NCBI GenBank assembly: GCA_018242585.1
Contig: JAFEBQ010000046.1
Location: 1-64,000, forward strand
Reading direction: 5' to 3'
DNA length: 64,000 nt
From: Planctomycetota bacterium
GTDB taxonomy: Bacteria; Planctomycetota; Planctomycetia; Pirellulales; PNKZ01
The position numbers were made by a program, and so were the translations under genes. This document shows positions 1 through 64,000 of this stretch, in pieces; within the stretch, counting starts at the first letter, position 1; every line of letters begins with the position of its first letter. The notes beneath the pieces are model-generated. The model was not told the DNA's origin. It was given only the letters and a program-made list of their open reading frames with translations, and ran no database searches.

Positions 1-1047
1 GGCATGCAGTTCGACCGCGGCTATCTGTCGCCGTACTTCGTCACCGACTCGACCAAGATGGAGTGCGTGCTCGAAGACTGCTACGTGCTGATCTATGAAA
101 AGAAGATCGGCAACGTCAAGGAATTGGTCCCGGTCCTCGAGGCCGTGGTCAACGCCAGCAAGCCGTTGTTGATCATCTGTGAAGACGTCGAAGGCGAAGC
201 CCTGGCGACGCTGGTCATCAACAAGCTGCGCGGCACGTTCAAGTGCTGTGCCGTCAAGGCGCCGGGCTACGGCGACCGCCGCAAGGCCATGCTGGAAGAC
301 GTTGCCATCCTGACCGGCGGCACCGCGGTGTTCGAGAGCCTGGGTCTGAAGCTCGAGAACCTGCCGCTGACCGATCTGGGTCGCGCCAAGCGCGTGGTCG
401 TCGACAAGGACAACACCACGATCATCGAAGGCTCGGGCAAGGGTGGCGACATCAAGGCCCGCATCGAGCAAATCCGCCGCGAGATCAGCGCTTCGACCAG
501 CGACTATGACAAGGAAAAGCTGGAAGAACGCCTGGCCAAGCTGGCCGGCGGCGTGGCCAAGGTCAACGTCGGGGCCGCGACCGAAAGCGAAATGAAGGAG
601 AAGAAGGCCCGCGTCGAAGACGCCTTGCACGCCACGCGTGCCGCCGTCGAAGAAGGCATTCTGCCGGGTGGCGGCGTCGCCTTGTTGCGAGCCCAGGCCC
701 AGGTCAAGGGTGAAGATCTGATCCACGATCAGCAGGTCGGCTACGACATCATCCGTCGCGCCTGCCGTTCGCCGATCACCATGATCTCGAACAACGCCGG
801 CCAGGACGGCGGCGTGGTCTGCGAGAAGGTGCTCGAAGGCAAGGGGAGCTTCGGCTACAACGCCGCTAGCGACACCTATGAAGACCTGGTCAAGGCCGGC
901 ATCATCGACCCGACCAAGGTGACTCGTTCGGCGCTGCAAAACGCGTCGAGCGTGGCGACGTTGCTGTTGACCAGCGACGCGTTGATTGCCGAGAAGCCGA
1001 AGGACGAGAAGAAGGGCGGCCACGGCGGCCACGATGACATGTACTAA
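1..1047 (+). CDS. groEL: Chaperonin GroEL, C-terminal part (5' end outside window)
   Basis: This is the 60 kDa chaperonin subunit that refolds proteins in the cytoplasm as a double heptameric ring with GroES. The reading frame is open from base 1 and about 348 residues are present. A complete GroEL has about 545, so roughly the first 195 residues lie before the window. Visible family signatures include the [21 protein letters not shown] segment of the apical domain and the [15 protein letters not shown] segment of the returning equatorial ATPase domain. The C-terminus is [10 protein letters not shown], a glycine/histidine variant of the usual GGM tail. A family A repeat begins 3 bases after the stop and a Rho-independent terminator follows, so this is the last gene of its transcript. 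Identity is very secure. Whether this is the groES-linked copy or an extra paralogue cannot be seen here. Confidence 0.97.
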
Positions 1048-1050
1048 AAA

Positions 1051-1121
1051 GTTGCGAGTTGCTGGTTGCTGGTTGCTAGTTGCGAGGAGAAGCGATTAGC
1101 AGTTGGCGACTAGCGATTAGT
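1051..1121. repeat. Family A heptamer repeat downstream of groEL
   Basis: Tandem 7-base units of the GTTGCTG/GTTGCTA type occupy about 1051-1087. They are followed by units resembling GCGATTA (about 1091-1121). The track begins 3 bases after the groEL stop codon. The same heptamers recur after other genes in the window. Unlike A2-A5, no inverted second arm is visible here. Confidence 0.75.
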
Positions 1122-1132
1122 ACGGACAGACA

Positions 1133-1172
1133 ACAGCCCGGCGGCGCTTCCCAGCGCCGACGGGCTTTTTTG
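1133..1172 (+). terminator. Rho-independent terminator of groEL
   Basis: A GC-rich hairpin, AGCCCGGCGGCGC paired with GCGCCGACGGGCT around a short loop, is followed directly by a run of T (TTTTTTG). It lies about 85 bases after the groEL stop on the same strand. Confidence 0.85.
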
Positions 1173-1258
1173 TTTAATTTCGCTACACGACGCGATCCGC
1201 AAGGGCTAGGCTAGTAGCAGATGGAAACGCGCGGTGGTTTCGCGGCCAGGTGGTTCAA

Positions 1259-1462
1259 ATGTTGACGATTGAAGTCGAACGTGAAGACGACGGGCGTTGG
1301 ATTGCCGAAGTAGCCGAGCTGTCGGGCGTCTTGGCTTACGGCCAAACGCGGCAAGAAGCAATCGATCGAGCGCAAGCCCTCTCGTTGCGAGTCATGGCCG
1401 ACCGCTTGGAACATGGCGAATCGATCCCTGCAATGGCAGGCGTATTCGCCGTCGCGTCATGA
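1259..1462 (+). CDS. hicB: HicB-like antitoxin, short form
   Basis: This 67-residue protein has the HicB N-terminal pattern: a first strand LTIEVERED, then DGRWIAEVAELSGV, then YGQTRQEAIDRAQ leading into a helix. HicB proteins fold as a degenerate RNase H-like domain and neutralise HicA mRNA interferases. The ATG at 1259 is preferred because AGGTGG lies 5 bases upstream; an in-frame GTG at 1250 is less likely. The protein lacks the C-terminal DNA-binding segment found in longer HicB proteins, so autoregulation may differ. Its stop overlaps the start of the next gene (ATGA), which indicates translational coupling. The order antitoxin-toxin is the reverse of the more usual hicAB. Confidence 0.8.
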   Translation: MLTIEVEREDDGRWIAEVAELSGVLAYGQTRQEAIDRAQALSLRVMADRLEHGESIPAMAGVFAVAS

Positions 1463-1671
1463 GTTCCTGGCCGGCGTGCAAGGCACAGCGAGTGCTGGCC
1501 GCCTTATTGCGCATCGGCTGGACGATCAAACGGCAATCGGGCTCTCACCGAGTATTGATGCGCGCGGGCTGGCCCGATTTCGTCTTTGCCTTTCACGAGG
1601 GTGAAGAAATTGGACCGCGCATGTTGGCACGCATTGCCAAACGAACCGGACTCACGCCGAGCGACTTGTAA
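1459..1671 (+). CDS. hicA: HicA-like mRNA interferase toxin
   Basis: This 70-residue protein has a double-stranded-RNA-binding-like HicA fold. Helix 1 is VLAALLRIGW, then the strand WTIKRQSGSHRVLMR carries the conserved Gly-Ser-His (His30, the catalytic histidine of HicA toxins). The C-terminal helix is GPRMLARIAKRTGL. HicA toxins cleave translated mRNA. The gene overlaps hicB by four bases and ends 14 bases before the convergent ymdB gene. The pair stands alone between groEL and ymdB, with no neighbouring mobile element. Functional assignment is from fold and synteny only. Confidence 0.8.
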   Translation: MSSWPACKAQRVLAALLRIGWTIKRQSGSHRVLMRAGWPDFVFAFHEGEEIGPRMLARIAKRTGLTPSDL

Positions 1672-1685
1672 TCTGCTCTCATTGA

Positions 1686-2519
1686 CTACGGTTCATTGCA
1701 GGTCGGGCGGGCGGTCGAGGCGGCGGTTTCGGGGACGTCGTTCCAGTCGACTCGCAAGCGCTTGATTCCCGTCGCGCGACCGGTCGCCGCGTCGACGTCG
1801 ACGATCGTGCCGCACAGCCGAATGTCCCCGTCGGCCACGTCGAACTGCGTGGGCAGGAATGTCCGGGTCGTCTCGAGCACCCGGTCGATCTGCCGCCCCA
1901 GGATGCTGTGATATGGTCCGGTCATGCCGACGTCGCACTGGAACGCCGTGCCGCGCGGAAAGATCGTCTCGTCAGCCGTCGGCACGTGAGTGTGCGTCCC
2001 CAGCACGGCCGACACGCGCCCATCGAGGTAGCGCCCCATCAACTGCTTGTCGCTGGTCGCCTCGGCGTGAATGTCGACGACGATCACGCGAATCTCGGGA
2101 GGCAACGCATTCAACACGCGATCGGCCGCGGCAAACGGACAGTCGACCGGGCGCATGAAGACGCGCCCCATCACCGAGAAGACGGCCACATCGACTCCGC
2201 CGGCGGTGCGGACCACGGCCCATTCGCGTCCGGGGGCCTCGGGCGGGTAGTTCGCCGGTTTGACGATCGGCGCGTCGCTTTCCAGCGACGAGATGACTTC
2301 CCGCCGCTTGTAAATGTGGTCGCCGAGCGTGATGCAATGAACGCCGGCGTCGAACAGCTCGCGGCAAATGGCCGGGGTGATGCCCGAGCCGGCCGCGGCG
2401 TTCTCGCCGTTGGCGATCACCAGGTCAAGCTGCTCGCGCTCGACCACCCAACGCAAAGCCCGGGCGATGATTCGCCGCCCCGGCTTGCCAACCACGTCGC
2501 CGATTAACAGGATGCGCAT
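1686..2519 (-). CDS. ymdB: YmdB-type metallophosphoesterase (TIGR00282 family)
   Basis: This 277-residue cytoplasmic enzyme of the calcineurin-like fold corresponds to Bacillus YmdB, a 2',3'-cyclic-nucleotide phosphodiesterase linked to biofilm and motility decisions. Metal-binding motifs are visible: IGDVVGKPG (Asp8), ANGEN (Glu39, Asn40), LGDH (Asp67, His68), DIHAEATSD, and GTHTHVPT near residue 175. The Asn usual before His68 (GNH) is replaced here by Asp. The gene lies downstream of rny on the same strand, the arrangement known in Firmicutes, but a family A repeat fills the spacer. The length is normal. A transcript shared with rny is likely. Confidence 0.92.
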   Translation of the reverse strand: MRILLIGDVVGKPGRRIIARALRWVVEREQLDLVIANGENAAAGSGITPAICRELFDAGVHCITLGDHIYKRREVISSLESDAPIVKPANYPPEAPGREWAVVRTAGGVDVAVFSVMGRVFMRPVDCPFAAADRVLNALPPEIRVIVVDIHAEATSDKQLMGRYLDGRVSAVLGTHTHVPTADETIFPRGTAFQCDVGMTGPYHSILGRQIDRVLETTRTFLPTQFDVADGDIRLCGTIVDVDAATGRATGIKRLRVDWNDVPETAASTARPTCNEP

Positions 2520-2530
2520 GGGAAAGTCCA

Positions 2531-2620
2531 GAAGTTGCTGGTTGCTAGCTGCTGGTTGCTAGTGAAATGCCAGCAGAACGTCTTCCGACTTCTTACTAGC
2601 AACTAGCAACCCGCAACTTC
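2531..2620. repeat. Family A inverted heptamer element (A2) between rny and ymdB
   Basis: Two arms of GTTGCTR-type heptamers (about 2532-2563 and 2594-2619) face each other across about 30 bases, so transcription from either side gives a long imperfect hairpin. On the minus strand the element begins directly after the rny stop codon at 2622. Confidence 0.8.
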
Positions 2621-2621
2621 A

Positions 2622-4178
2622 TCACTTCGCCGAATCCGAGAACCGCGACTCGCGCAACACGGTGACCTTGATCTCACCGGGGTATGTGAGTTGCTCTTCA
2701 AACGCGCGGGCGATGTCGTGGCAAATCTTGGCGGCCGATGCGTCGGTCGTGTCCTTGGCGCTAGCGATCACACGCAGCTCGCGCCCCGCCTGAATGGCGA
2801 AGGCCTGTTCCACGCCGGGAAAGCCGCCGGCAATGGTTTCGAGTTCTTCCATCCGCTTGACGTAGCGTTCGAGCGACTCACGCCGCGCGCCGGGGCGCGA
2901 AGCGCTGCAGGCGTCGGCGGCGGCCACGATGACCGTGTACGGGTTGTCGATCCGCAGGTCGTCGTGATGCCCCAGCGCCGCGTGGACCACTTCGGCCTTC
3001 TCGCCATAGCGCTTCAGCAAGTCGGCGCCGATCTTGGGGTGGCCCCCTTCCTGATCGTGGTCGGCCGCCTTGCCAATGTCGTGTAGCAGCCCGCAACGGC
3101 GAGCCAGCTTGGGGTCGAGTCCCATGTCCTGGGCCAGCATCCCGGAAATGAACGCCACCTCGATCGAGTGCCGTAGCACGTTCTGGCTGTAACTGGTGCG
3201 GAAACGCAGCCGGCCCAGCAGGTGAATCACCTTTTCGTGCAAGTTGCCGACCTCGGCTTCCTCGGCCGCTTCCTGGCCCAGCTTTTGCAGGTGAGCTTCC
3301 AACTCGGTTTGCGTCTGGCCCACCACTTCCTCGATCCGGGCCGGGTGAATGCGGCCGTCTTGAATCAGCTTTTGCAGCGACAGCCGGGCCACCTCGCGAC
3401 GAACCGGGTCGAAGCCGCTGACGATCACCACGCCCGGCGTGTCGTCGATGATCACATCGACGCCGGTCGCTTTTTCAAAGGCGCGGATGTTGCGCCCCTC
3501 GCGACCGATGATGCGTCCCTTCATCTCGTCGCTCGGAATGTCGATCGTGCTGGTGGTGCTTTCGGCCGTGTGGGCCGAGGCGTAGCGCTGCAGCGCGGTG
3601 ATCAGAATCTCGCGCGACTTTTCCTCGGCGATTTCCTGCATCTTTCGCTCGTGTTGCAGGATGACCGTGCCCGCCTCTTCCTTCAGCTCCTGATCCAATT
3701 GCTCGAGCAGCCGCTTGGTGGCTTCCTCGCGCCCCAGGCCACTCAAACGGTGCAGCGTGTCGCGCTGGGTTTCGAGCATCCGGGCCAACTCGTCGTTACG
3801 CTTGTTGGCTTCTTCGATCTTTTCCGACAGCTTGCGCTGGGTGGCTTCGACCATCCGCTCGCGCTTGACCAGTTGCTCGTTCTGTTGTTCGAGCGTGTCT
3901 TGCCGCTTGTCGAGCATGCGGTCGCGCTCGTGCAACTCTTGCCGGGATTGCGAGAGTTCCTTGTCGCCGTCGGCCTTTTGCTGCATGGCCCGTTCTTTGT
4001 TCTGCAACTCGGCTTCCTTGCGCCGGGTCTCGATTTCGCGATCGGCCCGTTCGATCATGTCGCGCGCTTTGCGCTCGACGTCGGTGCCGCGCAGGTAGTC
4101 CAACGACTTCACGACCACCACGGTCAGCACGGCCGCCAGGCTGGCCGCGAAAAGCCCAATGTAAACCGGATTGTCCAC
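2622..4178 (-). CDS. rny: Ribonuclease Y
   Basis: RNase Y is a membrane-anchored endoribonuclease that initiates mRNA decay. This 518-residue copy has the full family layout. An N-terminal transmembrane helix covers residues 5-25 and is followed by a long charged coiled coil to about residue 200. A KH domain carries [15 protein letters not shown], with DDTPG(V) just after it. The HD domain carries [22 protein letters not shown] and GHHDD, which supply the metal-binding His/Asp residues. The length matches the family (about 515-520). ymdB follows on the same strand. The start ATG gives the expected short N-terminus before the membrane helix. No gene lies immediately upstream on the minus strand except a doubtful small open frame. 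Confidence 0.97.
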
Positions 4179-4381
4179 AGCAGTGTTCCCTTCTTGCTGG
4201 CCGGGGCGCGCTGGCTTGCGTAGCCAGGCGTGCGACGGCGGGCGTCAATGCCAGCGACAGCCGACGGGACCGAAAGAGCAGCGCACCCAGGGTGCGCACG
4301 ACCGGCGGAAGAGGCGTCACACCGGCCTTGCCGTGACAAGGCCCGCAACGCGCATCGGTCAATCAACAGTTTCTGCGCAAG

Positions 4382-4783
4382 TTACCGCGCCACGTCGCCG
4401 ACCCGGGGGTCGGTCCCACGCGCGCACTCCACCCCAGGTGGGATGGATCGGACCCGGACCCTACCGAGCGGCGCGCAACATGGCGCGAGAAACGCTCGCC
4501 AGAGCCCCGTGGGCGGCATCAAGGCCACGGCCGGCGCAATCGCGCCGTCGGCCGGGCCAGTCTTGGGCCGCGAACCAAATCGCCGCGTACCAAGTCGCCG
4601 CACACCAAGTCGAGGTGTCATCCAGTCCGCCATCGCGGGAGTGGTCGAGAACCGATGCGTCCCTTCATCGCCGGCCGGGTTTGGCTCGCGGCGAGTGGGC
4701 TCGGGCTGGGGCATCATTTGGCCTGGGGTCAATAACCCCACCAAGTGCTGCAAGAGGATCAAAAGCCCTAGCATCGTGTCCAT
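4382..4783 (-). CDS. Doubtful small protein with N-terminal hydrophobic helix and RxGxR repeats
   Basis: This open frame could encode 133 residues. It begins MDTMLGLLILLQHLVGLL, a possible signal anchor, with GGGAG 4 bases before the ATG. The middle contains three near-identical five-residue units, R-L/F-G-V/T/S-R, produced by a 15-base tandem repeat. The rest is rich in Pro, Arg and Ala and matches no family I recognise. It lies upstream of rny in the same orientation, in an otherwise empty stretch. It may be a real lineage-specific gene or a chance frame in GC-rich DNA. Confidence 0.3.
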   Translation of the reverse strand: MDTMLGLLILLQHLVGLLTPGQMMPQPEPTRREPNPAGDEGTHRFSTTPAMADWMTPRLGVRRLGTRRFGSRPKTGPADGAIAPAVALMPPTGLWRAFLAPCCAPLGRVRVRSIPPGVECARGTDPRVGDVAR

Positions 4784-5157
4784 CCATCTCCCGCAGGGAA
4801 CTGGCTTAGAGTAACCTGCAAGGAAACCAGTGATTAACCGATCGCAAACCGTCGCGGCCATGCTCGGCAAGCTTGCGCTCGCCACCGCGTGGCCACCGAC
4901 GGTTCCACTTCCGGCACGTCGTCACACGGAAAAACTAAACCAGTAACACTGTAACCAGTAACCACTGTAATCTGTCTTTCCGGGCGACTCTTTCGGTAGC
5001 GCCAGCCGAAGCTTGCTCTACCTGAAATCAATGTTCGCGTGCTGGCGGACAGCGCCCTCCAGGGGCGGGTTGACACCCGCGGCCCACGGTCGACGCTAGC
5101 CGCCAGAGAAACGAATTTCGATCGTAACATAGTCTGGGCCGTCTGCAACAACTGGCT
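4784..5157. other. Intergenic stretch with short CAGTAAC-like repeats
   Basis: No convincing gene is visible between the doubtful small frame and tilS. At about 4939-4974 short units resembling CCAGTAACA/ACTGTAAC repeat in tandem, a style similar to the heptamer tracks elsewhere in the window. At about 5055-5085 a small GC hairpin (GGGCGGGT...CACCCGC) is present. A promoter for tilS is expected here but no clear -35/-10 pair could be assigned. Confidence 0.4.
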
Positions 5158-6234
5158 GTGCCGAATGTTCCGGCCGGCCCCAACCCACTGCCACCACCCA
5201 TGTCGGGCAAGCAATTTCATGACGAATTCGTGAGCCGACTGGCCCAGGCGTGGCCCCCCGCCGTATGGCACGACGTGACCTTGCTGGTGGCGGTCTCGGG
5301 CGGAGCTGACAGCGTGGCCATGCTCCGCGCCTTGGCCGACATTGCGCCCGAGGCCCACAGCCGGCTCGTCGTGGGGCATTTCCACCACGGCTTGCGTGGC
5401 ATCGACGCCGACCGCGACCGGGATTTCGTGGCCGAGTTGGCCGCCAAGCTCGGACTCCCTTGCGAGTTGGGCGAAGGAGCCACGGCGCAAAAGGCTGCTA
5501 GCGACGGCGATGGCATTGAGGCGGCCGCCCGGGCCATGCGCTACGATTGGTTGCTGGCCACGGCCCATCGCGTCGGAGCGCGGTACGTCTGCACGGCTCA
5601 TGCAGCCGAAGATCAGGCCGAGACGGTGTTGCACCGCGTGCTGCGCGGCACGGGGCTGGTCGGCTTGCGCGGCATCAAGCGCGCGCGGGAACTCGGCGAC
5701 GGCGTGGCGCTCTATCGGCCCCTGCTGGCCTTTCGTCGCGGTGAATTGCGAGACTATCTGGCGCGACAAGGCCAAGCGTTCCGCGAGGACGGCAGCAACT
5801 CGGATCGGGGGCTGACGCGCAACCGGTTGCGACTGGATGTGATGCCCGCGCTAGCCGAGCAGTTCAATCCACAACTGATCGAAGCGTTGGTCCGACTGGG
5901 CATGCTGGCTGGCGAGGCGCAGAGCGTCGTCGAGGGACAAGTTTCGCTGTTGCACGAACGCGCGGTGCGCCGCGAGAACCCGCTTGCGGTGCGGATCGAC
6001 GTGCGTGCGCTGGCCGGCGTGGCGCCGTACCTGGTGCGCGAGCTGCTGGCGGCCGTCTGGCACGAGCAGCGTTGGCCGCTGCAAGCAATGGGGCACGCCG
6101 AGTGGACGAAGCTGTCCGAGTTGGCGCAGGGTGCCGAGATCAGCGCACGGCAAATGTTCCCCGGCCGGATCATGGCCGAGCGCGCGGGGGACGCGCTGCG
6201 GCTTTACCCAGTGAACGCGGCAAGCGCGTGTTGA
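5158..6234 (+). CDS. tilS: tRNA(Ile)-lysidine synthase TilS
   Basis: TilS attaches lysine to C34 of the CAU-anticodon isoleucine tRNA, using ATP, so that it reads AUA. The PP-loop signature SGGADS is at residues 47-52 (VAVSGGADSVAMLRAL). VVGHFHHGLRG and CTAHAAEDQAETVLHRVLRGTG follow, all typical of the N-terminal adenylating domain. The C-terminal part is shorter than in the E. coli enzyme. The coding frame opens at a GTG at 5158, but an ATG at 5200 (MSGKQFHDEF) would remove a proline-rich leader and fits the family equally well. Neither has a good Shine-Dalgarno. The gene appears monocistronic, with repeat elements downstream. Confidence 0.93.
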   Translation: MPNVPAGPNPLPPPMSGKQFHDEFVSRLAQAWPPAVWHDVTLLVAVSGGADSVAMLRALADIAPEAHSRLVVGHFHHGLRGIDADRDRDFVAELAAKLGLPCELGEGATAQKAASDGDGIEAAARAMRYDWLLATAHRVGARYVCTAHAAEDQAETVLHRVLRGTGLVGLRGIKRARELGDGVALYRPLLAFRRGELRDYLARQGQAFREDGSNSDRGLTRNRLRLDVMPALAEQFNPQLIEALVRLGMLAGEAQSVVEGQVSLLHERAVRRENPLAVRIDVRALAGVAPYLVRELLAAVWHEQRWPLQAMGHAEWTKLSELAQGAEISARQMFPGRIMAERAGDALRLYPVNAASAC

Positions 6235-6270
6235 GGCGTCACAAACGCTTGCTACGCAGCACATCATGCA

Positions 6271-6484
6271 GGAGCCGGCGAGGTAAGTCGCCGGTTAGCG
6301 CCGTGAGAGCATGTTTTCAGTGGGTGGCACGTCCCAAGCGCAGCGCAGGGCGTGGTGAGCAGCCGATGAAATATCGGGGCTGGTGCATGCTTCCCCACGC
6401 CCGAGGACGGGCGTGCCACCCGGCGACCGGCGCCGCGGTAGCGCCGTCTGGCAATTCCAACGGCGGACTTGCGTCCGCCGCTCT
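6271..6484. repeat. Family G element, apparently split by a family B element
   Basis: The left hairpin (6271-6300, GAGCCGGCGAGGTAAGTCGC and its continuation CGGTTAGCG) and the right hairpin (about 6458-6484, CGGCGGACTTGCGTCCGCCG then CTCT) correspond to the two halves of the intact family G element at 13886-13959. Between them lies a complete family B element. The simplest reading is insertion of B into G. Confidence 0.55.
6321..6421. repeat. Family B palindromic element (B1)
   Basis: This element of about 100 bases starts TGGGTGGCACGTCCC and ends CGGGCGTGCCACCC, giving terminal inverted repeats. An internal AGCGCAGCGCAGGGCGTGG segment is shared with the copies near 19.4, 20.4 and 26.4 kb. 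It contains no gene and resembles a REP/MITE-type element. Confidence 0.8.
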
Positions 6485-6508
6485 CGAAGGCGCACAGGGC
6501 AATTCACC

Positions 6509-7969
6509 TCACGCCTCGTCGCCGCCGTATTGGTGGACTTGCGGGTGAGTGATGTGCTCCTGCTTATAGCCGCCCGTCGCGCGGAAATAGAGCAATAGCA
6601 AGAGATAACAAACGGCCATGGCGCAGGGCACGAAAGCCGTCAACTCAAGCGCCTTCTTGCCGCCGGCAATCGTCGCGCTTTCGATTTCGCTCTTTGCTTT
6701 CGCTTCGGCAGGAGTCGGGTTGGTCTTTTCCTTCAGAGCCCCAACTTTATCAGCATCGAGAACGCTGATCTTCGGCAGAACGTAAAGTTCCTTTTGCTTC
6801 GCATTGACGTATTCCGTGTAGACAGCCGCATCCGACTGTTCGAGGGCTTGTGCTGTAGCATAGTCCTGCTTGTACCCAATGATCGGCCCCCCCAGCAGCC
6901 CCGCCGATAGCATCCCGATGCCGCCCATGAGGCCCATTGCCAGTGCGCCCCCTTTTGGGAACCGCTCTCCGACAACGCCCAGCATCGTGGGCCACAAGAA
7001 TGTCTTGCCCACGCCATAGATGGTCCCGGCCAAGAAAATCATCAATGCCGACTCGCTCGTGCCAAACAAGTACAGCCCGAATGCCCCGATGACTGAACTG
7101 ATAAAGAGCAATCCAAGCGGATTGGTACGTTCGACAATCGGACCAGCGAAGAATCGCAATACGAACATGACGCCCGATGTATAGACAAACAGCAACGCCG
7201 CCCATTCGGCGATTGACGCCTTCATGATGTCCTGCATCCACGAGTCGGTCCCAAGCTCGACGTAACCGACCATCGCGTGGATAACGAGCAAGAAGACCAA
7301 AATCGGTGACGCGAGTTGTGCCAACATTTGGCCGAAGTTCACCCCAGCAACGGATGCTTCGGATTTGGGGAACGACTGGCGCAACACGATCAATCCGTAA
7401 ATCACCGTCGGGACCAGAAACACGCACATCAGGATTTCCCAGCGCACGTGCGAGAGGACCGAATGATGGCCCGCGAACGCATATGCCACCAAACCGCCGA
7501 TGATCAAGCCACCGGGCCAACCCGCATGAAGAATGTTCAGATAGTGCGTCTTTTGCTGCGGATATAACGTCGCGACGAGCGGGTTAATGGCAGTTTCGCA
7601 AAGACCATTCGCGAGTGCGAACAGGAACATTCCCGCGTAAAGACACCAATACGTGGCATCTTTGCCAAACGAATGAAACACCGGCGTCGCGGCAATTGTC
7701 AGTACCGCCGAAGCCACGTGCAGAACAAAACCACCAATGAGCAGCGCACGATAGCCGACCAAATCAGCGAAGATGCTGAAGAAGATAATCATCACGCCGA
7801 AGCCCCACAGGCCACCGCCGGTGATCTTCCCGAGTTCCGTCTTTGTAAATCCGAACGTCGACTCCCAGTCGTCAAGAATGCCTCCGCGAATTGCGAAGCC
7901 GATACCCGCTGCGATCAACGTCATGAAACTGGCTAGGAAGATAGAACGCCGATTTGACGAATCAGACAT
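6509..7969 (-). CDS. MFS transporter, FucP-like sugar permease type
   Basis: This 486-residue polytopic membrane protein has about 12 predicted helices. It opens with SIFLASFMTLIAAGIGFAIR, and the first helix pair leads into the GYRALLIGG loop. Features include NPLVATLYPQQKTHYLN in the N-terminal half and NPLGLLFISSVIGAFGLY in the C-terminal half. An unusually long loop of about 80 residues, rich in Lys, Glu and Ala, separates the last two helices. Substrate is unknown; related proteins move sugars by proton symport. AAGGA lies about 10 bases before the ATG. Base composition is visibly lower in GC than neighbours (29 of 60 G/C in row 7081-7140, counted by hand), suggesting a different origin. 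It stands alone. Confidence 0.85.
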   Translation of the reverse strand: MSDSSNRRSIFLASFMTLIAAGIGFAIRGGILDDWESTFGFTKTELGKITGGGLWGFGVMIIFFSIFADLVGYRALLIGGFVLHVASAVLTIAATPVFHSFGKDATYWCLYAGMFLFALANGLCETAINPLVATLYPQQKTHYLNILHAGWPGGLIIGGLVAYAFAGHHSVLSHVRWEILMCVFLVPTVIYGLIVLRQSFPKSEASVAGVNFGQMLAQLASPILVFLLVIHAMVGYVELGTDSWMQDIMKASIAEWAALLFVYTSGVMFVLRFFAGPIVERTNPLGLLFISSVIGAFGLYLFGTSESALMIFLAGTIYGVGKTFLWPTMLGVVGERFPKGGALAMGLMGGIGMLSAGLLGGPIIGYKQDYATAQALEQSDAAVYTEYVNAKQKELYVLPKISVLDADKVGALKEKTNPTPAEAKAKSEIESATIAGGKKALELTAFVPCAMAVCYLLLLLYFRATGGYKQEHITHPQVHQYGGDEA

Positions 7970-8128
7970 GCGGAATAGTCCTTCGCGGGTCGTAAAGGCA
8001 ATGGTGGCAATGCTAGCGGGCGCGGGAAGCCACCGAGTATAGCCGGGCTGTTTGGAAAAGAAACACTCGCTGGCAGCGGGGCGCGTGGCTGGGAAAAACG
8101 CCGTGAGCCACCGCGATTTCAGGGCTTT

Positions 8129-11100
8129 GTGGCGCGTGAATGTTCGGCGCGCCAGCCTCTGGCGGTGCGGCTAAACCGCAAGCGTCGCGCGGGGCGACAT
8201 CGAGCGTTCTCGCATGCTTGCATCGCCGGCGCGGCCACGAGTGCGCTGGCGGCATGTTTGGCTCGCCTTGACCCATGTTTCGAAAGCCGCGAAACTACCG
8301 CCCCGCTTGTTCTCGAAGTTTCGTTGTGCAAAGGATTTGCACCCATCTTTCCGCGTCTCGTCGACACCGCTTGGAGTTGGTTCAAGTGGGGCCTGCTGCT
8401 CGTCGTTCTGGGCAGCCTGGTCGTGGGGCCCTATTGCTTTCAGAAGCTCAACGAAGAAGTCCGACGGCGCGTCCAATTTCAAATCGCGCAGCACTATCGC
8501 GACATGTCCATTCGCGTCCGCGCGGCGCGAATCATCGACGGCGAAGGAATCGAAATCCGCGGCCTCGCCATCGCCGACCCCAAGCTGTCGGGTCCGCCGG
8601 CCGATCTGGCCTACTTCGATGAGATGACGCTGGCCTGTTCGACCAACCTGGCCGACATGGCTCGCAACCAGTTGCAAGTTCGCCAGATCACGTTGCGCAA
8701 GCTGACCTTGCGCGGCGTGCGCCATGCCGACGGCACGTGGACGTTGGGCCAACTGCTGCCGCTGCCGCAACTGAGCGATCGACCGCCGCCGGTGGTGCTG
8801 GAGGACGCCACGATCGAACTCTTCGATCCGCACAAGACGCCGTCCACCGTCATGCGCTTGCGCAATGTCAACCTCCGGCTCGAACCGATCGATCCGGCCA
8901 CGACGCAAGGACAACAGCGCATGGCCCTGCGCGGTCACTTGATGACCGACCAGGTGCGCCGCATCGACGTGCAAGGCTGGATCGATTGCACGGGCAAAGC
9001 CTGGCGACTGGCCGCGACGATCGACGGCATGGAACTGGGCCCCGACCTGGCCACGGCCATGCCTTGCCCTTGTCCTCAGCAAGTTCTCGCGCTGCAAGCG
9101 CTGCGCGCGCAATTGAACGCCCATGTCGTAGGCGATTACGACGCGCGCCGGGCACAGCCCCTGATCTATGAAGCGCGCGGCCAGATTCAGCGCGGACGTT
9201 GGGACGACGCGCGACTGCCTCACCCGATCACCGACCTGAAGATCAAGTTCCACTGCGACGATCAAGGCTGCCGGATCGAGGAACTGGCCGGGCGCATTGG
9301 CCAGGCCGAGTTGACGGCCAGCGGCCAGCGGCAAGGCTACTTGCCCGACAGTCCGATCCGATTGCACGTGGCGGCGCGGCGGCTGGTCGTCGAATCGTCC
9401 TGGCTGCGCGTGCTGCCCGAGCGGTTTCAGGAAGAATGGCGCAAGTACCAGCCGGCCGGCGAAATCGACTTGGACGGCGACCTGTTGTTCGACGGGCGCA
9501 CCTGGCAGATCGACGGCGAATGCAAGTTGCTGAACATGTCGTTCTGCTACTTCAAGTTCCCCTATCGGCTCGACAACGCCTGCGGCGCGCTGCGGCTGAA
9601 GCAGCACAAGCTGAGCGTCAACCTGGTGGCCAAGGCCGACGACGCGCCGGTGCAGATCATCAGCGAATGGGCGATGAACCAAACGCCGCTGTTGGGCTGG
9701 GCCGAAATCCACGCCCAGCAGGCCCGATTCAACGATCGGCTGATCGAAGCCCTGCCCGAGCGAACCGCCCTGGTCGTGCGTCAATTGCGCGCGGCCGGCA
9801 CGTGTGACGCGGTGATTCGCTTCTGGCGCAGCACTGAGACCGGCGTGCCCGAGGAGCACAAGTCGATGCTGTTGACGCTGCGCGACTGCAGCATGCGGTA
9901 CGACAAGTTCCCCTATCCGGTTCACAACATCGTCGGCCAGATCGAGATGTTCGACAACCTGTGGACGTTCAAACGCCTGGCCGGCAAGAAGGGGCCCGGC
10001 GCGATCACCTGCGACGGCACGCTGGTCACGTCGAGCGCCGGCGGCGATTTGAAACTGCACATCACCGGCCAGCAAGTCGGGCTCGAGGACGAGTTGCGCG
10101 ACGCGCTCACTCCGGCCGCGCGGCAACTGTGGCTGGACCTGAAGCCGCAGGGAACGGTGAACGTCGCGGCCGATGTGCGCGTGCTGCCGGGGGGACAGCC
10201 GGTCCAGTTGTTCATTCGCGCCGAACCTGCCGCCGACAACGTGTCGATCGAGCCAGCGCGGTTTCCCTATCGGATGGACAACATTCACGGCGTGTTCACC
10301 ATTGCCGACGGCCGGGCCACGATCGAGAACTTGCGCGCCGAGCATGGACGCACCCGGCTTAACAGCCAGGTCGAATGTCTGTTCAGTCCCGATGGCGGCT
10401 GGGCTTTGAGGTTCAACCAGATGACGGTCGATCGCGTGCAGCTCGATCGGCCGTTGATGCTGGCCCTGCCCGAGCGCTTGCGCAAGGCTCTGGCCGAGTT
10501 GCAATTCAGCGGCGCGTTCAACATGCGCGGCGCGTTCGAGTTGGCCAGCACCGGACGTCCGAACGAACCGACCACGTCGGGTTGGGACATGGAGTTCGAC
10601 CTGCACCAGAACGCCGGCAAGCTGGGCGTGCCGCTCGACAACCTGAATGGCGGCGTCCATCTGCGCGGCAACTTCGACGGTAAGCAGTTTCAAAGCCAAG
10701 GAACGGTCCACCTGGACTCGGCCACGTACCGCGACCTGCAATTGACCGACGTGAGCGGCCCGTTGTGGATCGACGACACGCGGCTCTTGGTTGGCGTCTG
10801 GGCCGACCGACTGCTGAAAGTCGCGCCCGAGCGGCATCTGGCGGCGCAACTTTACAGCGGCACGGCGATGGTCGATGGCTGGTTGCTGTTTGGGCCGCAA
10901 TCGCCGTACGAGTTCCAGATGGCACTCAACAAGGGAAGTCTGGCCCGCTGGAACCAAGAGGCGCTGGGGAACCGCGAGCGCCTGAGCGGCGACATTTACG
11001 CGCAACTGACCCTGCGTGGCAAAGGCAAAAGCCTGCACGACTTGGGCGGGCGCGGCTCGATCGAGCTGAAAAACGCCAACATTTATGAATTGCCGTTGAT

Positions 11101-11485
11101 GGTCAGCTTGCTCAAAGTGCTGAATCTGCGGCAGCCCGATTTGACGGCGTTTACGTCGTCGGACATCAATTTCCGCGTCGAAGGGGAGCACTTGTACCTG
11201 GACCGGTTCGATTTGACCGGCGACGTGGTAAGCTTATTGGGGCAAGGGGAAGTGAACCTGAACCGTCAGATTCATCTCACTTTCCATACGATGGTCGGCG
11301 CCAATGCCGGGCGGCAGCCCATGCTGCGGACGGTGCTCGGCAGCGCCAGCCAACAGATCATGTTGATCCACGCCGAAGGCACGCTCGACCAGCCGCAACT
11401 GCGCAGCGAGGCGTTCCCCGGCGTCAACCAGGCGTTGCAACAATTGCAGGCGGAACTCGGAGCGAAGAATACAGAGGTCAAGTAG
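8129..11485 (+). CDS. Large AsmA/TamB-like membrane-anchored repeat protein
   Basis: The frame runs for 1118 residues. A single hydrophobic helix (WGLLLVVLGSLVVGPYCF, about residues 89-106) anchors the protein, and nearly everything after it is a beta-rich periplasmic domain. The last 150 residues (GSIELKNANIYELPL, then INFRVEGEHLYLDRFDLTG) resemble the AsmA-like C-terminal domain. Such proteins are thought to bridge inner and outer membranes for lipid transport. A motif like FPYRxDNxxG recurs about every 117 residues (near 361, 476, 594, 711 and 833), suggesting repeated beta-groove modules. The true start is uncertain: no ATG lies between 8129 (GTG) and the helix, and a TTG near 8323 is possible. 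The stop codon overlaps a family A repeat. It heads the plus-strand run leading to dapF. Confidence 0.8.
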   Translation: MARECSARQPLAVRLNRKRRAGRHRAFSHACIAGAATSALAACLARLDPCFESRETTAPLVLEVSLCKGFAPIFPRLVDTAWSWFKWGLLLVVLGSLVVGPYCFQKLNEEVRRRVQFQIAQHYRDMSIRVRAARIIDGEGIEIRGLAIADPKLSGPPADLAYFDEMTLACSTNLADMARNQLQVRQITLRKLTLRGVRHADGTWTLGQLLPLPQLSDRPPPVVLEDATIELFDPHKTPSTVMRLRNVNLRLEPIDPATTQGQQRMALRGHLMTDQVRRIDVQGWIDCTGKAWRLAATIDGMELGPDLATAMPCPCPQQVLALQALRAQLNAHVVGDYDARRAQPLIYEARGQIQRGRWDDARLPHPITDLKIKFHCDDQGCRIEELAGRIGQAELTASGQRQGYLPDSPIRLHVAARRLVVESSWLRVLPERFQEEWRKYQPAGEIDLDGDLLFDGRTWQIDGECKLLNMSFCYFKFPYRLDNACGALRLKQHKLSVNLVAKADDAPVQIISEWAMNQTPLLGWAEIHAQQARFNDRLIEALPERTALVVRQLRAAGTCDAVIRFWRSTETGVPEEHKSMLLTLRDCSMRYDKFPYPVHNIVGQIEMFDNLWTFKRLAGKKGPGAITCDGTLVTSSAGGDLKLHITGQQVGLEDELRDALTPAARQLWLDLKPQGTVNVAADVRVLPGGQPVQLFIRAEPAADNVSIEPARFPYRMDNIHGVFTIADGRATIENLRAEHGRTRLNSQVECLFSPDGGWALRFNQMTVDRVQLDRPLMLALPERLRKALAELQFSGAFNMRGAFELASTGRPNEPTTSGWDMEFDLHQNAGKLGVPLDNLNGGVHLRGNFDGKQFQSQGTVHLDSATYRDLQLTDVSGPLWIDDTRLLVGVWADRLLKVAPERHLAAQLYSGTAMVDGWLLFGPQSPYEFQMALNKGSLARWNQEALGNRERLSGDIYAQLTLRGKGKSLHDLGGRGSIELKNANIYELPLMVSLLKVLNLRQPDLTAFTSSDINFRVEGEHLYLDRFDLTGDVVSLLGQGEVNLNRQIHLTFHTMVGANAGRQPMLRTVLGSASQQIMLIHAEGTLDQPQLRSEAFPGVNQALQQLQAELGAKNTEVK

Positions 11486-11571
11486 TTGCTAGTTCCTAGT
11501 TGCTGGTTCCTAGTAAAGACAGGAACGCCAGTCGCCTTTCTCTAGCAACTAGGAACTAGCAACCAGCAACT
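11484..11571. repeat. Family A inverted heptamer element (A3)
   Basis: The arms 11484-11514 and 11542-11571, built from GTTGCTA/GTTCCTA/GTTGCTG units, are inverted copies and would form a long stem in mRNA. The first arm overlaps the TAG stop of the AsmA-like gene. The second ends 18 bases before the next start codon. Confidence 0.85.
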
Positions 11572-11589
11572 TTTCCCCAAGGTGCCCCC

Positions 11590-11925
11590 ATGAGCATTGG
11601 ACCGATGGGTGGAATTGTCGGGAGTCTGGCCGGTAGTCCGAGCGCACAAACGCGCGGCAACGAGCAAGCCCGCGCCGCGCAAGACGCGACCGTTCAAGAG
11701 CGCCGCGCCGCGGCCGACGCCCGGGCCACCGATGCGGCCGGCATCGGCCGCACCGACGGGGAAGGGCACGAGACGCACGAGCGCGACGCCGACGGCCGCC
11801 GACTGTGGGAGCGTCAAGAACCGAACAACAACGCGGAAGCCACGGCCGAGCCCGAAACGCCGCCGGCCCCCGGGGTGAAAGACCCAGCCGGCGAAGCGGG
11901 CAATGAACTTGATTTGAGTGCGTAG
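11590..11925 (+). CDS. Small conserved planctomycete hypothetical protein
   Basis: This predicted soluble protein has 111 residues. It starts MSIGPMGGIVGSLAGSP and continues as a charged, Ala/Arg/Glu-rich, probably largely disordered or helical chain ending in NELDLSA. I recognise the opening as typical of short planctomycete hypothetical proteins, but no function is known to me. AAGGTG lies about 7 bases before the ATG. It sits between the AsmA-like gene and dapF, with a family A element in both spacers, and probably shares their transcript. No catalytic motif, signal peptide or membrane helix is visible. Confidence 0.65.
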   Translation: MSIGPMGGIVGSLAGSPSAQTRGNEQARAAQDATVQERRAAADARATDAAGIGRTDGEGHETHERDADGRRLWERQEPNNNAEATAEPETPPAPGVKDPAGEAGNELDLSA

Positions 11926-11940
11926 AATAAGAAGCGGGGA

Positions 11941-12095
11941 AGTTGCTGGTTGCTAGTTCCTAGTTGCTAGTGATGATCCGCTGCGTCGTGACGACATAAC
12001 TGCCGTCCTCTTTCTAACGCGAGCACAATTCTATTCGATTCCCAACCGACATGTACTTGTCTTTACTAGCAACCAGCAACTAGCAACCCGCAACT
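11941..12095. repeat. Family A inverted heptamer element (A4)
   Basis: The left arm 11941-11970 and right arm 12064-12095 are inverted heptamer tracks separated by about 93 bases. The right arm includes the TTTACTAG border shared with other copies. It ends 6 bases before the dapF ATG, which has no Shine-Dalgarno, so the element forms the whole leader of dapF. Confidence 0.85.
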
Positions 12096-12101
12096 TCCCT
12101 C

Positions 12102-12995
12102 ATGCTCTTCACCAAGATGCACGGCATCGGCAATGACTATGTCTATGTCGATTGCTTCAACCAGCCAGTGCCGGCCGATCCGGCCGCGACCGCCCAGAAG
12201 ATCGCCGACCGGCACTTCGGCGTCGGCGGCGACGGCATGATCCTGATCTGTCCGTCCACGGTCGCCGATGCCCGGATGCGGATGTTCAACGCCGACGGCA
12301 GCGAGTCGGAAATGTGCGGCAACGGCGTCCGCTGCGTGGCCAAGTTCGTCTACGACCACGGCATCGCCCGCAAGCCCACGCTCAAGATCGAGACCGGCCG
12401 CGGGGTGTTGTCGCTCGACGTCGAGGTGCAAAACGATCGGGTCCAGCAAGTGCGCGTCGACATGGGAGAGCCGATCCTCGAAGCGGCCAACATCCCGGTC
12501 GCACTGCCGGGCGAAGCCGCGGAGCGAATCGTCAACTTCCCCTTGGACCGTTACATCCCGTTTCGCGGGCCGGCCGAGTGGATGGACGCCTGCGGCATCG
12601 ACATGCACATGACCTGCGTGTCGACGGGAAACCCGCACCTGATGATCTATTGCCACGACGTGGCGGCGGTGCCGCTCGAGACGGTCGGCCCCTGGCTCGA
12701 ACGCCAGCCGATCTTTCCGCGCCGCATCAATGTTCACTTCGTGCAGGTTCATTCCCCCGGCGAAGTCACCATGCGCACCTGGGAGCGGGGCAGCGGCATC
12801 ACGCTGGCCTGTGGCACCGGGGCGAGCGCGGTCTGTGTGGCCGGCGTGTTGACCGGGCTGTCCGATCGCCAGATCCTGGCCCACCTGCCCGGCGGCGATT
12901 TGCGCCTGGAATGGAACGAAGCGAACAATCACGTCTTCATGACAGGCCCCGCCGTCGAAGTATTCAGCGGGGAATGGAAGGATGGAAGTTGCTAG
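12102..12995 (+). CDS. dapF: Diaminopimelate epimerase
   Basis: DapF converts LL- to meso-diaminopimelate in the lysine and peptidoglycan pathway, in the cytoplasm and without cofactor. This 297-residue protein carries both catalytic cysteines in their motifs: Cys72 in MCGNGVRC and Cys237 in ACGTGASA. The N-terminal FTKMHGIGNDYVY and the GGDG loop (residues 42-45) are also typical. The start codon directly follows repeat A4 and lacks a Shine-Dalgarno. The last two residues (Ser-Cys) and the stop codon come from repeat A5, so the original C-terminus may have been altered by that element. Presence of dapF fits a peptidoglycan-containing cell wall. Identity is secure. Confidence 0.97.
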   Translation: MLFTKMHGIGNDYVYVDCFNQPVPADPAATAQKIADRHFGVGGDGMILICPSTVADARMRMFNADGSESEMCGNGVRCVAKFVYDHGIARKPTLKIETGRGVLSLDVEVQNDRVQQVRVDMGEPILEAANIPVALPGEAAERIVNFPLDRYIPFRGPAEWMDACGIDMHMTCVSTGNPHLMIYCHDVAAVPLETVGPWLERQPIFPRRINVHFVQVHSPGEVTMRTWERGSGITLACGTGASAVCVAGVLTGLSDRQILAHLPGGDLRLEWNEANNHVFMTGPAVEVFSGEWKDGSC

Positions 12996-13075
12996 TTGCT
13001 GGTTCCTAGTTGCAAGTGAAAGGCGTCGAGCGGTGTATCTTTACTAGCCGCTAGCAACTAGCAACCAGTAACTTT
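12987..13075. repeat. Family A inverted heptamer element (A5)
   Basis: The inverted arms are 12987-13015 and 13043-13075. The left arm supplies the last codons and the TAG stop of dapF. The right arm, with border TCTTTACTAG, ends 29 bases before the acyltransferase start. Confidence 0.85.
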
Positions 13076-13104
13076 TCTCCCCAACCGGCACGGATGCCAA
13101 CGCA

Positions 13105-13902
13105 ATGAAACTTCGCTCTCCTGCTCTCGTCGGCGCGGCTGGACTGGCCGCGGCCCATACGATCCGCGCGTGGATGTCGACGCTCGACTATCGCGTCGCC
13201 TATTACGACGAGTCGATCGATCCGGTGAAGCCGAGCTACTCGGGGCAGAAGATTTACGTCTTCTGGCACGAGTACATCCTGTTCCCACTCTACCTGCGCG
13301 GCTATTGCAATCTGGCCATGCTGCTCAGCCGGCACGGCGACGCCGACCTGCTGACGCGCGTGGCCCATCACTTGGGTTTCGACTTTGTCCGCGGCTCGAC
13401 CTACCGGGGAGCGGCCGCGGCGCTGCGGCAGATGGCCGAGAAGAGTCGCACCATGAACCTGACCATCACCCCCGACGGCCCGCGCGGCCCGCGCCGCGAA
13501 CTGGCTCAGGGGCCCGTCTATCTAGCGTCGAAGCTAGGGCTGCCGATCGTGGCGATGGGCTTTGGATACGACCGCCCCTGGCGGTTGAAATCGTGGGACC
13601 GGTTCGCAATTCCGCGCCCTTTTTCTCGCGCTCGGGCGGTGGTCAGTCCCGAGTTGCATGTGCCGGCCGACCTCGATCGTGATGGGGTCGAAGAACACCG
13701 GCTGTCGGTCGAAGCGCTGCTGCGCCGTTTGACGCTCGAAGCCGAAGCCTGGGCCGAAAGCGGCACGCGCAAGGTCGAAGAACGGCCGCTGACCAAGCAA
13801 CACGCCTGGCGTCACGAGCGGCAGTTGCGTATCGACGCGGCGCACGAACGTGTTCCGGCCCCTGCACACGCCGCCACGCGCGTCCAAGAGCCGGCGACGT
13901 AA
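13105..13902 (+). CDS. DUF374 / lysophospholipid acyltransferase-family protein
   Basis: This 265-residue protein probably works at the inner membrane. The core has the LPLAT layout: FWHEYILFPL contains the HE of the DUF374 catalytic motif, SRHGDADLLTRVAHHLGF and FVRGSTYRGAAAALRQM follow, then the substrate loop ITPDGPRGPRRELAQG. DUF374 proteins are linked to acyl transfer in lipid A or related glycolipid synthesis, but the substrate here is unknown. About 60 residues of Arg/Glu-rich tail follow the domain. The final codons and the TAA stop fall within the first hairpin of a family G repeat, so the tail end is repeat-derived. It is co-directional with dapF and xseA. Confidence 0.85.
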   Translation: MKLRSPALVGAAGLAAAHTIRAWMSTLDYRVAYYDESIDPVKPSYSGQKIYVFWHEYILFPLYLRGYCNLAMLLSRHGDADLLTRVAHHLGFDFVRGSTYRGAAAALRQMAEKSRTMNLTITPDGPRGPRRELAQGPVYLASKLGLPIVAMGFGYDRPWRLKSWDRFAIPRPFSRARAVVSPELHVPADLDRDGVEEHRLSVEALLRRLTLEAEAWAESGTRKVEERPLTKQHAWRHERQLRIDAAHERVPAPAHAATRVQEPAT

Positions 13903-13959
13903 GTCGCCGGTTCGAAGCGTACACCGGCGCTAACCACGGACTTGCGTCCGTGGCTCTTG
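13886..13959. repeat. Family G double-hairpin element (G1)
   Basis: Two adjacent hairpins are present: GCCGGCGACGTAAGTCGCCG and CCACGGACTTGCGTCCGTGG followed by CTCTT. The first contains the stop codon of the acyltransferase gene. A related, interrupted copy is at 6271-6484. Confidence 0.75.
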
Positions 13960-14069
13960 AAGATTTCGCGCGGAATTCTTTCGTCGCGACTCGCCTCATC
14001 GTCGTTCAGCGCGCGAACCGGTACAATGCCGGCTCATCAATTCTCGGTAAGCTTTCCATCGAGCCACGG

Positions 14070-15347
14070 ATGTCTTTACCCCACTCCTCCGCATCAACCA
14101 CCAACGAGCCGCAAGTGCTCAGCGTCGCGGCCCTGACCGATCAGATCAAAGGGACGCTCGAAGCAAACTTCGTCGGCGTCTGGGTGGCGGGCGAGATCTC
14201 GAACTTCTCCCGGCCGCAATCGGGGCATTGCTACCTGACCTTGAAAGACGAACGGGCTCAGTTGCGCGCGGTCATCTGGCGCGGCACGGCCCAGCGGACT
14301 CGGTTCGACCTGCACGACGGGCTCGAAGTGATCTGCTGTGGCGACCTGGAAATCTATCCGCCGCGCGGGACCTATCAACTGGTCATTCGTCAGATCGAGC
14401 CCAAGGGGATCGGCGCGCTGGAACTCGCGCTGCGACAACTGCGTGACAAACTGGCCGCCGAAGGATTGTTCGACCCGCGGCACAAGCGCCCATTGCCGCG
14501 CTATCCCAAGCGCGTGGCCTTCATCACCAGTCCCACCGGCGCGGCCATTCGCGACTTTCTACAAGTGCTTCGCCGCCGCTGGCTGGGGACCGATGTTCTC
14601 GTCGTTCCCACGCGCGTGCAAGGTGAAGGGGCCAGCGCCGAGATCGCGACCGCGCTCGCCGCGGTCAATCGCCTGCAGCCGCCGGTCGACATCATCGTGG
14701 TCGGTCGCGGCGGCGGCAGCCTGGAAGACCTCTGGTCGTTCAACGAAGAGGTCCTGGTCCGCGCCGTTCGCGCGTCGAAGATTCCGGTCGTGTCGGCCGT
14801 GGGTCACGAGATCGATGTCACGCTGTGCGATCTGGCCGCCGATGTGCGCGCGTTGACGCCCAGCGAAGCCGCCGAGCTGGTGGCCCCGGCGCGCGAAGAG
14901 CTGCACGCCCGGTTGCTCGCGACGCAGCAGCGGATGCTCTCGGCCTTGGCCCAGCGCGCGGCTCTGTTGCGCCGCCGGCTCGACAACCTGGCCAGCGCGC
15001 GAGCAATGACCCGCCCGTTGGAACTCGTCCATGAACGCGCACAGATGCTCGACGAGCTAGGCGCTCGCGCACGCCGGGCCATCGCTCACACCACCGAAGT
15101 CGCCGACCACCGGGTCCGAGCGTTGGCCGGCCGGCTCGAATCGCTCAGCCCCCTGGCGGTGCTGGGACGGGGGTACAGCCTGACCACCCGGGCCGCCGAC
15201 GGGCTGATTGTGCGCGATGCTGCGCAAGTTGTAGCGGATGATGAGCTTGTAACGCACGTTTCGCGGGGCCAGATCATCAGCCGCGTCCTGCGAACCCAGC
15301 CCCCCATAGCCAACCAGGGCGAACCAAACGATACTGGGACTGCGTAA
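14070..15347 (+). CDS. xseA: Exodeoxyribonuclease VII large subunit
   Basis: XseA is the catalytic subunit of exonuclease VII, which degrades single-stranded DNA from both ends. This version is 425 residues. The N-terminal OB domain contains VWVAGEISNFSRPQSGHCYLTLKD. The catalytic core has VAFITSPTGAAIRDF, RGGGSLEDLWSFNEE and VSAVGHEIDVTL, followed by a helical coiled-coil region and the C-terminal LGRGYSLTT. The ATG at 14070 is chosen because the protein then begins shortly before the OB domain; the frame is open further upstream through a repeat but without family similarity. xseB follows 40 bases later. Confidence 0.96.
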   Translation: MSLPHSSASTTNEPQVLSVAALTDQIKGTLEANFVGVWVAGEISNFSRPQSGHCYLTLKDERAQLRAVIWRGTAQRTRFDLHDGLEVICCGDLEIYPPRGTYQLVIRQIEPKGIGALELALRQLRDKLAAEGLFDPRHKRPLPRYPKRVAFITSPTGAAIRDFLQVLRRRWLGTDVLVVPTRVQGEGASAEIATALAAVNRLQPPVDIIVVGRGGGSLEDLWSFNEEVLVRAVRASKIPVVSAVGHEIDVTLCDLAADVRALTPSEAAELVAPAREELHARLLATQQRMLSALAQRAALLRRRLDNLASARAMTRPLELVHERAQMLDELGARARRAIAHTTEVADHRVRALAGRLESLSPLAVLGRGYSLTTRAADGLIVRDAAQVVADDELVTHVSRGQIISRVLRTQPPIANQGEPNDTGTA

Positions 15348-15387
15348 TGAACCTGACGTAGTTCGATCGGTTCGAGGAGCCCAGCGG

Positions 15388-15783
15388 GTGGCGGAAACCA
15401 AGGCAGCAGCGGCTGAAATCCCCTTTGAGCAGGCACTGGCCGAGCTCGAAACCATTGTCGGCCAGCTCGAAACCGGCGACACTGGGCTCGAGGCCTCGCT
15501 GGCCGCTTACGAGCGGGGCGTAAAGCTGTTGCGCCAATGCCACGGCATTTTGCAGCGGGCCGAACGGAAGATCGAACTGCTGAGCAATGTCGACGCCGCC
15601 GGCCAGCCCACCACCGAGCCGTTCGACGATACCGCCACGTTTAACGAGGAATCAGCCGCTGGCACGCGGGCCAGCACACGCAGCCAAAAGCGCTCGGCCG
15701 CGAAGCCCGCCGGCGGCAAAACGGCTCGCTCCCGGGATGACCTGGGGGGGGAAGTTGTGGACGACGCGCCCAAGTTGTTTTAG
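15388..15783 (+). CDS. xseB: Exodeoxyribonuclease VII small subunit with C-terminal tail
   Basis: This protein has 131 residues, of which about the first 70 form the XseB helical hairpin (FEQALAELETIVGQLETGDTG and ASLAAYERGVKLLRQC). XseB binds the coiled coil of XseA and activates the nuclease. The rest is a basic and acidic, probably disordered tail not found in the roughly 80-residue E. coli protein. The GTG start at 15388 has GAGGAG about 9 bases upstream. It lies between xseA and ispA, as in many bacteria. Confidence 0.93.
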   Translation: MAETKAAAAEIPFEQALAELETIVGQLETGDTGLEASLAAYERGVKLLRQCHGILQRAERKIELLSNVDAAGQPTTEPFDDTATFNEESAAGTRASTRSQKRSAAKPAGGKTARSRDDLGGEVVDDAPKLF

Positions 15784-15915
15784 ACTAGGGCGTTGCGTCG
15801 GTGGCCCGGAACATTACGGCCGCGGCCGACGGCTCGTGCGCGTCGAACGACCGGCGCGCGACCGATGCCACGTGACGGTGCTAACTCTTTTCTTATCTTC
15901 AAAGGCCGCCCGCGG

Positions 15916-16809
15916 ATGACCTTGGTCCCCCAACTGACGTTTGCCGAAATGGCTGCGCCAGCCCGGCCGGTGATCGAAGCGGCTCTCAACGCCTCTAGCC
16001 AGCCTGCGCCCGGCTGCCCCGAACGGCTGGCCGAGGCCATGCGGTACAGTCTGTTGGCCCCCGCCAAGCGGTTGCGGCCCATTCTGGTCACCATGGCTGC
16101 CGAGGCCTGCGACGGCACCATCGAGCGCGCCCTGCCGGCGGCCTGTGCCGTCGAGATGGTGCATACCTACTCGCTGATCCACGACGACCTGCCGGCCATG
16201 GACGACGACGACCTGCGCCGCGGCCGGCCGACGTGCCACGTGGTCTATGGTGAGGCAATGGCCATTCTGGCCGGCGACGCCCTGCTGGCCCGGGCCTTTG
16301 AAGTTTTGGCCCGCGAGATCAGCCCGGCTGAGGTGGCGGCCCGCGCGGTCGCGCTGCTGGCCGCGGCGGCTGGTCCCGCGGCCCTGGTCGGGGGCCAGGC
16401 CGACGATCTGACCAGTGCCGGCCAAGGCGACGTGATGTCGCTCGAATCAATTCATGCCCGCAAGACGGGCGCGATGTTCCTCGTCTCGTTGCAACTCGGC
16501 GGGCTAACCGCCGGGGCGACGGCCGAGCAGATGACCGCCCTCGTCGGGTACGGCCGGGCGATGGGCCTGGCGTTCCAGATTATGGACGATCTGCTCGACG
16601 TCTCGGGAAGTGAACAAGCGCTCGGCAAGCGGGTGGGCAAGGATGTGGATCGTGGCAAGCTGACGTTTCCTGCCCTGTTGGGTGTGGGCGAAAGCCGGCG
16701 TCGCGCCGAGGCCCTGGTGGCCGAGGCGTGTGCCGCGCTGGCGCCGCTGGGCCCACAAGGGGCGGGACTCGAAGCGCTGGCCCGATACGTGTTGGAAAGG
16801 GACCGCTAA
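15916..16809 (+). CDS. ispA: Polyprenyl (farnesyl/geranylgeranyl) diphosphate synthase
   Basis: This cytosolic trans-prenyltransferase of 297 residues condenses isopentenyl diphosphate with allylic diphosphates. The first aspartate-rich motif is DDLPAMDDDDLRRGRP and the second is FQIMDDLLDVSG. KRLRPILV and the GGQADDL segment are also typical. The ATG at 15916 (MTLVPQLTF) is preferred over upstream in-frame starts because those residues have no family similarity. The stop codon is directly followed by the dxs ATG. Product chain length cannot be read from sequence alone. Together with dxs it supplies isoprenoid precursors by the MEP route. Confidence 0.94.
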   Translation: MTLVPQLTFAEMAAPARPVIEAALNASSQPAPGCPERLAEAMRYSLLAPAKRLRPILVTMAAEACDGTIERALPAACAVEMVHTYSLIHDDLPAMDDDDLRRGRPTCHVVYGEAMAILAGDALLARAFEVLAREISPAEVAARAVALLAAAAGPAALVGGQADDLTSAGQGDVMSLESIHARKTGAMFLVSLQLGGLTAGATAEQMTALVGYGRAMGLAFQIMDDLLDVSGSEQALGKRVGKDVDRGKLTFPALLGVGESRRRAEALVAEACAALAPLGPQGAGLEALARYVLERDR

Positions 16810-18726
<1,917 letters not shown>

Positions 18727-18796
18727 TGGTTTAGCGTCATAAGCACCATTACTAACTGCCAGTCGCCGAACCTTTTGAATTGCCGATCAAATTGTC

Positions 18797-19354
18797 ATGG
18801 CCATCATCGATCGAACACGGTTGCTGACCGCCGAAGAGTACGGCGAACTGCCGGACCTGGGCTATCCGACGGAATTGGTGCGGGGGCAGATTGTGATGAT
18901 GAACCGGCCGGCTCCGCGTCACGGTGAAGTTTGCTTGAATGTCGGTTACGAACTCAAAGCATTTCTCAAGGACCATCCCCTTGGACGCCTGGCGGGTAAT
19001 GATTCGGGCGTGATCACGGGACACGAGCCTGACACGGTACGTGGACCAGACATTGCGTTCTTCAGTTACCAGCGCGTTCCGCAAGGCCCCTTGCCCACTC
19101 GCTACTTCAACGTCTTGCCTGAGTTGGTCTTAGAAGTGCTATCCCCTAGCGATCGGCGAAATGAAGTTCTTGCCAAGGTAGCCGAATACCTAACGGCGGG
19201 GGTACTTCGCGTGTGCGTCGTCGACGTCGAGCGCGAACTGGTAACCATCTTTTCGCCCGATGCGCCGGAAGTGCAGCTCACTCGCGAGCAGACGTTGACG
19301 CTGCCCGAGGTGCTGCCAGGCTTTGCGGTTCCAGTCGCGCAATTGTTCGCGTAA
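18797..19354 (+). CDS. Uma2-family (DUF820) nuclease-fold protein
   Basis: This 185-residue protein has the Uma2 pattern. It opens with LLTAEEYGELPDLGYPTELVRGQIVMM, then carries RHGEVCLNVGYEL and the PD-(D/E)XK-like core GPDIAFFSYQR ... ELVLEVLSPSDRRNEVLAKVAEYLTAGVLRVCVVDVE. The family is abundant in cyanobacteria and planctomycetes and is predicted to have a restriction-endonuclease-like fold, but a physiological role is not established. It follows dxs by 70 bases on the same strand. No partner gene is adjacent. Confidence 0.88.
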   Translation: MAIIDRTRLLTAEEYGELPDLGYPTELVRGQIVMMNRPAPRHGEVCLNVGYELKAFLKDHPLGRLAGNDSGVITGHEPDTVRGPDIAFFSYQRVPQGPLPTRYFNVLPELVLEVLSPSDRRNEVLAKVAEYLTAGVLRVCVVDVERELVTIFSPDAPEVQLTREQTLTLPEVLPGFAVPVAQLFA

Positions 19355-19394
19355 ACGCCGCGAACTAGATCGCTTCTCGCCACGGTCTAGCGTC

Positions 19395-19497
19395 TGGGTG
19401 GCACGCCCGTCCTTCGGGCGTGGGGAAGCATGTACCGACCCCGATATTTGATGGGCGATTCCCCACGCCCTGCGCTGCGCTTGGGACGTGCCACCCA
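19395..19497. repeat. Family B palindromic element (B2)
   Basis: The ends are TGGGTGGCACGCCCG and GGGACGTGCCACCCA. The internal CGTGGGGAAGCATGTACC and the CCCTGCGCTGCGCTTGGG segment are shared with B1, B3 and B4. It lies between the convergent Uma2 and TPR genes and has no coding content. Confidence 0.85.
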
Positions 19498-19528
19498 CGC
19501 AACAGTCTCTTGAGAGCTGCTCTAGCGA

Positions 19529-20380
19529 CTACTTCTTCTCAGCCGCGCGTAGGCGGGCGGCATGCACGCGCGCCACGTCCCCCATATAGTGTTCCGACGG
19601 GTACTTGTCGGCCGCGGTAAGAATGTGCTCGCGCGCTTTGGCTTCGTCGCCCGTCGCCTCGTAATACAGCCCCAGGTACAAGTGGGCGTAGAACAACTGC
19701 TCATTCCGCCGCGCGGCCGGCGGGTCGCCCGCTTCGGCGGCCTTGAGGACCGCCGCCTCGGTTCCTTCGCCGGCGAACAGGGCCTGAATCTCGGCCATCG
19801 GCACCCGCGAGTCTCGCGTGATCAGGATCAAATGCTTCCGCGCCTCGGCCAGACCTGATTCACGCGTCGTGCAAAGAAAATGCCAGACGGCGTTCTCGAC
19901 GTCCTGCGGATTCACTGTTTGATGCCGCTCGAACTGCTTGCGCCCGTCGCTGTAGCAGCCGGCGTAATAGTACGAGATGCCGCGCTGCCAATGATGGGCG
20001 TCCTGCTCGGGCCGCAGCTCGATGAACCGGTCAAAGTCGGCGATCGATTCGTTGATGTGGCCGGCCTTGAAGTGATTGACGCCGCGGAGTTGATACCCGT
20101 CGGGCCGGTCGGGCTCGAGCTGGATCGCGCGGGTCAAGTCAGCAATCGCCTCGTCAAACTTGTGCTGCCGCTCGTAAATCGCGGCCCGCAACAGCCACAC
20201 TCGGCTCTCCCGCGGCGCCGCCGCGGTGGCTTGCGTGGCCAGCGCGATCGCTTCGTCGGTTTTGCCGGAACGGAATTTCTGCACGGCCGTGGCAATCAGT
20301 TCGTCGACGGCAGGAGCGTCGGCAGCCTGGGCCGCCACGCAAAGCAGACTCAATGACACGATCACTAGTATGCGAAGCAT
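19529..20380 (-). CDS. Exported tetratricopeptide-repeat protein
   Basis: This 283-residue protein has a clear Sec signal peptide (MLRILVIVSLSLLCVAAQAA, cleavage probably after AQA). The mature part consists of TPR helices: the units around ESRVWLLRAAIYERQHKFDE, RPDGYQLRGVNHFKAGHINE and DAHHWQRGISYYYAGCYSDG, and a last one near LYLGLYYEATGDEAKAREHI. TPR proteins mediate protein contacts, and no enzymatic motif is present. The ATG at 20380 is chosen because upstream codons of the same frame come from the family B repeat. Two family B elements flank the gene. Confidence 0.85.
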   Translation of the reverse strand: MLRILVIVSLSLLCVAAQAADAPAVDELIATAVQKFRSGKTDEAIALATQATAAAPRESRVWLLRAAIYERQHKFDEAIADLTRAIQLEPDRPDGYQLRGVNHFKAGHINESIADFDRFIELRPEQDAHHWQRGISYYYAGCYSDGRKQFERHQTVNPQDVENAVWHFLCTTRESGLAEARKHLILITRDSRVPMAEIQALFAGEGTEAAVLKAAEAGDPPAARRNEQLFYAHLYLGLYYEATGDEAKAREHILTAADKYPSEHYMGDVARVHAARLRAAEKK

Positions 20381-20397
20381 CACTTGTCCTTGGTTTG

Positions 20398-20499
20398 TCC
20401 GGGCGTCACGCCCTCCTCGGGCGTGGGGAAGCGTGTACCAGCCCAATGTTTCCGTGGCGATGCACCACGCCCTGCGCTGCGCTTGGGACGTGCCACCCA
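20398..20499. repeat. Family B palindromic element (B3)
   Basis: The right end TGGGACGTGCCACCCA and the internal CGTGGGGAAGCGTGTACCAG match B2. The left end is degenerate (CGGGCGTCACGCCC). It lies directly upstream of the TPR gene, so the TPR promoter must lie within it or very close to it. Confidence 0.75.
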
Positions 20500-20520
20500 C
20501 CGATGCGTGTAACTTCTGAA

Positions 20521-21309
20521 CTAGCTCTTGGCCGCCAGTTGCTCACGCCCCCAATTGCGAATCGCATCGTCCCCCACCTTGGCCAGCGGCGAATAACGCG
20601 GATGTCGCGATTCCTTGTAAGGGTCGTTCGATCGGGCGTTGTAGCAGCAGATCAACGACCAGCGCGGATTCGGCGACCGGTTCTGATCGGATCGGTGCAA
20701 CAGGTTCGCGTCGAAGAACAGCGCGTCCCCCGGCTCGCATTCGACATAGACTAACTCGTGCCGCTCGAGCGCCGCGTTGACCCGTTCCATGTCGGCGCCG
20801 GTTTGCTCGCCGCTCTTGCCGTGGTCGATCCGGCCCAACTGTTGCGTGCCGCGCAAGACTTGTAAGCAGCCGTTCTCTCGATTGGCCCGATCGACGGCGA
20901 TCAGACAACTGGCCATCCGCGGAGACAAGCAACCGTTGTTGTACCAATAGCCATAGTCCTGGTGCCATTCCCAGGCCCCGCCCACCAGCGGCTCCTTGAG
21001 CATCATCTTCATGTGGTACAGGTAGACCTCGTCGTCCAAGAGCTGCGTCATCGGATCGACAATCCGCGGCGAGCGGGCGAACAGGCTGTACAGATCATCC
21101 CCCGCGTGATTCCAGAGGGCCAACTTGGTCTCGGCCCCCGAGGCGTCCTTGCGGGCGTAAGCCGCCGACTGCAGCGCCGGATCGCGCCGGGCATAGTCCA
21201 ACAGCAATTGCATCTCGTCGGCCGCGAACAGCGAGCGCAGCAAGATGTACCCGTCGCGACGATACGCGGCAACTTGTTGTTCTGTAATTGTGCTGGTCGT
21301 GGCGGCCAC
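20521..21309 (-). CDS. Phytanoyl-CoA dioxygenase (PhyH) family protein
   Basis: This 262-residue protein is a predicted Fe(II)/2-oxoglutarate-dependent oxygenase. The iron-binding facial triad is visible as His116 and Asp118 (EWHQDYGYW) and distal His205 (LLHRSDQN); Arg in NPRWSL is the likely 2-oxoglutarate anchor. The substrate is unknown, since this family covers many small-molecule hydroxylations. The GTG at 21309 is the preferred start: AGGAGG lies 6 bases upstream, and the longer frame to 21339 has no ribosome site. The gene is divergent from the exported amidohydrolase across a 176-base shared upstream region. Confidence 0.88.
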   Translation of the reverse strand: MAATTSTITEQQVAAYRRDGYILLRSLFAADEMQLLLDYARRDPALQSAAYARKDASGAETKLALWNHAGDDLYSLFARSPRIVDPMTQLLDDEVYLYHMKMMLKEPLVGGAWEWHQDYGYWYNNGCLSPRMASCLIAVDRANRENGCLQVLRGTQQLGRIDHGKSGEQTGADMERVNAALERHELVYVECEPGDALFFDANLLHRSDQNRSPNPRWSLICCYNARSNDPYKESRHPRYSPLAKVGDDAIRNWGREQLAAKS

Positions 21310-21315
21310 GGCGAT

Positions 21316-21321
21316 CCTCCT
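21316..21321 (-). promoter_or_regulatory. Strong Shine-Dalgarno deciding the PhyH gene start
   Basis: AGGAGG on the minus strand lies 6 bases before the GTG at 21309. It rules in favour of that start over an in-frame GTG at 21339. Confidence 0.75.
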
Positions 21322-21485
21322 GGGGGGTAAACGGCTCACCGGTACGCGTCGCTCGCGCCGGCGGGCGACGTTCAGCTTAACGCAGGCCGAGGCGGTTGCA
21401 AATCTGGACCGCCGCGGTGCGTGCTTTTGTGTGTCGGCGCAGTTAGCATGGGCGTCATTCCCACCAAAGCAGCAGGATCCGCCCC

Positions 21486-22484
21486 ATGACCGCCTCGCAC
21501 GAACCGCGCTCTCCCAAGCTTCACACCCGCCGCGATGTCATTCGCGCCGGGGCTACTTGCACTGCCGGCGCGCTGCTGAGCGCGCTGTTGCCGAAAGCGA
21601 ACTTGCCGATGACTCAAACCGCCCGCGCCGCTGACGCGCCGAAGTTCCCTGGCGCGATTGACGCTCACGTTCACGTCTGGACGCCCGACACCGAGCGCTA
21701 CCCGCTGGCCGAGGGTTTCAAGAAAGAGAACATGAAGCCGGCTAGCTTTACGCCCGAGGAGCTGCTGGCCCTGGCTCGCCCGGCGGGCGTGGAGAGGATC
21801 GTGCTGATCCAGATGAGCTTCTACCGCTTTGACAATTCGTACATGCTCGACACCATGCGGCGGTTCCCCGGCGTTTTCTCCGGCGTTGGTATCGTCGATT
21901 CGACCGTCCCCCACCCTGACGTGGCGATGGGCAAGCTGGCCGAGCAAGGCGTGCGCGGCTTTCGCATCACGCCGCGCCAGCAGTCCGGCGACGACGGGCT
22001 CGAATCGGCCGGCTTGCAGGTGATGTGGGGCTACGCGGCCAAACAGGGACTCGCAATTTGCCCGCTGGTGGGGCCGCACAATCTGCCGAGCATCGACCGC
22101 ATGTGTGATAAGTTTCCTGAGACAACGGTGGTCATCGACCATTGCGCCCGGATCGGCACGAGCGGCACGATCGAAGCCAAGGACGTCGACTTCTTGTGCG
22201 GCATGGCGCGGCACAAGAAGCTGCACGTGAAGGTCTCGGCCTTTTACGCGCTGAGCCCCAAGGGGCCACCCTATGATGACTTGGCGCCGATGATTCGCCG
22301 GCTCTGCGAGGCGTTCACCCCCAGTCGGTTGATGTGGGCCAGCGATTGCCCCTTCCAGGTCAAGCCAGGGCACACCTACGGCGAATCGATTGCCCTGATC
22401 CGCGACCGGCTCGACTTCCTGAGCGCCAGCGAGCGCGACGCCATCTTGTGCAACACCGCCGAGCGCGTGTTCTTTGCCCCTTGA
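21486..22484 (+). CDS. Tat-exported amidohydrolase (amidohydrolase_2 family)
   Basis: This 332-residue metal-dependent hydrolase has a TIM-barrel fold. A twin-arginine signal (TRRDVIRAG at residues 14-22, then a hydrophobic stretch) directs folded export. The metal motif DAHVHVW gives His61 and His63. VVIDHCARIG and the late MWASDCPFQ (catalytic Asp) complete the pattern of PF04909 enzymes, which include lactonases and decarboxylases. The actual substrate is unknown. AGGA lies 8 bases before the ATG. It is divergently arranged with the PhyH dioxygenase; exported amidohydrolases near oxygenases and sulfatases fit extracellular polymer use, but this is inference. Confidence 0.88.
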   Translation: MTASHEPRSPKLHTRRDVIRAGATCTAGALLSALLPKANLPMTQTARAADAPKFPGAIDAHVHVWTPDTERYPLAEGFKKENMKPASFTPEELLALARPAGVERIVLIQMSFYRFDNSYMLDTMRRFPGVFSGVGIVDSTVPHPDVAMGKLAEQGVRGFRITPRQQSGDDGLESAGLQVMWGYAAKQGLAICPLVGPHNLPSIDRMCDKFPETTVVIDHCARIGTSGTIEAKDVDFLCGMARHKKLHVKVSAFYALSPKGPPYDDLAPMIRRLCEAFTPSRLMWASDCPFQVKPGHTYGESIALIRDRLDFLSASERDAILCNTAERVFFAP

Positions 22485-22493
22485 AGCGACAGC

Positions 22494-22664
22494 TTCAACA
22501 CCTCGCCCTTTCAGGGAGAGGTCGCGAGCGCAGCGAAGCGGGTGAGGGTAAACGCGTTGCAGGCCGATGGATGTTGCGCAATATCGCGCAACTCTGAGCG
22601 CTAAGCCATTTGGTACTCGGCGTCTTTACCCTCCCTCAGCCCCTCCCTAAAAGGGAGGGGTGTT
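22494..22664. repeat. Family C double-hairpin element (C1)
   Basis: The outer ends AACACC and GGTGTT are inverted. Each end has its own hairpin (CTCGCCCTTTCAGGGAGAGG and CCCCTCCCTAAAAGGGAGGG). GGTGAGGGTAAACGC and GTCTTTACCCTCCC form an inner stem. The same plan is seen at 55.4 and 61.3 kb. It lies between the convergent amidohydrolase and lyase genes. Confidence 0.85.
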
Positions 22665-22706
22665 GATCGGTCTCGCCACTGTGCGTCTCGATTGATCGAT
22701 GCGCCG

Positions 22707-23618
22707 TTACTTGACAATCGCAGCGCTAAGCAATGCGAACAGCCGATCAACTTCGGCGGCGGTTTCCTTGTCGAGTGACCACGAATACGGCGCTCGGCGG
22801 CGCTCGTTGACAAAGATGCCCCGCTTAACGAGCAGGTACTTCTCGATGGCCAGAAACCCGTCCAGGCCGGCTTGCAACTGCAAGGCGACCAGCGCGCTCA
22901 AGGGCAACGCCACCCGGTACGCGGTCGCGTCGTCGCCGCGGACCAATGCTTGCCACAAGGCGACAATGCCATCCAACAACTCGACCCCCGGCATGGTGCC
23001 GGCGATGCCACGACGGAAGCTGTCGACCAGGTACATTCCGCCCGAGCCTTCGAAGATCCTCGCTCGGCCTCCGGTCGCGTCGCGCAGGGCCGACAAGTTC
23101 GGCCCGATCGGCGCGGCCTCGGGCTTGAATTGAATCTTCTGGTCTCCATAGCGCTCTAATAGCCGCAGGTAGACCGCCATTGGGATCGCCTGGCCGACGT
23201 ACCCCGACGCGTCTTGTACGATCACCGGAATGTCGACCGCGTCGGCAATGGCCCGGTAGTAGTCAACGAGCGCCGCTTCGCCCAGGCGCGCCGACAGCGG
23301 CGGCGCGGCCATCACCGCGTCGCACCCGGCCTGGGCCGCCGCGCGGGTCAACTGCACGGCCAGCTCGATGCTCTCGGCCCCCACGCTGGTAAAGACGGCG
23401 CCGCGGCCGCGGCTTCCCTGGACGGCGGCTTCGGTCAGGGCCACGCGCTCGGCCGGCGTCAAACGCAGCACCTCCGACACCATCGCGATGCCAAAACCCT
23501 GCGCGCCGCAGGCATAGATGAAGTCGATCTCGCGCGCGAAGGTTGCGAAGTCGAGCTGATCGTTATCGAGGAATGGCGTGTGAATGATCGGCAACACACC
23601 AGTCAGAGGCTTGCTCAT
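22707..23618 (-). CDS. DapA/NanA-superfamily lyase or aldolase, divergent active site
   Basis: This 303-residue TIM-barrel protein belongs to the dihydrodipicolinate synthase / N-acetylneuraminate lyase family. Lys165 (IQFKPEA) aligns with the Schiff-base lysine. The usual GxTGE phosphate/carboxylate motif is replaced by IAMVSE (residues 44-49), and the usual YNxP tyrosine segment by QDASGYVG (135-142). The substrate is therefore probably neither that of DapA nor of canonical NanA. It follows the NanM-like kelch gene by 17 bases with its own AGGAAAG site, which suggests a common operon. The pairing hints at a sialic-acid-like or other sugar-acid pathway, with moderate certainty. Confidence 0.82.
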   Translation of the reverse strand: MSKPLTGVLPIIHTPFLDNDQLDFATFAREIDFIYACGAQGFGIAMVSEVLRLTPAERVALTEAAVQGSRGRGAVFTSVGAESIELAVQLTRAAAQAGCDAVMAAPPLSARLGEAALVDYYRAIADAVDIPVIVQDASGYVGQAIPMAVYLRLLERYGDQKIQFKPEAAPIGPNLSALRDATGGRARIFEGSGGMYLVDSFRRGIAGTMPGVELLDGIVALWQALVRGDDATAYRVALPLSALVALQLQAGLDGFLAIEKYLLVKRGIFVNERRRAPYSWSLDKETAAEVDRLFALLSAAIVK

Positions 23619-23635
23619 CGCGTTTGACTTTCCTG

Positions 23636-24742
23636 CTATTTGTCGTCGGTTACGAAACGTCCTTGCCAGACTTCGGTCGAGCGAACGCCCGGCTGCGATT
23701 CGCCCCCGGGGACGATGATCGTATCGCCGTCGATCACGGCCGGCGTGGTGACCAGCGAGAACGGCACCTCGTCGCCGCGCGACCAGCGATCGGTCTTCAC
23801 GTCGTACACCAGCACGTCGCGGGGAAAGCCCTGATGCTGATCGTGCGGCACGGTCAACTGTCGGCCGTCGTCGCCACCCAGGATCAGCAGCTTACCATCC
23901 CCGGTCGTCACCGCCGGCGAAGGGGCCGCCACGCACGGACGGGGCAGATCGGCCAAGCGCCGCCAGCCGTCGGTGGGTGAATAGCAATAGGCGTCGGTCA
24001 GCCAGCGGCGCACCGGCTTGCCGTCGGGGCCGGCGTCCAAGGCCGCGCCGCCGAACAGGTAGAACTTGCCGTCGTGGGAGCCGGCCACAGCCAGCATTCG
24101 CTTGGGCCCCGGCCAAGGCTGCCAGGCGCGCCACCCAGGATCGAGGTTGTCGAGGTCAAGCGACCAGAACGTGTGCATTGCCTTGGTTGCCGTGGGAGTT
24201 TCAGTGTCTCCGGCGACATAGATTCGGCGGCGGCTCACCAACGCTCCGCAGGCGTTGGCGCAAGGTGTCGGCAACTCGGGCAGCTTTCTAATCCTGGCTC
24301 GAAACGACTCGCCATGGTGCTCGTACCTGAACCTCCATACATGCCGTACATGTTGGTAGCTGTTGCTTCCCCCGATGCCGATCAGAGCATTGTTCGCGGT
24401 AATACTCACGCCATATCCAATCTCACCGGGAAGTTGATGGTGAGGGTCAACCCACTGAGAGCCGTCCTGCATCGGAAGCACAAAAACTTTGTCGTACCAG
24501 CGTTTCTCGCCCCCTTCCCAAGGCTTCTTGTCGGGGAAGTTCGCGCCCCCCGCGACGATCAGGTGGTCATTGCTGATGCCGGCGAACGAGCCGGCAAAGC
24601 CCTGCCGATCGGGTATTGAAGGCAGCCGCTGCCATTGGAGCCGGGGTTCATCGGCTTGGACGCCGAGCGCCATCCCAGCACTCAACAAAACTGCGGCGAA
24701 ACAAGCGAGGTGAGGAAACACCGGCGGCTCCCGAAGGATCAT
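23636..24742 (-). CDS. Kelch-repeat exported protein, NanM (N-acetylneuraminate epimerase)-like
   Basis: This 368-residue protein matches the length of E. coli NanM. An N-terminal signal peptide (HLACFAAVLLSAGMALG) precedes a beta-propeller of kelch units: LIVAGGANFPD, NALIGIGGSNSY, RRIYVAGD, KFYLFGGAA, KLLILGGDDG and TIIVPGGES. NanM-type proteins interconvert sialic acid anomers in the periplasm. An alternative GTG start at 24721 has a better-placed GGGAG and would still keep the signal peptide. The 5' third of the gene (about 24.3-24.6 kb) looks lower in GC than the rest. It heads a two-gene operon with the lyase and is divergent from a sulfatase gene. Confidence 0.83.
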   Translation of the reverse strand: MILREPPVFPHLACFAAVLLSAGMALGVQADEPRLQWQRLPSIPDRQGFAGSFAGISNDHLIVAGGANFPDKKPWEGGEKRWYDKVFVLPMQDGSQWVDPHHQLPGEIGYGVSITANNALIGIGGSNSYQHVRHVWRFRYEHHGESFRARIRKLPELPTPCANACGALVSRRRIYVAGDTETPTATKAMHTFWSLDLDNLDPGWRAWQPWPGPKRMLAVAGSHDGKFYLFGGAALDAGPDGKPVRRWLTDAYCYSPTDGWRRLADLPRPCVAAPSPAVTTGDGKLLILGGDDGRQLTVPHDQHQGFPRDVLVYDVKTDRWSRGDEVPFSLVTTPAVIDGDTIIVPGGESQPGVRSTEVWQGRFVTDDK

Positions 24743-24917
24743 TCCCCCCGATAGAGTCTCGAAGGCGGGCCTTTGTCATAGCATCCAAAATTGCCCGTCG
24801 CAAATTGACCTGGCCGGTTGCGACAAGCAGAATACGCGCTCTGCTCGGCGCGTCATCATTGATGCGTCCCATGATTCGCGCGTTGCTGTCCCCTGTGGTT
24901 GCCAGGAGCTGCCCGCC

Positions 24918-26387
24918 ATGCTGCGATCCGGTTGTTGCTTTGCGCTCGCCCTGGTGGCGTGGACCGTCGCGGCCGAACGAGCCAGCGCCGGCACGTCGCA
25001 ACCGCCGCTGAACGTCGTCGCCTTTCTGATCGACGACCAGGGCTTCACCGACCTGGGCTGCATGGGGAGCAAGGTCTACGAGACGCCCGGCGTCGATCGA
25101 CTGGCCGCGCAAGGCATGCGCTTCACCCACGCCTACTCGGCCTGCACGGTTTGCTCGCCGTCGCGGGCAGCTTTACTCACGGGTCGCTACCCGGCGCGGC
25201 TGCACGTCACCGATTGGATTGCCGGCCACGTGCGACCGTGGGCCAAGCTGAAGATCCCTGACTGGACCAAGTATCTGCCGCTCGAAGAGGTGACGCTGGC
25301 CGAGTATCTGCGCGACGCCGGCTATGCGACCGGCATGATCGGCAAATGGCACCTGGGGGGCGAAGGGTACGAGCCGTCGCGGCAGGGCTTTGACGTGGCG
25401 ATTGCCGGCGATCATCGCGGCCAGCCGCCCAGCTATTTCTCGCCCTACAACATTCCGACGCTGGCCGATGGTCCGGCCGGCGAGTACCTGACCGATCGGC
25501 TGGGCGACGAGGCGTGCAAGTTCATCGAGTCGAATCGTCAGGGTCCGTTCTTCCTGTACTTGCCCAACTACGCGGTTCACACGCCCATTCAGCCGCCGCC
25601 GGACTTGAAGAAGAAGTACGATGACAAGCTAGGCTATGCAACCGACGCCGCCAACAAGAAGGCCGGCAAGCAACCCACCGCCGGCCAGCAGAACAATCCG
25701 GGCTACGCGGCCATGGTCGACAACATGAGCGTCAATGTCGAGCGCGTGCTCAAAAAGCTCGACGAAACAGGCGTCGCCGACCGGACGATTGTGATCTTTA
25801 CCAGCGACAACGGCGGGCTGATTAACGTCACCGGCAATCAGCCGGCGCGCGTCGGCAAAGGCTCGGCCTATGAAGGAGGCGTGCGGGTGCCGCTGATCGT
25901 GCGCTGGCCGGGGGTGATCAAGCCCGGCTCGACGTGCGATGTGCCAGTGATGACGATCGACTTGTTGCCCACGGTGATGAGCGCGCTGGGACTGAAGGCA
26001 AGTAAAGCGCCGGTCGACGGTCGCGACATCACGCCCTTGCTCAAGCAGGAGACCAAGGAGCTCGCGCGGCCGTTGTATTGGCACTACCCACACTATCACC
26101 CCGGCGGCGCGACGCCGTACGGGGCGATTCGCGTGGGGGATTATCGACTGGTCGAGTTCTATGAAGACCACCACGTCGAACTCTACAATTTGAAGAACGA
26201 CGTCGGCGAGACGCGCGACTTGGCCAAGATTGAACCAAAGCGGGCGGCCCAACTGCGCCAGCAATTGGCCGATTGGCGCCGCGAAGTCGGGGCCCAGATG
26301 CCAACGCCGAACCCCGATTACGACCCGGCACGTGAGACTCAACCCGAGCGTCCCGCGCGGCCGCCGCAGCGCACGGCGGCTCGATAG
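24918..26387 (+). CDS. Exported formylglycine-dependent sulfatase
   Basis: This 489-residue type I sulfatase has a signal peptide (residues 1-24). The maturation motif is C79-S-P-S-R (TVCSPSRAALLTGRYPARL), where the cysteine becomes formylglycine. Metal ligands are visible in FLIDDQGF (Asp39-Asp40) and in FTSDNGG. MIGKWHLG and YAVHTPIQPP supply further catalytic Lys/His residues. The pattern is that of arylsulfatase A-like enzymes acting on sulfated polysaccharides or glycans. AGGAG lies 9 bases before the ATG. The C-terminus is a Pro/Arg-rich tail. It is divergent from the NanM/lyase operon, consistent with degradation of sulfated, possibly sialylated glycans. Confidence 0.94.
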   Translation: MLRSGCCFALALVAWTVAAERASAGTSQPPLNVVAFLIDDQGFTDLGCMGSKVYETPGVDRLAAQGMRFTHAYSACTVCSPSRAALLTGRYPARLHVTDWIAGHVRPWAKLKIPDWTKYLPLEEVTLAEYLRDAGYATGMIGKWHLGGEGYEPSRQGFDVAIAGDHRGQPPSYFSPYNIPTLADGPAGEYLTDRLGDEACKFIESNRQGPFFLYLPNYAVHTPIQPPPDLKKKYDDKLGYATDAANKKAGKQPTAGQQNNPGYAAMVDNMSVNVERVLKKLDETGVADRTIVIFTSDNGGLINVTGNQPARVGKGSAYEGGVRVPLIVRWPGVIKPGSTCDVPVMTIDLLPTVMSALGLKASKAPVDGRDITPLLKQETKELARPLYWHYPHYHPGGATPYGAIRVGDYRLVEFYEDHHVELYNLKNDVGETRDLAKIEPKRAAQLRQQLADWRREVGAQMPTPNPDYDPARETQPERPARPPQRTAAR

Positions 26388-26405
26388 AGCGCCGTTCTGG
26401 CATTC

Positions 26406-26513
26406 CGGGTGGCACGCCCAAGCGAAGCGCAGGGCGTGGGGAGGCGCGTACAGGTGACGGCGTTTTTTTCGTGCTTCACCACGCCCTGCGCTGCGCTGGG
26501 GACGTGCCACCCA
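26406..26513. repeat. Family B palindromic element (B4)
   Basis: It starts CGGGTGGCACGCCCAAGCG and ends GGGGACGTGCCACCCA, with AGCGCAGGGCGTGGGGAGGC and its inverted counterpart inside. It sits between the convergent sulfatase and TolC-family genes. Confidence 0.85.
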
Positions 26514-26544
26514 CGATATGGCGGCGCGGATGACTGCGTCGCCG

Positions 26545-28107
26545 TTACTTCTGCACGGCCGGCGGGGCTGGTTCGCTCAGAATCGTCTCGGGAGGCAGGC
26601 CCGTGGTCTGGGTCACGACGGCCGCGGCCTGGGCCAGCTCGTTCAGGCTGTCGAGGTGGGCGCGCTGGAAGTTGATCAGGCTGGTCCGGGCCGCGACCAC
26701 GCGCAGGATATCAACCTCGCCCGCTTTGAACTGTTCTTCCAGCCGGCGCAACTCGCCGGGCAGCGACTCTTGCAGCGCCACGAGCGACTGCGCCCCTAGG
26801 CGATGCGCCCGCTGGTAACGATCGACAGCGGCGGCGGCTTCAACTTGCGCTCTCGCTTCAAGCTGTTGCCAGGCGACCGAGCGCTGGGCCACTTCCGCTT
26901 CGCGCTGGCGCACGAGTGGCATGCCGGTATTGACGACGGGAATGTCCGACTGGGCGCGAAAGCCCCAGTACGTTGTGCCACTTTCGGTTCGCTGGTAATA
27001 AGGACCGATTTGCAAGTCGGGTCGCAACGAGCCGCGGGCCACGTTGGCGTTGGCCCGCGCCACCGACGCGTCGGCGCGGGCCGCCATCACGTCGGGCCGG
27101 CGCGTGGCAAAGTCGACGATCAGCAGTTCGGCATTGGCGATCGTCGTCGGTTGCGGGCTGGCGCACAACGCCCGGGCCACGCGCTCGCTGTCGAGCGCCT
27201 CCCATCGCCAGGCGCGCAAGTCGCCGTCGAGCGCCAGCGGCGCTTGCGGCGGCAGGTTCAACTGCCGGCGCAGGTCCAGCAGCGCCGTCTGGTAATTGGC
27301 CACGGCCAGCTCGGCTTGTTGCCGCGTGCCGTGGGCATCGAGCCGGACGATCGCCACGTCGGCGCCGGATGCCTGCCCGAGCTGCTTTTGCTTTTCGAGG
27401 GTGTCGAGCAGCTCGCGGTTCAAATCGGCCGTGGCTTGCATGAGCTCGGCGAGCGCACGCTGGTACAACGCGATGAAATAGAGTCGCTGCGTCTGAGCCA
27501 CGTTGTTCAACTCGGCCTGCAGAATGTTCCAGCGCACGCTTTGCAGCGCGGCCATGCCCGCCTCTTCGCGGAAGCGCTGCTGGTGGCCCAACTGCAACTG
27601 CTGCATCAGCAGCACATAGTGATAGACCGTGCCAGCGCCGCCGGTGGTGGCCTGTTGCAGCGGCGTGGCCTGAACCTGGACGAAGGGATTGAACGGGTAG
27701 GTCTGGGCCACGCCGAGCGCGCCGCGACTCACCCCTTCGTTGCGGCGGAGCGTGGTCAGGTCTGGGTTCTGGGCTAGGGAGGTCTCGATGGCCTGAAACA
27801 GATTTAACCGTGGCGTCGGATCCGGCACCCGTTCAGGCGCGGGGACGACCACTGGCCCACTCGGCGGAAGCGCAAGCGGCGTCGGCGCGGCGGGCATGGG
27901 GATCGTCGCCGGCGTGATGAACGTCAAACTTGGTTCGCTGGTGTGGCTGGCCAACTGAATGTTGGTCGCGGTGGGGAGAGGCGCAACGGGCGTTGAATCC
28001 CCCGGCAACACAACCATCGGCGGCGTCAGCTCGGCCACGTTCGGCGCAGCGCCGCGGCAACCGCCGAGCGTCAGTAGCCCCACCGAGATCCATCCTCGCC
28101 ACGACAT
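26545..28107 (-). CDS. TolC-family outer-membrane efflux lipoprotein
   Basis: This 520-residue outer-membrane factor of tripartite efflux begins MSWRGWISVGLLTLGGC, a lipobox with Cys at about residue 17. Two tandem outer-membrane efflux repeats of long coiled coil follow a Pro/Thr-rich linker. LNLFQAIETSLAQNPDLTTL opens the first, and RRPDVMAARADASVARANANVA the second. The ATG at 28107 has AGGA 8 bases upstream; an in-frame TTG at 28128 is unlikely. It is the last gene of the adaptor-pump-outer membrane operon, separated from the pump by 213 bases with no visible gene. Confidence 0.92.
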   Translation of the reverse strand: MSWRGWISVGLLTLGGCRGAAPNVAELTPPMVVLPGDSTPVAPLPTATNIQLASHTSEPSLTFITPATIPMPAAPTPLALPPSGPVVVPAPERVPDPTPRLNLFQAIETSLAQNPDLTTLRRNEGVSRGALGVAQTYPFNPFVQVQATPLQQATTGGAGTVYHYVLLMQQLQLGHQQRFREEAGMAALQSVRWNILQAELNNVAQTQRLYFIALYQRALAELMQATADLNRELLDTLEKQKQLGQASGADVAIVRLDAHGTRQQAELAVANYQTALLDLRRQLNLPPQAPLALDGDLRAWRWEALDSERVARALCASPQPTTIANAELLIVDFATRRPDVMAARADASVARANANVARGSLRPDLQIGPYYQRTESGTTYWGFRAQSDIPVVNTGMPLVRQREAEVAQRSVAWQQLEARAQVEAAAAVDRYQRAHRLGAQSLVALQESLPGELRRLEEQFKAGEVDILRVVAARTSLINFQRAHLDSLNELAQAAAVVTQTTGLPPETILSEPAPPAVQK

Positions 28108-28320
28108 GCCCGACGTCCTTGTCAGCAACGCGCTACCGCAACCGCGATGGGATGCTAATTCTCTGCGCGCAGCTCCTGCGCCACGGCATCCTTGCCGGCA
28201 GAAACGCTACAGAGCGCAAAGTCTCCTGATCTGTTCTTCGTCGCGGGAAGCGTGGCGACTGCACCGGTGCGACGCTGACAGCACGTGAAATTAACCCTTG
28301 ATGCGCCAGCAGTGCTGGCA

Positions 28321-31300
28321 TTAGGCCGCCGGGGACTCGGCGCGACGCTCGCCGCCAAAGGCCAAATAGATCGGCGGCATCAGGAACAGGTTCAACAGCG
28401 TCGAGGTCGCCAGTCCGCCCAAGATGACGGCCGCCATCGGGTACTCGATTTCCTGACCTGGTTTGTTCCCCCCGATGACCAGCGGCACCAAGGCCAACCC
28501 CGTCGCCAGCGCGGTCATCAAAATGGGTGTCAGGCGCTCCTGGGCACCGCGCAGGACCAACTCGACGCCGAACGACACCCCTTCGACTTGTTCCAGGTGG
28601 CGATAGTGGCTGACCAGCATGATGCCGTTGCGGGCCGCGATCCCCAGCACGGTGACGAAGCCGACTAGCGATCCGAGCGAGAGGGTTCCCCCTTGCCAGA
28701 TCGCGCCGACCACGCCGCCGGCCAAGGCGAACGGAATCGTCAGGAAGACCAGCAGCGTCAAGCGCCACGAGCTGAAATCGACGTGCAGCATGAGCAAGAT
28801 GCCAATCAGCGACACCACCGTCAGCGACAACAGCCGGCGCTGCGACTCGGCCCGGGCCGCGTACTCGCCCAGGAACTCGGGATGGTACTCATGCGGGAAC
28901 GAGAGCTTTTTGACACGCTCTTCGATCTCGCGGGCCACGGCCCCCAGGTCGCGCCCCTGGACGTTGCACGTCACGTCCAGTCGGCGCGAAGCCGACTCGC
29001 GCTTGATCTCGTTCGGCGCGGGCGTGATTTGCAACTCGGCCACGTCCGACAACGGCACTTGCCCGCCCAGGGGCAGGTCGATGGGCAATCGCGCCAGCGC
29101 CGCCAGATCGGTTCGCAACTCGGGCACGCCGATCACCACGACGTCCAGGCTCTTTTGATTCTCGTACAGTTCGCCCACCTTGGTCCCTTTAATCAGGGTG
29201 GCGACCGAGCGGCGAATGTGGCCGTGAGTCAAGCCAAACTTCGCCGTCGCGTCGGGGCGGAGCTTGAGCTGAATCTGCGGCACCAAGACTTGCGCTTCGA
29301 GCTTCAGGTTGATCACCCCTGGCACGTCGGCAATGACGGCCTTGATTTCCTCACCCTTGGTGCGCAACACCGTCAGGTCGGGACCGAAGGTGCGGACGAC
29401 GATCGTGGCCCCCGCGCCGGTGAGGACTTCCTTGATCCGCTCCTTCAGGTAGGTGAGCAAGTCCCGGTACAAGCCCGGGTAGCCGTCGACGATTTCCTGG
29501 ACCTTGGCCACGGTCGTGGGCAAATCGACGTCGGGGTCGACGCTGATCCACAGCTCCGTGAAGTTCGGCCCCACGACTTCGTCGGCCACTTCGGCCCGCC
29601 CGATGTGCGAGCCGAAATGGTTCACGCCCGGCACGGCGCGCAGCTCGCGGCTGGCGCGCATGGTAATTCGCTGCATCGAGTCGAGCGACGCGCCGGGCTT
29701 TTCGACCCAGTGCATCAGAAAGTCGGTTTCCTGGAAGTTAGGCAGGAACTCTTCCCCCAGCCGCGACAAGGCCACGCCCGTGGCGATGAACGTCACGACA
29801 ATCAGCCCGATTGCCAACTTGGGACGCGAGACGAGCGGCGGCAGCAGACCGCCGTAGATTCGTTTGAGCAAGCGCGCGATCGGCGCGTCGCGATGTTCCA
29901 GCGGCGCGCCGGGCAGCAACAGCAGCGACAGGGCCGGCGTCACCGTCAGCGCCACGCCCAACGAAGCGGCAATGGCCAGGATGTAGGCGATGCCCAGCGG
30001 GCGAAAGAACGCCCCGGCCACGCCGTCGAGAAACAACACCGGAATAAACACCAGCGTCACGATCAGGCTGGCATAGACGACGGCGCTGCGGACTTCGAGC
30101 GAGGCGTCGAGCACCACCTGGTACGCCGGCAGCGGCTGCGGCAGCTCGCGATTCAACCGCAGCCGGCGGAGAATGTTCTCGACGTCGATGATGGCGTCGT
30201 CGACCACTTCCCCCAACGCAATCGCCAGGCCCGCGAGGACCATCGTGTTCAGCGTGCCGCCGCGAAAGTGCAGGATCAAGGCCGCCGCCATCAACGACAA
30301 GGGAATCGCCGTCAGGCTGATCAGGGCCGTGCGCCAATCGTACAAGAACACCACCAGGATCGCCACGACCAGCACACAGCCGATCGCCATGGCGTGCGAC
30401 AGGTTCACGAGCGAGCGCTCGATGAACGTGGCGGGGCGAAAGATGTAGGGATCGAGCGTGATGTCGCCCAGCCCCGGCTTCAGGGCCTCGATCGCCTGTT
30501 CGACCTGATGGGTGACGTCGAGCGTGTTGCCCCAGGGCTGCTTCTCGACGATCAACAGCAAGCCGGGGCGATCGTTGATCACGGCGTCGCCGATCGGCGT
30601 GGGGAAGCCCTCGACCGTCTCGGTGACGTCGCCCAGTCGCAACGGCGAGCCGGTGCGATAGTCGACCACCGTGTCACGCAAGTCCTCGGCGCGGTAGATG
30701 CCGGTCTGTTGGCGAATGGCGATCCGCTGGTTGGGCGTGTCGACGAACCCGCCGCCGATCAACTGGGTGGCGTCGGCCGCGGCCCGTTGCACCGCGTCGA
30801 GCGTCACGCCGTGCGCCCGCAACCGGTCGGGATCGACGCGAATCTGGAACTGCCGATCACGCTGGCCCCAGATGGCCACATTGGCCACGCCGGCAATCGA
30901 CATCAGCCGCGGACGAATCGTCCAGCGGGCCAGCGTGGTCAGCTCGACTTGCGACATGGTGTCGGACGTGACGCCGATTTTCATCACGCGGCTCGTGGAC
31001 GACAACGGCGACAAGATCACCGGGGGCCGGGCCACGGCGGGAAGCTTGCCGGCCTCGATCGCCAGGCGTTCTTGCACCAATTGCCGCGCGCGGATCAGGT
31101 CGGTGCCGTCCTGAAAGATCAGCACCACCGACGAAAGCCCGAGCACCGACTTCGAGCGAATCGTCTTGACCCACGGCGTGGCCGTCAGGGCGTTCTCGAG
31201 CGGCATGCTGATCAGCGTTTCGACTTCCTCGGTCGACAGGCCCGGCGCTTCGGTTTGAATCTCGACCAGCGGCGGCGCGAACTCGGGAAACACGTCGAGC

Positions 31301-31401
31301 GGCGTGGTCTTCAGCACCGGAATGCCAAACACGATCAACGCCAACGACGCCGCCAGGACGACGTAGCGAAGCCGGAGCGAAGTGGAGACCAGCCAGTTCA
31401 T
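28321..31401 (-). CDS. Heavy-metal-type RND efflux pump (CusA/CzcA family)
   Basis: This 1026-residue inner-membrane proton antiporter has 12 predicted helices and two large periplasmic porter domains. The N-terminus [18 protein letters not shown] and [19 protein letters not shown] are typical of HME-RND pumps. The helix-4 motif [19 protein letters not shown] carries acidic proton-relay residues. This pattern is unlike the methionine-rich Cu/Ag (CusA) type, so the metal or other substrate cannot be assigned. The start overlaps a Shine-Dalgarno TAGGGG formed by the adaptor stop region, 6 bases after that gene. Together with its neighbours it forms a full envelope-spanning pump. Confidence 0.95.
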
Positions 31402-31407
31402 GCGCCC

Positions 31408-32667
31408 CTACTTGGCAAAGCCGAATTCGGCGCCATACATCTCGACCACGCCGGCGGTAACGATCTTGGCGCCGACGGCGGGCCCGCGCTCGAGAATAGC
31501 GGTGTCGCCCTGCACCTGGCGCACCTCGACGCGGCGGCGCACGAAGGTGTGGGGCGCGGTCTGTTCATAGACCCACGTGCCGCCATAAATGTCGTAGATC
31601 ACCGCCGACCAGGGAACGGTCAGTTGCTCGTCCTGGCCGCGCAAGCGGAGCCGAGCCGTCACACGTTCACCCGGCTTGAAGCGGCCGTCGGCGTTCGGCA
31701 GGTCGAAGTACAAGTCAACCGCGGCGGCCAGCGGTACGGCCGTCGGTGGCGCGGCAATCGGCGCCGCGCTGAGCGGCTTGTCAACGAGCCGATCGGCCAG
31801 ACCGGAGATTTGCGCAGGTTGATTCGGGGCCAGCGCATCGACCTCGCCGGCGTAGACCGAGACGCGGACCCAGACGCGACTAGTATCGAGCACCTCGAAC
31901 AAGGGCGCGCCGGGGGCGACCGCTTCGCCCGGCGCGACGTGCTCGACGCGGACAATGCCGTCGCGCGGCGCGGTGATGGTCAGCGGCGCGAGCTTGCCGG
32001 GGGCTTCGTCCAAGTTGATGCTGTCGGCCTGCGACTTACGCGCGCGGGCGGCGTCGAGAGCTTTCTGGGCGATGTTTAGTTGCGCCTGGGCGTCGTCGAC
32101 AGCCCGTGCCGTGCCGACATCTTGCTTGAGCAGCTTCTGGGCCCGCTCGAGCGCGATCTGCGCCGCTTCGACCTGGGCGGTCGATTGGGCCACCTGACCG
32201 GCGGCGTCGATCTGGCTTTGGCGCACGATGTTGCGCGCTTCGGCAAAGCGAACCCTCTCGGCCGGTGTCAGCACTTCACGCTCGGGCGACAACAGGGGCA
32301 ACAGGGTCAGCACCGGCTGTCCTGCTTTGAGTCGGCTGCCGACCTTGGGGAAGGAACTGCCCGCGGCTTGCAACGTGCCACCCAAGGGGGCCGAGACAAT
32401 TAGCGAGGCCCCTGTCGGCAGCGCGATCTCGCCACCATAGGGGCGGAGCATTTGAACCGGCCGCCGCGCGATCGGGGCCAGGGTGATCCCCAGCCGGCCT
32501 TCGGCCTCGGGGGTGAGCTTGATGGTGTTCAACTCGCTCTCTTGAGCGACCTGGGCAATCTTCGCTGGCGGTTCAGCTTTGGCCTTGGCTTCGGGCGCAG
32601 GTTTGCAGCCAGATGCCACCCCGAGAAGCAGCGCAAGCGAAAAGTAGATCGTGCGTGTCCAGGGCAT
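31408..32667 (-). CDS. RND periplasmic adaptor (membrane fusion protein), lipoprotein
   Basis: This protein of about 419 residues starts with a lipobox (LLLGVASGC). It shows the HlyD-type order: a barrel-sandwich half-motif (LIVSAPLGGTLQAAGSSFPKVG), a helical hairpin (AAGQVAQSTAQVEAAQIALERAQKLL and partner), the second lipoyl half (ITAPRDGIVRVEHVAPGEAV), a beta-barrel and a membrane-proximal domain. It links the RND pump to the outer-membrane factor. The ATG at 32667 replaces an in-frame TTG three codons earlier. First gene of the efflux operon; no metal-responsive regulator gene is adjacent. Confidence 0.93.
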   Translation of the reverse strand: MPWTRTIYFSLALLLGVASGCKPAPEAKAKAEPPAKIAQVAQESELNTIKLTPEAEGRLGITLAPIARRPVQMLRPYGGEIALPTGASLIVSAPLGGTLQAAGSSFPKVGSRLKAGQPVLTLLPLLSPEREVLTPAERVRFAEARNIVRQSQIDAAGQVAQSTAQVEAAQIALERAQKLLKQDVGTARAVDDAQAQLNIAQKALDAARARKSQADSINLDEAPGKLAPLTITAPRDGIVRVEHVAPGEAVAPGAPLFEVLDTSRVWVRVSVYAGEVDALAPNQPAQISGLADRLVDKPLSAAPIAAPPTAVPLAAAVDLYFDLPNADGRFKPGERVTARLRLRGQDEQLTVPWSAVIYDIYGGTWVYEQTAPHTFVRRRVEVRQVQGDTAILERGPAVGAKIVTAGVVEMYGAEFGFAK

Positions 32668-32819
32668 GGGCGACAAAGCTTACGAGGGTGCGTGTGCCAA
32701 GAAGAATGCGAACGTGGCTTCCATTTTGATTACCGACCCCGGTGAATCGCAACTCAAATTGACGAGGGTTTAATGCTGGGGACGCGAAAAAAACATCTTG
32801 TCGACGTGCCATGAAGCCA

Positions 32820-32852
32820 ACAAAAAGCCCCCGGTCAATGACCGGGGGCTCA
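32820..32852 (-). terminator. Rho-independent terminator built on a family H hairpin
   Basis: AGCCCCCGGTC-AATG-ACCGGGGGCT (32826-32850) is a near-perfect hairpin. Read on the minus strand it is followed by TTTTTG. It lies about 45 bases after the Gfo/Idh/MocA stop codon. The same hairpin without a T tract occurs at 34645 and 52442. Confidence 0.85.
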
Positions 32853-32895
32853 AGAGAACTTGTCGAAATCCAATTCAACCAACCGAGTACGCCGC

Positions 32896-34272
32896 TTATG
32901 CGTACTCTTGCTTGGTGGTGATGCCGGGCATCGGAATCGGGTAGAGACCCTTTTCGTTAGCCTTTACGGGCGCGTCGCCGGTCATTGTCAGCTTGTCGAT
33001 GTTCGGCGCGAATTCGTGCTCCGAGTTCAGAATCTGGTCGAGCTTGATCTCCTGGCCGGTGTGACAGGCCATGCGACCCATCGAAGTGACCAGGCTGGCC
33101 ATCGCGCCGCGCTGGGCTTCGTTATAGGGCGTGTCGCTGCGGACGGCGGCCACCAACTCGTCCCATTCCTTCTGGTACGGATTGTAGCTCTCCTTGCCGA
33201 AGCTCCAGGCGACTTCGTCCTTGTCCTTGATCTGTCCCTTGTAGATGGCCGCCTTGCTGGGCCAGTGGGACGAAGCGCTAATGACGGCCATTCCCTTGGT
33301 GCCGTGGGCGTAGCTGGCAAACTCGTTGCGACAGCCGGCAATCCAGCGCCCTTCCATGAACATCTTGGCGCCGTCGTCGAACGTGTATTCGACCGAGTAG
33401 TGGTCGAAGTTCTGGTCGATGTTGTCGCCGCGGTAATGACGGCCACCGTTGCCAATGGCCGAGACCGGCCAGGCGTCCTTCATCCAACAGCATTCGTCGA
33501 TGTTGTGGACCATGAAGTCGCTGTACGCGCCGCCGCTGGCCCACAAGAAGCTGTGGAAGTTCTTGATCTGGTAGAGCAGTTCGCTCATGTCACCCTTGTT
33601 GGGGCCCGTCTCGCACGAGCCGACGGGGCCGTGCATCCGGTAACAGCGCAACGTCAACAGGTCGCCGATCTCGCCGGCGCGGATGCGCTTGAACAGTTCC
33701 TGACGCGCTTCACAGTGCCGGCACATCAGCCCGACGCCGACCTTCAGATTCTTGGCCTTCGACTGCTCGGCCAGGGCCAGCATCTTGCGCGTGCCGGGAC
33801 CATCAACCGTCGTCGGCTTTTCCATGAACACGTTCAGGTTCTTCTTGATCGCATAGTCGAACATCACCCAGCGGAAGCCCGGCGGGGTGGCGAAGATGGC
33901 AATGTCGCCAGGACGCAGACAATCCATCGCCTTTTGATAGCCGTCAAAGCCGATGAACTTGCGGTCGTCGGGAACGTCGAGCTGGGCGTCGTGCTTCTTC
34001 TTCAGGTTTTCATGGCTGGCGTTGAGCTTGCTCGCGAACACGTCGGCCATGGCGATTAGCTTGATCGGCCCGCTCGACGTGGTCGACAAGGCGTTCGACG
34101 CGGCGCCGGTGCCGCGGCCACCACAGCCGATGAGCGCGACGTTGATCGTGTTGTCCTCGGCGGCGTGGACCTTGGGAATGGCCACGCCCATCAGCGCCGT
34201 GGCGGCGGCCGCAGTGCTGGTGGCTTTGACAAAGTCGCGACGATTGGTCCCCTGAGCGTCCGCTGGCTGCAT
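32896..34272 (-). CDS. Tat-exported Gfo/Idh/MocA-family oxidoreductase
   Basis: This 458-residue predicted NAD(P)-dependent sugar or inositol dehydrogenase has a twin-arginine signal (TNRRDFVKA, then an Ala-rich hydrophobic region). The Rossmann motif is VALIGCGGRGTG. The family's EKP triplet is present (VFMEKPTTVDGPG), as are the catalytic-side FHSFLWASGGAYSDFMVHNIDEC and MEGRWIAG segments. Substrate is unknown; planctomycetes have many exported members. GGAG lies 8 bases before the ATG. It is monocistronic, with its own terminator. Confidence 0.93.
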   Translation of the reverse strand: MQPADAQGTNRRDFVKATSTAAAATALMGVAIPKVHAAEDNTINVALIGCGGRGTGAASNALSTTSSGPIKLIAMADVFASKLNASHENLKKKHDAQLDVPDDRKFIGFDGYQKAMDCLRPGDIAIFATPPGFRWVMFDYAIKKNLNVFMEKPTTVDGPGTRKMLALAEQSKAKNLKVGVGLMCRHCEARQELFKRIRAGEIGDLLTLRCYRMHGPVGSCETGPNKGDMSELLYQIKNFHSFLWASGGAYSDFMVHNIDECCWMKDAWPVSAIGNGGRHYRGDNIDQNFDHYSVEYTFDDGAKMFMEGRWIAGCRNEFASYAHGTKGMAVISASSHWPSKAAIYKGQIKDKDEVAWSFGKESYNPYQKEWDELVAAVRSDTPYNEAQRGAMASLVTSMGRMACHTGQEIKLDQILNSEHEFAPNIDKLTMTGDAPVKANEKGLYPIPMPGITTKQEYA

Positions 34273-34820
34273 ATCACTTACTCCTGAAATCGATAGGTAT
34301 CAAAGTGCGCGACAAAACGCGGGAATCGAACCAGCGCAGCCCAACGCCTGGGCCGGGCTACGCACTGAAAACAACCGGAAGGCCACCACTGCGCGAATCG
34401 GGCAATCGATCTGGCGAGACCGAATGCGCCGCCAAGGCGCCACGAGTTGCGACCGAACCGACAGAACAAACGAGGCGGGGGCGGGCGGTCCCGCGGGGCG
34501 GGAACCACCTACCTGACATGACTCCCTCAGTATGTCGAGCCGTCCGGAGCGGAGCAAGCATTTCTAACGGTTTTGCGGGGGTTTTGCCGGGCCAGAAGGG
34601 GAGATTTCACCCCATGTGGCGCCAGTCGTCCCCCTCTCCGCTTTAGCCCCCCGTCAATGATCGGGAGCCAAGCCGGCGCCCTTTCAGGGCTTTCGGCGCG
34701 GTGCCCCGCCGCGCGCCCGGGCGTGAGCTACGTTAAAACTAGGCATCAAATACAGTCGGACCAGTTGGTCCGGCCGACTGGCTCGTTACGACCGTCATCA
34801 CCCCAGCGCTGGAGCAGGAC
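34273..34820. other. Intergenic region between divergent Gfo/Idh and CBS genes
   Basis: No supported gene is seen in these 548 bases. The region contains a family H hairpin at 34645-34669 and a smaller AGCCCA...GGGCCGGGCT hairpin near 34338-34365. It must carry promoters for both flanking genes, but I could not assign -35/-10 boxes with confidence. Confidence 0.5.
34645..34669. repeat. Family H hairpin (H2)
   Basis: AGCCCCCCGTCAATGATCGG then GAGCC is a slightly degenerate copy of the 25-base H palindrome. It is preceded by CTTT as at 52.4 kb. There is no T tract on either side, so it is unlikely to be an intrinsic terminator. Confidence 0.75.
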
Positions 34821-35330
34821 ATGATCGACCGGCTGATCACCAAGCGGACGCGTCTCCATGAGTTTCTGCAACAGTCATGCACGCTCGGCGCTTTGCCGCG
34901 GTTGCTGGTCTGCGACGTGATGACGCCGCTGCCCTGCTGCGTGAGCCAGGACACCACGGTGCTCGAAGTCGTGAAGATGTTCCACGACAAACAATTCCGG
35001 CATTTGCTGGTGGTCGAAGGCCGCCGGCTGGTCGGCGTGCTCAGCGATCGAGACGTGCTGCGGTGCTTCAACCCGCACGAAGCCGCCGAGGAATCGTACC
35101 TGAGCCAGATCAAGGTCGGCGACGTGATGAGCCGGGACGTGCTCACCATCTCGGGCCAGCGACCCATCAGCGAAGCGGTCGACATCCTGGTCGACAACGG
35201 CGTGAACTGCCTGCCGGTGGTCGACGACGAGGTGTTGGTCGGGATCATTACCTCGACCGATTTCTATGCCGTGCTCCAGGCGCTGATCGACTCGATCACC
35301 TCGCGTCCGCTGGCCACGATCGGCGGCTAG
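34821..35330 (+). CDS. Two-CBS-domain protein
   Basis: This cytosolic protein of 169 residues consists of a tandem CBS pair (Bateman module). The first is VCDVMTPLPCCVSQDTTVLE through LVGVLSDRDVLRCF. The second is VGDVMSRDVLTISGQRPISE through VGIITSTDFYAVLQ. CBS pairs bind adenine nucleotides and act as energy or ligand sensors. There is no attached catalytic domain, so its partner is unknown. GGAG about 8 bases upstream supports the ATG. It is flanked by repeat-rich spacers and no operon partner is evident. Confidence 0.9.
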   Translation: MIDRLITKRTRLHEFLQQSCTLGALPRLLVCDVMTPLPCCVSQDTTVLEVVKMFHDKQFRHLLVVEGRRLVGVLSDRDVLRCFNPHEAAEESYLSQIKVGDVMSRDVLTISGQRPISEAVDILVDNGVNCLPVVDDEVLVGIITSTDFYAVLQALIDSITSRPLATIGG

Positions 35331-35354
35331 CAACGCCTCGCGGGTATCGACGCG

Positions 35355-35462
35355 CCGCTTCCCCGCAAGGGGCAAAGGGTTAATGGCGCGCCACGCGAGA
35401 CTGACACGCCACCCTGATCCGTCGGCGAGCGCCACCACCTTCTCCCCGGGAGCGAAGGGGTG
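35355..35462. repeat. Family D element (D2) downstream of a DUF1501 gene
   Basis: Read on the minus strand it carries GGGGAGAAGGTGGTGGCGCT then CGCCGACGGATCAGGGT. This closely matches D1 at 50811-50940 in the same orientation relative to its DUF1501 gene. A second hairpin (CGCTTCCCCGCAAGGGG) lies at the far end. Confidence 0.75.
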
Positions 35463-35514
35463 ATGTCGTCTCGCGCGCGACTGAGGCGATTTAACCTCAG
35501 GCATGGTTCTTTTC

Positions 35515-35542
35515 CAATCGCTAACCGCCCATGGCTAATCGC
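35515..35542 (-). repeat. GCGATTA heptamer track (A7) after DUF1501
   Basis: On the minus strand four 7-base units follow the DUF1501 stop: GCGATTA, GCCATGG, GCGGTTA, GCGATTG, then GAAAAGA. The track after the other DUF1501 gene (50715-50750) has GCGATTA, GCGGTTA, GCGATTA and then GAAAAGA in the same order. Confidence 0.75.
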
Positions 35543-35546
35543 TGCT

Positions 35547-37052
35547 TTAGACCAATAGCGCCTTCACCACGTGCCCATGCACGTCGGTCAGGCGGAAGTT
35601 GCGGCCCTGAAAGCGGTAGGTCAGCCGCTCGTGATCGATGCCCAGCAGGTGCATGACCGTGGCCTGGAAGTCGTGGACGTGGACTTTGTTCTCGACGGCG
35701 TTGAAGCCAAACTCGTCCGACGCGCCGTAGCTGAGCCCCGCCTTCACGCCGGCGCCGGCCATCCAGAGGCAGAACGTGTAAGGGTGGTGATCGCGCCCCC
35801 ACTGCTTTGTGTCTTCGACCTTGCCTTGCAGGAACGGCGTGCGACCGAACTCGCCACCCCAGATGACCAGCGTATCGTCCAGCAGGCCGCGCTGCTTCAA
35901 GTCCTTGACCAGCGCGGCGCTGGGCGCGTCGGTGTCGGTGCATTGAATCTTGAGCTGCGTGTTCAGATTGCGGTGCTGGTCCCAACCGGCGTGCATCAAC
36001 TGGACAAAATTGACGCCCCGCTCGACCAGCCGCCGCGCCATCAGACAGTTGTAGGCGAACGAGCCTTGCTGCTGGACGTCGGGCCCATACATGTCGAGCA
36101 CGTGCTGCGGCTCGGTCGAAAAGTCAGTTAACTCCGGCACGCTCGATTGCATGCGGAAGGCCATCTCATACTGGGCGATGCGCGTGGCGATTTCCGGGTC
36201 GCCATAATCGCGGAGGTGCAACTGGTTCATTCGCGCCAGGTCGTCGAGCACGCCGCGCCGCACGTCGCTGCTGACCCCGTCGGGGTTTGACAGAAACAGC
36301 ACTGGCTCGCCGCTGCCGCGGAACTTCACGCCCTGATACTTGGACGGCAGGAAGCCCGAGCCCCAATAGAAGTCGTAGAAGATTTGCCCGCAGCTCGCTT
36401 CCTTGTCGCGCGAGGTCATGACGACGAACGCCGGTAGCTCGGCCGTTTCGCAGCCCAAGCCGTACGTCATCCACGAGCCCATGCTCGGCCGGCCCGCCAT
36501 CTCGGCCCCGGTCAGCAGAAAGGTGATCGCCGGCGCGTGGTTCACCGCTTCGGTGTGCATTGATTTGACGAAGCACAGTTCGTCGGCGATCGCGGCCGTG
36601 TGAGGCAAGAAGTCCGAGACCCAGGCCCCCGATTGGCCGTGCTGGGCGAACTTGCTGATTTCGGGAAGCGCTGGCTTGGCCTGTTGATCGCCGGTCATGG
36701 TGCTGAACCGCTTGCCGCCAAGGATTTCCTCGGGGAACTGCTTGCCAGCCCATTCGCGCAGCTTGGGCTTGTAATCGAACAAGTCGACGTGCGACGGCGC
36801 GCCGTTCTGGAACAGATAGATCACGCGCTTGGCCCGTGGCGCAAAGTGGGGCAAGCCCGGCAACCCGGCCACGGCGCGCCGCTTGTCATCGGCGGCGCCG
36901 GCGGGCGTGCCGCGCGTGGCGACGGCTTCGGCCCCCTGGGCAAACTGTCCCCTCAACAACGACGCCAGCGCGGCCGTGCCAATGCCCACGGCCGAGCGGC
37001 CAAAGAAATGCCGCCGTGTCAGGTGGTGCGTTGCGTCGTGAAAGGGGTTCAT
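35547..37052 (-). CDS. DUF1501 family protein, Tat-exported
   Basis: This 501-residue protein starts with a twin-arginine signal (HLTRRHFFGRS). DUF1501 proteins belong to the alkaline phosphatase/sulfatase-like superfamily, are very numerous in planctomycetes and have no proven biochemical role. Diagnostic segments are RVIYLFQNGAPSHVDLFDYK, FAQHGQSGAWVSDFLPHTA, VKSMHTEAVNHAP, LVIWGGEFGRTPF and GRDHHPYTFCLWMAG. The last two place conserved Glu, Arg and His residues where sulfatase-fold metal ligands would be expected. It follows the PSD1 cytochrome gene on the same strand, separated by a family F element, and is very probably co-transcribed with it. Confidence 0.95.
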   Translation of the reverse strand: MNPFHDATHHLTRRHFFGRSAVGIGTAALASLLRGQFAQGAEAVATRGTPAGAADDKRRAVAGLPGLPHFAPRAKRVIYLFQNGAPSHVDLFDYKPKLREWAGKQFPEEILGGKRFSTMTGDQQAKPALPEISKFAQHGQSGAWVSDFLPHTAAIADELCFVKSMHTEAVNHAPAITFLLTGAEMAGRPSMGSWMTYGLGCETAELPAFVVMTSRDKEASCGQIFYDFYWGSGFLPSKYQGVKFRGSGEPVLFLSNPDGVSSDVRRGVLDDLARMNQLHLRDYGDPEIATRIAQYEMAFRMQSSVPELTDFSTEPQHVLDMYGPDVQQQGSFAYNCLMARRLVERGVNFVQLMHAGWDQHRNLNTQLKIQCTDTDAPSAALVKDLKQRGLLDDTLVIWGGEFGRTPFLQGKVEDTKQWGRDHHPYTFCLWMAGAGVKAGLSYGASDEFGFNAVENKVHVHDFQATVMHLLGIDHERLTYRFQGRNFRLTDVHGHVVKALLV

Positions 37053-37073
37053 GGTCGTCTACTCGGTTCAGTT

Positions 37074-37256
37074 AGCCACGGAGGCACGGTGACACGGAGT
37101 TAAGCACGGAGAACTCAAAAGCACCAATGACCAAGGGGATAAACGGGAACCAACGCGATTCCTTTTGGTCATTGGGGTTTGATCATCGGTCATTCACAAC
37201 TCTCATTTCCTCACTCTTCTCCGTGTAAACCTCCGTGCCTCAGTGTCTCCGTGGCG
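37074..37256. repeat. Family F inverted element (F1) between PSD1 and DUF1501 genes
   Basis: Read on the minus strand it begins GCCACGGAGACACTGAGGCA, contains AATGACCAAAAGG and CTTGGTCATTGG as an inner inverted pair, and ends CCGTGCCTCCGTGGC. The copy at 49029-49227 has the same order and orientation. Confidence 0.85.
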
Positions 37257-37263
37257 GAATCTG

Positions 37264-39819
37264 TCACTCGCGCGTCACCGCCTCGTCCAGGTTCATCACC
37301 AGCGAGCACAACTCGGCCCAGGCGGCGTGCTCGGCCAGATCGAGCTTCTCGTTCCGCTTTGAATCGCCGACGCTTAGTAGCGCCTTGGCCGCGTCGCGAT
37401 CCCGGTCGTAGTGCTGCTGTAAAATCGCCAGTCGCTTGAGCAGGATATCCTGCTCGGCTGCCGTGGGACGCCGCGCGACCACGCGCCGAAACAGCCGCTC
37501 CAAGCGTTCGCTGTTATCGGCGCTGCCGGCTTCGAGCACGCGCTCGGCCAGCGCTCGGGATGCCTCGACGTAAACCGTCTCGTTCAACGTCACCAGCGCG
37601 TGCAACGGCGTGTTGGTCCGCACTTGCTTCACGCTGCACACCTGTCGAGCTGAGTTGTCGAACAACATCGTCGGCCCGACGATCCGCCGCCAGAACGTGT
37701 AGAGCGTGCGGCGATACAGTTTCTCGCCCGTGTCCGGCGTGTAGGTCGTCTTGCCGAAGGTGGCTTCCTCCCAAATACCTGGCGGTTGGTACGGCTTGAC
37801 CGGCGGTCCACCGCGACGATCGACCAGCAGGCCGCTCTGGGCCAACGCCTGGTCCCGCAGCATCCACGACGGCAAGCGATAGCGCGCGCCGCGGGCCATC
37901 AGCCGGTTCTCGGGATCGACTTCGACGAGCGCCGGCGAAACACGCGACGATTGCCGGTACGTCGCGCTGGTGACGATCTGCCGGTGCAGCCGCTTCACAT
38001 CCCAGCCGTTGTGCATGAACTCGGTGGCCAGCCAGTCGAGCAAGGCCTGCTGCTTGGGCCGTTCCCCTTGCACGCCAAAGTCGTCAGCCGTTTTTACCAG
38101 ACCGATGCCAAACAGCGCCTGCCAGAACCGGTTCACCGTCACGCGGGCCGTCAAAGGATTCTCTTTGGCGACCAGCCACTGGGCCAGCGCCAAGCGGTTC
38201 TTCGGCGCGTCGGCCGGCAACGGCGGCAGACTGGCCGGCACGCCGGCGGTCACTTTGTCGGCGGGCTTGTTGTACGCCCCCTTGACCAGGATGAACGACT
38301 CGCGCGGCTCCTTCACAGTGTCCATCACCATCACGCGCGGCAATGTTCGGTCGAGTGCTCGTTGCTGGTCGCCGGCCTTCAACAACTTGCGAATGGCCGC
38401 CACATAGTCCGGGTTCGTCTGCTCGAACTCTTCAATCGCTTCGGTCCAGTGCGCATTGCCGCGCGAGCCGACCGGCTTGTCCAAATCGGTGCGGAACAAC
38501 TCGCGCATCTTGGCGCCGCGCTCCGAGTGGCTGGCCGGTTCCCCTTCGGGGCGCACGTAAATCGCCGGCTCCAGCGCCGCCACTTCGGCGGCGCGCTCGC
38601 GGACGACTTTGCGCAGCTCGGCCAGGCGCTCGGTCTGCTCCTTGCTGGTCATGTCGAGGGCCGGCGTAGCCTGACCGCTGCGGCCGCGACCATCTTCAGA
38701 AGTCTGGTTGAAGTAATCGTAGAACTGGTAGTACTCGCGCTGGGTGAACGGATCATATTTGTGGTCGTGACAGCGCGTACAGCCGATCGTCACCCCCAGC
38801 CAGATCGTCCCCGTGGTTTCGACCCGGTCAAAGACATTCTCGACGCGCGATTCCTCGGGAATGCGGCCCCCTTCGCCGTTGTGCATGTGATTGCGATTGA
38901 AGCCGGTGGCCAGGGTTTGTTCCTTGGTCGCGTTCGGCAACAAGTCACCGGCCAGTTGCTCGACGGTGAACTGGTCGTAAGGCATGTTCTTGTTGATGGC
39001 GTCGATGACCCAATCACGCCAGGGCCACATCGTCCGCTCGGGGTCACCCTGGTAGCCGTTGGTGTCGGCATAGCGGGCCGCGTCGAGCCAGTCCCAGCAC
39101 CAGCGCTCGCCATAGCGCGGCGACGCGAGCAGCCGATCGACCGCGCGCTCGTAAGCGTCGGGCGCATTGTCGGCCAGGAAGGCGTCAAGCTCCTCGACCG
39201 TCGGCGGCAGGCCGGTCAGGTCGAGCGTCACGCGCCGCAACAATGTCTCGCGCGACGCTTCGGGCGAAGGTTTGAGTTTGTTGGCTTCAAGAGTGGCCAG
39301 GACGAAGCGATCGATCTCGTTGCGCGGCCAGGCCGCTTGTTTCACGGCCGGCGGCTCGGGGCGATACGGGCCTTCGAAGGCCCAGTGCTTGCCCCAGGCC
39401 GCGCCGCCGTCGAGCCAGCGGCCGATTAACTCGATCTGCACTGGTGTGAGCTTGCGGTTCGACTTGGCCGGCGGCATTTGCTCGTCGGCGTCGTGCGAGG
39501 CGATCCGCCGCCACAACTCGCTCGTGCCGCGCTGGCCCGGGACGATGGCTGGTTCGCCGCTGTCGCCGGCGGCGCGCGAGCCGGCCTCGGTATCGAGTCG
39601 CAAGCTTGCCTGGCGCGCGGCCGGGTCGGGGCCGTGACAGTGGAAGCAGTTCTCGCTTAAGAGCGGCAGCACGTCGCGGCTGAAGTTCACCGCCGGCGGC
39701 GCGTCACTGGCGGCGGACTGGGCTGGTTCGCTCGGCTCGGGCGCGGTCGGCTCGGCCGCGCGCAGATCGGCAGCCAGCCAGGTGAGCAGCGCAACCAGGA
39801 ACCAGCGCAACGGCAGCAT
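37264..39819 (-). CDS. PSD1 / planctomycete cytochrome c domain protein (DUF1549-DUF1553)
   Basis: This exported protein of 851 residues has a signal peptide (MLPLRWFLVALLTWLAADLRA). It has the order cytochrome C domain (heme motif CFHCH near residue 58), DUF1549 (IDRFVLATLEANKLKPSPEA ... WCWDWLDAARYADTNGYQGD) with a second CxxCH (GCTRCHDHKYDP), then DUF1553 (LAQWLVAKENPLTARVTVNR ... WMLRDQALAQSGLL). Function is unproven; the hemes suggest periplasmic redox chemistry, often proposed for polysaccharide breakdown. It is shorter than the paralogue at 45.8 kb, which has an inserted LamG domain. DUF1501 lies downstream in the same operon. Confidence 0.95.
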   Translation of the reverse strand: MLPLRWFLVALLTWLAADLRAAEPTAPEPSEPAQSAASDAPPAVNFSRDVLPLLSENCFHCHGPDPAARQASLRLDTEAGSRAAGDSGEPAIVPGQRGTSELWRRIASHDADEQMPPAKSNRKLTPVQIELIGRWLDGGAAWGKHWAFEGPYRPEPPAVKQAAWPRNEIDRFVLATLEANKLKPSPEASRETLLRRVTLDLTGLPPTVEELDAFLADNAPDAYERAVDRLLASPRYGERWCWDWLDAARYADTNGYQGDPERTMWPWRDWVIDAINKNMPYDQFTVEQLAGDLLPNATKEQTLATGFNRNHMHNGEGGRIPEESRVENVFDRVETTGTIWLGVTIGCTRCHDHKYDPFTQREYYQFYDYFNQTSEDGRGRSGQATPALDMTSKEQTERLAELRKVVRERAAEVAALEPAIYVRPEGEPASHSERGAKMRELFRTDLDKPVGSRGNAHWTEAIEEFEQTNPDYVAAIRKLLKAGDQQRALDRTLPRVMVMDTVKEPRESFILVKGAYNKPADKVTAGVPASLPPLPADAPKNRLALAQWLVAKENPLTARVTVNRFWQALFGIGLVKTADDFGVQGERPKQQALLDWLATEFMHNGWDVKRLHRQIVTSATYRQSSRVSPALVEVDPENRLMARGARYRLPSWMLRDQALAQSGLLVDRRGGPPVKPYQPPGIWEEATFGKTTYTPDTGEKLYRRTLYTFWRRIVGPTMLFDNSARQVCSVKQVRTNTPLHALVTLNETVYVEASRALAERVLEAGSADNSERLERLFRRVVARRPTAAEQDILLKRLAILQQHYDRDRDAAKALLSVGDSKRNEKLDLAEHAAWAELCSLVMNLDEAVTRE

Positions 39820-39933
39820 GGGCGAAACCGGGCGGGGTGGATGATGGGGGCAGGCAGGCGTTCAGGAAGGTGGATTCATTATAGCGTGGCCGGCGGAGGG
39901 TGCCACGAAGTTGCTGCCAGCGGGAAGTGGATG

Positions 39934-40034
39934 GTGGGGGAGTGGGGGAGTAGAGGGGTAAGACCTTATATCAAAGGCAATCCTGTTTGACGCTTGCGCA
40001 CTCCCCCACCCCGTCACTCCCCCACGCCCCCACC
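39934..40034. repeat. Family E inverted element (E1)
   Basis: The left arm GTGGGGGAGTGGGGGAGTAG (39934-39953 and a few bases on) faces the right arm CACTCCCCCACCCCGTCACT then CCCCCACGCCCCCACC (to 40034). The sequence between is AT-richer. It lies 50 bases past the kinase stop. A second copy is at 59.5 kb. Confidence 0.8.
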
Positions 40035-40085
40035 TTGAACTGCGTCGCGACGTTCAATTACTGGGCCATCGGTATCACGCCATCC

Positions 40086-42353
40086 TCAGCGCGACCTTGT
40101 CACCGACCCGTCGGTCGGCAGATCTTCCACGCTGACGGCCGTTTGCAGGCTGGTGATCGCTTGCTGAATCTGCCGGGCCAGCGCGTAGCCGAGCGCGGCT
40201 GCAAGCAGACCGACCAGCCCCAGGCCGACAAACACGCCGCGCGATTCGGTGTGGACCAGCGGCACGACGATCACCGCGATCGGCACGACGGCCAGCGACA
40301 GCCGCGCATAGACCGAGTTGCGCCAGCTCAATCGGGCCAGCGCCAGCCACATCGTTTCGTCATCTCGCTCGTTTTCGAGCAGCGTCGGCGTGACGACCAC
40401 AATCAGATACCAAGTGACCAGAAAGAACGACCAGGTCGCGGCCAGCATCCCGCACACCAGTTGCGAGGCGATGAAGTGAATGAAGTGGCTGCTGTCGATG
40501 CCGATTTCGCTGCCCAGCGCCATCCGGAACCAGGTGGGGAACACCACGCCCGACACCGACCACTCGACAACGGTCAGCACCGCCACGTAGTCCCCCAGTA
40601 GGAGCGAGCGGAGTCGCCAGCGCAACAGCGGCCCGCCTTTCAAATCGCGTCGATTCGCGCGACGCCGGGCCGCCTCGATCACCGGCAGGCACAAGGCAAT
40701 CACCAACCCGACGCCGAATGCGTAGGCGAGCGAGTTGATGATCAACAGTTGCTTCTGGAACACCGCCACGGCCGCGTCGTGGGGCAGGTGGCGAAGAATC
40801 TCGCGGTAGTTGTAGCTGATGTTCAAAGCGCTGGCCGCCACGTTGGGCAACAGCCCGGCCAAGATCAACACCGGCCAAGGGTGCCGCCGCATCCAGGCCA
40901 GCCCCCCCTGGCCCGAGGGACGCAACAGGCTGCGCACGTCAGCCTTCAGGCACAAATCGAGCTCGCGCTGCAACTGGGCCGCGCTTGCCATCCGCCGCGG
41001 CGGGCTCGACTCCAAGCAAGCACGCAACACGTCGACCATGCCGGCCGGACAATTGGCGGGCAGTCTGGCCAGCGCGGCCTCGGTCAGCCCTTGCCAACGC
41101 CGCGAGGACATCTCGCGCAGCGCGCGCGATGTCAGCTCGCCATTGATCTCGTCGATGAACGGCCGCTCGCCGTTCAGCAACTCCCACAGCAAAATGCCCA
41201 GCGAAAACAGGTCGCTCCGCGCGTCGAGCGACGCCGCCGTGGCGCTGTGACCGAGAAACACTTCCAACTGCTCGGGGGACATATAGGCCAGGCTGCCGCC
41301 AAAGAACGCGCCGGCCGTCGCCCCCGGCACCAGCTCGCAACTGCTGATGTTGAAGTCGGCCAGCTTGGGGCTGCCGTCGGCGGCCAGCAGCACGTTGGCC
41401 GGCTTCAAGTCGCGGTGCAGCACGCCTTGCCCGTGGGCGTGATCGAGCGCCGCGGCCAAGCGCGCGCCGAGCCAGCAGACCGCCTCGGGCCAGCTCAATC
41501 GGGCCAGGTAGCGCCGCGTCCGCGAATCGGTCGGCGGCGACTCGCCCCGGGCTTTCAACTGCTCGTCGATCGTTTCGAGCAACAACGCGCCGCAGCGCAA
41601 CTCGACGGGCGTTTTGCGAACCCACTCGACCACATCGCGCAACGTGCCGCCGCCGATGTACTGCATGTACATCAGGCGGAGTTGCGGCGGGAGTTGGCGC
41701 TGATCGAACACGCGAACGATGTTTGGGTGGTCCAGTTGCGCGAGCGTGTGCGATTCAAAGCCGCTGTCGGCCGTGATCTTCAGGGCCACCATCCGGCCGA
41801 GCGATTGCTGCCGGGCCTGGAAGACACTGCCGAACGCGCCGCGACCCAACTGCGCGATTAACAGAAAATCGTCGATCACGTCGCCGGGCTTGTGTTCAAC
41901 CGCGCGCGAGACGATCGACAGCGACGTCGTGTGCTCGGTGTTCATGTTGGACAGCAGGGCGCGAATCTCGTCTTGCTGGGCCGGGAAGCGGGCGAAATAC
42001 TCCTCGGGCTCGACCCGATCACCGTGCAACGCGCGCAATCGAAACTCTTCGTAGATCAAGTCCCCCGGCATCCGCCCGTCGTCGAGCAGTTCCGGAAACC
42101 GCGCGGCATACCCTTCGAGCGCCAATCGCCGATTGGTGTGCCGCCAGCGACGGTCGAGATCGACCTTCACGAGTTCCAGCAGCGCCATGCGCCGGAACAG
42201 CGCCGTGTCATCGGGCAGAAACTCGGCGAGGTCCGGCGGCTCGACGGGCGGTGCGTCGAGGCGCGCTTGCCAGGCCGCGGCGAACCGATCGATGCACGCC
42301 GTCAGGTGCGCGACGAGGACCGTCGGATCGGCATGCACGTTTCCGGTAGTCAT
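40086..42353 (-). CDS. Ser/Thr protein kinase with C-terminal membrane helices
   Basis: This 755-residue protein has a planctomycete-type N-terminal region of about 160 residues (FPELLDDGRMPGDLIYEEFR, then FARFPAQQDEIRALL) leading into a Hanks-type kinase domain. The P-loop is LGRGAFGSVF, the ATP-binding Lys is in VALKI, and the catalytic loop is HRDLKPANV (about residue 315). The Mg-binding DFG is DFN here (LADFNIS), an unusual glycine replacement. SLAYMSPEQLE and DLFSLGILLWELLNGERPF follow. About six hydrophobic helices fill residues 500-730, so the kinase faces the cytoplasm and is anchored at its C-terminus. No cognate phosphatase is nearby. Confidence 0.93.
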   Translation of the reverse strand: MTTGNVHADPTVLVAHLTACIDRFAAAWQARLDAPPVEPPDLAEFLPDDTALFRRMALLELVKVDLDRRWRHTNRRLALEGYAARFPELLDDGRMPGDLIYEEFRLRALHGDRVEPEEYFARFPAQQDEIRALLSNMNTEHTTSLSIVSRAVEHKPGDVIDDFLLIAQLGRGAFGSVFQARQQSLGRMVALKITADSGFESHTLAQLDHPNIVRVFDQRQLPPQLRLMYMQYIGGGTLRDVVEWVRKTPVELRCGALLLETIDEQLKARGESPPTDSRTRRYLARLSWPEAVCWLGARLAAALDHAHGQGVLHRDLKPANVLLAADGSPKLADFNISSCELVPGATAGAFFGGSLAYMSPEQLEVFLGHSATAASLDARSDLFSLGILLWELLNGERPFIDEINGELTSRALREMSSRRWQGLTEAALARLPANCPAGMVDVLRACLESSPPRRMASAAQLQRELDLCLKADVRSLLRPSGQGGLAWMRRHPWPVLILAGLLPNVAASALNISYNYREILRHLPHDAAVAVFQKQLLIINSLAYAFGVGLVIALCLPVIEAARRRANRRDLKGGPLLRWRLRSLLLGDYVAVLTVVEWSVSGVVFPTWFRMALGSEIGIDSSHFIHFIASQLVCGMLAATWSFFLVTWYLIVVVTPTLLENERDDETMWLALARLSWRNSVYARLSLAVVPIAVIVVPLVHTESRGVFVGLGLVGLLAAALGYALARQIQQAITSLQTAVSVEDLPTDGSVTRSR

Positions 42354-42590
42354 AGCGCGGCACGTCGCGGACGAGAAACACGTCGCAAAAGAAAAGCGAA
42401 CCGGCCGTCCATTCTAGTGATCAACGGCGGCCAAGCACGTGCCCAGGGGGCACGCCCAGTAATCCCTGGTCAGTTGCTTTTCAATTCTGCCCCAAATGCC
42501 AAGGCGTGTACATGCAACGGCAAGGAATGCGGTAAAATGCTGCGCGGTTCTGAACGAAATGTACAGCGTTTGTTCCAGGAGAACACAAAA
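42354..42590. other. Divergent intergenic region between kinase and PHP-ATPase genes
   Basis: No gene is seen. GC content falls from left to right as the AT-richer ATPase gene begins, so one edge of a transferred segment may lie here. No direct repeat, inverted terminal repeat or tRNA remnant marking an insertion site was recognised. Confidence 0.4.
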
Positions 42591-45395
42591 GTGGACAAAG
42601 GGGCACATTTTCACAAATGCGATTTTCAGGTTCATAGCCCGCGAGATCGACAATGGAATGGCACTCGTCCTTCCGACGAAGCAGGGCGGCAGTCTTACGC
42701 CGAGTCATTCATCCAAGAATGCCGAAAAAAAGGGTTGGACGCTGTAGCGATCACCGATCATCACGACCTAGTGTTTTTTTCGTACATAAAGCGGGCTGCG
42801 GCAAATGAATTGGATGACCAAGGCAACCCAATTCCGGAAGAAAAGCAAATCGTCGTGTTTCCCGGAATGGAGCTAACACTGGGCATACCCTGTCAAGCTC
42901 TTGTAATTCTTGACGCCACTTTTCCGACGGACATGCTCTCGACTCTCTACACCGTGTTGGCGGTGCAACTGCCTGATCCTGGCGCAGACCAGACTATCGA
43001 CACCAAACAGCTATCGGACATAAGGAGCTTCTCGCAGCTTTGCGAGATGCTCGACCGGCACGATCATTTGAAAGGGCACTACATCATTCTGCCCAATGTG
43101 ACGGAAAGCAGTGGCTCATCGCTCGTCAGGAAAGGATTTCATGCAGAGTACAAGAACATGCCGTGTCTAGGCGGCTACGTCGATGGCCCTGTCTCCGGCT
43201 GGGGCGCTGGCATAAAGAGCATTATCGAAGGTAGGAATCGAGAATACGGATTCAAGAGTATTGGGGTAATTCAAACCTCTGATAATCGGCACGAAGACTT
43301 CCGGCTCCTTGGGCAACATGTGTCATGGATAAAGTGGGCCACGCCAACCGCGGAAGCACTTCGACAGGCGTGCCTCGCCCACCAAACTCGCATCTTCAAT
43401 GTTGAACCTCAGATTCCAGCGCAGGTAATTCAATACCTCGATATATCAAACAGCAAATTCCTCGGGCACATACGAGTCGAGTTCAACTCCCAATTCAATT
43501 GCCTAATTGGCGGAAGAGGGACCGGAAAGTCGACCATTTTAGAGTATTTGCGTTGGGCGCTCTGTGATCAGCCGCCCTCAACTGCAAGCGACGAGGATTT
43601 GCCTAACTTCCAAGCGAAGCGCGCGAGTCTGATTGAGAATACGCTAATCCCATTCGAGGCAGTCGTCACTGTCGGTTTCACTGTCAACAGCGCTAGTCAT
43701 GTTGTGCGAAGAAATGCACGTACGAAAGAACTGCTGCTAAAGATTGGTGGGGGTACCTTTCAGCCTTGTACTGAGGACGATGTCCGGAATCTTCTTTCGG
43801 TTCAGGCCTACAGCCAAAAGCAATTGAGCGCAGTTGGTGTTCGCAACGAAGAGCTTATGCGATTTGTGCTAGCCCCGATCAAACAGCAATATGCAGAGCT
43901 TGCCAGCCGTGTTGATGACTTAAAGAGTCGCATTCGTACGAGCTACGGCCAACTCCAGCGAAAGCGGACGATTCAACGTGAGATCAGGAGGGATGAGCTG
44001 GCTTTAGAATCACTGCAAACTCAATTGGGAGTTTTGCGAGAGTCTTTGAAGGGGCTGTCCTCGGAAGACCAGGCAATTCTCGCTGAAAACGTGAAGTTCC
44101 AAAACGAGGAACAGTCGTTCGCTACTTGGGATCGAGAGCTTGAGCAAGCGCGCGAAGTCGTGCGAGATGCCGGCGGAGCTTTGGCGAGGTTGCCGTCTCG
44201 AGTCGCCGAGGACGCCAAGTTGACGAGCACAAGCTTGATGAGTGACGCAAGTCAACATATTGAGGCATTGTTTCGAGTGACTAAAGAGCGATTGCGCGAA
44301 ATCGCCGTCAACCTCGAAGATGCGGCAAGTCAAGGCGCGTTGCACTCGTTTCTGGAGTGTCAGCGTGAATGGGATGCAAAGCACAAGGCTCACCTGAAGC
44401 TTTTTGAGGCAGTGAAGGAAAAGGCGGCCTCAAACCAAGCCACGCTAAAGCAGATTGAAAAAGCTGAATCGGAATCAAGACAACTAAATTTATCGCTAGC
44501 CGCGAGCCGTCAACGCCTCGCCTCGCAAGGCAAGCCGGAGGATGAATACGCTCGCGCTAAGGCAGAGTGGGGCCAGATCTATCACGAACGAGCCGATCTG
44601 ATCGAGACAAAATGTGGGGAGCTTACGTCGCTTTCGAACGGGTATATCAAGGCTACCCTTTTGCGAGGAGCGGGTATTGATGCGGCTAAGGAGCGAATCG
44701 GAGCGATAATTGCTGGAACTAAGATTCGGACGAAGAAGATCGATGAATTATGCGCTCATATTGCCGATGCGAAGGATTCTGTCGCTGAGTGGTCTCAAAT
44801 CCTGGACGAAATGGAGGCGCTGGCTGCGATCGAAGCAAAGGATGGCGAGATGATAGCGTTGCCGGGATCGCCACTTCTCAATTGCCTGGGATTTACTGCG
44901 ACGGAGCTTCAGCGAATTGCAGTAAAGCTCAGTGTAGATGAATGGCTGACCTTATCGCTTGTTGAGCTCAGTGACATTCCGAGGTTCGAGTACAGGCTTG
45001 GGGAGGCTGACTACATCGCGTTTGAAGATGCGTCCGCGGGGCAACAGGCAACGGCGTTGCTGCGCGTACTATTGAACCAGGAAGGCCCTCCGCTGATCAT
45101 CGACCAGCCTGAAGAAGATTTGGACAACCCAGTCGTCCTTGAAATTGTTAGCGATCTGTGGAGGGCGAAGCAGAAACGGCAGCTAATCTTTAGCAGCCAC
45201 AATGCAAACATTGTCGTTAATGGTGATGCTGACCTCGTCATCTGCTGTGGATATCGATCGGCAGGCGATCAAACGAAAGGAACAGTGAAATGCGAAGGCG
45301 CAATCGATGTTGAAGAGATTAACAAAGAAATAACCGCTGTTATGGAGGGCGGTAAGGAGGCCTTCAGGCTACGAAAGGAGAAGTACGGGTTTTAA
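42591..45395 (+). CDS. PHP-domain plus SMC-like AAA/ABC ATPase (TrlF/Ppl-type), putative defence protein
   Basis: This 934-residue protein fuses an N-terminal PHP phosphoesterase to an SMC/RecF-like ATPase. PHP motifs are DFQVHS (residues 11-16, with Gln13 where most PHP enzymes have His), ITDHHD (54-59), FPGMEL (90-95) and TSDNRHED. The ATPase has Walker A GGRGTGKST near residue 308, a long coiled coil (about 430-700), an ABC-type signature DASAGQQATALL, Walker B PLIIDQPEEDLDN and a switch FSSHNAN. Single-gene PHP-ATPases of this layout have been reported as antiphage systems (Ppl) and appear as TrlF-family ATPases. The GTG at 42591 is chosen for AGGAG 9 bases upstream and the family N-terminus KGxxFHKCDFQVH. 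The gene is markedly AT-richer than its neighbours (30 of 60 G/C in row 44461-44520). Confidence 0.88.
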   Translation: MDKGAHFHKCDFQVHSPRDRQWNGTRPSDEAGRQSYAESFIQECRKKGLDAVAITDHHDLVFFSYIKRAAANELDDQGNPIPEEKQIVVFPGMELTLGIPCQALVILDATFPTDMLSTLYTVLAVQLPDPGADQTIDTKQLSDIRSFSQLCEMLDRHDHLKGHYIILPNVTESSGSSLVRKGFHAEYKNMPCLGGYVDGPVSGWGAGIKSIIEGRNREYGFKSIGVIQTSDNRHEDFRLLGQHVSWIKWATPTAEALRQACLAHQTRIFNVEPQIPAQVIQYLDISNSKFLGHIRVEFNSQFNCLIGGRGTGKSTILEYLRWALCDQPPSTASDEDLPNFQAKRASLIENTLIPFEAVVTVGFTVNSASHVVRRNARTKELLLKIGGGTFQPCTEDDVRNLLSVQAYSQKQLSAVGVRNEELMRFVLAPIKQQYAELASRVDDLKSRIRTSYGQLQRKRTIQREIRRDELALESLQTQLGVLRESLKGLSSEDQAILAENVKFQNEEQSFATWDRELEQAREVVRDAGGALARLPSRVAEDAKLTSTSLMSDASQHIEALFRVTKERLREIAVNLEDAASQGALHSFLECQREWDAKHKAHLKLFEAVKEKAASNQATLKQIEKAESESRQLNLSLAASRQRLASQGKPEDEYARAKAEWGQIYHERADLIETKCGELTSLSNGYIKATLLRGAGIDAAKERIGAIIAGTKIRTKKIDELCAHIADAKDSVAEWSQILDEMEALAAIEAKDGEMIALPGSPLLNCLGFTATELQRIAVKLSVDEWLTLSLVELSDIPRFEYRLGEADYIAFEDASAGQQATALLRVLLNQEGPPLIIDQPEEDLDNPVVLEIVSDLWRAKQKRQLIFSSHNANIVVNGDADLVICCGYRSAGDQTKGTVKCEGAIDVEEINKEITAVMEGGKEAFRLRKEKYGF

Positions 45396-45782
45396 TGCAG
45401 CGGATGGCACCAGCCTTCAATTTGTCTGTGATTTACTGGTTTTTCCTTGTCTCTAACCTAAAACACGGGCGACGGGATCGCAGGTAAATCGTTGGCAGAT
45501 TCCTTTGGGCTGGTTACCATAGATGTCTGGCTGCGGTCGACCCACGACCAACCTGCAGCGTTCGCCGTGCCCGTTCCCCGCCGACTGTCGGCCGGAATGC
45601 GAACGACTGCTCGTGGCTCCGACCGCCAGCTCGTGACCCTGGGCGCCTGCCGAGCTGTGACGCTCGGCTACTGCCGTTCGATTCCGACCGGCAGACTGGC
45701 ATGAAGCTGAACCGACAAGCTGTGCCAGCCGCGAACCAACGCTTCGCGCTCGCGCGGCGCGTCATGAATCGCGGATTGACCT
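45396..45782. other. Intergenic region without recognised gene
   Basis: The AT-richer character of the ATPase gene ends within the first 100 bases or so and GC-rich DNA resumes. Short open frames here have no credible start or family. A promoter for the following PSD1 gene is expected, but no boxes could be assigned. Confidence 0.4.
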
Positions 45783-48700
45783 ATGCCAGAGTTGTTGGCT
45801 TGCCTGTGGCGGCGCGCGGCTGCGCTCCTTTCTTTGATCATAACGCTGTCGAGCGTGGGCGCGCTCGCGGCGGCGGCCGAACGACCCATCGAATTCAATC
45901 GGGACATTCGCCCGCTCCTGGCTGAGTATTGCCTGGCCTGTCACGGTCCCGACTCGGCCAATCGCAAGGCCGATTTGCGCCTCGACCAGCGCCAGGCGGC
46001 CATCGACGCCGGCGCGATCGTGCCGGGCAATGAGAAGGCCAGCGAGCTGATCGCGCGGGTTCTGTCGGGCGATCCCGAACAGGTCATGCCGCCGGCCGAC
46101 ACGACCAAGAAACTGTCGCCGGCCCAGAAAGACCTGCTCCGCCGCTGGGTCGCCAGCGGGGCCGAGTACCAGGTCCACTGGTCGTTCATTCCGCCGCGCC
46201 GTCCGGCCTTGCCCGCCGTCAAACAAACCGACTGGGTCCGCACGCCAATCGATCGCTTGGTCCTCGCGCGCTTGGAAGCGGCGGGCTTGAAGCCTGCGCC
46301 CGAGGCCGACCGGCGGACGTTGGCGCGGCGGCTGAGCTTGGACCTGACCGGGCTGCCGCCCGAGCCGGCTGACGTCGACGCGTTCGTGGCCGACACCTCG
46401 ACGGACGCGTACGAGAAGTACGTCGATCGATTGCTGGAATCGCCGGCCTGGGGCGAGCATCGGGGCCGCTACTGGCTCGACGCGGCCCGCTATGCCGACA
46501 CGCACGGCATTCACTTCGACAACATGCGCGAGATGTGGTCCTACCGGCAATGGGTGATCGAGGCGTTCAATCGAAACCTGCCGTTCGATCGATTCACCGT
46601 CGAGCAGTTGGCCGGCGACCTGCTGCCGACGCCGACGCTCGACCAGCGGATTGCCACCGGCTTTAACCGTTGCAACATCACGACCAACGAAGGTGGCATC
46701 ATCGACGAAGAGTACGCGGTCCTCTACACCCGGGACCGGACCGAGACCACGTCGCAAGTCTGGATGGGGCTGACGGCGGGCTGCGCGGTTTGTCACGATC
46801 ACAAGTTCGATCCGCTGAGCCAGCGCGAGTTCTACGAGCTGGCCGCCTTTTTTAACAACACCACCCAGGCCACCCGCGACGGCAATATCAAGGACACGCC
46901 GCCGGTGGTCGTGGTGCCGACCGAGGAAGACGAGGCCCGCTGGTCGGCGCTGCAAGGGGAGCTGGCGGCCCTGCAAGGGAAAGTCGACGCCAACCGGACG
47001 GTGGCCCGCAAAGTGTTCGACAAGAACTGGCTGCCGACGGCACGCACCAGCTCGATCGCCGGGCACCTGCCGCACGACGGATTGCAGTTCCACGCCCTGT
47101 GTAGTGAAGGAGTCGGCAACACGCTGCACGCCGCGGTCGAGGGGCAGATGCGAGCGCTCGCGCTGGCCAAGCCGTTGCAGTGGCAACCTGGCCACGTGGC
47201 CGACAAGGGGCTGCGAACGTCGAAGGATCAACCAATCGACGTTGACGACGTCGGCGGCTTCGACACCAAGGACGCCTTTTCCTTCGGCGCTTGGGTACGC
47301 ATTCCCGGCGCGCGGCAAACCGGGGCGCTCCTCTCGCGGATGAGCGAGAAAGATCATTTTCAAGGCTGGGACTTGTACATCGACGAAGGGGTCCGCTTTG
47401 GCGTTCACTTTGTCGCCAAGTGGGAAGAAGACGGCATCAAGCTGCAAAGCAACACGCAGCTCAAGCCGAACGATTGGGCCCATCTGTTCGTGACCTACGA
47501 CGGGTCGGGCAAGGCGGCGGGCATCAACATGTACCTGAACGGGCTGCCGGCCGCGTCGAAAGTCACGACCAAGAACACGGTGCTGAAGGGGAGCATCAAG
47601 GCCAACGTGCCCATGGCGCTGGGGCGACGGCATTCGACGTGGCCGATCGACGGCGCGGTCTTGAACGACATTCGCGTTTACAGTCGGGCGCTCAAGGCGA
47701 CCGAGGTCGAGCAACTGGCCCGCGGCACGCGCAGCCTGGCCGTCGTGGCCAAGGCGGCCGACAAGCGCACGCAAGCCGAGCTGGGCGAGCTGTTCGACTG
47801 GTGGTTCAACCAGTTCGACGCCACCTCGCGACAGTTGGGGGCCGAGCTGGCCAAGCTGCGCGGCGAAGAGGCGCAAATCAAAGGGCGCGGCACGGTGGCC
47901 CACGTGATGAACGAAAAGGGCGAAGCGCCGATGGCGTACATTTTGTACCGCGGCGACTATGACAAGCGCCGCGACGAAGTCAACGCCGACACGCCCGACA
48001 TCCTGCCGGCGATGGACAGCGAGCTGCCGCGCAATCGGCTGGGCCTGGCCCAATGGCTGCTCGACGCCGATCACCCGTTAACCACGCGCGTGACGGTGAA
48101 TCGCTTCTGGCAGGAAGTGTTCGGCGCTGGCCTGGTCCGCACGGCCGGCGACTTTGGCGCGACGGGCGAGTTGCCGTCGCATCCTGAGTTGCTCGATTGG
48201 CTGGCCGTCGAGTTCCGCGAGTCGAGCTGGGACGTGAAGCGATTCTTCAAGCTGCTGGTCACCTCGGCGACCTATCGCCAAAGCGCCGTGGCCGACAAGC
48301 TGAAACTCGAAAAAGACCCCGCGAATCGCCTGCTCTCGCGCGGGCCACGGTTCCGGATGGATGGCGAGATGCTGCGCGACTACGCCCTGGCCAGCAGTGG
48401 ACTGCTGGTGCGGAAGCTTGGCGGGCCGAGTGTGAAGCCTTACCAGCCGGACGGGGTCTGGGAGGCGGTGGCGATGATCGGCAGCAACACGCGCGACTAC
48501 AAAGCCGACAAGGGCGAGGGGCTGTATCGGCGGAGCATGTACACGTTTTGGAAGCGCTCGGCCCCACCGGCGTCGATGGATATTTTCAACGCGCCGAGCC
48601 GTGAGATTTGCTGCGTGCGGCGCGAGCGGACCAATACGCCGTTGCAGGCGCTGGTGACGTTGAACGATCCCCAGTTCGTCGAGTCGGCGCGGCATCTGGC

Positions 48701-49016
48701 CCAGCGGGCGGTGTTGGAAGCGGGCAGCGCGGCCGGCGCGAATGCCTCGACCGACGATGCCGCGGCGGACGACGCGCGGGTCGACTTCATCGCCCGGCGG
48801 CTGATGGCCCGGTCGTTGCGGCCCGCAGAACTTGAGATCGTGAAGAAGTCGCTGGCCCAGTTGCGGGCGTACTACCAGGCCCACGCCGACGACGCCCAGG
48901 CGCTGGTCGCGTTCGGCGATTCGCCGGCCGAGGCCAAGGTCGACGCGGTGCAACTGGCCGCCTGGACGATGCTGGTGAACGAGATGCTGAACCTGGACGA
49001 AGTGCTGACGAAGTGA
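45783..49016 (+). CDS. PSD1 / planctomycete cytochrome c protein with LamG insertion
   Basis: This exported protein has 1077 residues and a signal peptide (about residues 1-32). Cytochrome C domain: IEFNRDIRPLLAEYCLACHG. DUF1549: RYWLDAARYADTHGIHFDN and the second heme motif GCAVCHDHKFDP. Then a LamG/concanavalin-like domain of about 200 residues (FSFGAWVRIPGARQTGALLS ... LFVTYDGSGKAAGINMYLNG ... IDGAVLNDIRVYSRAL). DUF1553 closes it (LGLAQWLLDADHPLTTRVTV ... MLRDYALASSGLLVRKLGGP). The LamG domain is absent from the paralogue at 37 kb and suggests carbohydrate binding. Likely periplasmic and co-transcribed with the DUF1501 gene downstream. Confidence 0.95.
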   Translation: MPELLACLWRRAAALLSLIITLSSVGALAAAAERPIEFNRDIRPLLAEYCLACHGPDSANRKADLRLDQRQAAIDAGAIVPGNEKASELIARVLSGDPEQVMPPADTTKKLSPAQKDLLRRWVASGAEYQVHWSFIPPRRPALPAVKQTDWVRTPIDRLVLARLEAAGLKPAPEADRRTLARRLSLDLTGLPPEPADVDAFVADTSTDAYEKYVDRLLESPAWGEHRGRYWLDAARYADTHGIHFDNMREMWSYRQWVIEAFNRNLPFDRFTVEQLAGDLLPTPTLDQRIATGFNRCNITTNEGGIIDEEYAVLYTRDRTETTSQVWMGLTAGCAVCHDHKFDPLSQREFYELAAFFNNTTQATRDGNIKDTPPVVVVPTEEDEARWSALQGELAALQGKVDANRTVARKVFDKNWLPTARTSSIAGHLPHDGLQFHALCSEGVGNTLHAAVEGQMRALALAKPLQWQPGHVADKGLRTSKDQPIDVDDVGGFDTKDAFSFGAWVRIPGARQTGALLSRMSEKDHFQGWDLYIDEGVRFGVHFVAKWEEDGIKLQSNTQLKPNDWAHLFVTYDGSGKAAGINMYLNGLPAASKVTTKNTVLKGSIKANVPMALGRRHSTWPIDGAVLNDIRVYSRALKATEVEQLARGTRSLAVVAKAADKRTQAELGELFDWWFNQFDATSRQLGAELAKLRGEEAQIKGRGTVAHVMNEKGEAPMAYILYRGDYDKRRDEVNADTPDILPAMDSELPRNRLGLAQWLLDADHPLTTRVTVNRFWQEVFGAGLVRTAGDFGATGELPSHPELLDWLAVEFRESSWDVKRFFKLLVTSATYRQSAVADKLKLEKDPANRLLSRGPRFRMDGEMLRDYALASSGLLVRKLGGPSVKPYQPDGVWEAVAMIGSNTRDYKADKGEGLYRRSMYTFWKRSAPPASMDIFNAPSREICCVRRERTNTPLQALVTLNDPQFVESARHLAQRAVLEAGSAAGANASTDDAAADDARVDFIARRLMARSLRPAELEIVKKSLAQLRAYYQAHADDAQALVAFGDSPAEAKVDAVQLAAWTMLVNEMLNLDEVLTK

Positions 49017-49028
49017 GTGTCGGGATTA

Positions 49029-49227
49029 GCCACGGAGACACAGAGGCACGGAGTTGGGCACGGAGAGGACAGAGGGAATGATAGAGATGAATGACCAATG
49101 ACCAAATCCCAATGACCAAAGAAGTGGAGTCGACAAGTTTCTTTTTTATTCTTGGTCATTGGACATTGGTAATTGGGGTTTCTGATTCCTCCGTGCAACC
49201 CTTCGAGTCTCCGTGCCTCCGTGGCAA
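49029..49227. repeat. Family F inverted element (F2) between PSD1 and DUF1501 genes
   Basis: It begins GCCACGGAGACACAGAGGCA and ends CCGTGCCTCCGTGGC, with inner AATGACCAATGACC and TTGGTCATTGGACATTGG. It starts 13 bases after the PSD1 stop and ends 30 bases before the DUF1501 start, filling the whole spacer. Confidence 0.85.
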
Positions 49228-49256
49228 ACTGAATTGGAAGAATGGAAGGCAAAGCC

Positions 49257-50711
49257 ATGAATCTGTTTCATGAAACGATGCGGAATGTCACTCGGCGGCA
49301 TTTTCTGGCCCAGGGGTCGCACCTGCTGGGCGGAGCGGCTTTGGCGACGCTGGCCGGTGAGCGGGCCTTTGGCGCCACGACCAACGCTGGGGCCGCCACG
49401 GCGCGAACTCATTTTCCGCCCAAGGCCAAGCATGTGATCTATCTGCACATGGTCGGTGGGCCTTCGCAGATCGACTTGTACGATTACAAGCCGAAGATGC
49501 TCGAGATGTACGACAAGGACCTGCCCGAGTCGATCCGCAACGGGCAGCGTTTGACCACCATGACGTCGGGCCAGAAGCGGTTCCCCATCGCCCCGTCGAA
49601 GTACAAGTTTGCCCAGCACGGCCAGTCGGGTATGTGGGTCAGCGAGCTGTTGCCCTGGACCGCCAAGATGGTCGACCAGATGTGCTTTGTCCGCAGCATG
49701 CACACCGAAGCAATCAACCACGAACCGGCGATCAGTTACATTCAGACCGGCAACCAGATCACCGGCCGGCCGTGCCTGGGGGCGTGGACCTCGTACGGCC
49801 TAGGCTCGTTGAACGAAGACCTGCCGACGTTCGTCGTGCTGGTCGCCAAGCCGAGCAACGTGGAACAGGTGCAGGCGATTTCGGCCCGGCTCTGGTCGAG
49901 CGGCTACTTGTCGGGCGAGCACGCCGGCGTGGCGTTCCGCTCGGCGGGGGATCCGATTTTGTACATCAACAACCCGCCCGGCGTGCCGACCGACGTGCGG
50001 CGCAACACGCTCGACGGGCTGAAGGCGCTGAACGAGATGACCTATCGCGAGCTGGGCGATCCCGAAACCCACACGCGGATTCAGCAATACGAGCTGGCCT
50101 TCCGCATGCAGACCAGCGTGCCCGACCTGACCAACCTGGCCAACGAGCCGGATCGGACGTTCGAGCTGTACGGCGACGAGGCCAAGAAAGCTGGCTCGTT
50201 CGCCAACAGCGCGCTATTGGCTCGGCGGCTGGTCGAACGTGGCGTGCGGTTCGTGCAGATCTATCACAACAACTGGGACACGCACGGCAACGTGGCCGGG
50301 CGCTTGCCGTCACAATGCAAGGACGTCGACCAGGCCTGCTATGGGCTGATTAACGACTTGAAGCAGCGCGGCATGCTGGACGATACGCTGGTGATCTGGG
50401 GTGGCGAGTTCGGCCGCACGATTTACTCGCAGGGCGGACTGACCAAGGAGAACTACGGCCGCGACCACCATCCGCGCTGTTTTACGATGTGGATGGCCGG
50501 CGGCGGCATTCGGCCGGGCACGGTGTACGGCGAGACGGACGACTTCTCGTACAACATCACGAAAAACCCGGTGCATATTCGCGACTTCCACGCCACGACG
50601 TTGAAGCTGTTGGGCTTCGACCACCAAAGGTTCAGCTATCGGTACCAGGGGCTCGACCAGAAGCTGACCGGCGTCGAACCGGCGCATGTGATTAAGGAAC
50701 TACTGGCGTAG
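49257..50711 (+). CDS. DUF1501 family protein, Tat-exported (second copy)
   Basis: This 484-residue paralogue of the gene at 35.5 kb has a twin-arginine signal (NVTRRHFLAQGS). Diagnostic segments include HVIYLHMVGGPSQIDLYDYK, FAQHGQSGMWVSELLPWTA, VRSMHTEAINHEPAISY, LVIWGGEFGRTIY and GRDHHPRCFTMWMAGGG. The ATG at 49257 is preferred over 49242: AAGG lies 7 bases upstream and the protein then begins MNLFHET, parallel to MNPFHDA of the other copy. It is downstream of the LamG-containing PSD1 gene, with a family F element filling the spacer. The stop is followed within 4 bases by a heptamer track. Confidence 0.95.
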   Translation: MNLFHETMRNVTRRHFLAQGSHLLGGAALATLAGERAFGATTNAGAATARTHFPPKAKHVIYLHMVGGPSQIDLYDYKPKMLEMYDKDLPESIRNGQRLTTMTSGQKRFPIAPSKYKFAQHGQSGMWVSELLPWTAKMVDQMCFVRSMHTEAINHEPAISYIQTGNQITGRPCLGAWTSYGLGSLNEDLPTFVVLVAKPSNVEQVQAISARLWSSGYLSGEHAGVAFRSAGDPILYINNPPGVPTDVRRNTLDGLKALNEMTYRELGDPETHTRIQQYELAFRMQTSVPDLTNLANEPDRTFELYGDEAKKAGSFANSALLARRLVERGVRFVQIYHNNWDTHGNVAGRLPSQCKDVDQACYGLINDLKQRGMLDDTLVIWGGEFGRTIYSQGGLTKENYGRDHHPRCFTMWMAGGGIRPGTVYGETDDFSYNITKNPVHIRDFHATTLKLLGFDHQRFSYRYQGLDQKLTGVEPAHVIKELLA

Positions 50712-50714
50712 CCT

Positions 50715-50750
50715 GCGATTAGCGATTAGCGATTAGCGGTTAGCGATTAG
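50715..50750 (+). repeat. GCGATTA heptamer track (A6) after DUF1501
   Basis: Five 7-base units follow the stop codon directly: three GCGATTA, one GCGGTTA, one GCGATTA, then GAAAAGA. The last units and the trailing bases match the track after the other DUF1501 gene. Confidence 0.85.
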
Positions 50751-50810
50751 AAAAGACCGCGGCAAGCGTTTGAGTGCTAACGTATCAATCGCGTGCGAGC
50801 CGAATACAAC

Positions 50811-50940
50811 CCTTCTCCCCCGGGGAGAAGGTGGCGGCGCTAGCCGACGGATGAGGGTCGCGCGTCAGGCTGGCGCGATTGGAAGTGGTGAGTGGACCCT
50901 CATCCGGCCTGTCGGCCACCTTCTCCTGGAGGGAGAAGGG
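50811..50940. repeat. Family D double-hairpin element (D1)
   Basis: The terminal hairpins are CCTTCTCCCCCGGGGAGAAG and CCTTCTCCTGGAGGGAGAAG. The inner stem pairs GTGGCGGC...GATGAGGGTC with GACCCTCATCC...GGCCACC. It has the same plan as family C, with different sequence. Confidence 0.85.
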
Positions 50941-51006
50941 TTACTGCGCGCCGCGTGATGATGGGGACGTTGTTGACTTGCGACGCCCCTGCTTCCTCAA
51001 TTCCAC

Positions 51007-51044
51007 TCCGTGCATTCCTCCGCGGCTCCGTGCCTCCGTGGCAA
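51007..51044. repeat. Single family F arm (F3)
   Basis: CGGCTCCGTGCCTCCGTGGC and adjoining bases match the right arm of F1/F2. On the minus strand it reads GCCACGGAGGCACGGAGCCG, about 25 bases downstream of the DUF1552 stop, so it has the same orientation relative to its gene as the other F copies. Confidence 0.7.
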
Positions 51045-51069
51045 GTCTTTCGGAGCTCGAAGCGAGGCA

Positions 51070-52392
51070 TCAAGTCAGGTTCGGCAGCGGGCCGTCGCCG
51101 CAGTACTCCGGTTTGCCGAACTTGGTGATTCGGTGGCCGAACCCGTGGGCCAGCGACAACAGTAGCCGGTTGTGAGGCAGCTTCGGATACTTGAGCGCGC
51201 GGCCCATGCGGAAGTCGAGCCCGCCGCCGACCAGCACCCAGGGAATGTCATCCAGCGTGTGCGAGTTCCCCTTGCCCAACTCGTTGGTCCAGACGATCAA
51301 CGTGTTGTCGAGCAAGCTCCCCTGCCCGCCCGGCTCGGGCGTCTTGGCCAGCCGCTCGGTCAAGTACGCCAATTGTTCGCAGAACCAGTGGTTGATCTTG
51401 GTCAGCTTCTCGACGGCCTTCTCGTTGGTGTCGGGCTCGTGCGACAGTTCGTGGTGCCCTTCCTCCACGCCCAGCCAGCGCATCTTGGCGCCGCCGACCG
51501 AGTTGGTGTACTGGAACGTGGCTACGCGGGCCATGTCGCTGGCAAAGCTATTCACCAGCAAATCGATCTGCATCTTGGACAGCTTGGGCATCTGGTCGTT
51601 GTCTTCGCGCACGCCCGGCTCGAGCTGGGGCACGGCGTGGCCGGCTTTTTCCTCGGCGGCCGATTGCAGCTCGCGCTCCATCGACCGGACAAACCCGGCG
51701 TGCTCTTCCAACAGCCGGCGGTCTTCCTTGCTGACCTTGGCGCCGACGCGCTTCAGGTCTTCTTGCACGTCATCGAGCACGCTCTTCAGGCTTTCCCGGT
51801 CGTCGATCCGGCCGTAGAGCTTGCCGAACATCTGGTACGGGTTGTCGATCGGCGCGATCGGCTTGTTCGGCCCGGCGTAGGACATGCGGGTCCAGGTGTC
51901 GGCCCGCTCGGGAACCATCACGCCAAACTCCAGCGAACCGAACCGGGTCCGCGTCTGATCGTTGGCTTGCAGGAAAGTCTTGATCTCCTGGTCGATCGAG
52001 TGTCCGCTCGACCAGCCGGCGGGCGTGTGCGAGCCACCTTGGATGTTGCCGGGGAACAACTCGATGCCGGTCAGCAAGCAGCCGATGCCGCGCATATGGT
52101 TGTCGCCGTCGCCGTGGACCTTGTCGCACACGCCGTTGAGCGTCAGCACGCGATCCTTGTATGGGGCCAACGGCGTAAGAATCTCCTTCAGCTCCAGCGA
52201 CTCGTCATCCTTCACGTCGGGCCAGAAGTTTTTGGGAATCGTCCCGTTCGGGCTGAACAGCACGATCAAGCGCTGCTTGCGGCGCGACTGGTTGGCGAAG
52301 CCCAGGCTCGGCAGATTCAGCAAGAACGGCATGGCCGCGGCACTGAGCCCCAGTTGACGCATGAAATGGCGACGGTCGGTCGTACGTGGCAC
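51070..52392 (-). CDS. DUF1552 family protein, Tat-exported
   Basis: This 440-residue protein starts with a twin-arginine signal ([20 protein letters not shown]). Segments typical of DUF1552 are [60 protein letters not shown] and [15 protein letters not shown]. The family is restricted largely to planctomycetes and relatives, is linked to DUF1592 cytochromes and has no known activity. The GTG at 52392 is chosen for GGAG 7 bases upstream and position just before the Tat motif; the longer open frame runs through a family H hairpin. It follows the DUF1592 gene by 117 bases on the same strand and is probably in its operon. Confidence 0.93.
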
Positions 52393-52441
52393 GTTGACTC
52401 TCCGAGGAACCGGGAAACTTCCCAACTTATTATCGACCTTT

Positions 52442-52466
52442 AGCCCCCGGTTAATGACCGGGGGCC
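52442..52466. repeat. Family H hairpin (H3) in the DUF1592-DUF1552 spacer
   Basis: AGCCCCCGGTTAATGACCGG then GGGCC is a near-perfect 25-base palindrome, preceded by CTTT. It has no T tract. Its place between two co-directional genes suggests a role in mRNA processing or stability rather than full termination. Confidence 0.8.
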
Positions 52467-52509
52467 ATGTGGCAAACATCCAAAAGACTTCCAACCGCGA
52501 TCAAGTCAG

Positions 52510-55110
52510 CTACTTCTCGCTCTTCGCAATCTTCTCGGCCGGCGGCGGCAACGACGCCTCGGCCGCGATTTCGATCAACAGCTTGCGAATGTTGAACTTC
52601 TGGTCGTGGAACGACTTTTCCAGCTTCGACAGCTCGGTCGGCCCAAAGGCGTTGATCGGCTGCTTGATCATGAAGTGGAACAACTGCTCGACGAACGCTT
52701 CGTGCGTCTCGTCGCTAGCCGCCAGGTACTTGGCCAGGTCGCGCACGTTGTTGAACTTGACCATGTCCCCCCCGCGCGTCTGGTACGCGCCGGTGGCGTC
52801 GACCGGCTTGCCCTGTTCCACCTTGCGAAACCGGCCAATCGCGTCGTAGTTCTCGAACGCGAAGCCCAGCGGATTGATCATCCGGTGGCACGATTGGCAC
52901 GATTCGGCCTTGGTCTGCAAGATCACCCGTTGCCGCGTGGTCAGATCGGCGTGCAGCTCGGGGGCCAGCGGCGCGACGGCCTCTGGGGGTGGACGCAACG
53001 AACGCCCCAGCACGCTGCGGGCCACGAACACGCCGCGGTGAATCGGCGAGCTGGTCGAAGTATACGCAAAGCCCGCCATCAAATACGGGTGCGTCAGCAC
53101 GCCGGCGCGCTGGGCCCCCGACTGGTTCACCTTTTCAAAGTCCGCGCCGGCCGGCAGTTTTACATCGTACATCTTGGCCAACGCGCCGTTGATGTACAAC
53201 GAATCGGCCAACAGCAATTGCCGGAAGTCGGACTCGCGCGACCAGGCCACATCGTCCAGGAACAACTCCAGGGATGTTCGCAGGTCCGAGACCACTTCGG
53301 CGTCGAACTCGGGGAACCGCTTGGAATCTTTGGCGATGTCGATAAAGCGATCGACGTTCAGCCATTGCAGGAAGAACTCGCGCAGCTTCGATCGGGCGCG
53401 AATGTCGCCCAGCATCCGCTCGGCCTGCTTGCGCACCGACTCGGCCGTGGTCAGCCATTTCTTATTCGCGGCCTCGGCCAACTGATTGTCGGGCAGCGAG
53501 TCCCACAGGGCGTACGACAGCCGGCTGGCCACGTCCCACTGGTCCAATTCGGTCGGGTTCAAATCCAGATACAAGAACTCCGGCGCCATCAAGCTCAACA
53601 GCACCGCCCGCTTGACCGAAAGTTCCGGCGGCCGGCCCTCGACGAACTGCTTGTCGATGAAGAACGATTTCTGTTCATCGCTCAACGGGCGGCGGAAGGC
53701 CCGCTCGACCCACCGCTGGCAAAACGCGCGCAGCTTCTGGGCGCGGTCCCCCGCGCCGGGTTTCGACTGGGACAGCTCGTCCAGGTTGGCGTCGACAAAG
53801 GCCGCCACTTCCAACGCCGCGTCGGTCGCCGCCTGGCTCCAGGCTTCCGACACCGACGTGCCGCGCTCGTAGCCCATGCTCCGGTCATCGGGCGGGAAGG
53901 CCGTCTCGAGCACGAACAATTGCGGCTGCCGATGAGGCGTCAGATACCGGGCTGGAATCACTTCCTCGGCGCGGTTCGGCATTTTCCACTTCAAGGTGAT
54001 CGAAGCGGTCTTGTCCTGCGCCTGTTTCGATTTGCTGAACACCAGCCGCAACGGATAGACGCGGCCTCCCAGCAGTCGAATCGTTTGCTTGTGAAGCGTG
54101 TCCTTACCCGACTTGACCCGGGCGTCGACCAATGCCGCGCGGTCGTTGTTCACGTACAGTTCGGCTGCGTTCTCGGTGTCGACGATGAACTCATAATCGC
54201 CGGTCTCGGGAGCGTAGACGCCCCCCTGCCAATGAATGCCAAACTCGGCGTGCTTGGCCTTCTCGGCCTTTTCTTTGTCCTCGGCGGCCTTCCGCTCGGC
54301 TTCCGCCTTTTTCTTGGCTTCGTCGGCTTTGCGCTTGGCCTCGGCTTGCTTGTCGGCCTCGGCCTTCTGGCGAGCTTCTTCTTTCCGCTTCACCTCGTTG
54401 ACGGGCTTGGCGTCGGGCTTCTTGTCGTCTGCGATCTTCTTTTCATCGGCAACCGTGCGGAATGGCGAACGCGTGGCAGAAGCCTTGTCCGACTTCTTCG
54501 GCTCGGGCTGCTTGGCCGGCGCTGGCGGGGCGTCTGACTTGGGTGGCTCAGCCGCTGGGCTCAGCTCGCCAAAGTTGAACTGCACCACCGGATCAAGCCG
54601 CTCGAACGCGCGGACTTCCTTCTTCCAGAACTCGCGCGTGCGGGAGTACTCGCCTTGCAGGCCGTGCTTGTCGTCCCAGCGCCCGGTCCAGCGGAAGCTG
54701 CCGATCAGATCGGCCACCGTGTTGCGATACTGGCGAACGGTCAGCCGGGCCAGCTCGATGCGAACCGGTGCGTTGCGCACCTGGGCCACCGGCGAATAGA
54801 AGGCGTGGTAGATGTACTCGGCCACCAGCTTGGCGTCCTCGCCGACGCACGTACCGGGGTCGTCCTCGGGCATGGTCTTGGCGATCTGCGCCGCCAACTC
54901 GGCCAGCGAGCGGTCGCCGGCCAGTGGCTTGCCGTACTGGTCCTTGACCCCTTGCCCCTTGTCGCCGTGACACTTGGCGCACTGGGCGAGGTAAATCTGC
55001 TCGCCGGTCTTACCGGCCGCCTGGGCCGCCAACGGCGCGCACAACACCAGAACCGCGACCACCAGTCGGGCCAGACATTCAGACAGAAGTGTTCGCGAGC
55101 TTTGCTTCAT
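52510..55110 (-). CDS. DUF1592-type planctomycete cytochrome c protein with PA14 domain
   Basis: This exported protein has 866 residues. A signal peptide (residues 10-32) is followed by cytochrome C (YLAQCAKCHGDKGQG) and DUF1587. A linker of about 70 residues made mostly of Lys, Ala and Glu follows, then a PA14-like domain (HWQGGVYAPETGDYEFIVDT ... AALVDARV). The C-terminal half carries DUF1595, DUF1592, DUF1588 (THPYLMAGFAYTSTSSPIHR) and DUF1585, including a second heme motif ESCQSCHRMINPLGF. The ATG at 55110 is used rather than a TTG nine codons earlier. A periplasmic multi-domain cytochrome of unknown substrate; PA14 suggests carbohydrate binding. DUF1552 follows in the same operon. Confidence 0.94.
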   Translation of the reverse strand: MKQSSRTLLSECLARLVVAVLVLCAPLAAQAAGKTGEQIYLAQCAKCHGDKGQGVKDQYGKPLAGDRSLAELAAQIAKTMPEDDPGTCVGEDAKLVAEYIYHAFYSPVAQVRNAPVRIELARLTVRQYRNTVADLIGSFRWTGRWDDKHGLQGEYSRTREFWKKEVRAFERLDPVVQFNFGELSPAAEPPKSDAPPAPAKQPEPKKSDKASATRSPFRTVADEKKIADDKKPDAKPVNEVKRKEEARQKAEADKQAEAKRKADEAKKKAEAERKAAEDKEKAEKAKHAEFGIHWQGGVYAPETGDYEFIVDTENAAELYVNNDRAALVDARVKSGKDTLHKQTIRLLGGRVYPLRLVFSKSKQAQDKTASITLKWKMPNRAEEVIPARYLTPHRQPQLFVLETAFPPDDRSMGYERGTSVSEAWSQAATDAALEVAAFVDANLDELSQSKPGAGDRAQKLRAFCQRWVERAFRRPLSDEQKSFFIDKQFVEGRPPELSVKRAVLLSLMAPEFLYLDLNPTELDQWDVASRLSYALWDSLPDNQLAEAANKKWLTTAESVRKQAERMLGDIRARSKLREFFLQWLNVDRFIDIAKDSKRFPEFDAEVVSDLRTSLELFLDDVAWSRESDFRQLLLADSLYINGALAKMYDVKLPAGADFEKVNQSGAQRAGVLTHPYLMAGFAYTSTSSPIHRGVFVARSVLGRSLRPPPEAVAPLAPELHADLTTRQRVILQTKAESCQSCHRMINPLGFAFENYDAIGRFRKVEQGKPVDATGAYQTRGGDMVKFNNVRDLAKYLAASDETHEAFVEQLFHFMIKQPINAFGPTELSKLEKSFHDQKFNIRKLLIEIAAEASLPPPAEKIAKSEK

Positions 55111-55556
55111 ATCGGGGAGGGCGTTGGCGGGGGTCAAATCGCGCGACCAGCGGTGGGTCGCCCAGGGCTGGCGTGTAGGCCGTCAATTATAGCCAAGATT
55201 CGGCCCGCAGGGGACAGTTTGTCGCAGTTTCCAAGCGGAACCCGCCAAACGCTTTGCGCTGTGCGAAGTGGATACACTGTCGCGCGCCGGTGGGCACACG
55301 ACTCGCCACCTGCGGCACAATTCACCATCGTCAATCGAATCGGCGCGCCGAACGATGAACATCCCTCCCTTTAAGGGAGGGACCGAGGGAGGGTAAACGC
55401 GCAGCAGGCCGGGACGCTCATGAATTGGCAACGACGCATTTGAGTTGAAGCACACAGATTCGTGAACGCCTTGACCCTCCCCCCTGCCCCTCCCTGACAG
55501 GGAGGGGTGTTTCTCGCGCGAGCCTGGGAGCGACACAAGTCACGTGTCGTCTACTT
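55111..55556. other. Intergenic region upstream of the DUF1592 gene
   Basis: These 446 bases hold no supported gene. The right half is a family C element (55357-55511). The left half must contain the promoter of the DUF1592-DUF1552 operon, but no boxes were assigned. Confidence 0.5.
55357..55511. repeat. Family C double-hairpin element (C2)
   Basis: The left hairpin is CCCTCCCTTTAAGGGAGGG and the right CCCCTCCCTGACAGGGAGGG. GAGGGTAAACGCG and ACGCCTTGACCCTCC form the inner stem. Same plan as C1 and C3. Confidence 0.85.
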
Positions 55557-58001
55557 CTACTTCCCAGCCGGTTCGAGGCTCCATGCCTGGACCGATTTAC
55601 CCGAGGCGATGACGATCATCGGCGTAGCCGCGCGGACCAGGGCCAAGCCCGAGATCGCGCTGCCGTGATTCCAACGGTCGATCGGCCGGCCGTTAACGCC
55701 GATCAGGTGGACCGAGCCATCAGGGCCGGCCACGATCCACGACTGTTGCTTGCTCCCCGCGGCGGTCGGTCCCCAGCCGATCATCTCCAAGGCAGGCATC
55801 GTTTGCAGCCCCGGCGGCAGCGGATAGTTCCACAACTCGCGCCCGCCGCCGTCGATCCCCACCAGCGTGTCTTCCCCCTGTTGCGAGGTGGCGACGCCGA
55901 TCACCTCGGCTTCGCCGTCGCCGTTCAGGTCGGCCGCGCGCACCAGGCGGATGAATCGATTGGCCACGGCCAGCGACAGGCCTTCAACCCCCTGGTGATC
56001 GATCACGGCAATCGTTCCCTGCTCGTTCGCGCACCAAAGCTGCCGGCGATGCGAGATGTCGGGCCCCACCACGGCCAGGCCAAACACATTGGCCACGCTG
56101 CGATTGCTCCAGTGGCGCTGCCGTTTGTCGAGCGTGACGTTGTGAATGCCGACCACGCCAAAGTAGCCCACGTTCAGCTCCGGCTGGCCGTCGCCGTCGA
56201 GGTCGCCGAACTGCACGTCGGCAATGCCGGTGCTGCTTTCGCCGTCGGGATAGCTGAACTGGCGCTTCCAGTTGGCGTCAAAGACGTGGACTTGCTGTTG
56301 ATTGCTAACCGTGCCGGCGAACCAGCGCGCGCCGCTGGCGTCGAAGGCCGTGCGCAGGTAGCTGACCACTCCTTCTTGCGGCTCTTTGGGCAAATCAAGC
56401 TCATGCCGCGCGACGACTTTGCCCGCGGCGTCGAACTCCACCACCGTGGTCAGCCCGTCCAGGACGAACAGCTTCGTCGTGTCCCCGTCGGCCACGGCCA
56501 GCACGTTGCCCGGCGCGGCGACGTCGACCGACTTCCAGAGCGGCTTGAGTTGAAGCTGCTGAGGCTGGCTGGCGGCGGCGAGTTCGGCCTTGAGGAGCGG
56601 AGCCTGCTCGTTGGACGTTTGGAATTGTTGCTCGTATTTACGCAGTTGGTCTTCGTGGCGCTGCTTGGCTTCGGCATAGACATGCTTGCCGGCCAGCACC
56701 GTTTCGAGCCGCGCCGGCAGCAGCTTCGACAACTCGGGCTCCACGCCAATCAGGTGATCTTCAATGATGCCCGTCGGTCCCAGGATCACGATGCTGGGCA
56801 GCGGAATGATCCCCAAGGCTTTCTGTGTTTGCTGGTGGGTGTCGCGCGCGATCGGGATCGTGACCTTCGCCTTGGCCAAGGTTGATTCGAGCTCCTGGTT
56901 GGTGACGACCGGCAACTGCGCTCCGCCGCCGGACGTGCTGACTTGCACCGGGCCGCTGGCCGGGGCGGCGTCGATGCTGACGGCCAGGAACCGCACACGC
57001 TGGTCCCCCTTGAACTGATCGTAGACCGCTTGCAGGTACGGCAAGTTGTCGACGCTGGTTGGGATGCTGGCGGCCCAAACGGCCAGGACCGTCGTCTTGC
57101 CGGCCAACGCTTTCAGGTCGATCTTCGCGCCGTCGAGCCCGACGAATTGAAAATCACCCGGTTGCGTTCCCAACAGCGCCGTCGGCGGCTCGGGCCGCGC
57201 CGTGATCTCGAACTCGCTGAGGACTTTTGCCCCGACCGGCGGCTCGAACTTGAATGCCACCGGGTCGATCTTGCCATTCAATTGTGCGCCGCGCAGCTCG
57301 CCCACCAGCGACATGTCGCCGAGCTTCCCCTTGGTGCTCATATATTGCCGCATGGCGTCCAGCGGGAACTCGATGCGACGGATCACGTAGGTCACCTGGT
57401 CGATCCACAGCTTAAGCTGCCCGTCTTGCCGCTCGATGGCAATGCCATAACAAGGCGATTGATCGATCGTTTGCGGCTCCAGATGCCGCGGCGCGCCATT
57501 CTGCAAGATGGCTCGTTGCGGATCGTCATCGACCAGAAACGGCAGCGCGACCGAGGCGCTGGCAATCCGATTGGTCATCTCGTCCAGCAGAATCGGCGTG
57601 GCGAAGATTCGTTCTGACGTGAGGACCGGCGGGGCCGTCAGCTTGACGACCTGGTTCGGCACATCGGCCAGCGAGGCCCAAAAGTCCTTGCCGTCACAGA
57701 CGATCGTGGCCGCGTACATGTGCGCGCGCAGCTTGTTCGGGCGTTCCAGGGTGACCGACCAGGGAAAGCGTTCCTCGTGCGTCTGGCCATCGAGCGTGTA
57801 CTTCCAGATCACCTCGCCACTGTCGGCATAGGTCATGGCCGTGTTATAGGCGATCATCGTCCGGTCCAGAACCACGCTGGCCGCGGGCGCTGACTTGTTC
57901 GGCGAAGCTGAATCGTTGCAGCCGGCCAATACTCCGACGACGAACAATCCGAGCACCGGCCAAACTGCCAAAGGGTGCGAAGCCCGACAAGGCGCGCGCA
58001 T
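55557..58001 (-). CDS. Lipoprotein with LolA-like, cysteine-free thioredoxin-like and FG-GAP regions
   Basis: This protein has 814 residues. A lipobox (VVGVLAGC, Cys28) anchors it. Residues 40-270 resemble the outer-membrane lipoprotein carrier/DUF2092 type (KYTLDGQTHEERFPWSVTLE ... LWIDQVTYVIRRIEFPLDAM). Residues 280-440 form a TlpA/redoxin-like domain (GDFQFVGLDGAKIDLKALAG, then VLAVWAASIPTSVDNLP), where the usual WCxxC is WAASIP, so no redox cysteine remains. The C-terminal 330 residues carry integrin-like FG-GAP/VCBS repeats (GDLDGDGQPELN, ADLNGDGEAEVIG). AAGGA is about 9 bases before the ATG. The combination suggests a surface or periplasmic binding protein and no enzyme function can be inferred. 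Confidence 0.82.
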   Translation of the reverse strand: MRAPCRASHPLAVWPVLGLFVVGVLAGCNDSASPNKSAPAASVVLDRTMIAYNTAMTYADSGEVIWKYTLDGQTHEERFPWSVTLERPNKLRAHMYAATIVCDGKDFWASLADVPNQVVKLTAPPVLTSERIFATPILLDEMTNRIASASVALPFLVDDDPQRAILQNGAPRHLEPQTIDQSPCYGIAIERQDGQLKLWIDQVTYVIRRIEFPLDAMRQYMSTKGKLGDMSLVGELRGAQLNGKIDPVAFKFEPPVGAKVLSEFEITARPEPPTALLGTQPGDFQFVGLDGAKIDLKALAGKTTVLAVWAASIPTSVDNLPYLQAVYDQFKGDQRVRFLAVSIDAAPASGPVQVSTSGGGAQLPVVTNQELESTLAKAKVTIPIARDTHQQTQKALGIIPLPSIVILGPTGIIEDHLIGVEPELSKLLPARLETVLAGKHVYAEAKQRHEDQLRKYEQQFQTSNEQAPLLKAELAAASQPQQLQLKPLWKSVDVAAPGNVLAVADGDTTKLFVLDGLTTVVEFDAAGKVVARHELDLPKEPQEGVVSYLRTAFDASGARWFAGTVSNQQQVHVFDANWKRQFSYPDGESSTGIADVQFGDLDGDGQPELNVGYFGVVGIHNVTLDKRQRHWSNRSVANVFGLAVVGPDISHRRQLWCANEQGTIAVIDHQGVEGLSLAVANRFIRLVRAADLNGDGEAEVIGVATSQQGEDTLVGIDGGGRELWNYPLPPGLQTMPALEMIGWGPTAAGSKQQSWIVAGPDGSVHLIGVNGRPIDRWNHGSAISGLALVRAATPMIVIASGKSVQAWSLEPAGK

Positions 58002-58257
58002 AGAAACTCATTCCTTGAGAAGCGACGATTGTCCTAGCGGCCGCCAGCGTTCGGGCGGCCAAGCCGTCATTATTTGCGCCCGTGCCCCAGGGGTCTAGCT
58101 CGGTTCTTGACGCTCGGCAGGTCCGCCCGATAATGCGCTCGGGCGCAAGCACGTCGGGCCGGTCCTATCTCGCCCGATTCGCCTAGAATGACAGCAGGCG
58201 TTCCCCGTTCGGCGTGATTATCGGCCGGGCGCGTTCACCAGAGCTTTTCATCACACG

Positions 58258-59499
58258 ATGTCGACTACTTTGCACTACGGCCGCGATTCGACGCTTGAGT
58301 TGTCCCTCGATCGGGCGGCGTTGGTCACTTGCTCGCCCGAGCTGCGCCCGCTGGCCGATTGGTCCCAGGCTCTGCAACAGGCGCTCGACGCGCCGACCGA
58401 TTATCTCCCCCTGGCCAGCGCGGTGACGCCGGGCGATCGGGTGGCCGTGGCGGTCGAGCCGGGCACGCCGCGGGCCGAGGCGATCGTGGCCCAGGTGGTC
58501 GACTATCTGTTGGCGCACGGCATCGCGGCGGCCGACATTGCCGTCCTGCAACACGTGGCCGATCCGGCGAACACAGCGGCCGATTTGCGCGAGCTACTTT
58601 CGCCGGCGGCGCGCGACGGCGTGACGCTGCACCGACACGATCCCTCTCACCGTGACAATCTGGGCTATGTGGCCAACACGCGCGGCGGCAAGCCGGTGTA
58701 TTTGAATCGCGTGCTCAGCGACGCCGATGCCGTGGTGTTCATTGGCTGTCTGCGGTCGCCGCGCGTGCCCGGTTCGCTCGGGCCGGCGGCGGCCATTTAC
58801 CCTGGCTATAGCGACGGCCCGACGATGCAACGATTCCGGCACCCCGCACTACTGGCGCGGCGCAAGGAATACGTCCGCGGCGCGCGGCGCGAGATCGATC
58901 AGGTGGCTTGGCTGGCCGGTTCGCCGTTTGTCGTCGAGGTGATTCCCGGGCCCGGTGGCACGATCGCTGGATTTGTCAGTGGCGACCTGGCTACGGTCAA
59001 ACGTGTCGGCGCCGAGCGGATGGCCGACGATTGGGAAACCACGGCGGCCGAGTGCGCCGATCTGGTCGTGGCGGCCGTGAGCGGCGAAGCGGAACAGCAA
59101 ACGTGGGAGAACGTCGGCCGCGCGCTGGCGGCGGCTGTGCGACTGGTCAACTCGGATGGGGCGATTGTCCTGTGTACCGAGCTGGCGACCGCGCCGGGCG
59201 CAGGGTTGCAAGTCCTGTCCGGCAGCGAGAGCTGGGACCGCGATTTGAAACAACTCGAAGATCAGCGCCCGGCCGATTTGCTGGCCGCGACGATGTTGAT
59301 CCGCGCTCATCAACAAGCGCGAATCTACTTGCTGAGCCAGCTCGACGAGTCGACGGTCGAAGGGCTGGGCATGATCCACGTGACCGAGCCGGCCGACGTG
59401 GGACGACTGATCGCGCGGAGCGATTCGTGCGTGGTGCTGCCCGACGCCCAGTTCGCCTGGCCAACGGTGGAAGAAGGACGTGGGGGTGTGGGGGAGTAG
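58258..59499 (+). CDS. LarA/DUF2088-like protein lacking key active-site residues
   Basis: This 413-residue protein follows the nickel-dependent lactate racemase layout: an N-terminal DUF2088 domain with a VAVAVEPGTPRAEAI loop and HDPSHRDNLGYVANTRGGKP, and a C-terminal domain ending in CVVLPDAQFAWP. Compared with LarA, the RxTP loop reads EPGTP, and the segment that normally has a cofactor-binding His and Lys before PG reads GCLRSPRVPGSLGPAAAIYPG, without either. A racemase using the Ni-pincer cofactor is therefore unlikely. No larB, larC or larE homologue is adjacent. The last codons and stop come from a family E repeat. The gene is divergent from the lipoprotein gene. Confidence 0.78.
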   Translation: MSTTLHYGRDSTLELSLDRAALVTCSPELRPLADWSQALQQALDAPTDYLPLASAVTPGDRVAVAVEPGTPRAEAIVAQVVDYLLAHGIAAADIAVLQHVADPANTAADLRELLSPAARDGVTLHRHDPSHRDNLGYVANTRGGKPVYLNRVLSDADAVVFIGCLRSPRVPGSLGPAAAIYPGYSDGPTMQRFRHPALLARRKEYVRGARREIDQVAWLAGSPFVVEVIPGPGGTIAGFVSGDLATVKRVGAERMADDWETTAAECADLVVAAVSGEAEQQTWENVGRALAAAVRLVNSDGAIVLCTELATAPGAGLQVLSGSESWDRDLKQLEDQRPADLLAATMLIRAHQQARIYLLSQLDESTVEGLGMIHVTEPADVGRLIARSDSCVVLPDAQFAWPTVEEGRGGVGE

Positions 59500-59620
59500 G
59501 GGCGTGGGGGTGTGTGAAGGAGTGAGATGTTGAGCGTTGACAGTAGGCACCAATGAGCGCGGCAAAAATTTGAGTCACACGCATTTACTCCCCCACGCCC
59601 CCACCCCCCAACTCCCCCAC
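59479..59620. repeat. Family E inverted element (E2)
   Basis: The left arm CGTGGGGGTGTGGGGGAGTA (59479-59515 in all) faces CTCCCCCACGCCCCCACC and ACTCCCCCACC (59588-59620). The left arm contains the stop codon of the LarA-like gene. The second arm ends 35 bases before the next start. Confidence 0.8.
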
Positions 59621-59654
59621 CGGCCTCCAACATCATTCAACGTAACAAGCAAAC

Positions 59655-60680
59655 ATGACGGCCATCACCCAAAGCAGTCCGCTCAAGAACCTGCACCATG
59701 ACCTGGGCGCGCGCTTCGCGCATTGGCTCGGCGGCGAGGTGGCTTGGGACTATGGCGATTTCGAGCGCGACTGGCGAGCGTTCACCTCGACCGACACGGT
59801 GATCGATGTTTCGCCGCGCAGCCAGCTTGAGCTGGTCGGCCCTGATCGGGCCAGCTTCCTGCACAGCTTGTCAACCAACGACATCAAGCAGCTCGCCACC
59901 GGCGCAAGCTGCGAGGCCAGCTTCCTGAACGGCAAGGGAAACGTCCTGTTTCATGGCTGGATTCACGCCGGGGAGTCGTCGCACATCGTTGACGTCGGTC
60001 CCGGCATGGCGGCCCCGCTGGCGGCGCACCTGACGCGGTATCAGATTCGCGAGCAGGTCACGGTCCACGATCGCACGCGGGAGTGGGGGCTGTTATACCT
60101 GGCCGGCCCAACAGCCGCCGACAAGTTGCACGGCGACGCGCTGCAAAGCGTGCTGCGCGAAGCGACCGTCGTGCCTGATCTTTGGACGCGGCATGAAGCC
60201 TGGCACTTGTTCGCGCCGCGCGAGCGGTTGGTCGGCATTTGGAGCGCGCTGACCGCCGCGGGCTTCACGCCGGTCGGCGCGCGAGCGCTCGACGTGGCGC
60301 GTATCGAGGCGGGCACGCCGCTGGCCCCGCTCGACGTGCCCGAGGGGTTGCTGCCCCAGGAGCTGGGTCGCGACGCGCGGATGATCAGCTTCAAGAAAGG
60401 CTGCTACCTGGGGCAGGAGACGGTCGCCCGGCTCGACGCGCTGGGGCACGTCAACAAGCAACTCGCTGGTTTGGAGTTCGCCACCGGGGCCGCAGTCGGG
60501 GCGGGCAGCGAGTTGCTGCGCGACGGCAAGCCGGCCGGCGTGGTCACGTCCGTGGCCCATCGCGCCGCGGGCCAGCCGCCGATCGGCCTCGGTTTCGTCC
60601 GCCGCGAGTGTTTACAGCCCGGCACGGAACTATTGGCCGCCGAAACCAAGGCCCGGATCGTGTCGCTGCCGATGGCGTAG
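59655..60680 (+). CDS. ygfZ: YgfZ/GcvT-type folate-binding protein
   Basis: This 341-residue protein of the aminomethyltransferase fold carries the YgfZ signature KGCYLGQETVARLD near residue 249, including the conserved Cys. The N-terminal part shows VIDVSPRSQLELVGPDRASFLHSLSTNDI, as in this family. YgfZ-type proteins bind tetrahydrofolate and assist iron-sulfur cluster synthesis or repair in the cytoplasm, rather than glycine cleavage. Other gcv genes are not nearby. The start ATG at 59655 leaves a short N-terminus; an AAG-rich leader gives only a weak ribosome site. It follows the LarA-like gene but is separated from it by repeat E2. Confidence 0.9.
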   Translation: MTAITQSSPLKNLHHDLGARFAHWLGGEVAWDYGDFERDWRAFTSTDTVIDVSPRSQLELVGPDRASFLHSLSTNDIKQLATGASCEASFLNGKGNVLFHGWIHAGESSHIVDVGPGMAAPLAAHLTRYQIREQVTVHDRTREWGLLYLAGPTAADKLHGDALQSVLREATVVPDLWTRHEAWHLFAPRERLVGIWSALTAAGFTPVGARALDVARIEAGTPLAPLDVPEGLLPQELGRDARMISFKKGCYLGQETVARLDALGHVNKQLAGLEFATGAAVGAGSELLRDGKPAGVVTSVAHRAAGQPPIGLGFVRRECLQPGTELLAAETKARIVSLPMA

Positions 60681-60691
60681 CGTGATTGCTG

Positions 60692-61174
60692 CTATGAGGA
60701 CATTGGAGAACTGGCAATCTGCGGCGGCAGCGGTTGATTGGCGAGCCAGTTGGCGACGCGCGTTAACACGTCCTTGTCCATCGGCACCTGGCCGATGATA
60801 ACGACTTGCTTATCGGCGATGGTCTTCGCCAACTCTTGAAGTCGCGCGGTTAGCTCGGTCAGCAGCACCTGCGTTTCGGCGCTGCTTAACTCGTGGCGGA
60901 TCAATTGCACTTCGGTCGCGTGGCGCTCGCGGGTGAGTTGCACGAGCCGCCCCTGTTCGGCCTTGTAGAGGCGATCGGTTACAAAGGCGCGGCGCAGCTC
61001 GAGCTCGCTATTGAACTGGTAGACCGGCGCGGCGCCGAAATAGACGCTCGGCCCGCCGTCGCGACGGAAGCCGGCGAACACCGGCTGGCCATCGGGCAAT
61101 TGTAACTCGATGCGCTCGACCAGCGCCCGGGCTTCGCCCAAAAGGTCTTCACGGTCCTGTTCATCGCACGCCAT
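60692..61174 (-). CDS. Conserved hypothetical protein with helical core
   Basis: This 160-residue predicted cytosolic protein has a first part, ALVERIELQLPDGQPVFAGF to YFGAAPVYQF, that is compact and beta-rich. The second part (LRRAFVTDRLYKAEQGRLVQ through LLTELTARLQELAKTIAD) is a long amphipathic helix pair. It ends in a small strand-turn (KQVVIIGQVPMDKDVLTRVA). I do not recognise a named family, although the start and codon pattern look authentic and the frame is conserved in style with planctomycete hypotheticals. It is convergent with ygfZ and separated by 11 bases. Confidence 0.65.
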   Translation of the reverse strand: MACDEQDREDLLGEARALVERIELQLPDGQPVFAGFRRDGGPSVYFGAAPVYQFNSELELRRAFVTDRLYKAEQGRLVQLTRERHATEVQLIRHELSSAETQVLLTELTARLQELAKTIADKQVVIIGQVPMDKDVLTRVANWLANQPLPPQIASSPMSS

Positions 61175-61217
61175 GGCGTGATGATACCTGAAGTTGGCTT
61201 AATGCTGGGAATGTCTT

Positions 61218-61385
61218 ACACCTCTCCCTTTAAGGGAGAGGTCGCTGAGCGCAGCGAAGCGGGTGAGGGTAAACGCGTTACAGGCCAATTCGCTTTGCGC
61301 TAAGGAGCGAACGACGAACGCAATACCGCAAGGCTGTGAACGTCCTTACCCTCCCCCCGGCCCCTCCCTGAAAGGGAGGGGTGTT
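61218..61385. repeat. Family C double-hairpin element (C3)
   Basis: ACACCTCTCCCTTTAAGGGA then GAGGT, GGTGAGGGTAAACGCGTTAC, an AT-variable centre, TCCTTACCCTCC and CCCCTCCCTGAAAGGGAGGG then GTGTT. The outer ends are inverted. It lies between two minus-strand genes. Confidence 0.85.
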
Positions 61386-61446
61386 CATCGCGCGCAGCGC
61401 AGCATCTAACGCATTGAGGGAAGGCAAGAATCTGCAAGCGAGCCGC

Positions 61447-63210
61447 TTAGGTCAGCTGCAGCGCCAACAGCTCGTCGGCCGTGGCTTCGCGGCGCGAGAT
61501 TTCGCGAATGTCCTCGCGAGCGCGGAAGAAGGCTTCGACCACTTGGGCGTCCCACTGCTTGCCAGCGCCGCCGCGAATGATCGCGTCAAGCTTTTCGTCC
61601 GGCATGCCGGGGCGGTAGGGACGGTCGCTGGCCATCGCGTCGTAAGCGTCGGCCACGGCGCAAACCCGCGCCAACAGCGGGATGTTCTCGCCGGCCAGGG
61701 CGTGCGGGTAGCCGCTGCCGTCCCAGGCCTCGTGGTGATGCAGCACAATGGGCAGCATCGGCTGCAGTTGCCGCAAGTCGCGCAAGATGCGATAGCCGAT
61801 CTCGGCATGACGCTTGACGTGCTCGAACTCGGCGTCGGTCAACTTGCCCGGCTTGCGGAGCACGCCATCGTCGATGCCGATCTTGCCGATGTCGTGCAGC
61901 AGCCCGGCCAGATACATCGTCTTGGTCGCGTCCTGACTCATCCCCATTTCCTGGGTCAGCCGAGCGGCCACGCGGGCCACGCGATCGCTGTGACCGCGGG
62001 TGTACGGGTCCTTGGCGTCGATGGCGCTGACCATGGCGCGGACCACGTCGGCCAGCACGGCGGCTTGTTGCTTGTACAGGCCGACGTTGGCGCTGTGAAT
62101 GCCCAGGATCGTACCGACGCTGAACAGCAGGTTGGCTTCGACCGAGGTGAACTCGCCATGCTTGTTGTGGTTGACGGCGGCCAGCCAGCCGAACAGTCGG
62201 TCCCCTTCAGTGATCGGCACCAGCACCATTTCATGGACGCTCGGCCACGACCAGCCCGCCGCCTCGGTCGCCAGCCGGTTAAGCACCAGCGGCGCGCTTT
62301 GCGGGCCCAGCTTCATCACGTTGACCAGGTCGACCAACTCGGACTCGCACAGCCGGCAGGGGCCCCAGTTGATCTGGTGCGGCTCGACAGCGGCGGTCGG
62401 CACGCTCTGCTCGACCGACTCGGGCAGGAACTGAATCAACAGCGACTCGGCCGGCACGGCCGCGGCCAGCCAACCAAGCGCCTGGCTGGCGAGGTCTTCC
62501 TTGTTGCTTGACAGTTTCAGGCTGTGCGTCAGCCGGTACATCAAACTGATTTCTTCAAACGTGGCCGAGATGTGCGTGGCCAGGTTTTCGTTTTCGATTT
62601 CCAACCGCCGCGCGTGGCGGTCGCTGTCGAGCTTGGCGACCAGCATCTCGCAAATGCGCTCGACCATGTTCGGCAGGGTGACGCGCTGGTGCAGGCACCA
62701 GGCGAACAGATCGACCACCTGGCAACCCAGCGATTGGGCCGCCCGGGTCACGTCGTAGTCGCCGTGAATCGGTCGGGTGACGTACGCCGCCACGGCCACG
62801 TAGTGGTGTTCCTCGGCCGTGTGGACCGGCAAGGCGTAGAGCAGCAGCGGGTCTTCCTCGGCCAAGGCCTGGGCCCGGTTGCCGCGCCCCACGGCGCAAA
62901 TCAATTCGGTGTAGCGGTTCCAGTCGACCGGCGGGCGTTCGAGCGTCTGGTGCAGCAGCGCGCCGGTCTCGGCATCGAACAGGGCCAGCGGCGCATCGAC
63001 CCAGCGTTGCAACTGTGACGCGACCGACAAGGCGTGGAGCGATTTCTGGACGTGATGCTCGGGGGCTTGCGGCCAGGGGGAAACGCAGGTGATCGAGTGG
63101 TTCTGGTGGGCGTGGTTCGCGGTCACTGTTTGCTCGACGAAGGCCTGGGTCAGATTGACCAGGTGCAACGACGCATCGACCGAGGGCTGGGGTTGCTGGC
63201 AGTTCGACAT
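61447..63210 (-). CDS. GAF and HD-GYP domain protein, putative cyclic-di-GMP phosphodiesterase
   Basis: This 587-residue cytosolic protein has a sensory N-terminal half that ends in a GAF domain (ISLMYRLTHSLKLSSNKEDL through GDRLFGWLAAVNHNKHGEFT), including a CRLC pair within an insertion. The C-terminal HD-GYP domain is complete: HSDRVARVAARL, LLHDIGKIGIDDGVLRKPGK, HHEAWDGSGYP, ADAYDAMASDRPYR and GAGKQWDAQVVEAFF. All HD-GYP catalytic residues are seen, so hydrolysis of cyclic di-GMP is likely, though not proven. The ATG at 63210 is preferred since codons further upstream show no coding character. It is divergent from the partial secreted-protein gene. Confidence 0.92.
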   Translation of the reverse strand: MSNCQQPQPSVDASLHLVNLTQAFVEQTVTANHAHQNHSITCVSPWPQAPEHHVQKSLHALSVASQLQRWVDAPLALFDAETGALLHQTLERPPVDWNRYTELICAVGRGNRAQALAEEDPLLLYALPVHTAEEHHYVAVAAYVTRPIHGDYDVTRAAQSLGCQVVDLFAWCLHQRVTLPNMVERICEMLVAKLDSDRHARRLEIENENLATHISATFEEISLMYRLTHSLKLSSNKEDLASQALGWLAAAVPAESLLIQFLPESVEQSVPTAAVEPHQINWGPCRLCESELVDLVNVMKLGPQSAPLVLNRLATEAAGWSWPSVHEMVLVPITEGDRLFGWLAAVNHNKHGEFTSVEANLLFSVGTILGIHSANVGLYKQQAAVLADVVRAMVSAIDAKDPYTRGHSDRVARVAARLTQEMGMSQDATKTMYLAGLLHDIGKIGIDDGVLRKPGKLTDAEFEHVKRHAEIGYRILRDLRQLQPMLPIVLHHHEAWDGSGYPHALAGENIPLLARVCAVADAYDAMASDRPYRPGMPDEKLDAIIRGGAGKQWDAQVVEAFFRAREDIREISRREATADELLALQLT

Positions 63211-63613
63211 GGCCGATTCAGCAGTCCAAAACGAGTGACGCGACGCGGGTTTCGCCCCAAAAGGTCCGTGAGTGCATCGCGGGGCCGGCGCGCCGGTCGA
63301 GGCGCACTCCCCCTCCATGACTCGTAGCAAACCTAGGTCAGTCCCCAGCCAGGGGCAATTCACCCCAGCCGGCGCAAAGTGCAGCTTTCGAGAGGGGCGA
63401 GTTCCGAATGTAACAATTGTAATTCTCGCGCCGGCTCCACACGGCCAGCCTGTCGACAGCCTGACGGTTTCGCCGAGCGAGCCACAAAATGTGTTCGCCC
63501 GGTAGCGGGCGTGTTATGCTGAACCGCGCTCGGCAGGCCGGCTCCCAGGCACACTGGTCTGGCAGCATCGCTCCAACGCACGCACGCTAAAAATCGAGAA
63601 AGGCCGGTTACTC
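63211..63613. other. Divergent intergenic region upstream of HD-GYP and final gene
   Basis: There are about 400 bases without a supported gene. A CGCCCGGTAGCGGGCG hairpin at 63493-63508 precedes TTATGCT, which could be a -10-like element for the rightward gene but has no clear -35. Otherwise nothing recognised. Confidence 0.4.
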
Positions 63614-64000
63614 ATGCGGCATCGCACGTGGGGTTCGACGGTCGCGCTATGCACCCTGCTGGTCAGCTTCGCGGCCGGCACGGCCTGGGCCCAACGACCC
63701 AATAAGCAGTCTGGCGCGGGCTCGAAGCCGATCAAGGTCGAAGGAGCCATCAAGTCGATCGCCAACAACGTCATCACCGTCAGCTCGGGGCGCGACAACA
63801 CGGTGCAAGTGATGGTCGCGCCGACCACCAACCTGGCCATCACCGGCACGGCCGAACTGGGAGCGCTGGCCGTGGGGATGAACGTCGATTTCACCGCCGA
63901 GCTGAACAAGGCGGGTGAGATTCAGGACGAGATTAAGGAGCTGACCCTGCGCGAAGCGACCGACGCATCGGTCAAGCCGGGGCTGTACGAGCCGGAAGAC
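63614..64000 (+). CDS. Secreted protein of unknown function, 3' end outside window
   Basis: An ATG at 63614 opens a frame that stays open to the last base (129 codons). It starts with a signal peptide (RTWGSTVALCTLLVSFAAG, cleavage near TAWA-Q). The mature part is beta-rich: IKVEGAIKSIANNVITVSSG, VQVMVAPTTNLAITGTAELG and ALAVGMNVDFTAELNKAGEI. The pattern, a short OB-like or DUF5666-like strand repeat with 'GxI...ITV...' units, is suggestive only. It is divergent from the HD-GYP gene. Confidence 0.7.
   Translation, partial: MRHRTWGSTVALCTLLVSFAAGTAWAQRPNKQSGAGSKPIKVEGAIKSIANNVITVSSGRDNTVQVMVAPTTNLAITGTAELGALAVGMNVDFTAELNKAGEIQDEIKELTLREATDASVKPGLYEPED

What the first reader, a model, noticed from the sequence alone, without database searches (positions are those of the whole stretch)
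42591..45395. Isolated PHP-SMC ATPase of TrlF/Ppl type in AT-richer DNA, with a Gln-for-His change in PHP motif I
The protein couples a PHP phosphoesterase (DFQVH, ITDHHD, FPGMEL, SDNRH) to an SMC/RecF-like ATPase (GGRGTGKST, DASAGQQ, LIIDQPEEDLDN, FSSHNAN). It stands alone between a kinase and a cytochrome operon and is visibly less GC-rich (30 of 60 in row 44461-44520, against 46 of 60 in row 46321-46380, hand counts). The layout fits the single-gene antiphage family Ppl/TrlF. The first metal histidine of motif I is Gln13, so the nuclease or phosphatase centre may differ from ordinary PHP enzymes.
Basis: partly seen in the sequence, partly recalled or inferred. Interest (0 to 1): 0.65.

Follow-up and report, generated by a model that had tools for sequence, protein, structure and literature searches.

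The report
TrlF defence ATPase with remodelled PHP
A planctomycete has acquired, as a single foreign gene, a relative of a known anti-phage protein whose nuclease-type domain has swapped four of its metal-holding histidines for other residues that are then kept across bacterial phyla, which suggests the domain still has a job but probably not the usual DNA-cutting one.

Summary
The gene is real: GTG at 42591 to TAA at 45395, 934 aa, with an N-terminal PHP domain and an SMC/RecF-type ATPase. It scores 520 bits against NCBIfam TrlF_fam_ATP (cutoff 350) and only 168 against Ppl (cutoff 1000), so it is a TrlF-family protein and not Ppl proper. It is a single low-GC insert (51.6% against 63.9 ± 1.5% for the rest of the window), absent from its relatives and rare in its class, so it was probably acquired horizontally.

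The Gln is no oddity of this copy. It is fixed in a clade of 19 sequences from planctomycetes, Bacteroidota, proteobacterial plasmids and viral contigs, and it is one of four changes. In the register of canonical TrlF/Ppl, His becomes Gln13, Gln102, Asn169 (17 of 19) and Arg233, while His15, Asp56, His57, Glu94 and Asp231 never change. The domain is better conserved than the coiled coil and models as a PHP barrel (pLDDT 91; Z 16.4 to EndoQ). The best reading is a DNA-end-type defence ATPase with a variant PHP that no longer holds the usual metal cluster, as in E. coli Pol III alpha. Whether any hydrolysis remains is open. New variant of a known family; moderate interest.

The parts
42591..45395 (+). 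TrlF-family PHP-ATPase gene, GTG start, 934 aa
   Evidence: NF045780 520 bits, cutoff 350; start matches homologues
42577..42581 (+). Shine-Dalgarno-like AGGAG upstream of the GTG
   Evidence: Read directly
42591..43421 (+). variant PHP domain (residues 1-277)
   Evidence: Profile-profile match to canonical TrlF PHP, probability 99.7, E 1.9e-26; AlphaFold model pLDDT 91.1, pTM 0.90; PDB matches EndoQ Z 16.4, other PHP proteins Z 10-15
42627..42629 (+). Gln13 codon, in place of the first motif-I His
   Evidence: Gln in 19/19 of the clade, His in 18/18 canonical
42633..42635 (+). His15 codon, retained motif-I His
   Evidence: 19/19 and 18/18
42756..42764 (+). Asp56-His57-His58 codons; Asp56 and His57 are the retained motif II, His58 is clade-specific (Asn in 17/18 canonical)
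42870..42872 (+). Glu94 codon, retained bridging Glu
   Evidence: 19/19 and 18/18
42894..42896 (+). Gln102 codon, in place of His
   Evidence: Gln in 19/19, His in 18/18
43095..43097 (+). Asn169 codon, in place of His
   Evidence: Asn in 17/19 and His in 2/19 of the clade; His in 18/18 canonical
43281..43289 (+). Asp231-Asn-Arg233 codons; Arg233 in place of the last His
   Evidence: Asp231 and Arg233 in 19/19; register against D-x-H
43509..43535 (+). Walker A, GGRGTGKST (307-315)
   Evidence: conserved in canonical TrlF
45030..45047 (+). ABC signature-like motif ASAGQQ (814-819)
45093..45128 (+). Walker B region LIIDQPEEDLDN (835-846)
42450..45450 (.). low-GC segment that ends close to both gene ends (about 0.45-0.56 in 100-base steps near the ends)
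   Evidence: Fine GC scan

Best explanation
This is a horizontally acquired, single-gene TrlF-family defence ATPase. The SMC/RecF-type head, expected to dimerise on ATP and carrying a long coiled coil, probably senses DNA ends or other abnormal DNA during phage or plasmid invasion, as reported for the relative Ppl. Its PHP domain keeps the fold but has lost the usual metal cluster: four histidines are replaced by Gln, Gln, Asn and Arg. It most likely works as a binding or regulatory pocket (nucleotide or DNA end) rather than as the ordinary metal-dependent 3'-5' exonuclease. Shown here: family, clade, residue changes, conservation, predicted fold and foreign composition. Inferred: defence role, DNA-end sensing and loss of ordinary nuclease activity.
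For: TrlF model over cutoff, full length. Clade of 15 rows with 100/100 support on an ATPase-only tree. At the metal-type positions Gln13, Gln102 and Arg233 are 19/19 and Asn169 17/19, against His in canonical TrlF, while His15, Asp56, His57, Glu94 and Asp231 are 19/19. The PHP domain is 45-56% identical within the clade and the coiled coil 20-35%, so the domain is under selection. The fold model is confident and matches PHP nucleases. E. coli Ppl, reported as a 3'-5' exonuclease (PMC12904381), keeps the canonical set. In E. coli Pol III alpha five of nine PHP ligands are replaced, with Arg at positions 1 and 9, and metal binding and nuclease activity are gone (PMC3666897); single or few changes abolish PHP exonuclease activity elsewhere (PMC5636811). 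Mobility: plasmids, integrative elements, recombinases and viral contigs. Seven of 17 loci with at least some readable flank carry a restriction or methylase gene next to it.
Against: Five metal-type residues are strictly kept, which a purely non-catalytic pocket would not obviously need. Gln can ligate metal weakly, so one metal site could survive. Two members (L010, L040) keep His at 169. The window copy has no defence gene beside it (one search shows only generic kinase matches in the neighbour), and I found no phage assay for this clade.
Confidence: 0.5

Rival explanations
1. The PHP site is still a nuclease or phosphoesterase but with a remodelled, probably mononuclear site (Gln13, His15, Glu94, Asp231, with Arg233 stabilising the phosphate), perhaps on a different substrate.
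For: His15, Asp56, His57, Glu94 and Asp231 are invariant in 19/19, and new residues Asp19 and His58 are also invariant; the domain is as conserved as a functional enzyme domain; the nearest solved fold is a DNA endonuclease.
Against: The positions that hold the second and third metals in known PHP enzymes are mostly gone; precedent says that such changes end exonuclease activity.
Confidence: 0.35
2. Accessory of restriction-modification systems rather than a free-standing antiphage system: it processes or guards DNA ends made by a neighbouring restriction enzyme, and the nuclease is supplied from outside, as epsilon does for Pol III alpha.
For: Mod-Res-TrlF with gaps of about 8 bases on Sphingomonadaceae plasmids; helicase/PLD plus Eco57I methylase; two methylases upstream and a PD-(D/E)XK nuclease downstream on a viral contig; Mrr-nSTAND3 32 bases upstream.
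Against: The other ten loci, including the window, show no restriction gene in the flank that could be read (several flanks are cut short); canonical TrlF also sits near restriction and related genes, so the link is not specific to the variant.
Confidence: 0.12
3. A decaying gene whose PHP domain is losing its catalytic residues.
For: Catalytic His residues are replaced.
Against: Replacements are identical across phyla, the domain is well conserved, and the frame and all ATPase motifs are intact.
Confidence: 0.02

Closest known systems
TrlF family AAA-like ATPase (NCBIfam NF045780)
   Same: Full-length match at 520 bits, PHP plus SMC-type ATPase, ATPase motifs intact, patchy distribution
   Different: Four of the PHP ligands that are invariant in canonical members are replaced; about 25% identity to canonical members
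Ppl, E. coli anti-phage protein (NCBIfam NF042955, PADLOC Ppl)
   Same: Same domain order, single gene, homologous ATPase head
   Different: 168 bits against a cutoff of 1000; Ppl keeps H-x-H, vH, AH and D-x-H, this protein does not
TrlF of the Photorhabdus temperature restriction locus (PMC7554251) and its Yersinia relative
   Same: Same family
   Different: That locus has TrlG and TrlR; no TrlG beside the window gene. TrlF in the Yersinia relative has its own altered site (TNHN, CD-x-K)
E. coli DNA polymerase III alpha PHP domain
   Same: Variant PHP that keeps the fold while losing ligands, with Arg at position 9 (PMC3666897)
   Different: Different protein context (polymerase); position 1 is Arg there and Gln here
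Endonuclease Q (PHP family)
   Same: Nearest solved fold, Z 16.4, rmsd 4.0-4.2 over 222-223 residues
   Different: 14% identity; EndoQ is a catalytic lesion endonuclease

Membership tests
TrlF family (NF045780) | Score over the curated cutoff along the full model | tested here: met
   520 bits against 350, profile 1-944
TrlF family (NF045780) | PHP domain followed by an SMC/RecF-type ATPase with intact Walker A, signature and Walker B | tested here: met
TrlF family (NF045780) | Canonical PHP metal ligands (common in the family but not taken as defining, since other TrlF subgroups over the same cutoff also vary here) | tested here: not met
   Gln13, Gln102, Asn169 and Arg233 in place of His
Ppl (NF042955) | Score over the curated cutoff | tested here: not met
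   168 bits against 1000
Ppl (NF042955) | Complete PHP ligand set as in E. coli Ppl | tested here: not met
Ppl (NF042955) | 3'-5' exonuclease activity released by nucleotide depletion | not testable with these tools
Anti-phage defence gene (general) | Patchy distribution and mobile or foreign context | tested here: met
   Of 58 relatives only the window's own genome has a full-length hit; 2 of 398 in the class, itself included; foreign GC; plasmid and integrative-element relatives
Anti-phage defence gene (general) | Protects cells from phage | not testable with these tools
Photorhabdus TRL locus | Adjacent TrlG (AlbA_2 plus HATPase_c_4) | tested here: not met
   Neighbours are a kinase and a cytochrome gene; TrlG-like neighbours seen at canonical loci and at one member of the clade (L116)

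The most novel reading that the evidence does not exclude
A clade of mobile defence ATPases in which the PHP nuclease has been turned into a metal-free sensor (of nucleotides or DNA ends) that gates the SMC-type ATPase, with any cutting done by a partner or not at all: a defence protein working without its nuclease.
Probability: 0.35. Interest if true: 0.6.

Novelty: new variant of a known kind. Interest (0 to 1): 0.42.

Why it matters
Ppl is described as inhibited by NTPs bound to both its PHP and its NTPase domain. A clade that keeps the architecture but replaces the PHP ligands in a fixed way offers a natural experiment: it can separate the sensing role of the PHP pocket from its cutting role. 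It also shows that a TrlF or Ppl annotation should not be read as 'active PHP nuclease' without looking at the ligands.

Tried and rejected
Membership in Ppl proper: rejected by score. Gln13 as a one-off mutation or sequencing error: rejected, 19/19. Decay: rejected. Empty-site comparison: the best kinase and cytochrome homologues lie on different contigs in the relatives examined, so no empty site could be read. Flanking repeats: only short, imperfect matches, no convincing target-site duplication. tRNA insertion site: none in the window. Promoter scan: no more than chance. Direct PDB search by sequence with the clade's PHP profile: no match up to E 5, so the mapping rests on the canonical profile and the profile-profile alignment. 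Full-length structure model: modest (pLDDT 68), not used for argument. I first thought that the clade lacks TrlG; L116 has a TrlG-like neighbour, so that claim was dropped. A search of the paper library for PHP, SMC and restriction together found only the one review.

Full report
What is there. The gene at 42591-45395 (+) is a complete frame of 934 aa that starts with GTG, preceded by AGGAG. The mechanical ORF begins upstream at 41892, but homologues start at the same place, MDKGAHF. The gene has GC 0.516 and GC3 0.55. The window ORFs over 250 aa average 0.642 and 0.79, and the lowest of 554 equal-sized, overlapping stretches outside the gene is 0.593. The low-GC segment ends close to both gene ends. 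The neighbours are a Ser/Thr kinase and planctomycete cytochrome/PSD1 genes, so the host is a planctomycete.

Family. NCBIfam TrlF_fam_ATP matches full length with 520 bits (cutoff 350). Ppl_antiphage gives 168 bits (cutoff 1000) and Spaf_1101 161 bits (cutoff 475). The PADLOC Ppl match is best in the C-terminal ATPase, 801-930. Pfam does not recognise the PHP domain at all but does find the SMC-type ATPase. A canonical TrlF from a plasmid reaches 520 bits on the PADLOC Ppl profile over its full length. The window protein is therefore a TrlF-family protein and not Ppl in the strict sense.

Distribution. Of 58 genomes, nearly all of the same order, only the window's own has a full-length match. 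Full TrlF hits over the cutoff occur in 25 of 392 genomes of the phylum. The particular clade of the window is rarer still: 2 of 398 genomes in the class, itself included, and 2 of 296 in the sample around the Mucilaginibacter genome, one of which was the centre of the search. It is not a core gene.

The clade. Close relatives (40-52% identity to the window protein for those found by protein search) come from a Pirellulaceae MAG (L006), Bacteroidota (L008, L009, L112), a MAG binned as Lactobacillus (L007), a Myxococcales MAG (L010), alphaproteobacterial and Hymenobacter plasmids (L011, L012, L015-L019), other planctomycetes (L036, L040, L114) and two IMG/VR viral contigs (L054, L082). In a tree built from the ATPase part alone, the 15 of them included form one clade with 100/100 support, and the window protein is sister to L006. 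The altered PHP site therefore coincides with a real lineage that was defined without using the PHP domain.

The changed site. I aligned the PHP domains of the clade (A3) to canonical TrlF PHP domains (A2). A2 matches solved PHP enzymes by sequence (RNase AM, 3o0f, TM0559, EndoQ). A3 aligns to A2 with probability 99.7 and E 1.9e-26. In that register the clade has Gln13 for the first motif-I His, Gln102 for the His of 'vHil', Asn169 for the His of 'AH' and Arg233 for the His of 'SD-x-H'. His15, Asp56-His57, Glu94 and Asp231 are kept. Counts: Gln13, Gln102 and Arg233 in 19/19 (18 distinct sequences); Asn169 in 17/19 (His in L010 and L040); the retained residues in 19/19; canonical members have His in 18/18 at 13, 102 and 169. 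In one search the gap placement hides the last His of the canonical rows, so the Arg233 comparison rests. Asp19 and His58 are additional clade-specific invariants.

Not decay. Within the clade the PHP domain is 45-56% identical to the window protein, the ATPase N-lobe 53-64%, and the coiled coil 20-35%. A model of the PHP domain from 12 sequences has pLDDT 91.1 and pTM 0.90. It matches EndoQ with Z 16.4 (222-223 residues, rmsd 4.0-4.2) and a run of other PHP proteins, including RNase AM and Pol III alpha, with Z 10-15.

What it means for function. Known PHP nucleases hold three metals with nine residues (PMC5636811). E. coli Pol III alpha has five of the nine replaced, binds no metal and has no nuclease activity; [quoted passage not shown] coli has it at position 9 (PMC3666897). 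The window clade has the same change at position 9 and amides at three others. E. coli Ppl, described in a review as a ssDNA 3'-5' exonuclease that is held back by NTPs bound to its PHP and NTPase domains and triggered by 3'-OH ends (PMC12904381), keeps the full canonical set. My reading is that the clade keeps the sensing and ATPase machinery and has given up the ordinary metal cluster. The strict retention of His15, His57, Glu94 and Asp231 leaves room for a one-metal enzyme, and I cannot exclude it.

Neighbourhood. The clade is mobile: conjugative and other plasmids, a relaxase and T4SS (L009, L116), a serine recombinase (L008), an integrase (L051) and a transposase (L050). In seven of 17 loci with at least some readable flank a restriction or methylase gene is adjacent or next on the contig: Mod-Res-TrlF (L016, L017, and L018 with its near-copy L015), helicase/PLD plus Eco57I methylase (L050), two methylases and a PD-(D/E)XK gene (L054), Mrr-nSTAND3 (L012), and a Type ISP enzyme on the other strand (L082). 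Several flanks are cut by contig ends. Canonical TrlF also lies near restriction or related genes and, at a few planctomycete loci, beside TrlG-like AlbA_2/HATPase proteins (three of the 36 neighbour proteins scanned from seven loci). I therefore do not claim that the restriction link is specific to the variant. The window copy is an orphan.

Verdict. This is a known family with a new, fixed variant of the PHP site, in a rare mobile clade. The defence role is inferred.

Noticed in passing
L045-L049, L106-L110 (planctomycete genomes): TrlF-like ATPases of about 630-650 aa without any PHP domain form their own clade (100/99). The L106 copy sits directly after BrxL-like and weakly PglZ-like genes and before a HATPase_c and a response-regulator gene, so it may belong to a BREX locus.
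   Followed up: partly
L033, L034, L039: A second TrlF subgroup has a different altered motif I (CALQV-NP: first His is Gln, second His lost) but keeps the AH His; it is a separate 100/100 clade.
   Followed up: partly
L091, L028, L035: The group of the Yersinia TrlF, relative of the Photorhabdus namesake, has TNHN in motif II and CD-x-K instead of SD-x-H, a third kind of altered PHP site.
   Followed up: no
L017:2255-8005: On Novosphingobium plasmid Spl the Type III-like Res gene and TrlF share one open frame of 1916 aa. The spacing is one base longer than in the close relative L016, so this could be a natural fusion or a sequencing error.
   Followed up: partly
window 45093-45128 and all TrlF compared: Nearly all TrlF proteins have Gln, not Glu, directly after the Walker B Asp (IDQPE...), unlike typical SMC and ABC ATPases; L043 and L048 have Glu.
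   Followed up: no
window 6500-8500 and 32500-33500: Two other dips in GC (0.54-0.58) in the window, smaller than the one at the TrlF gene.
   Followed up: no
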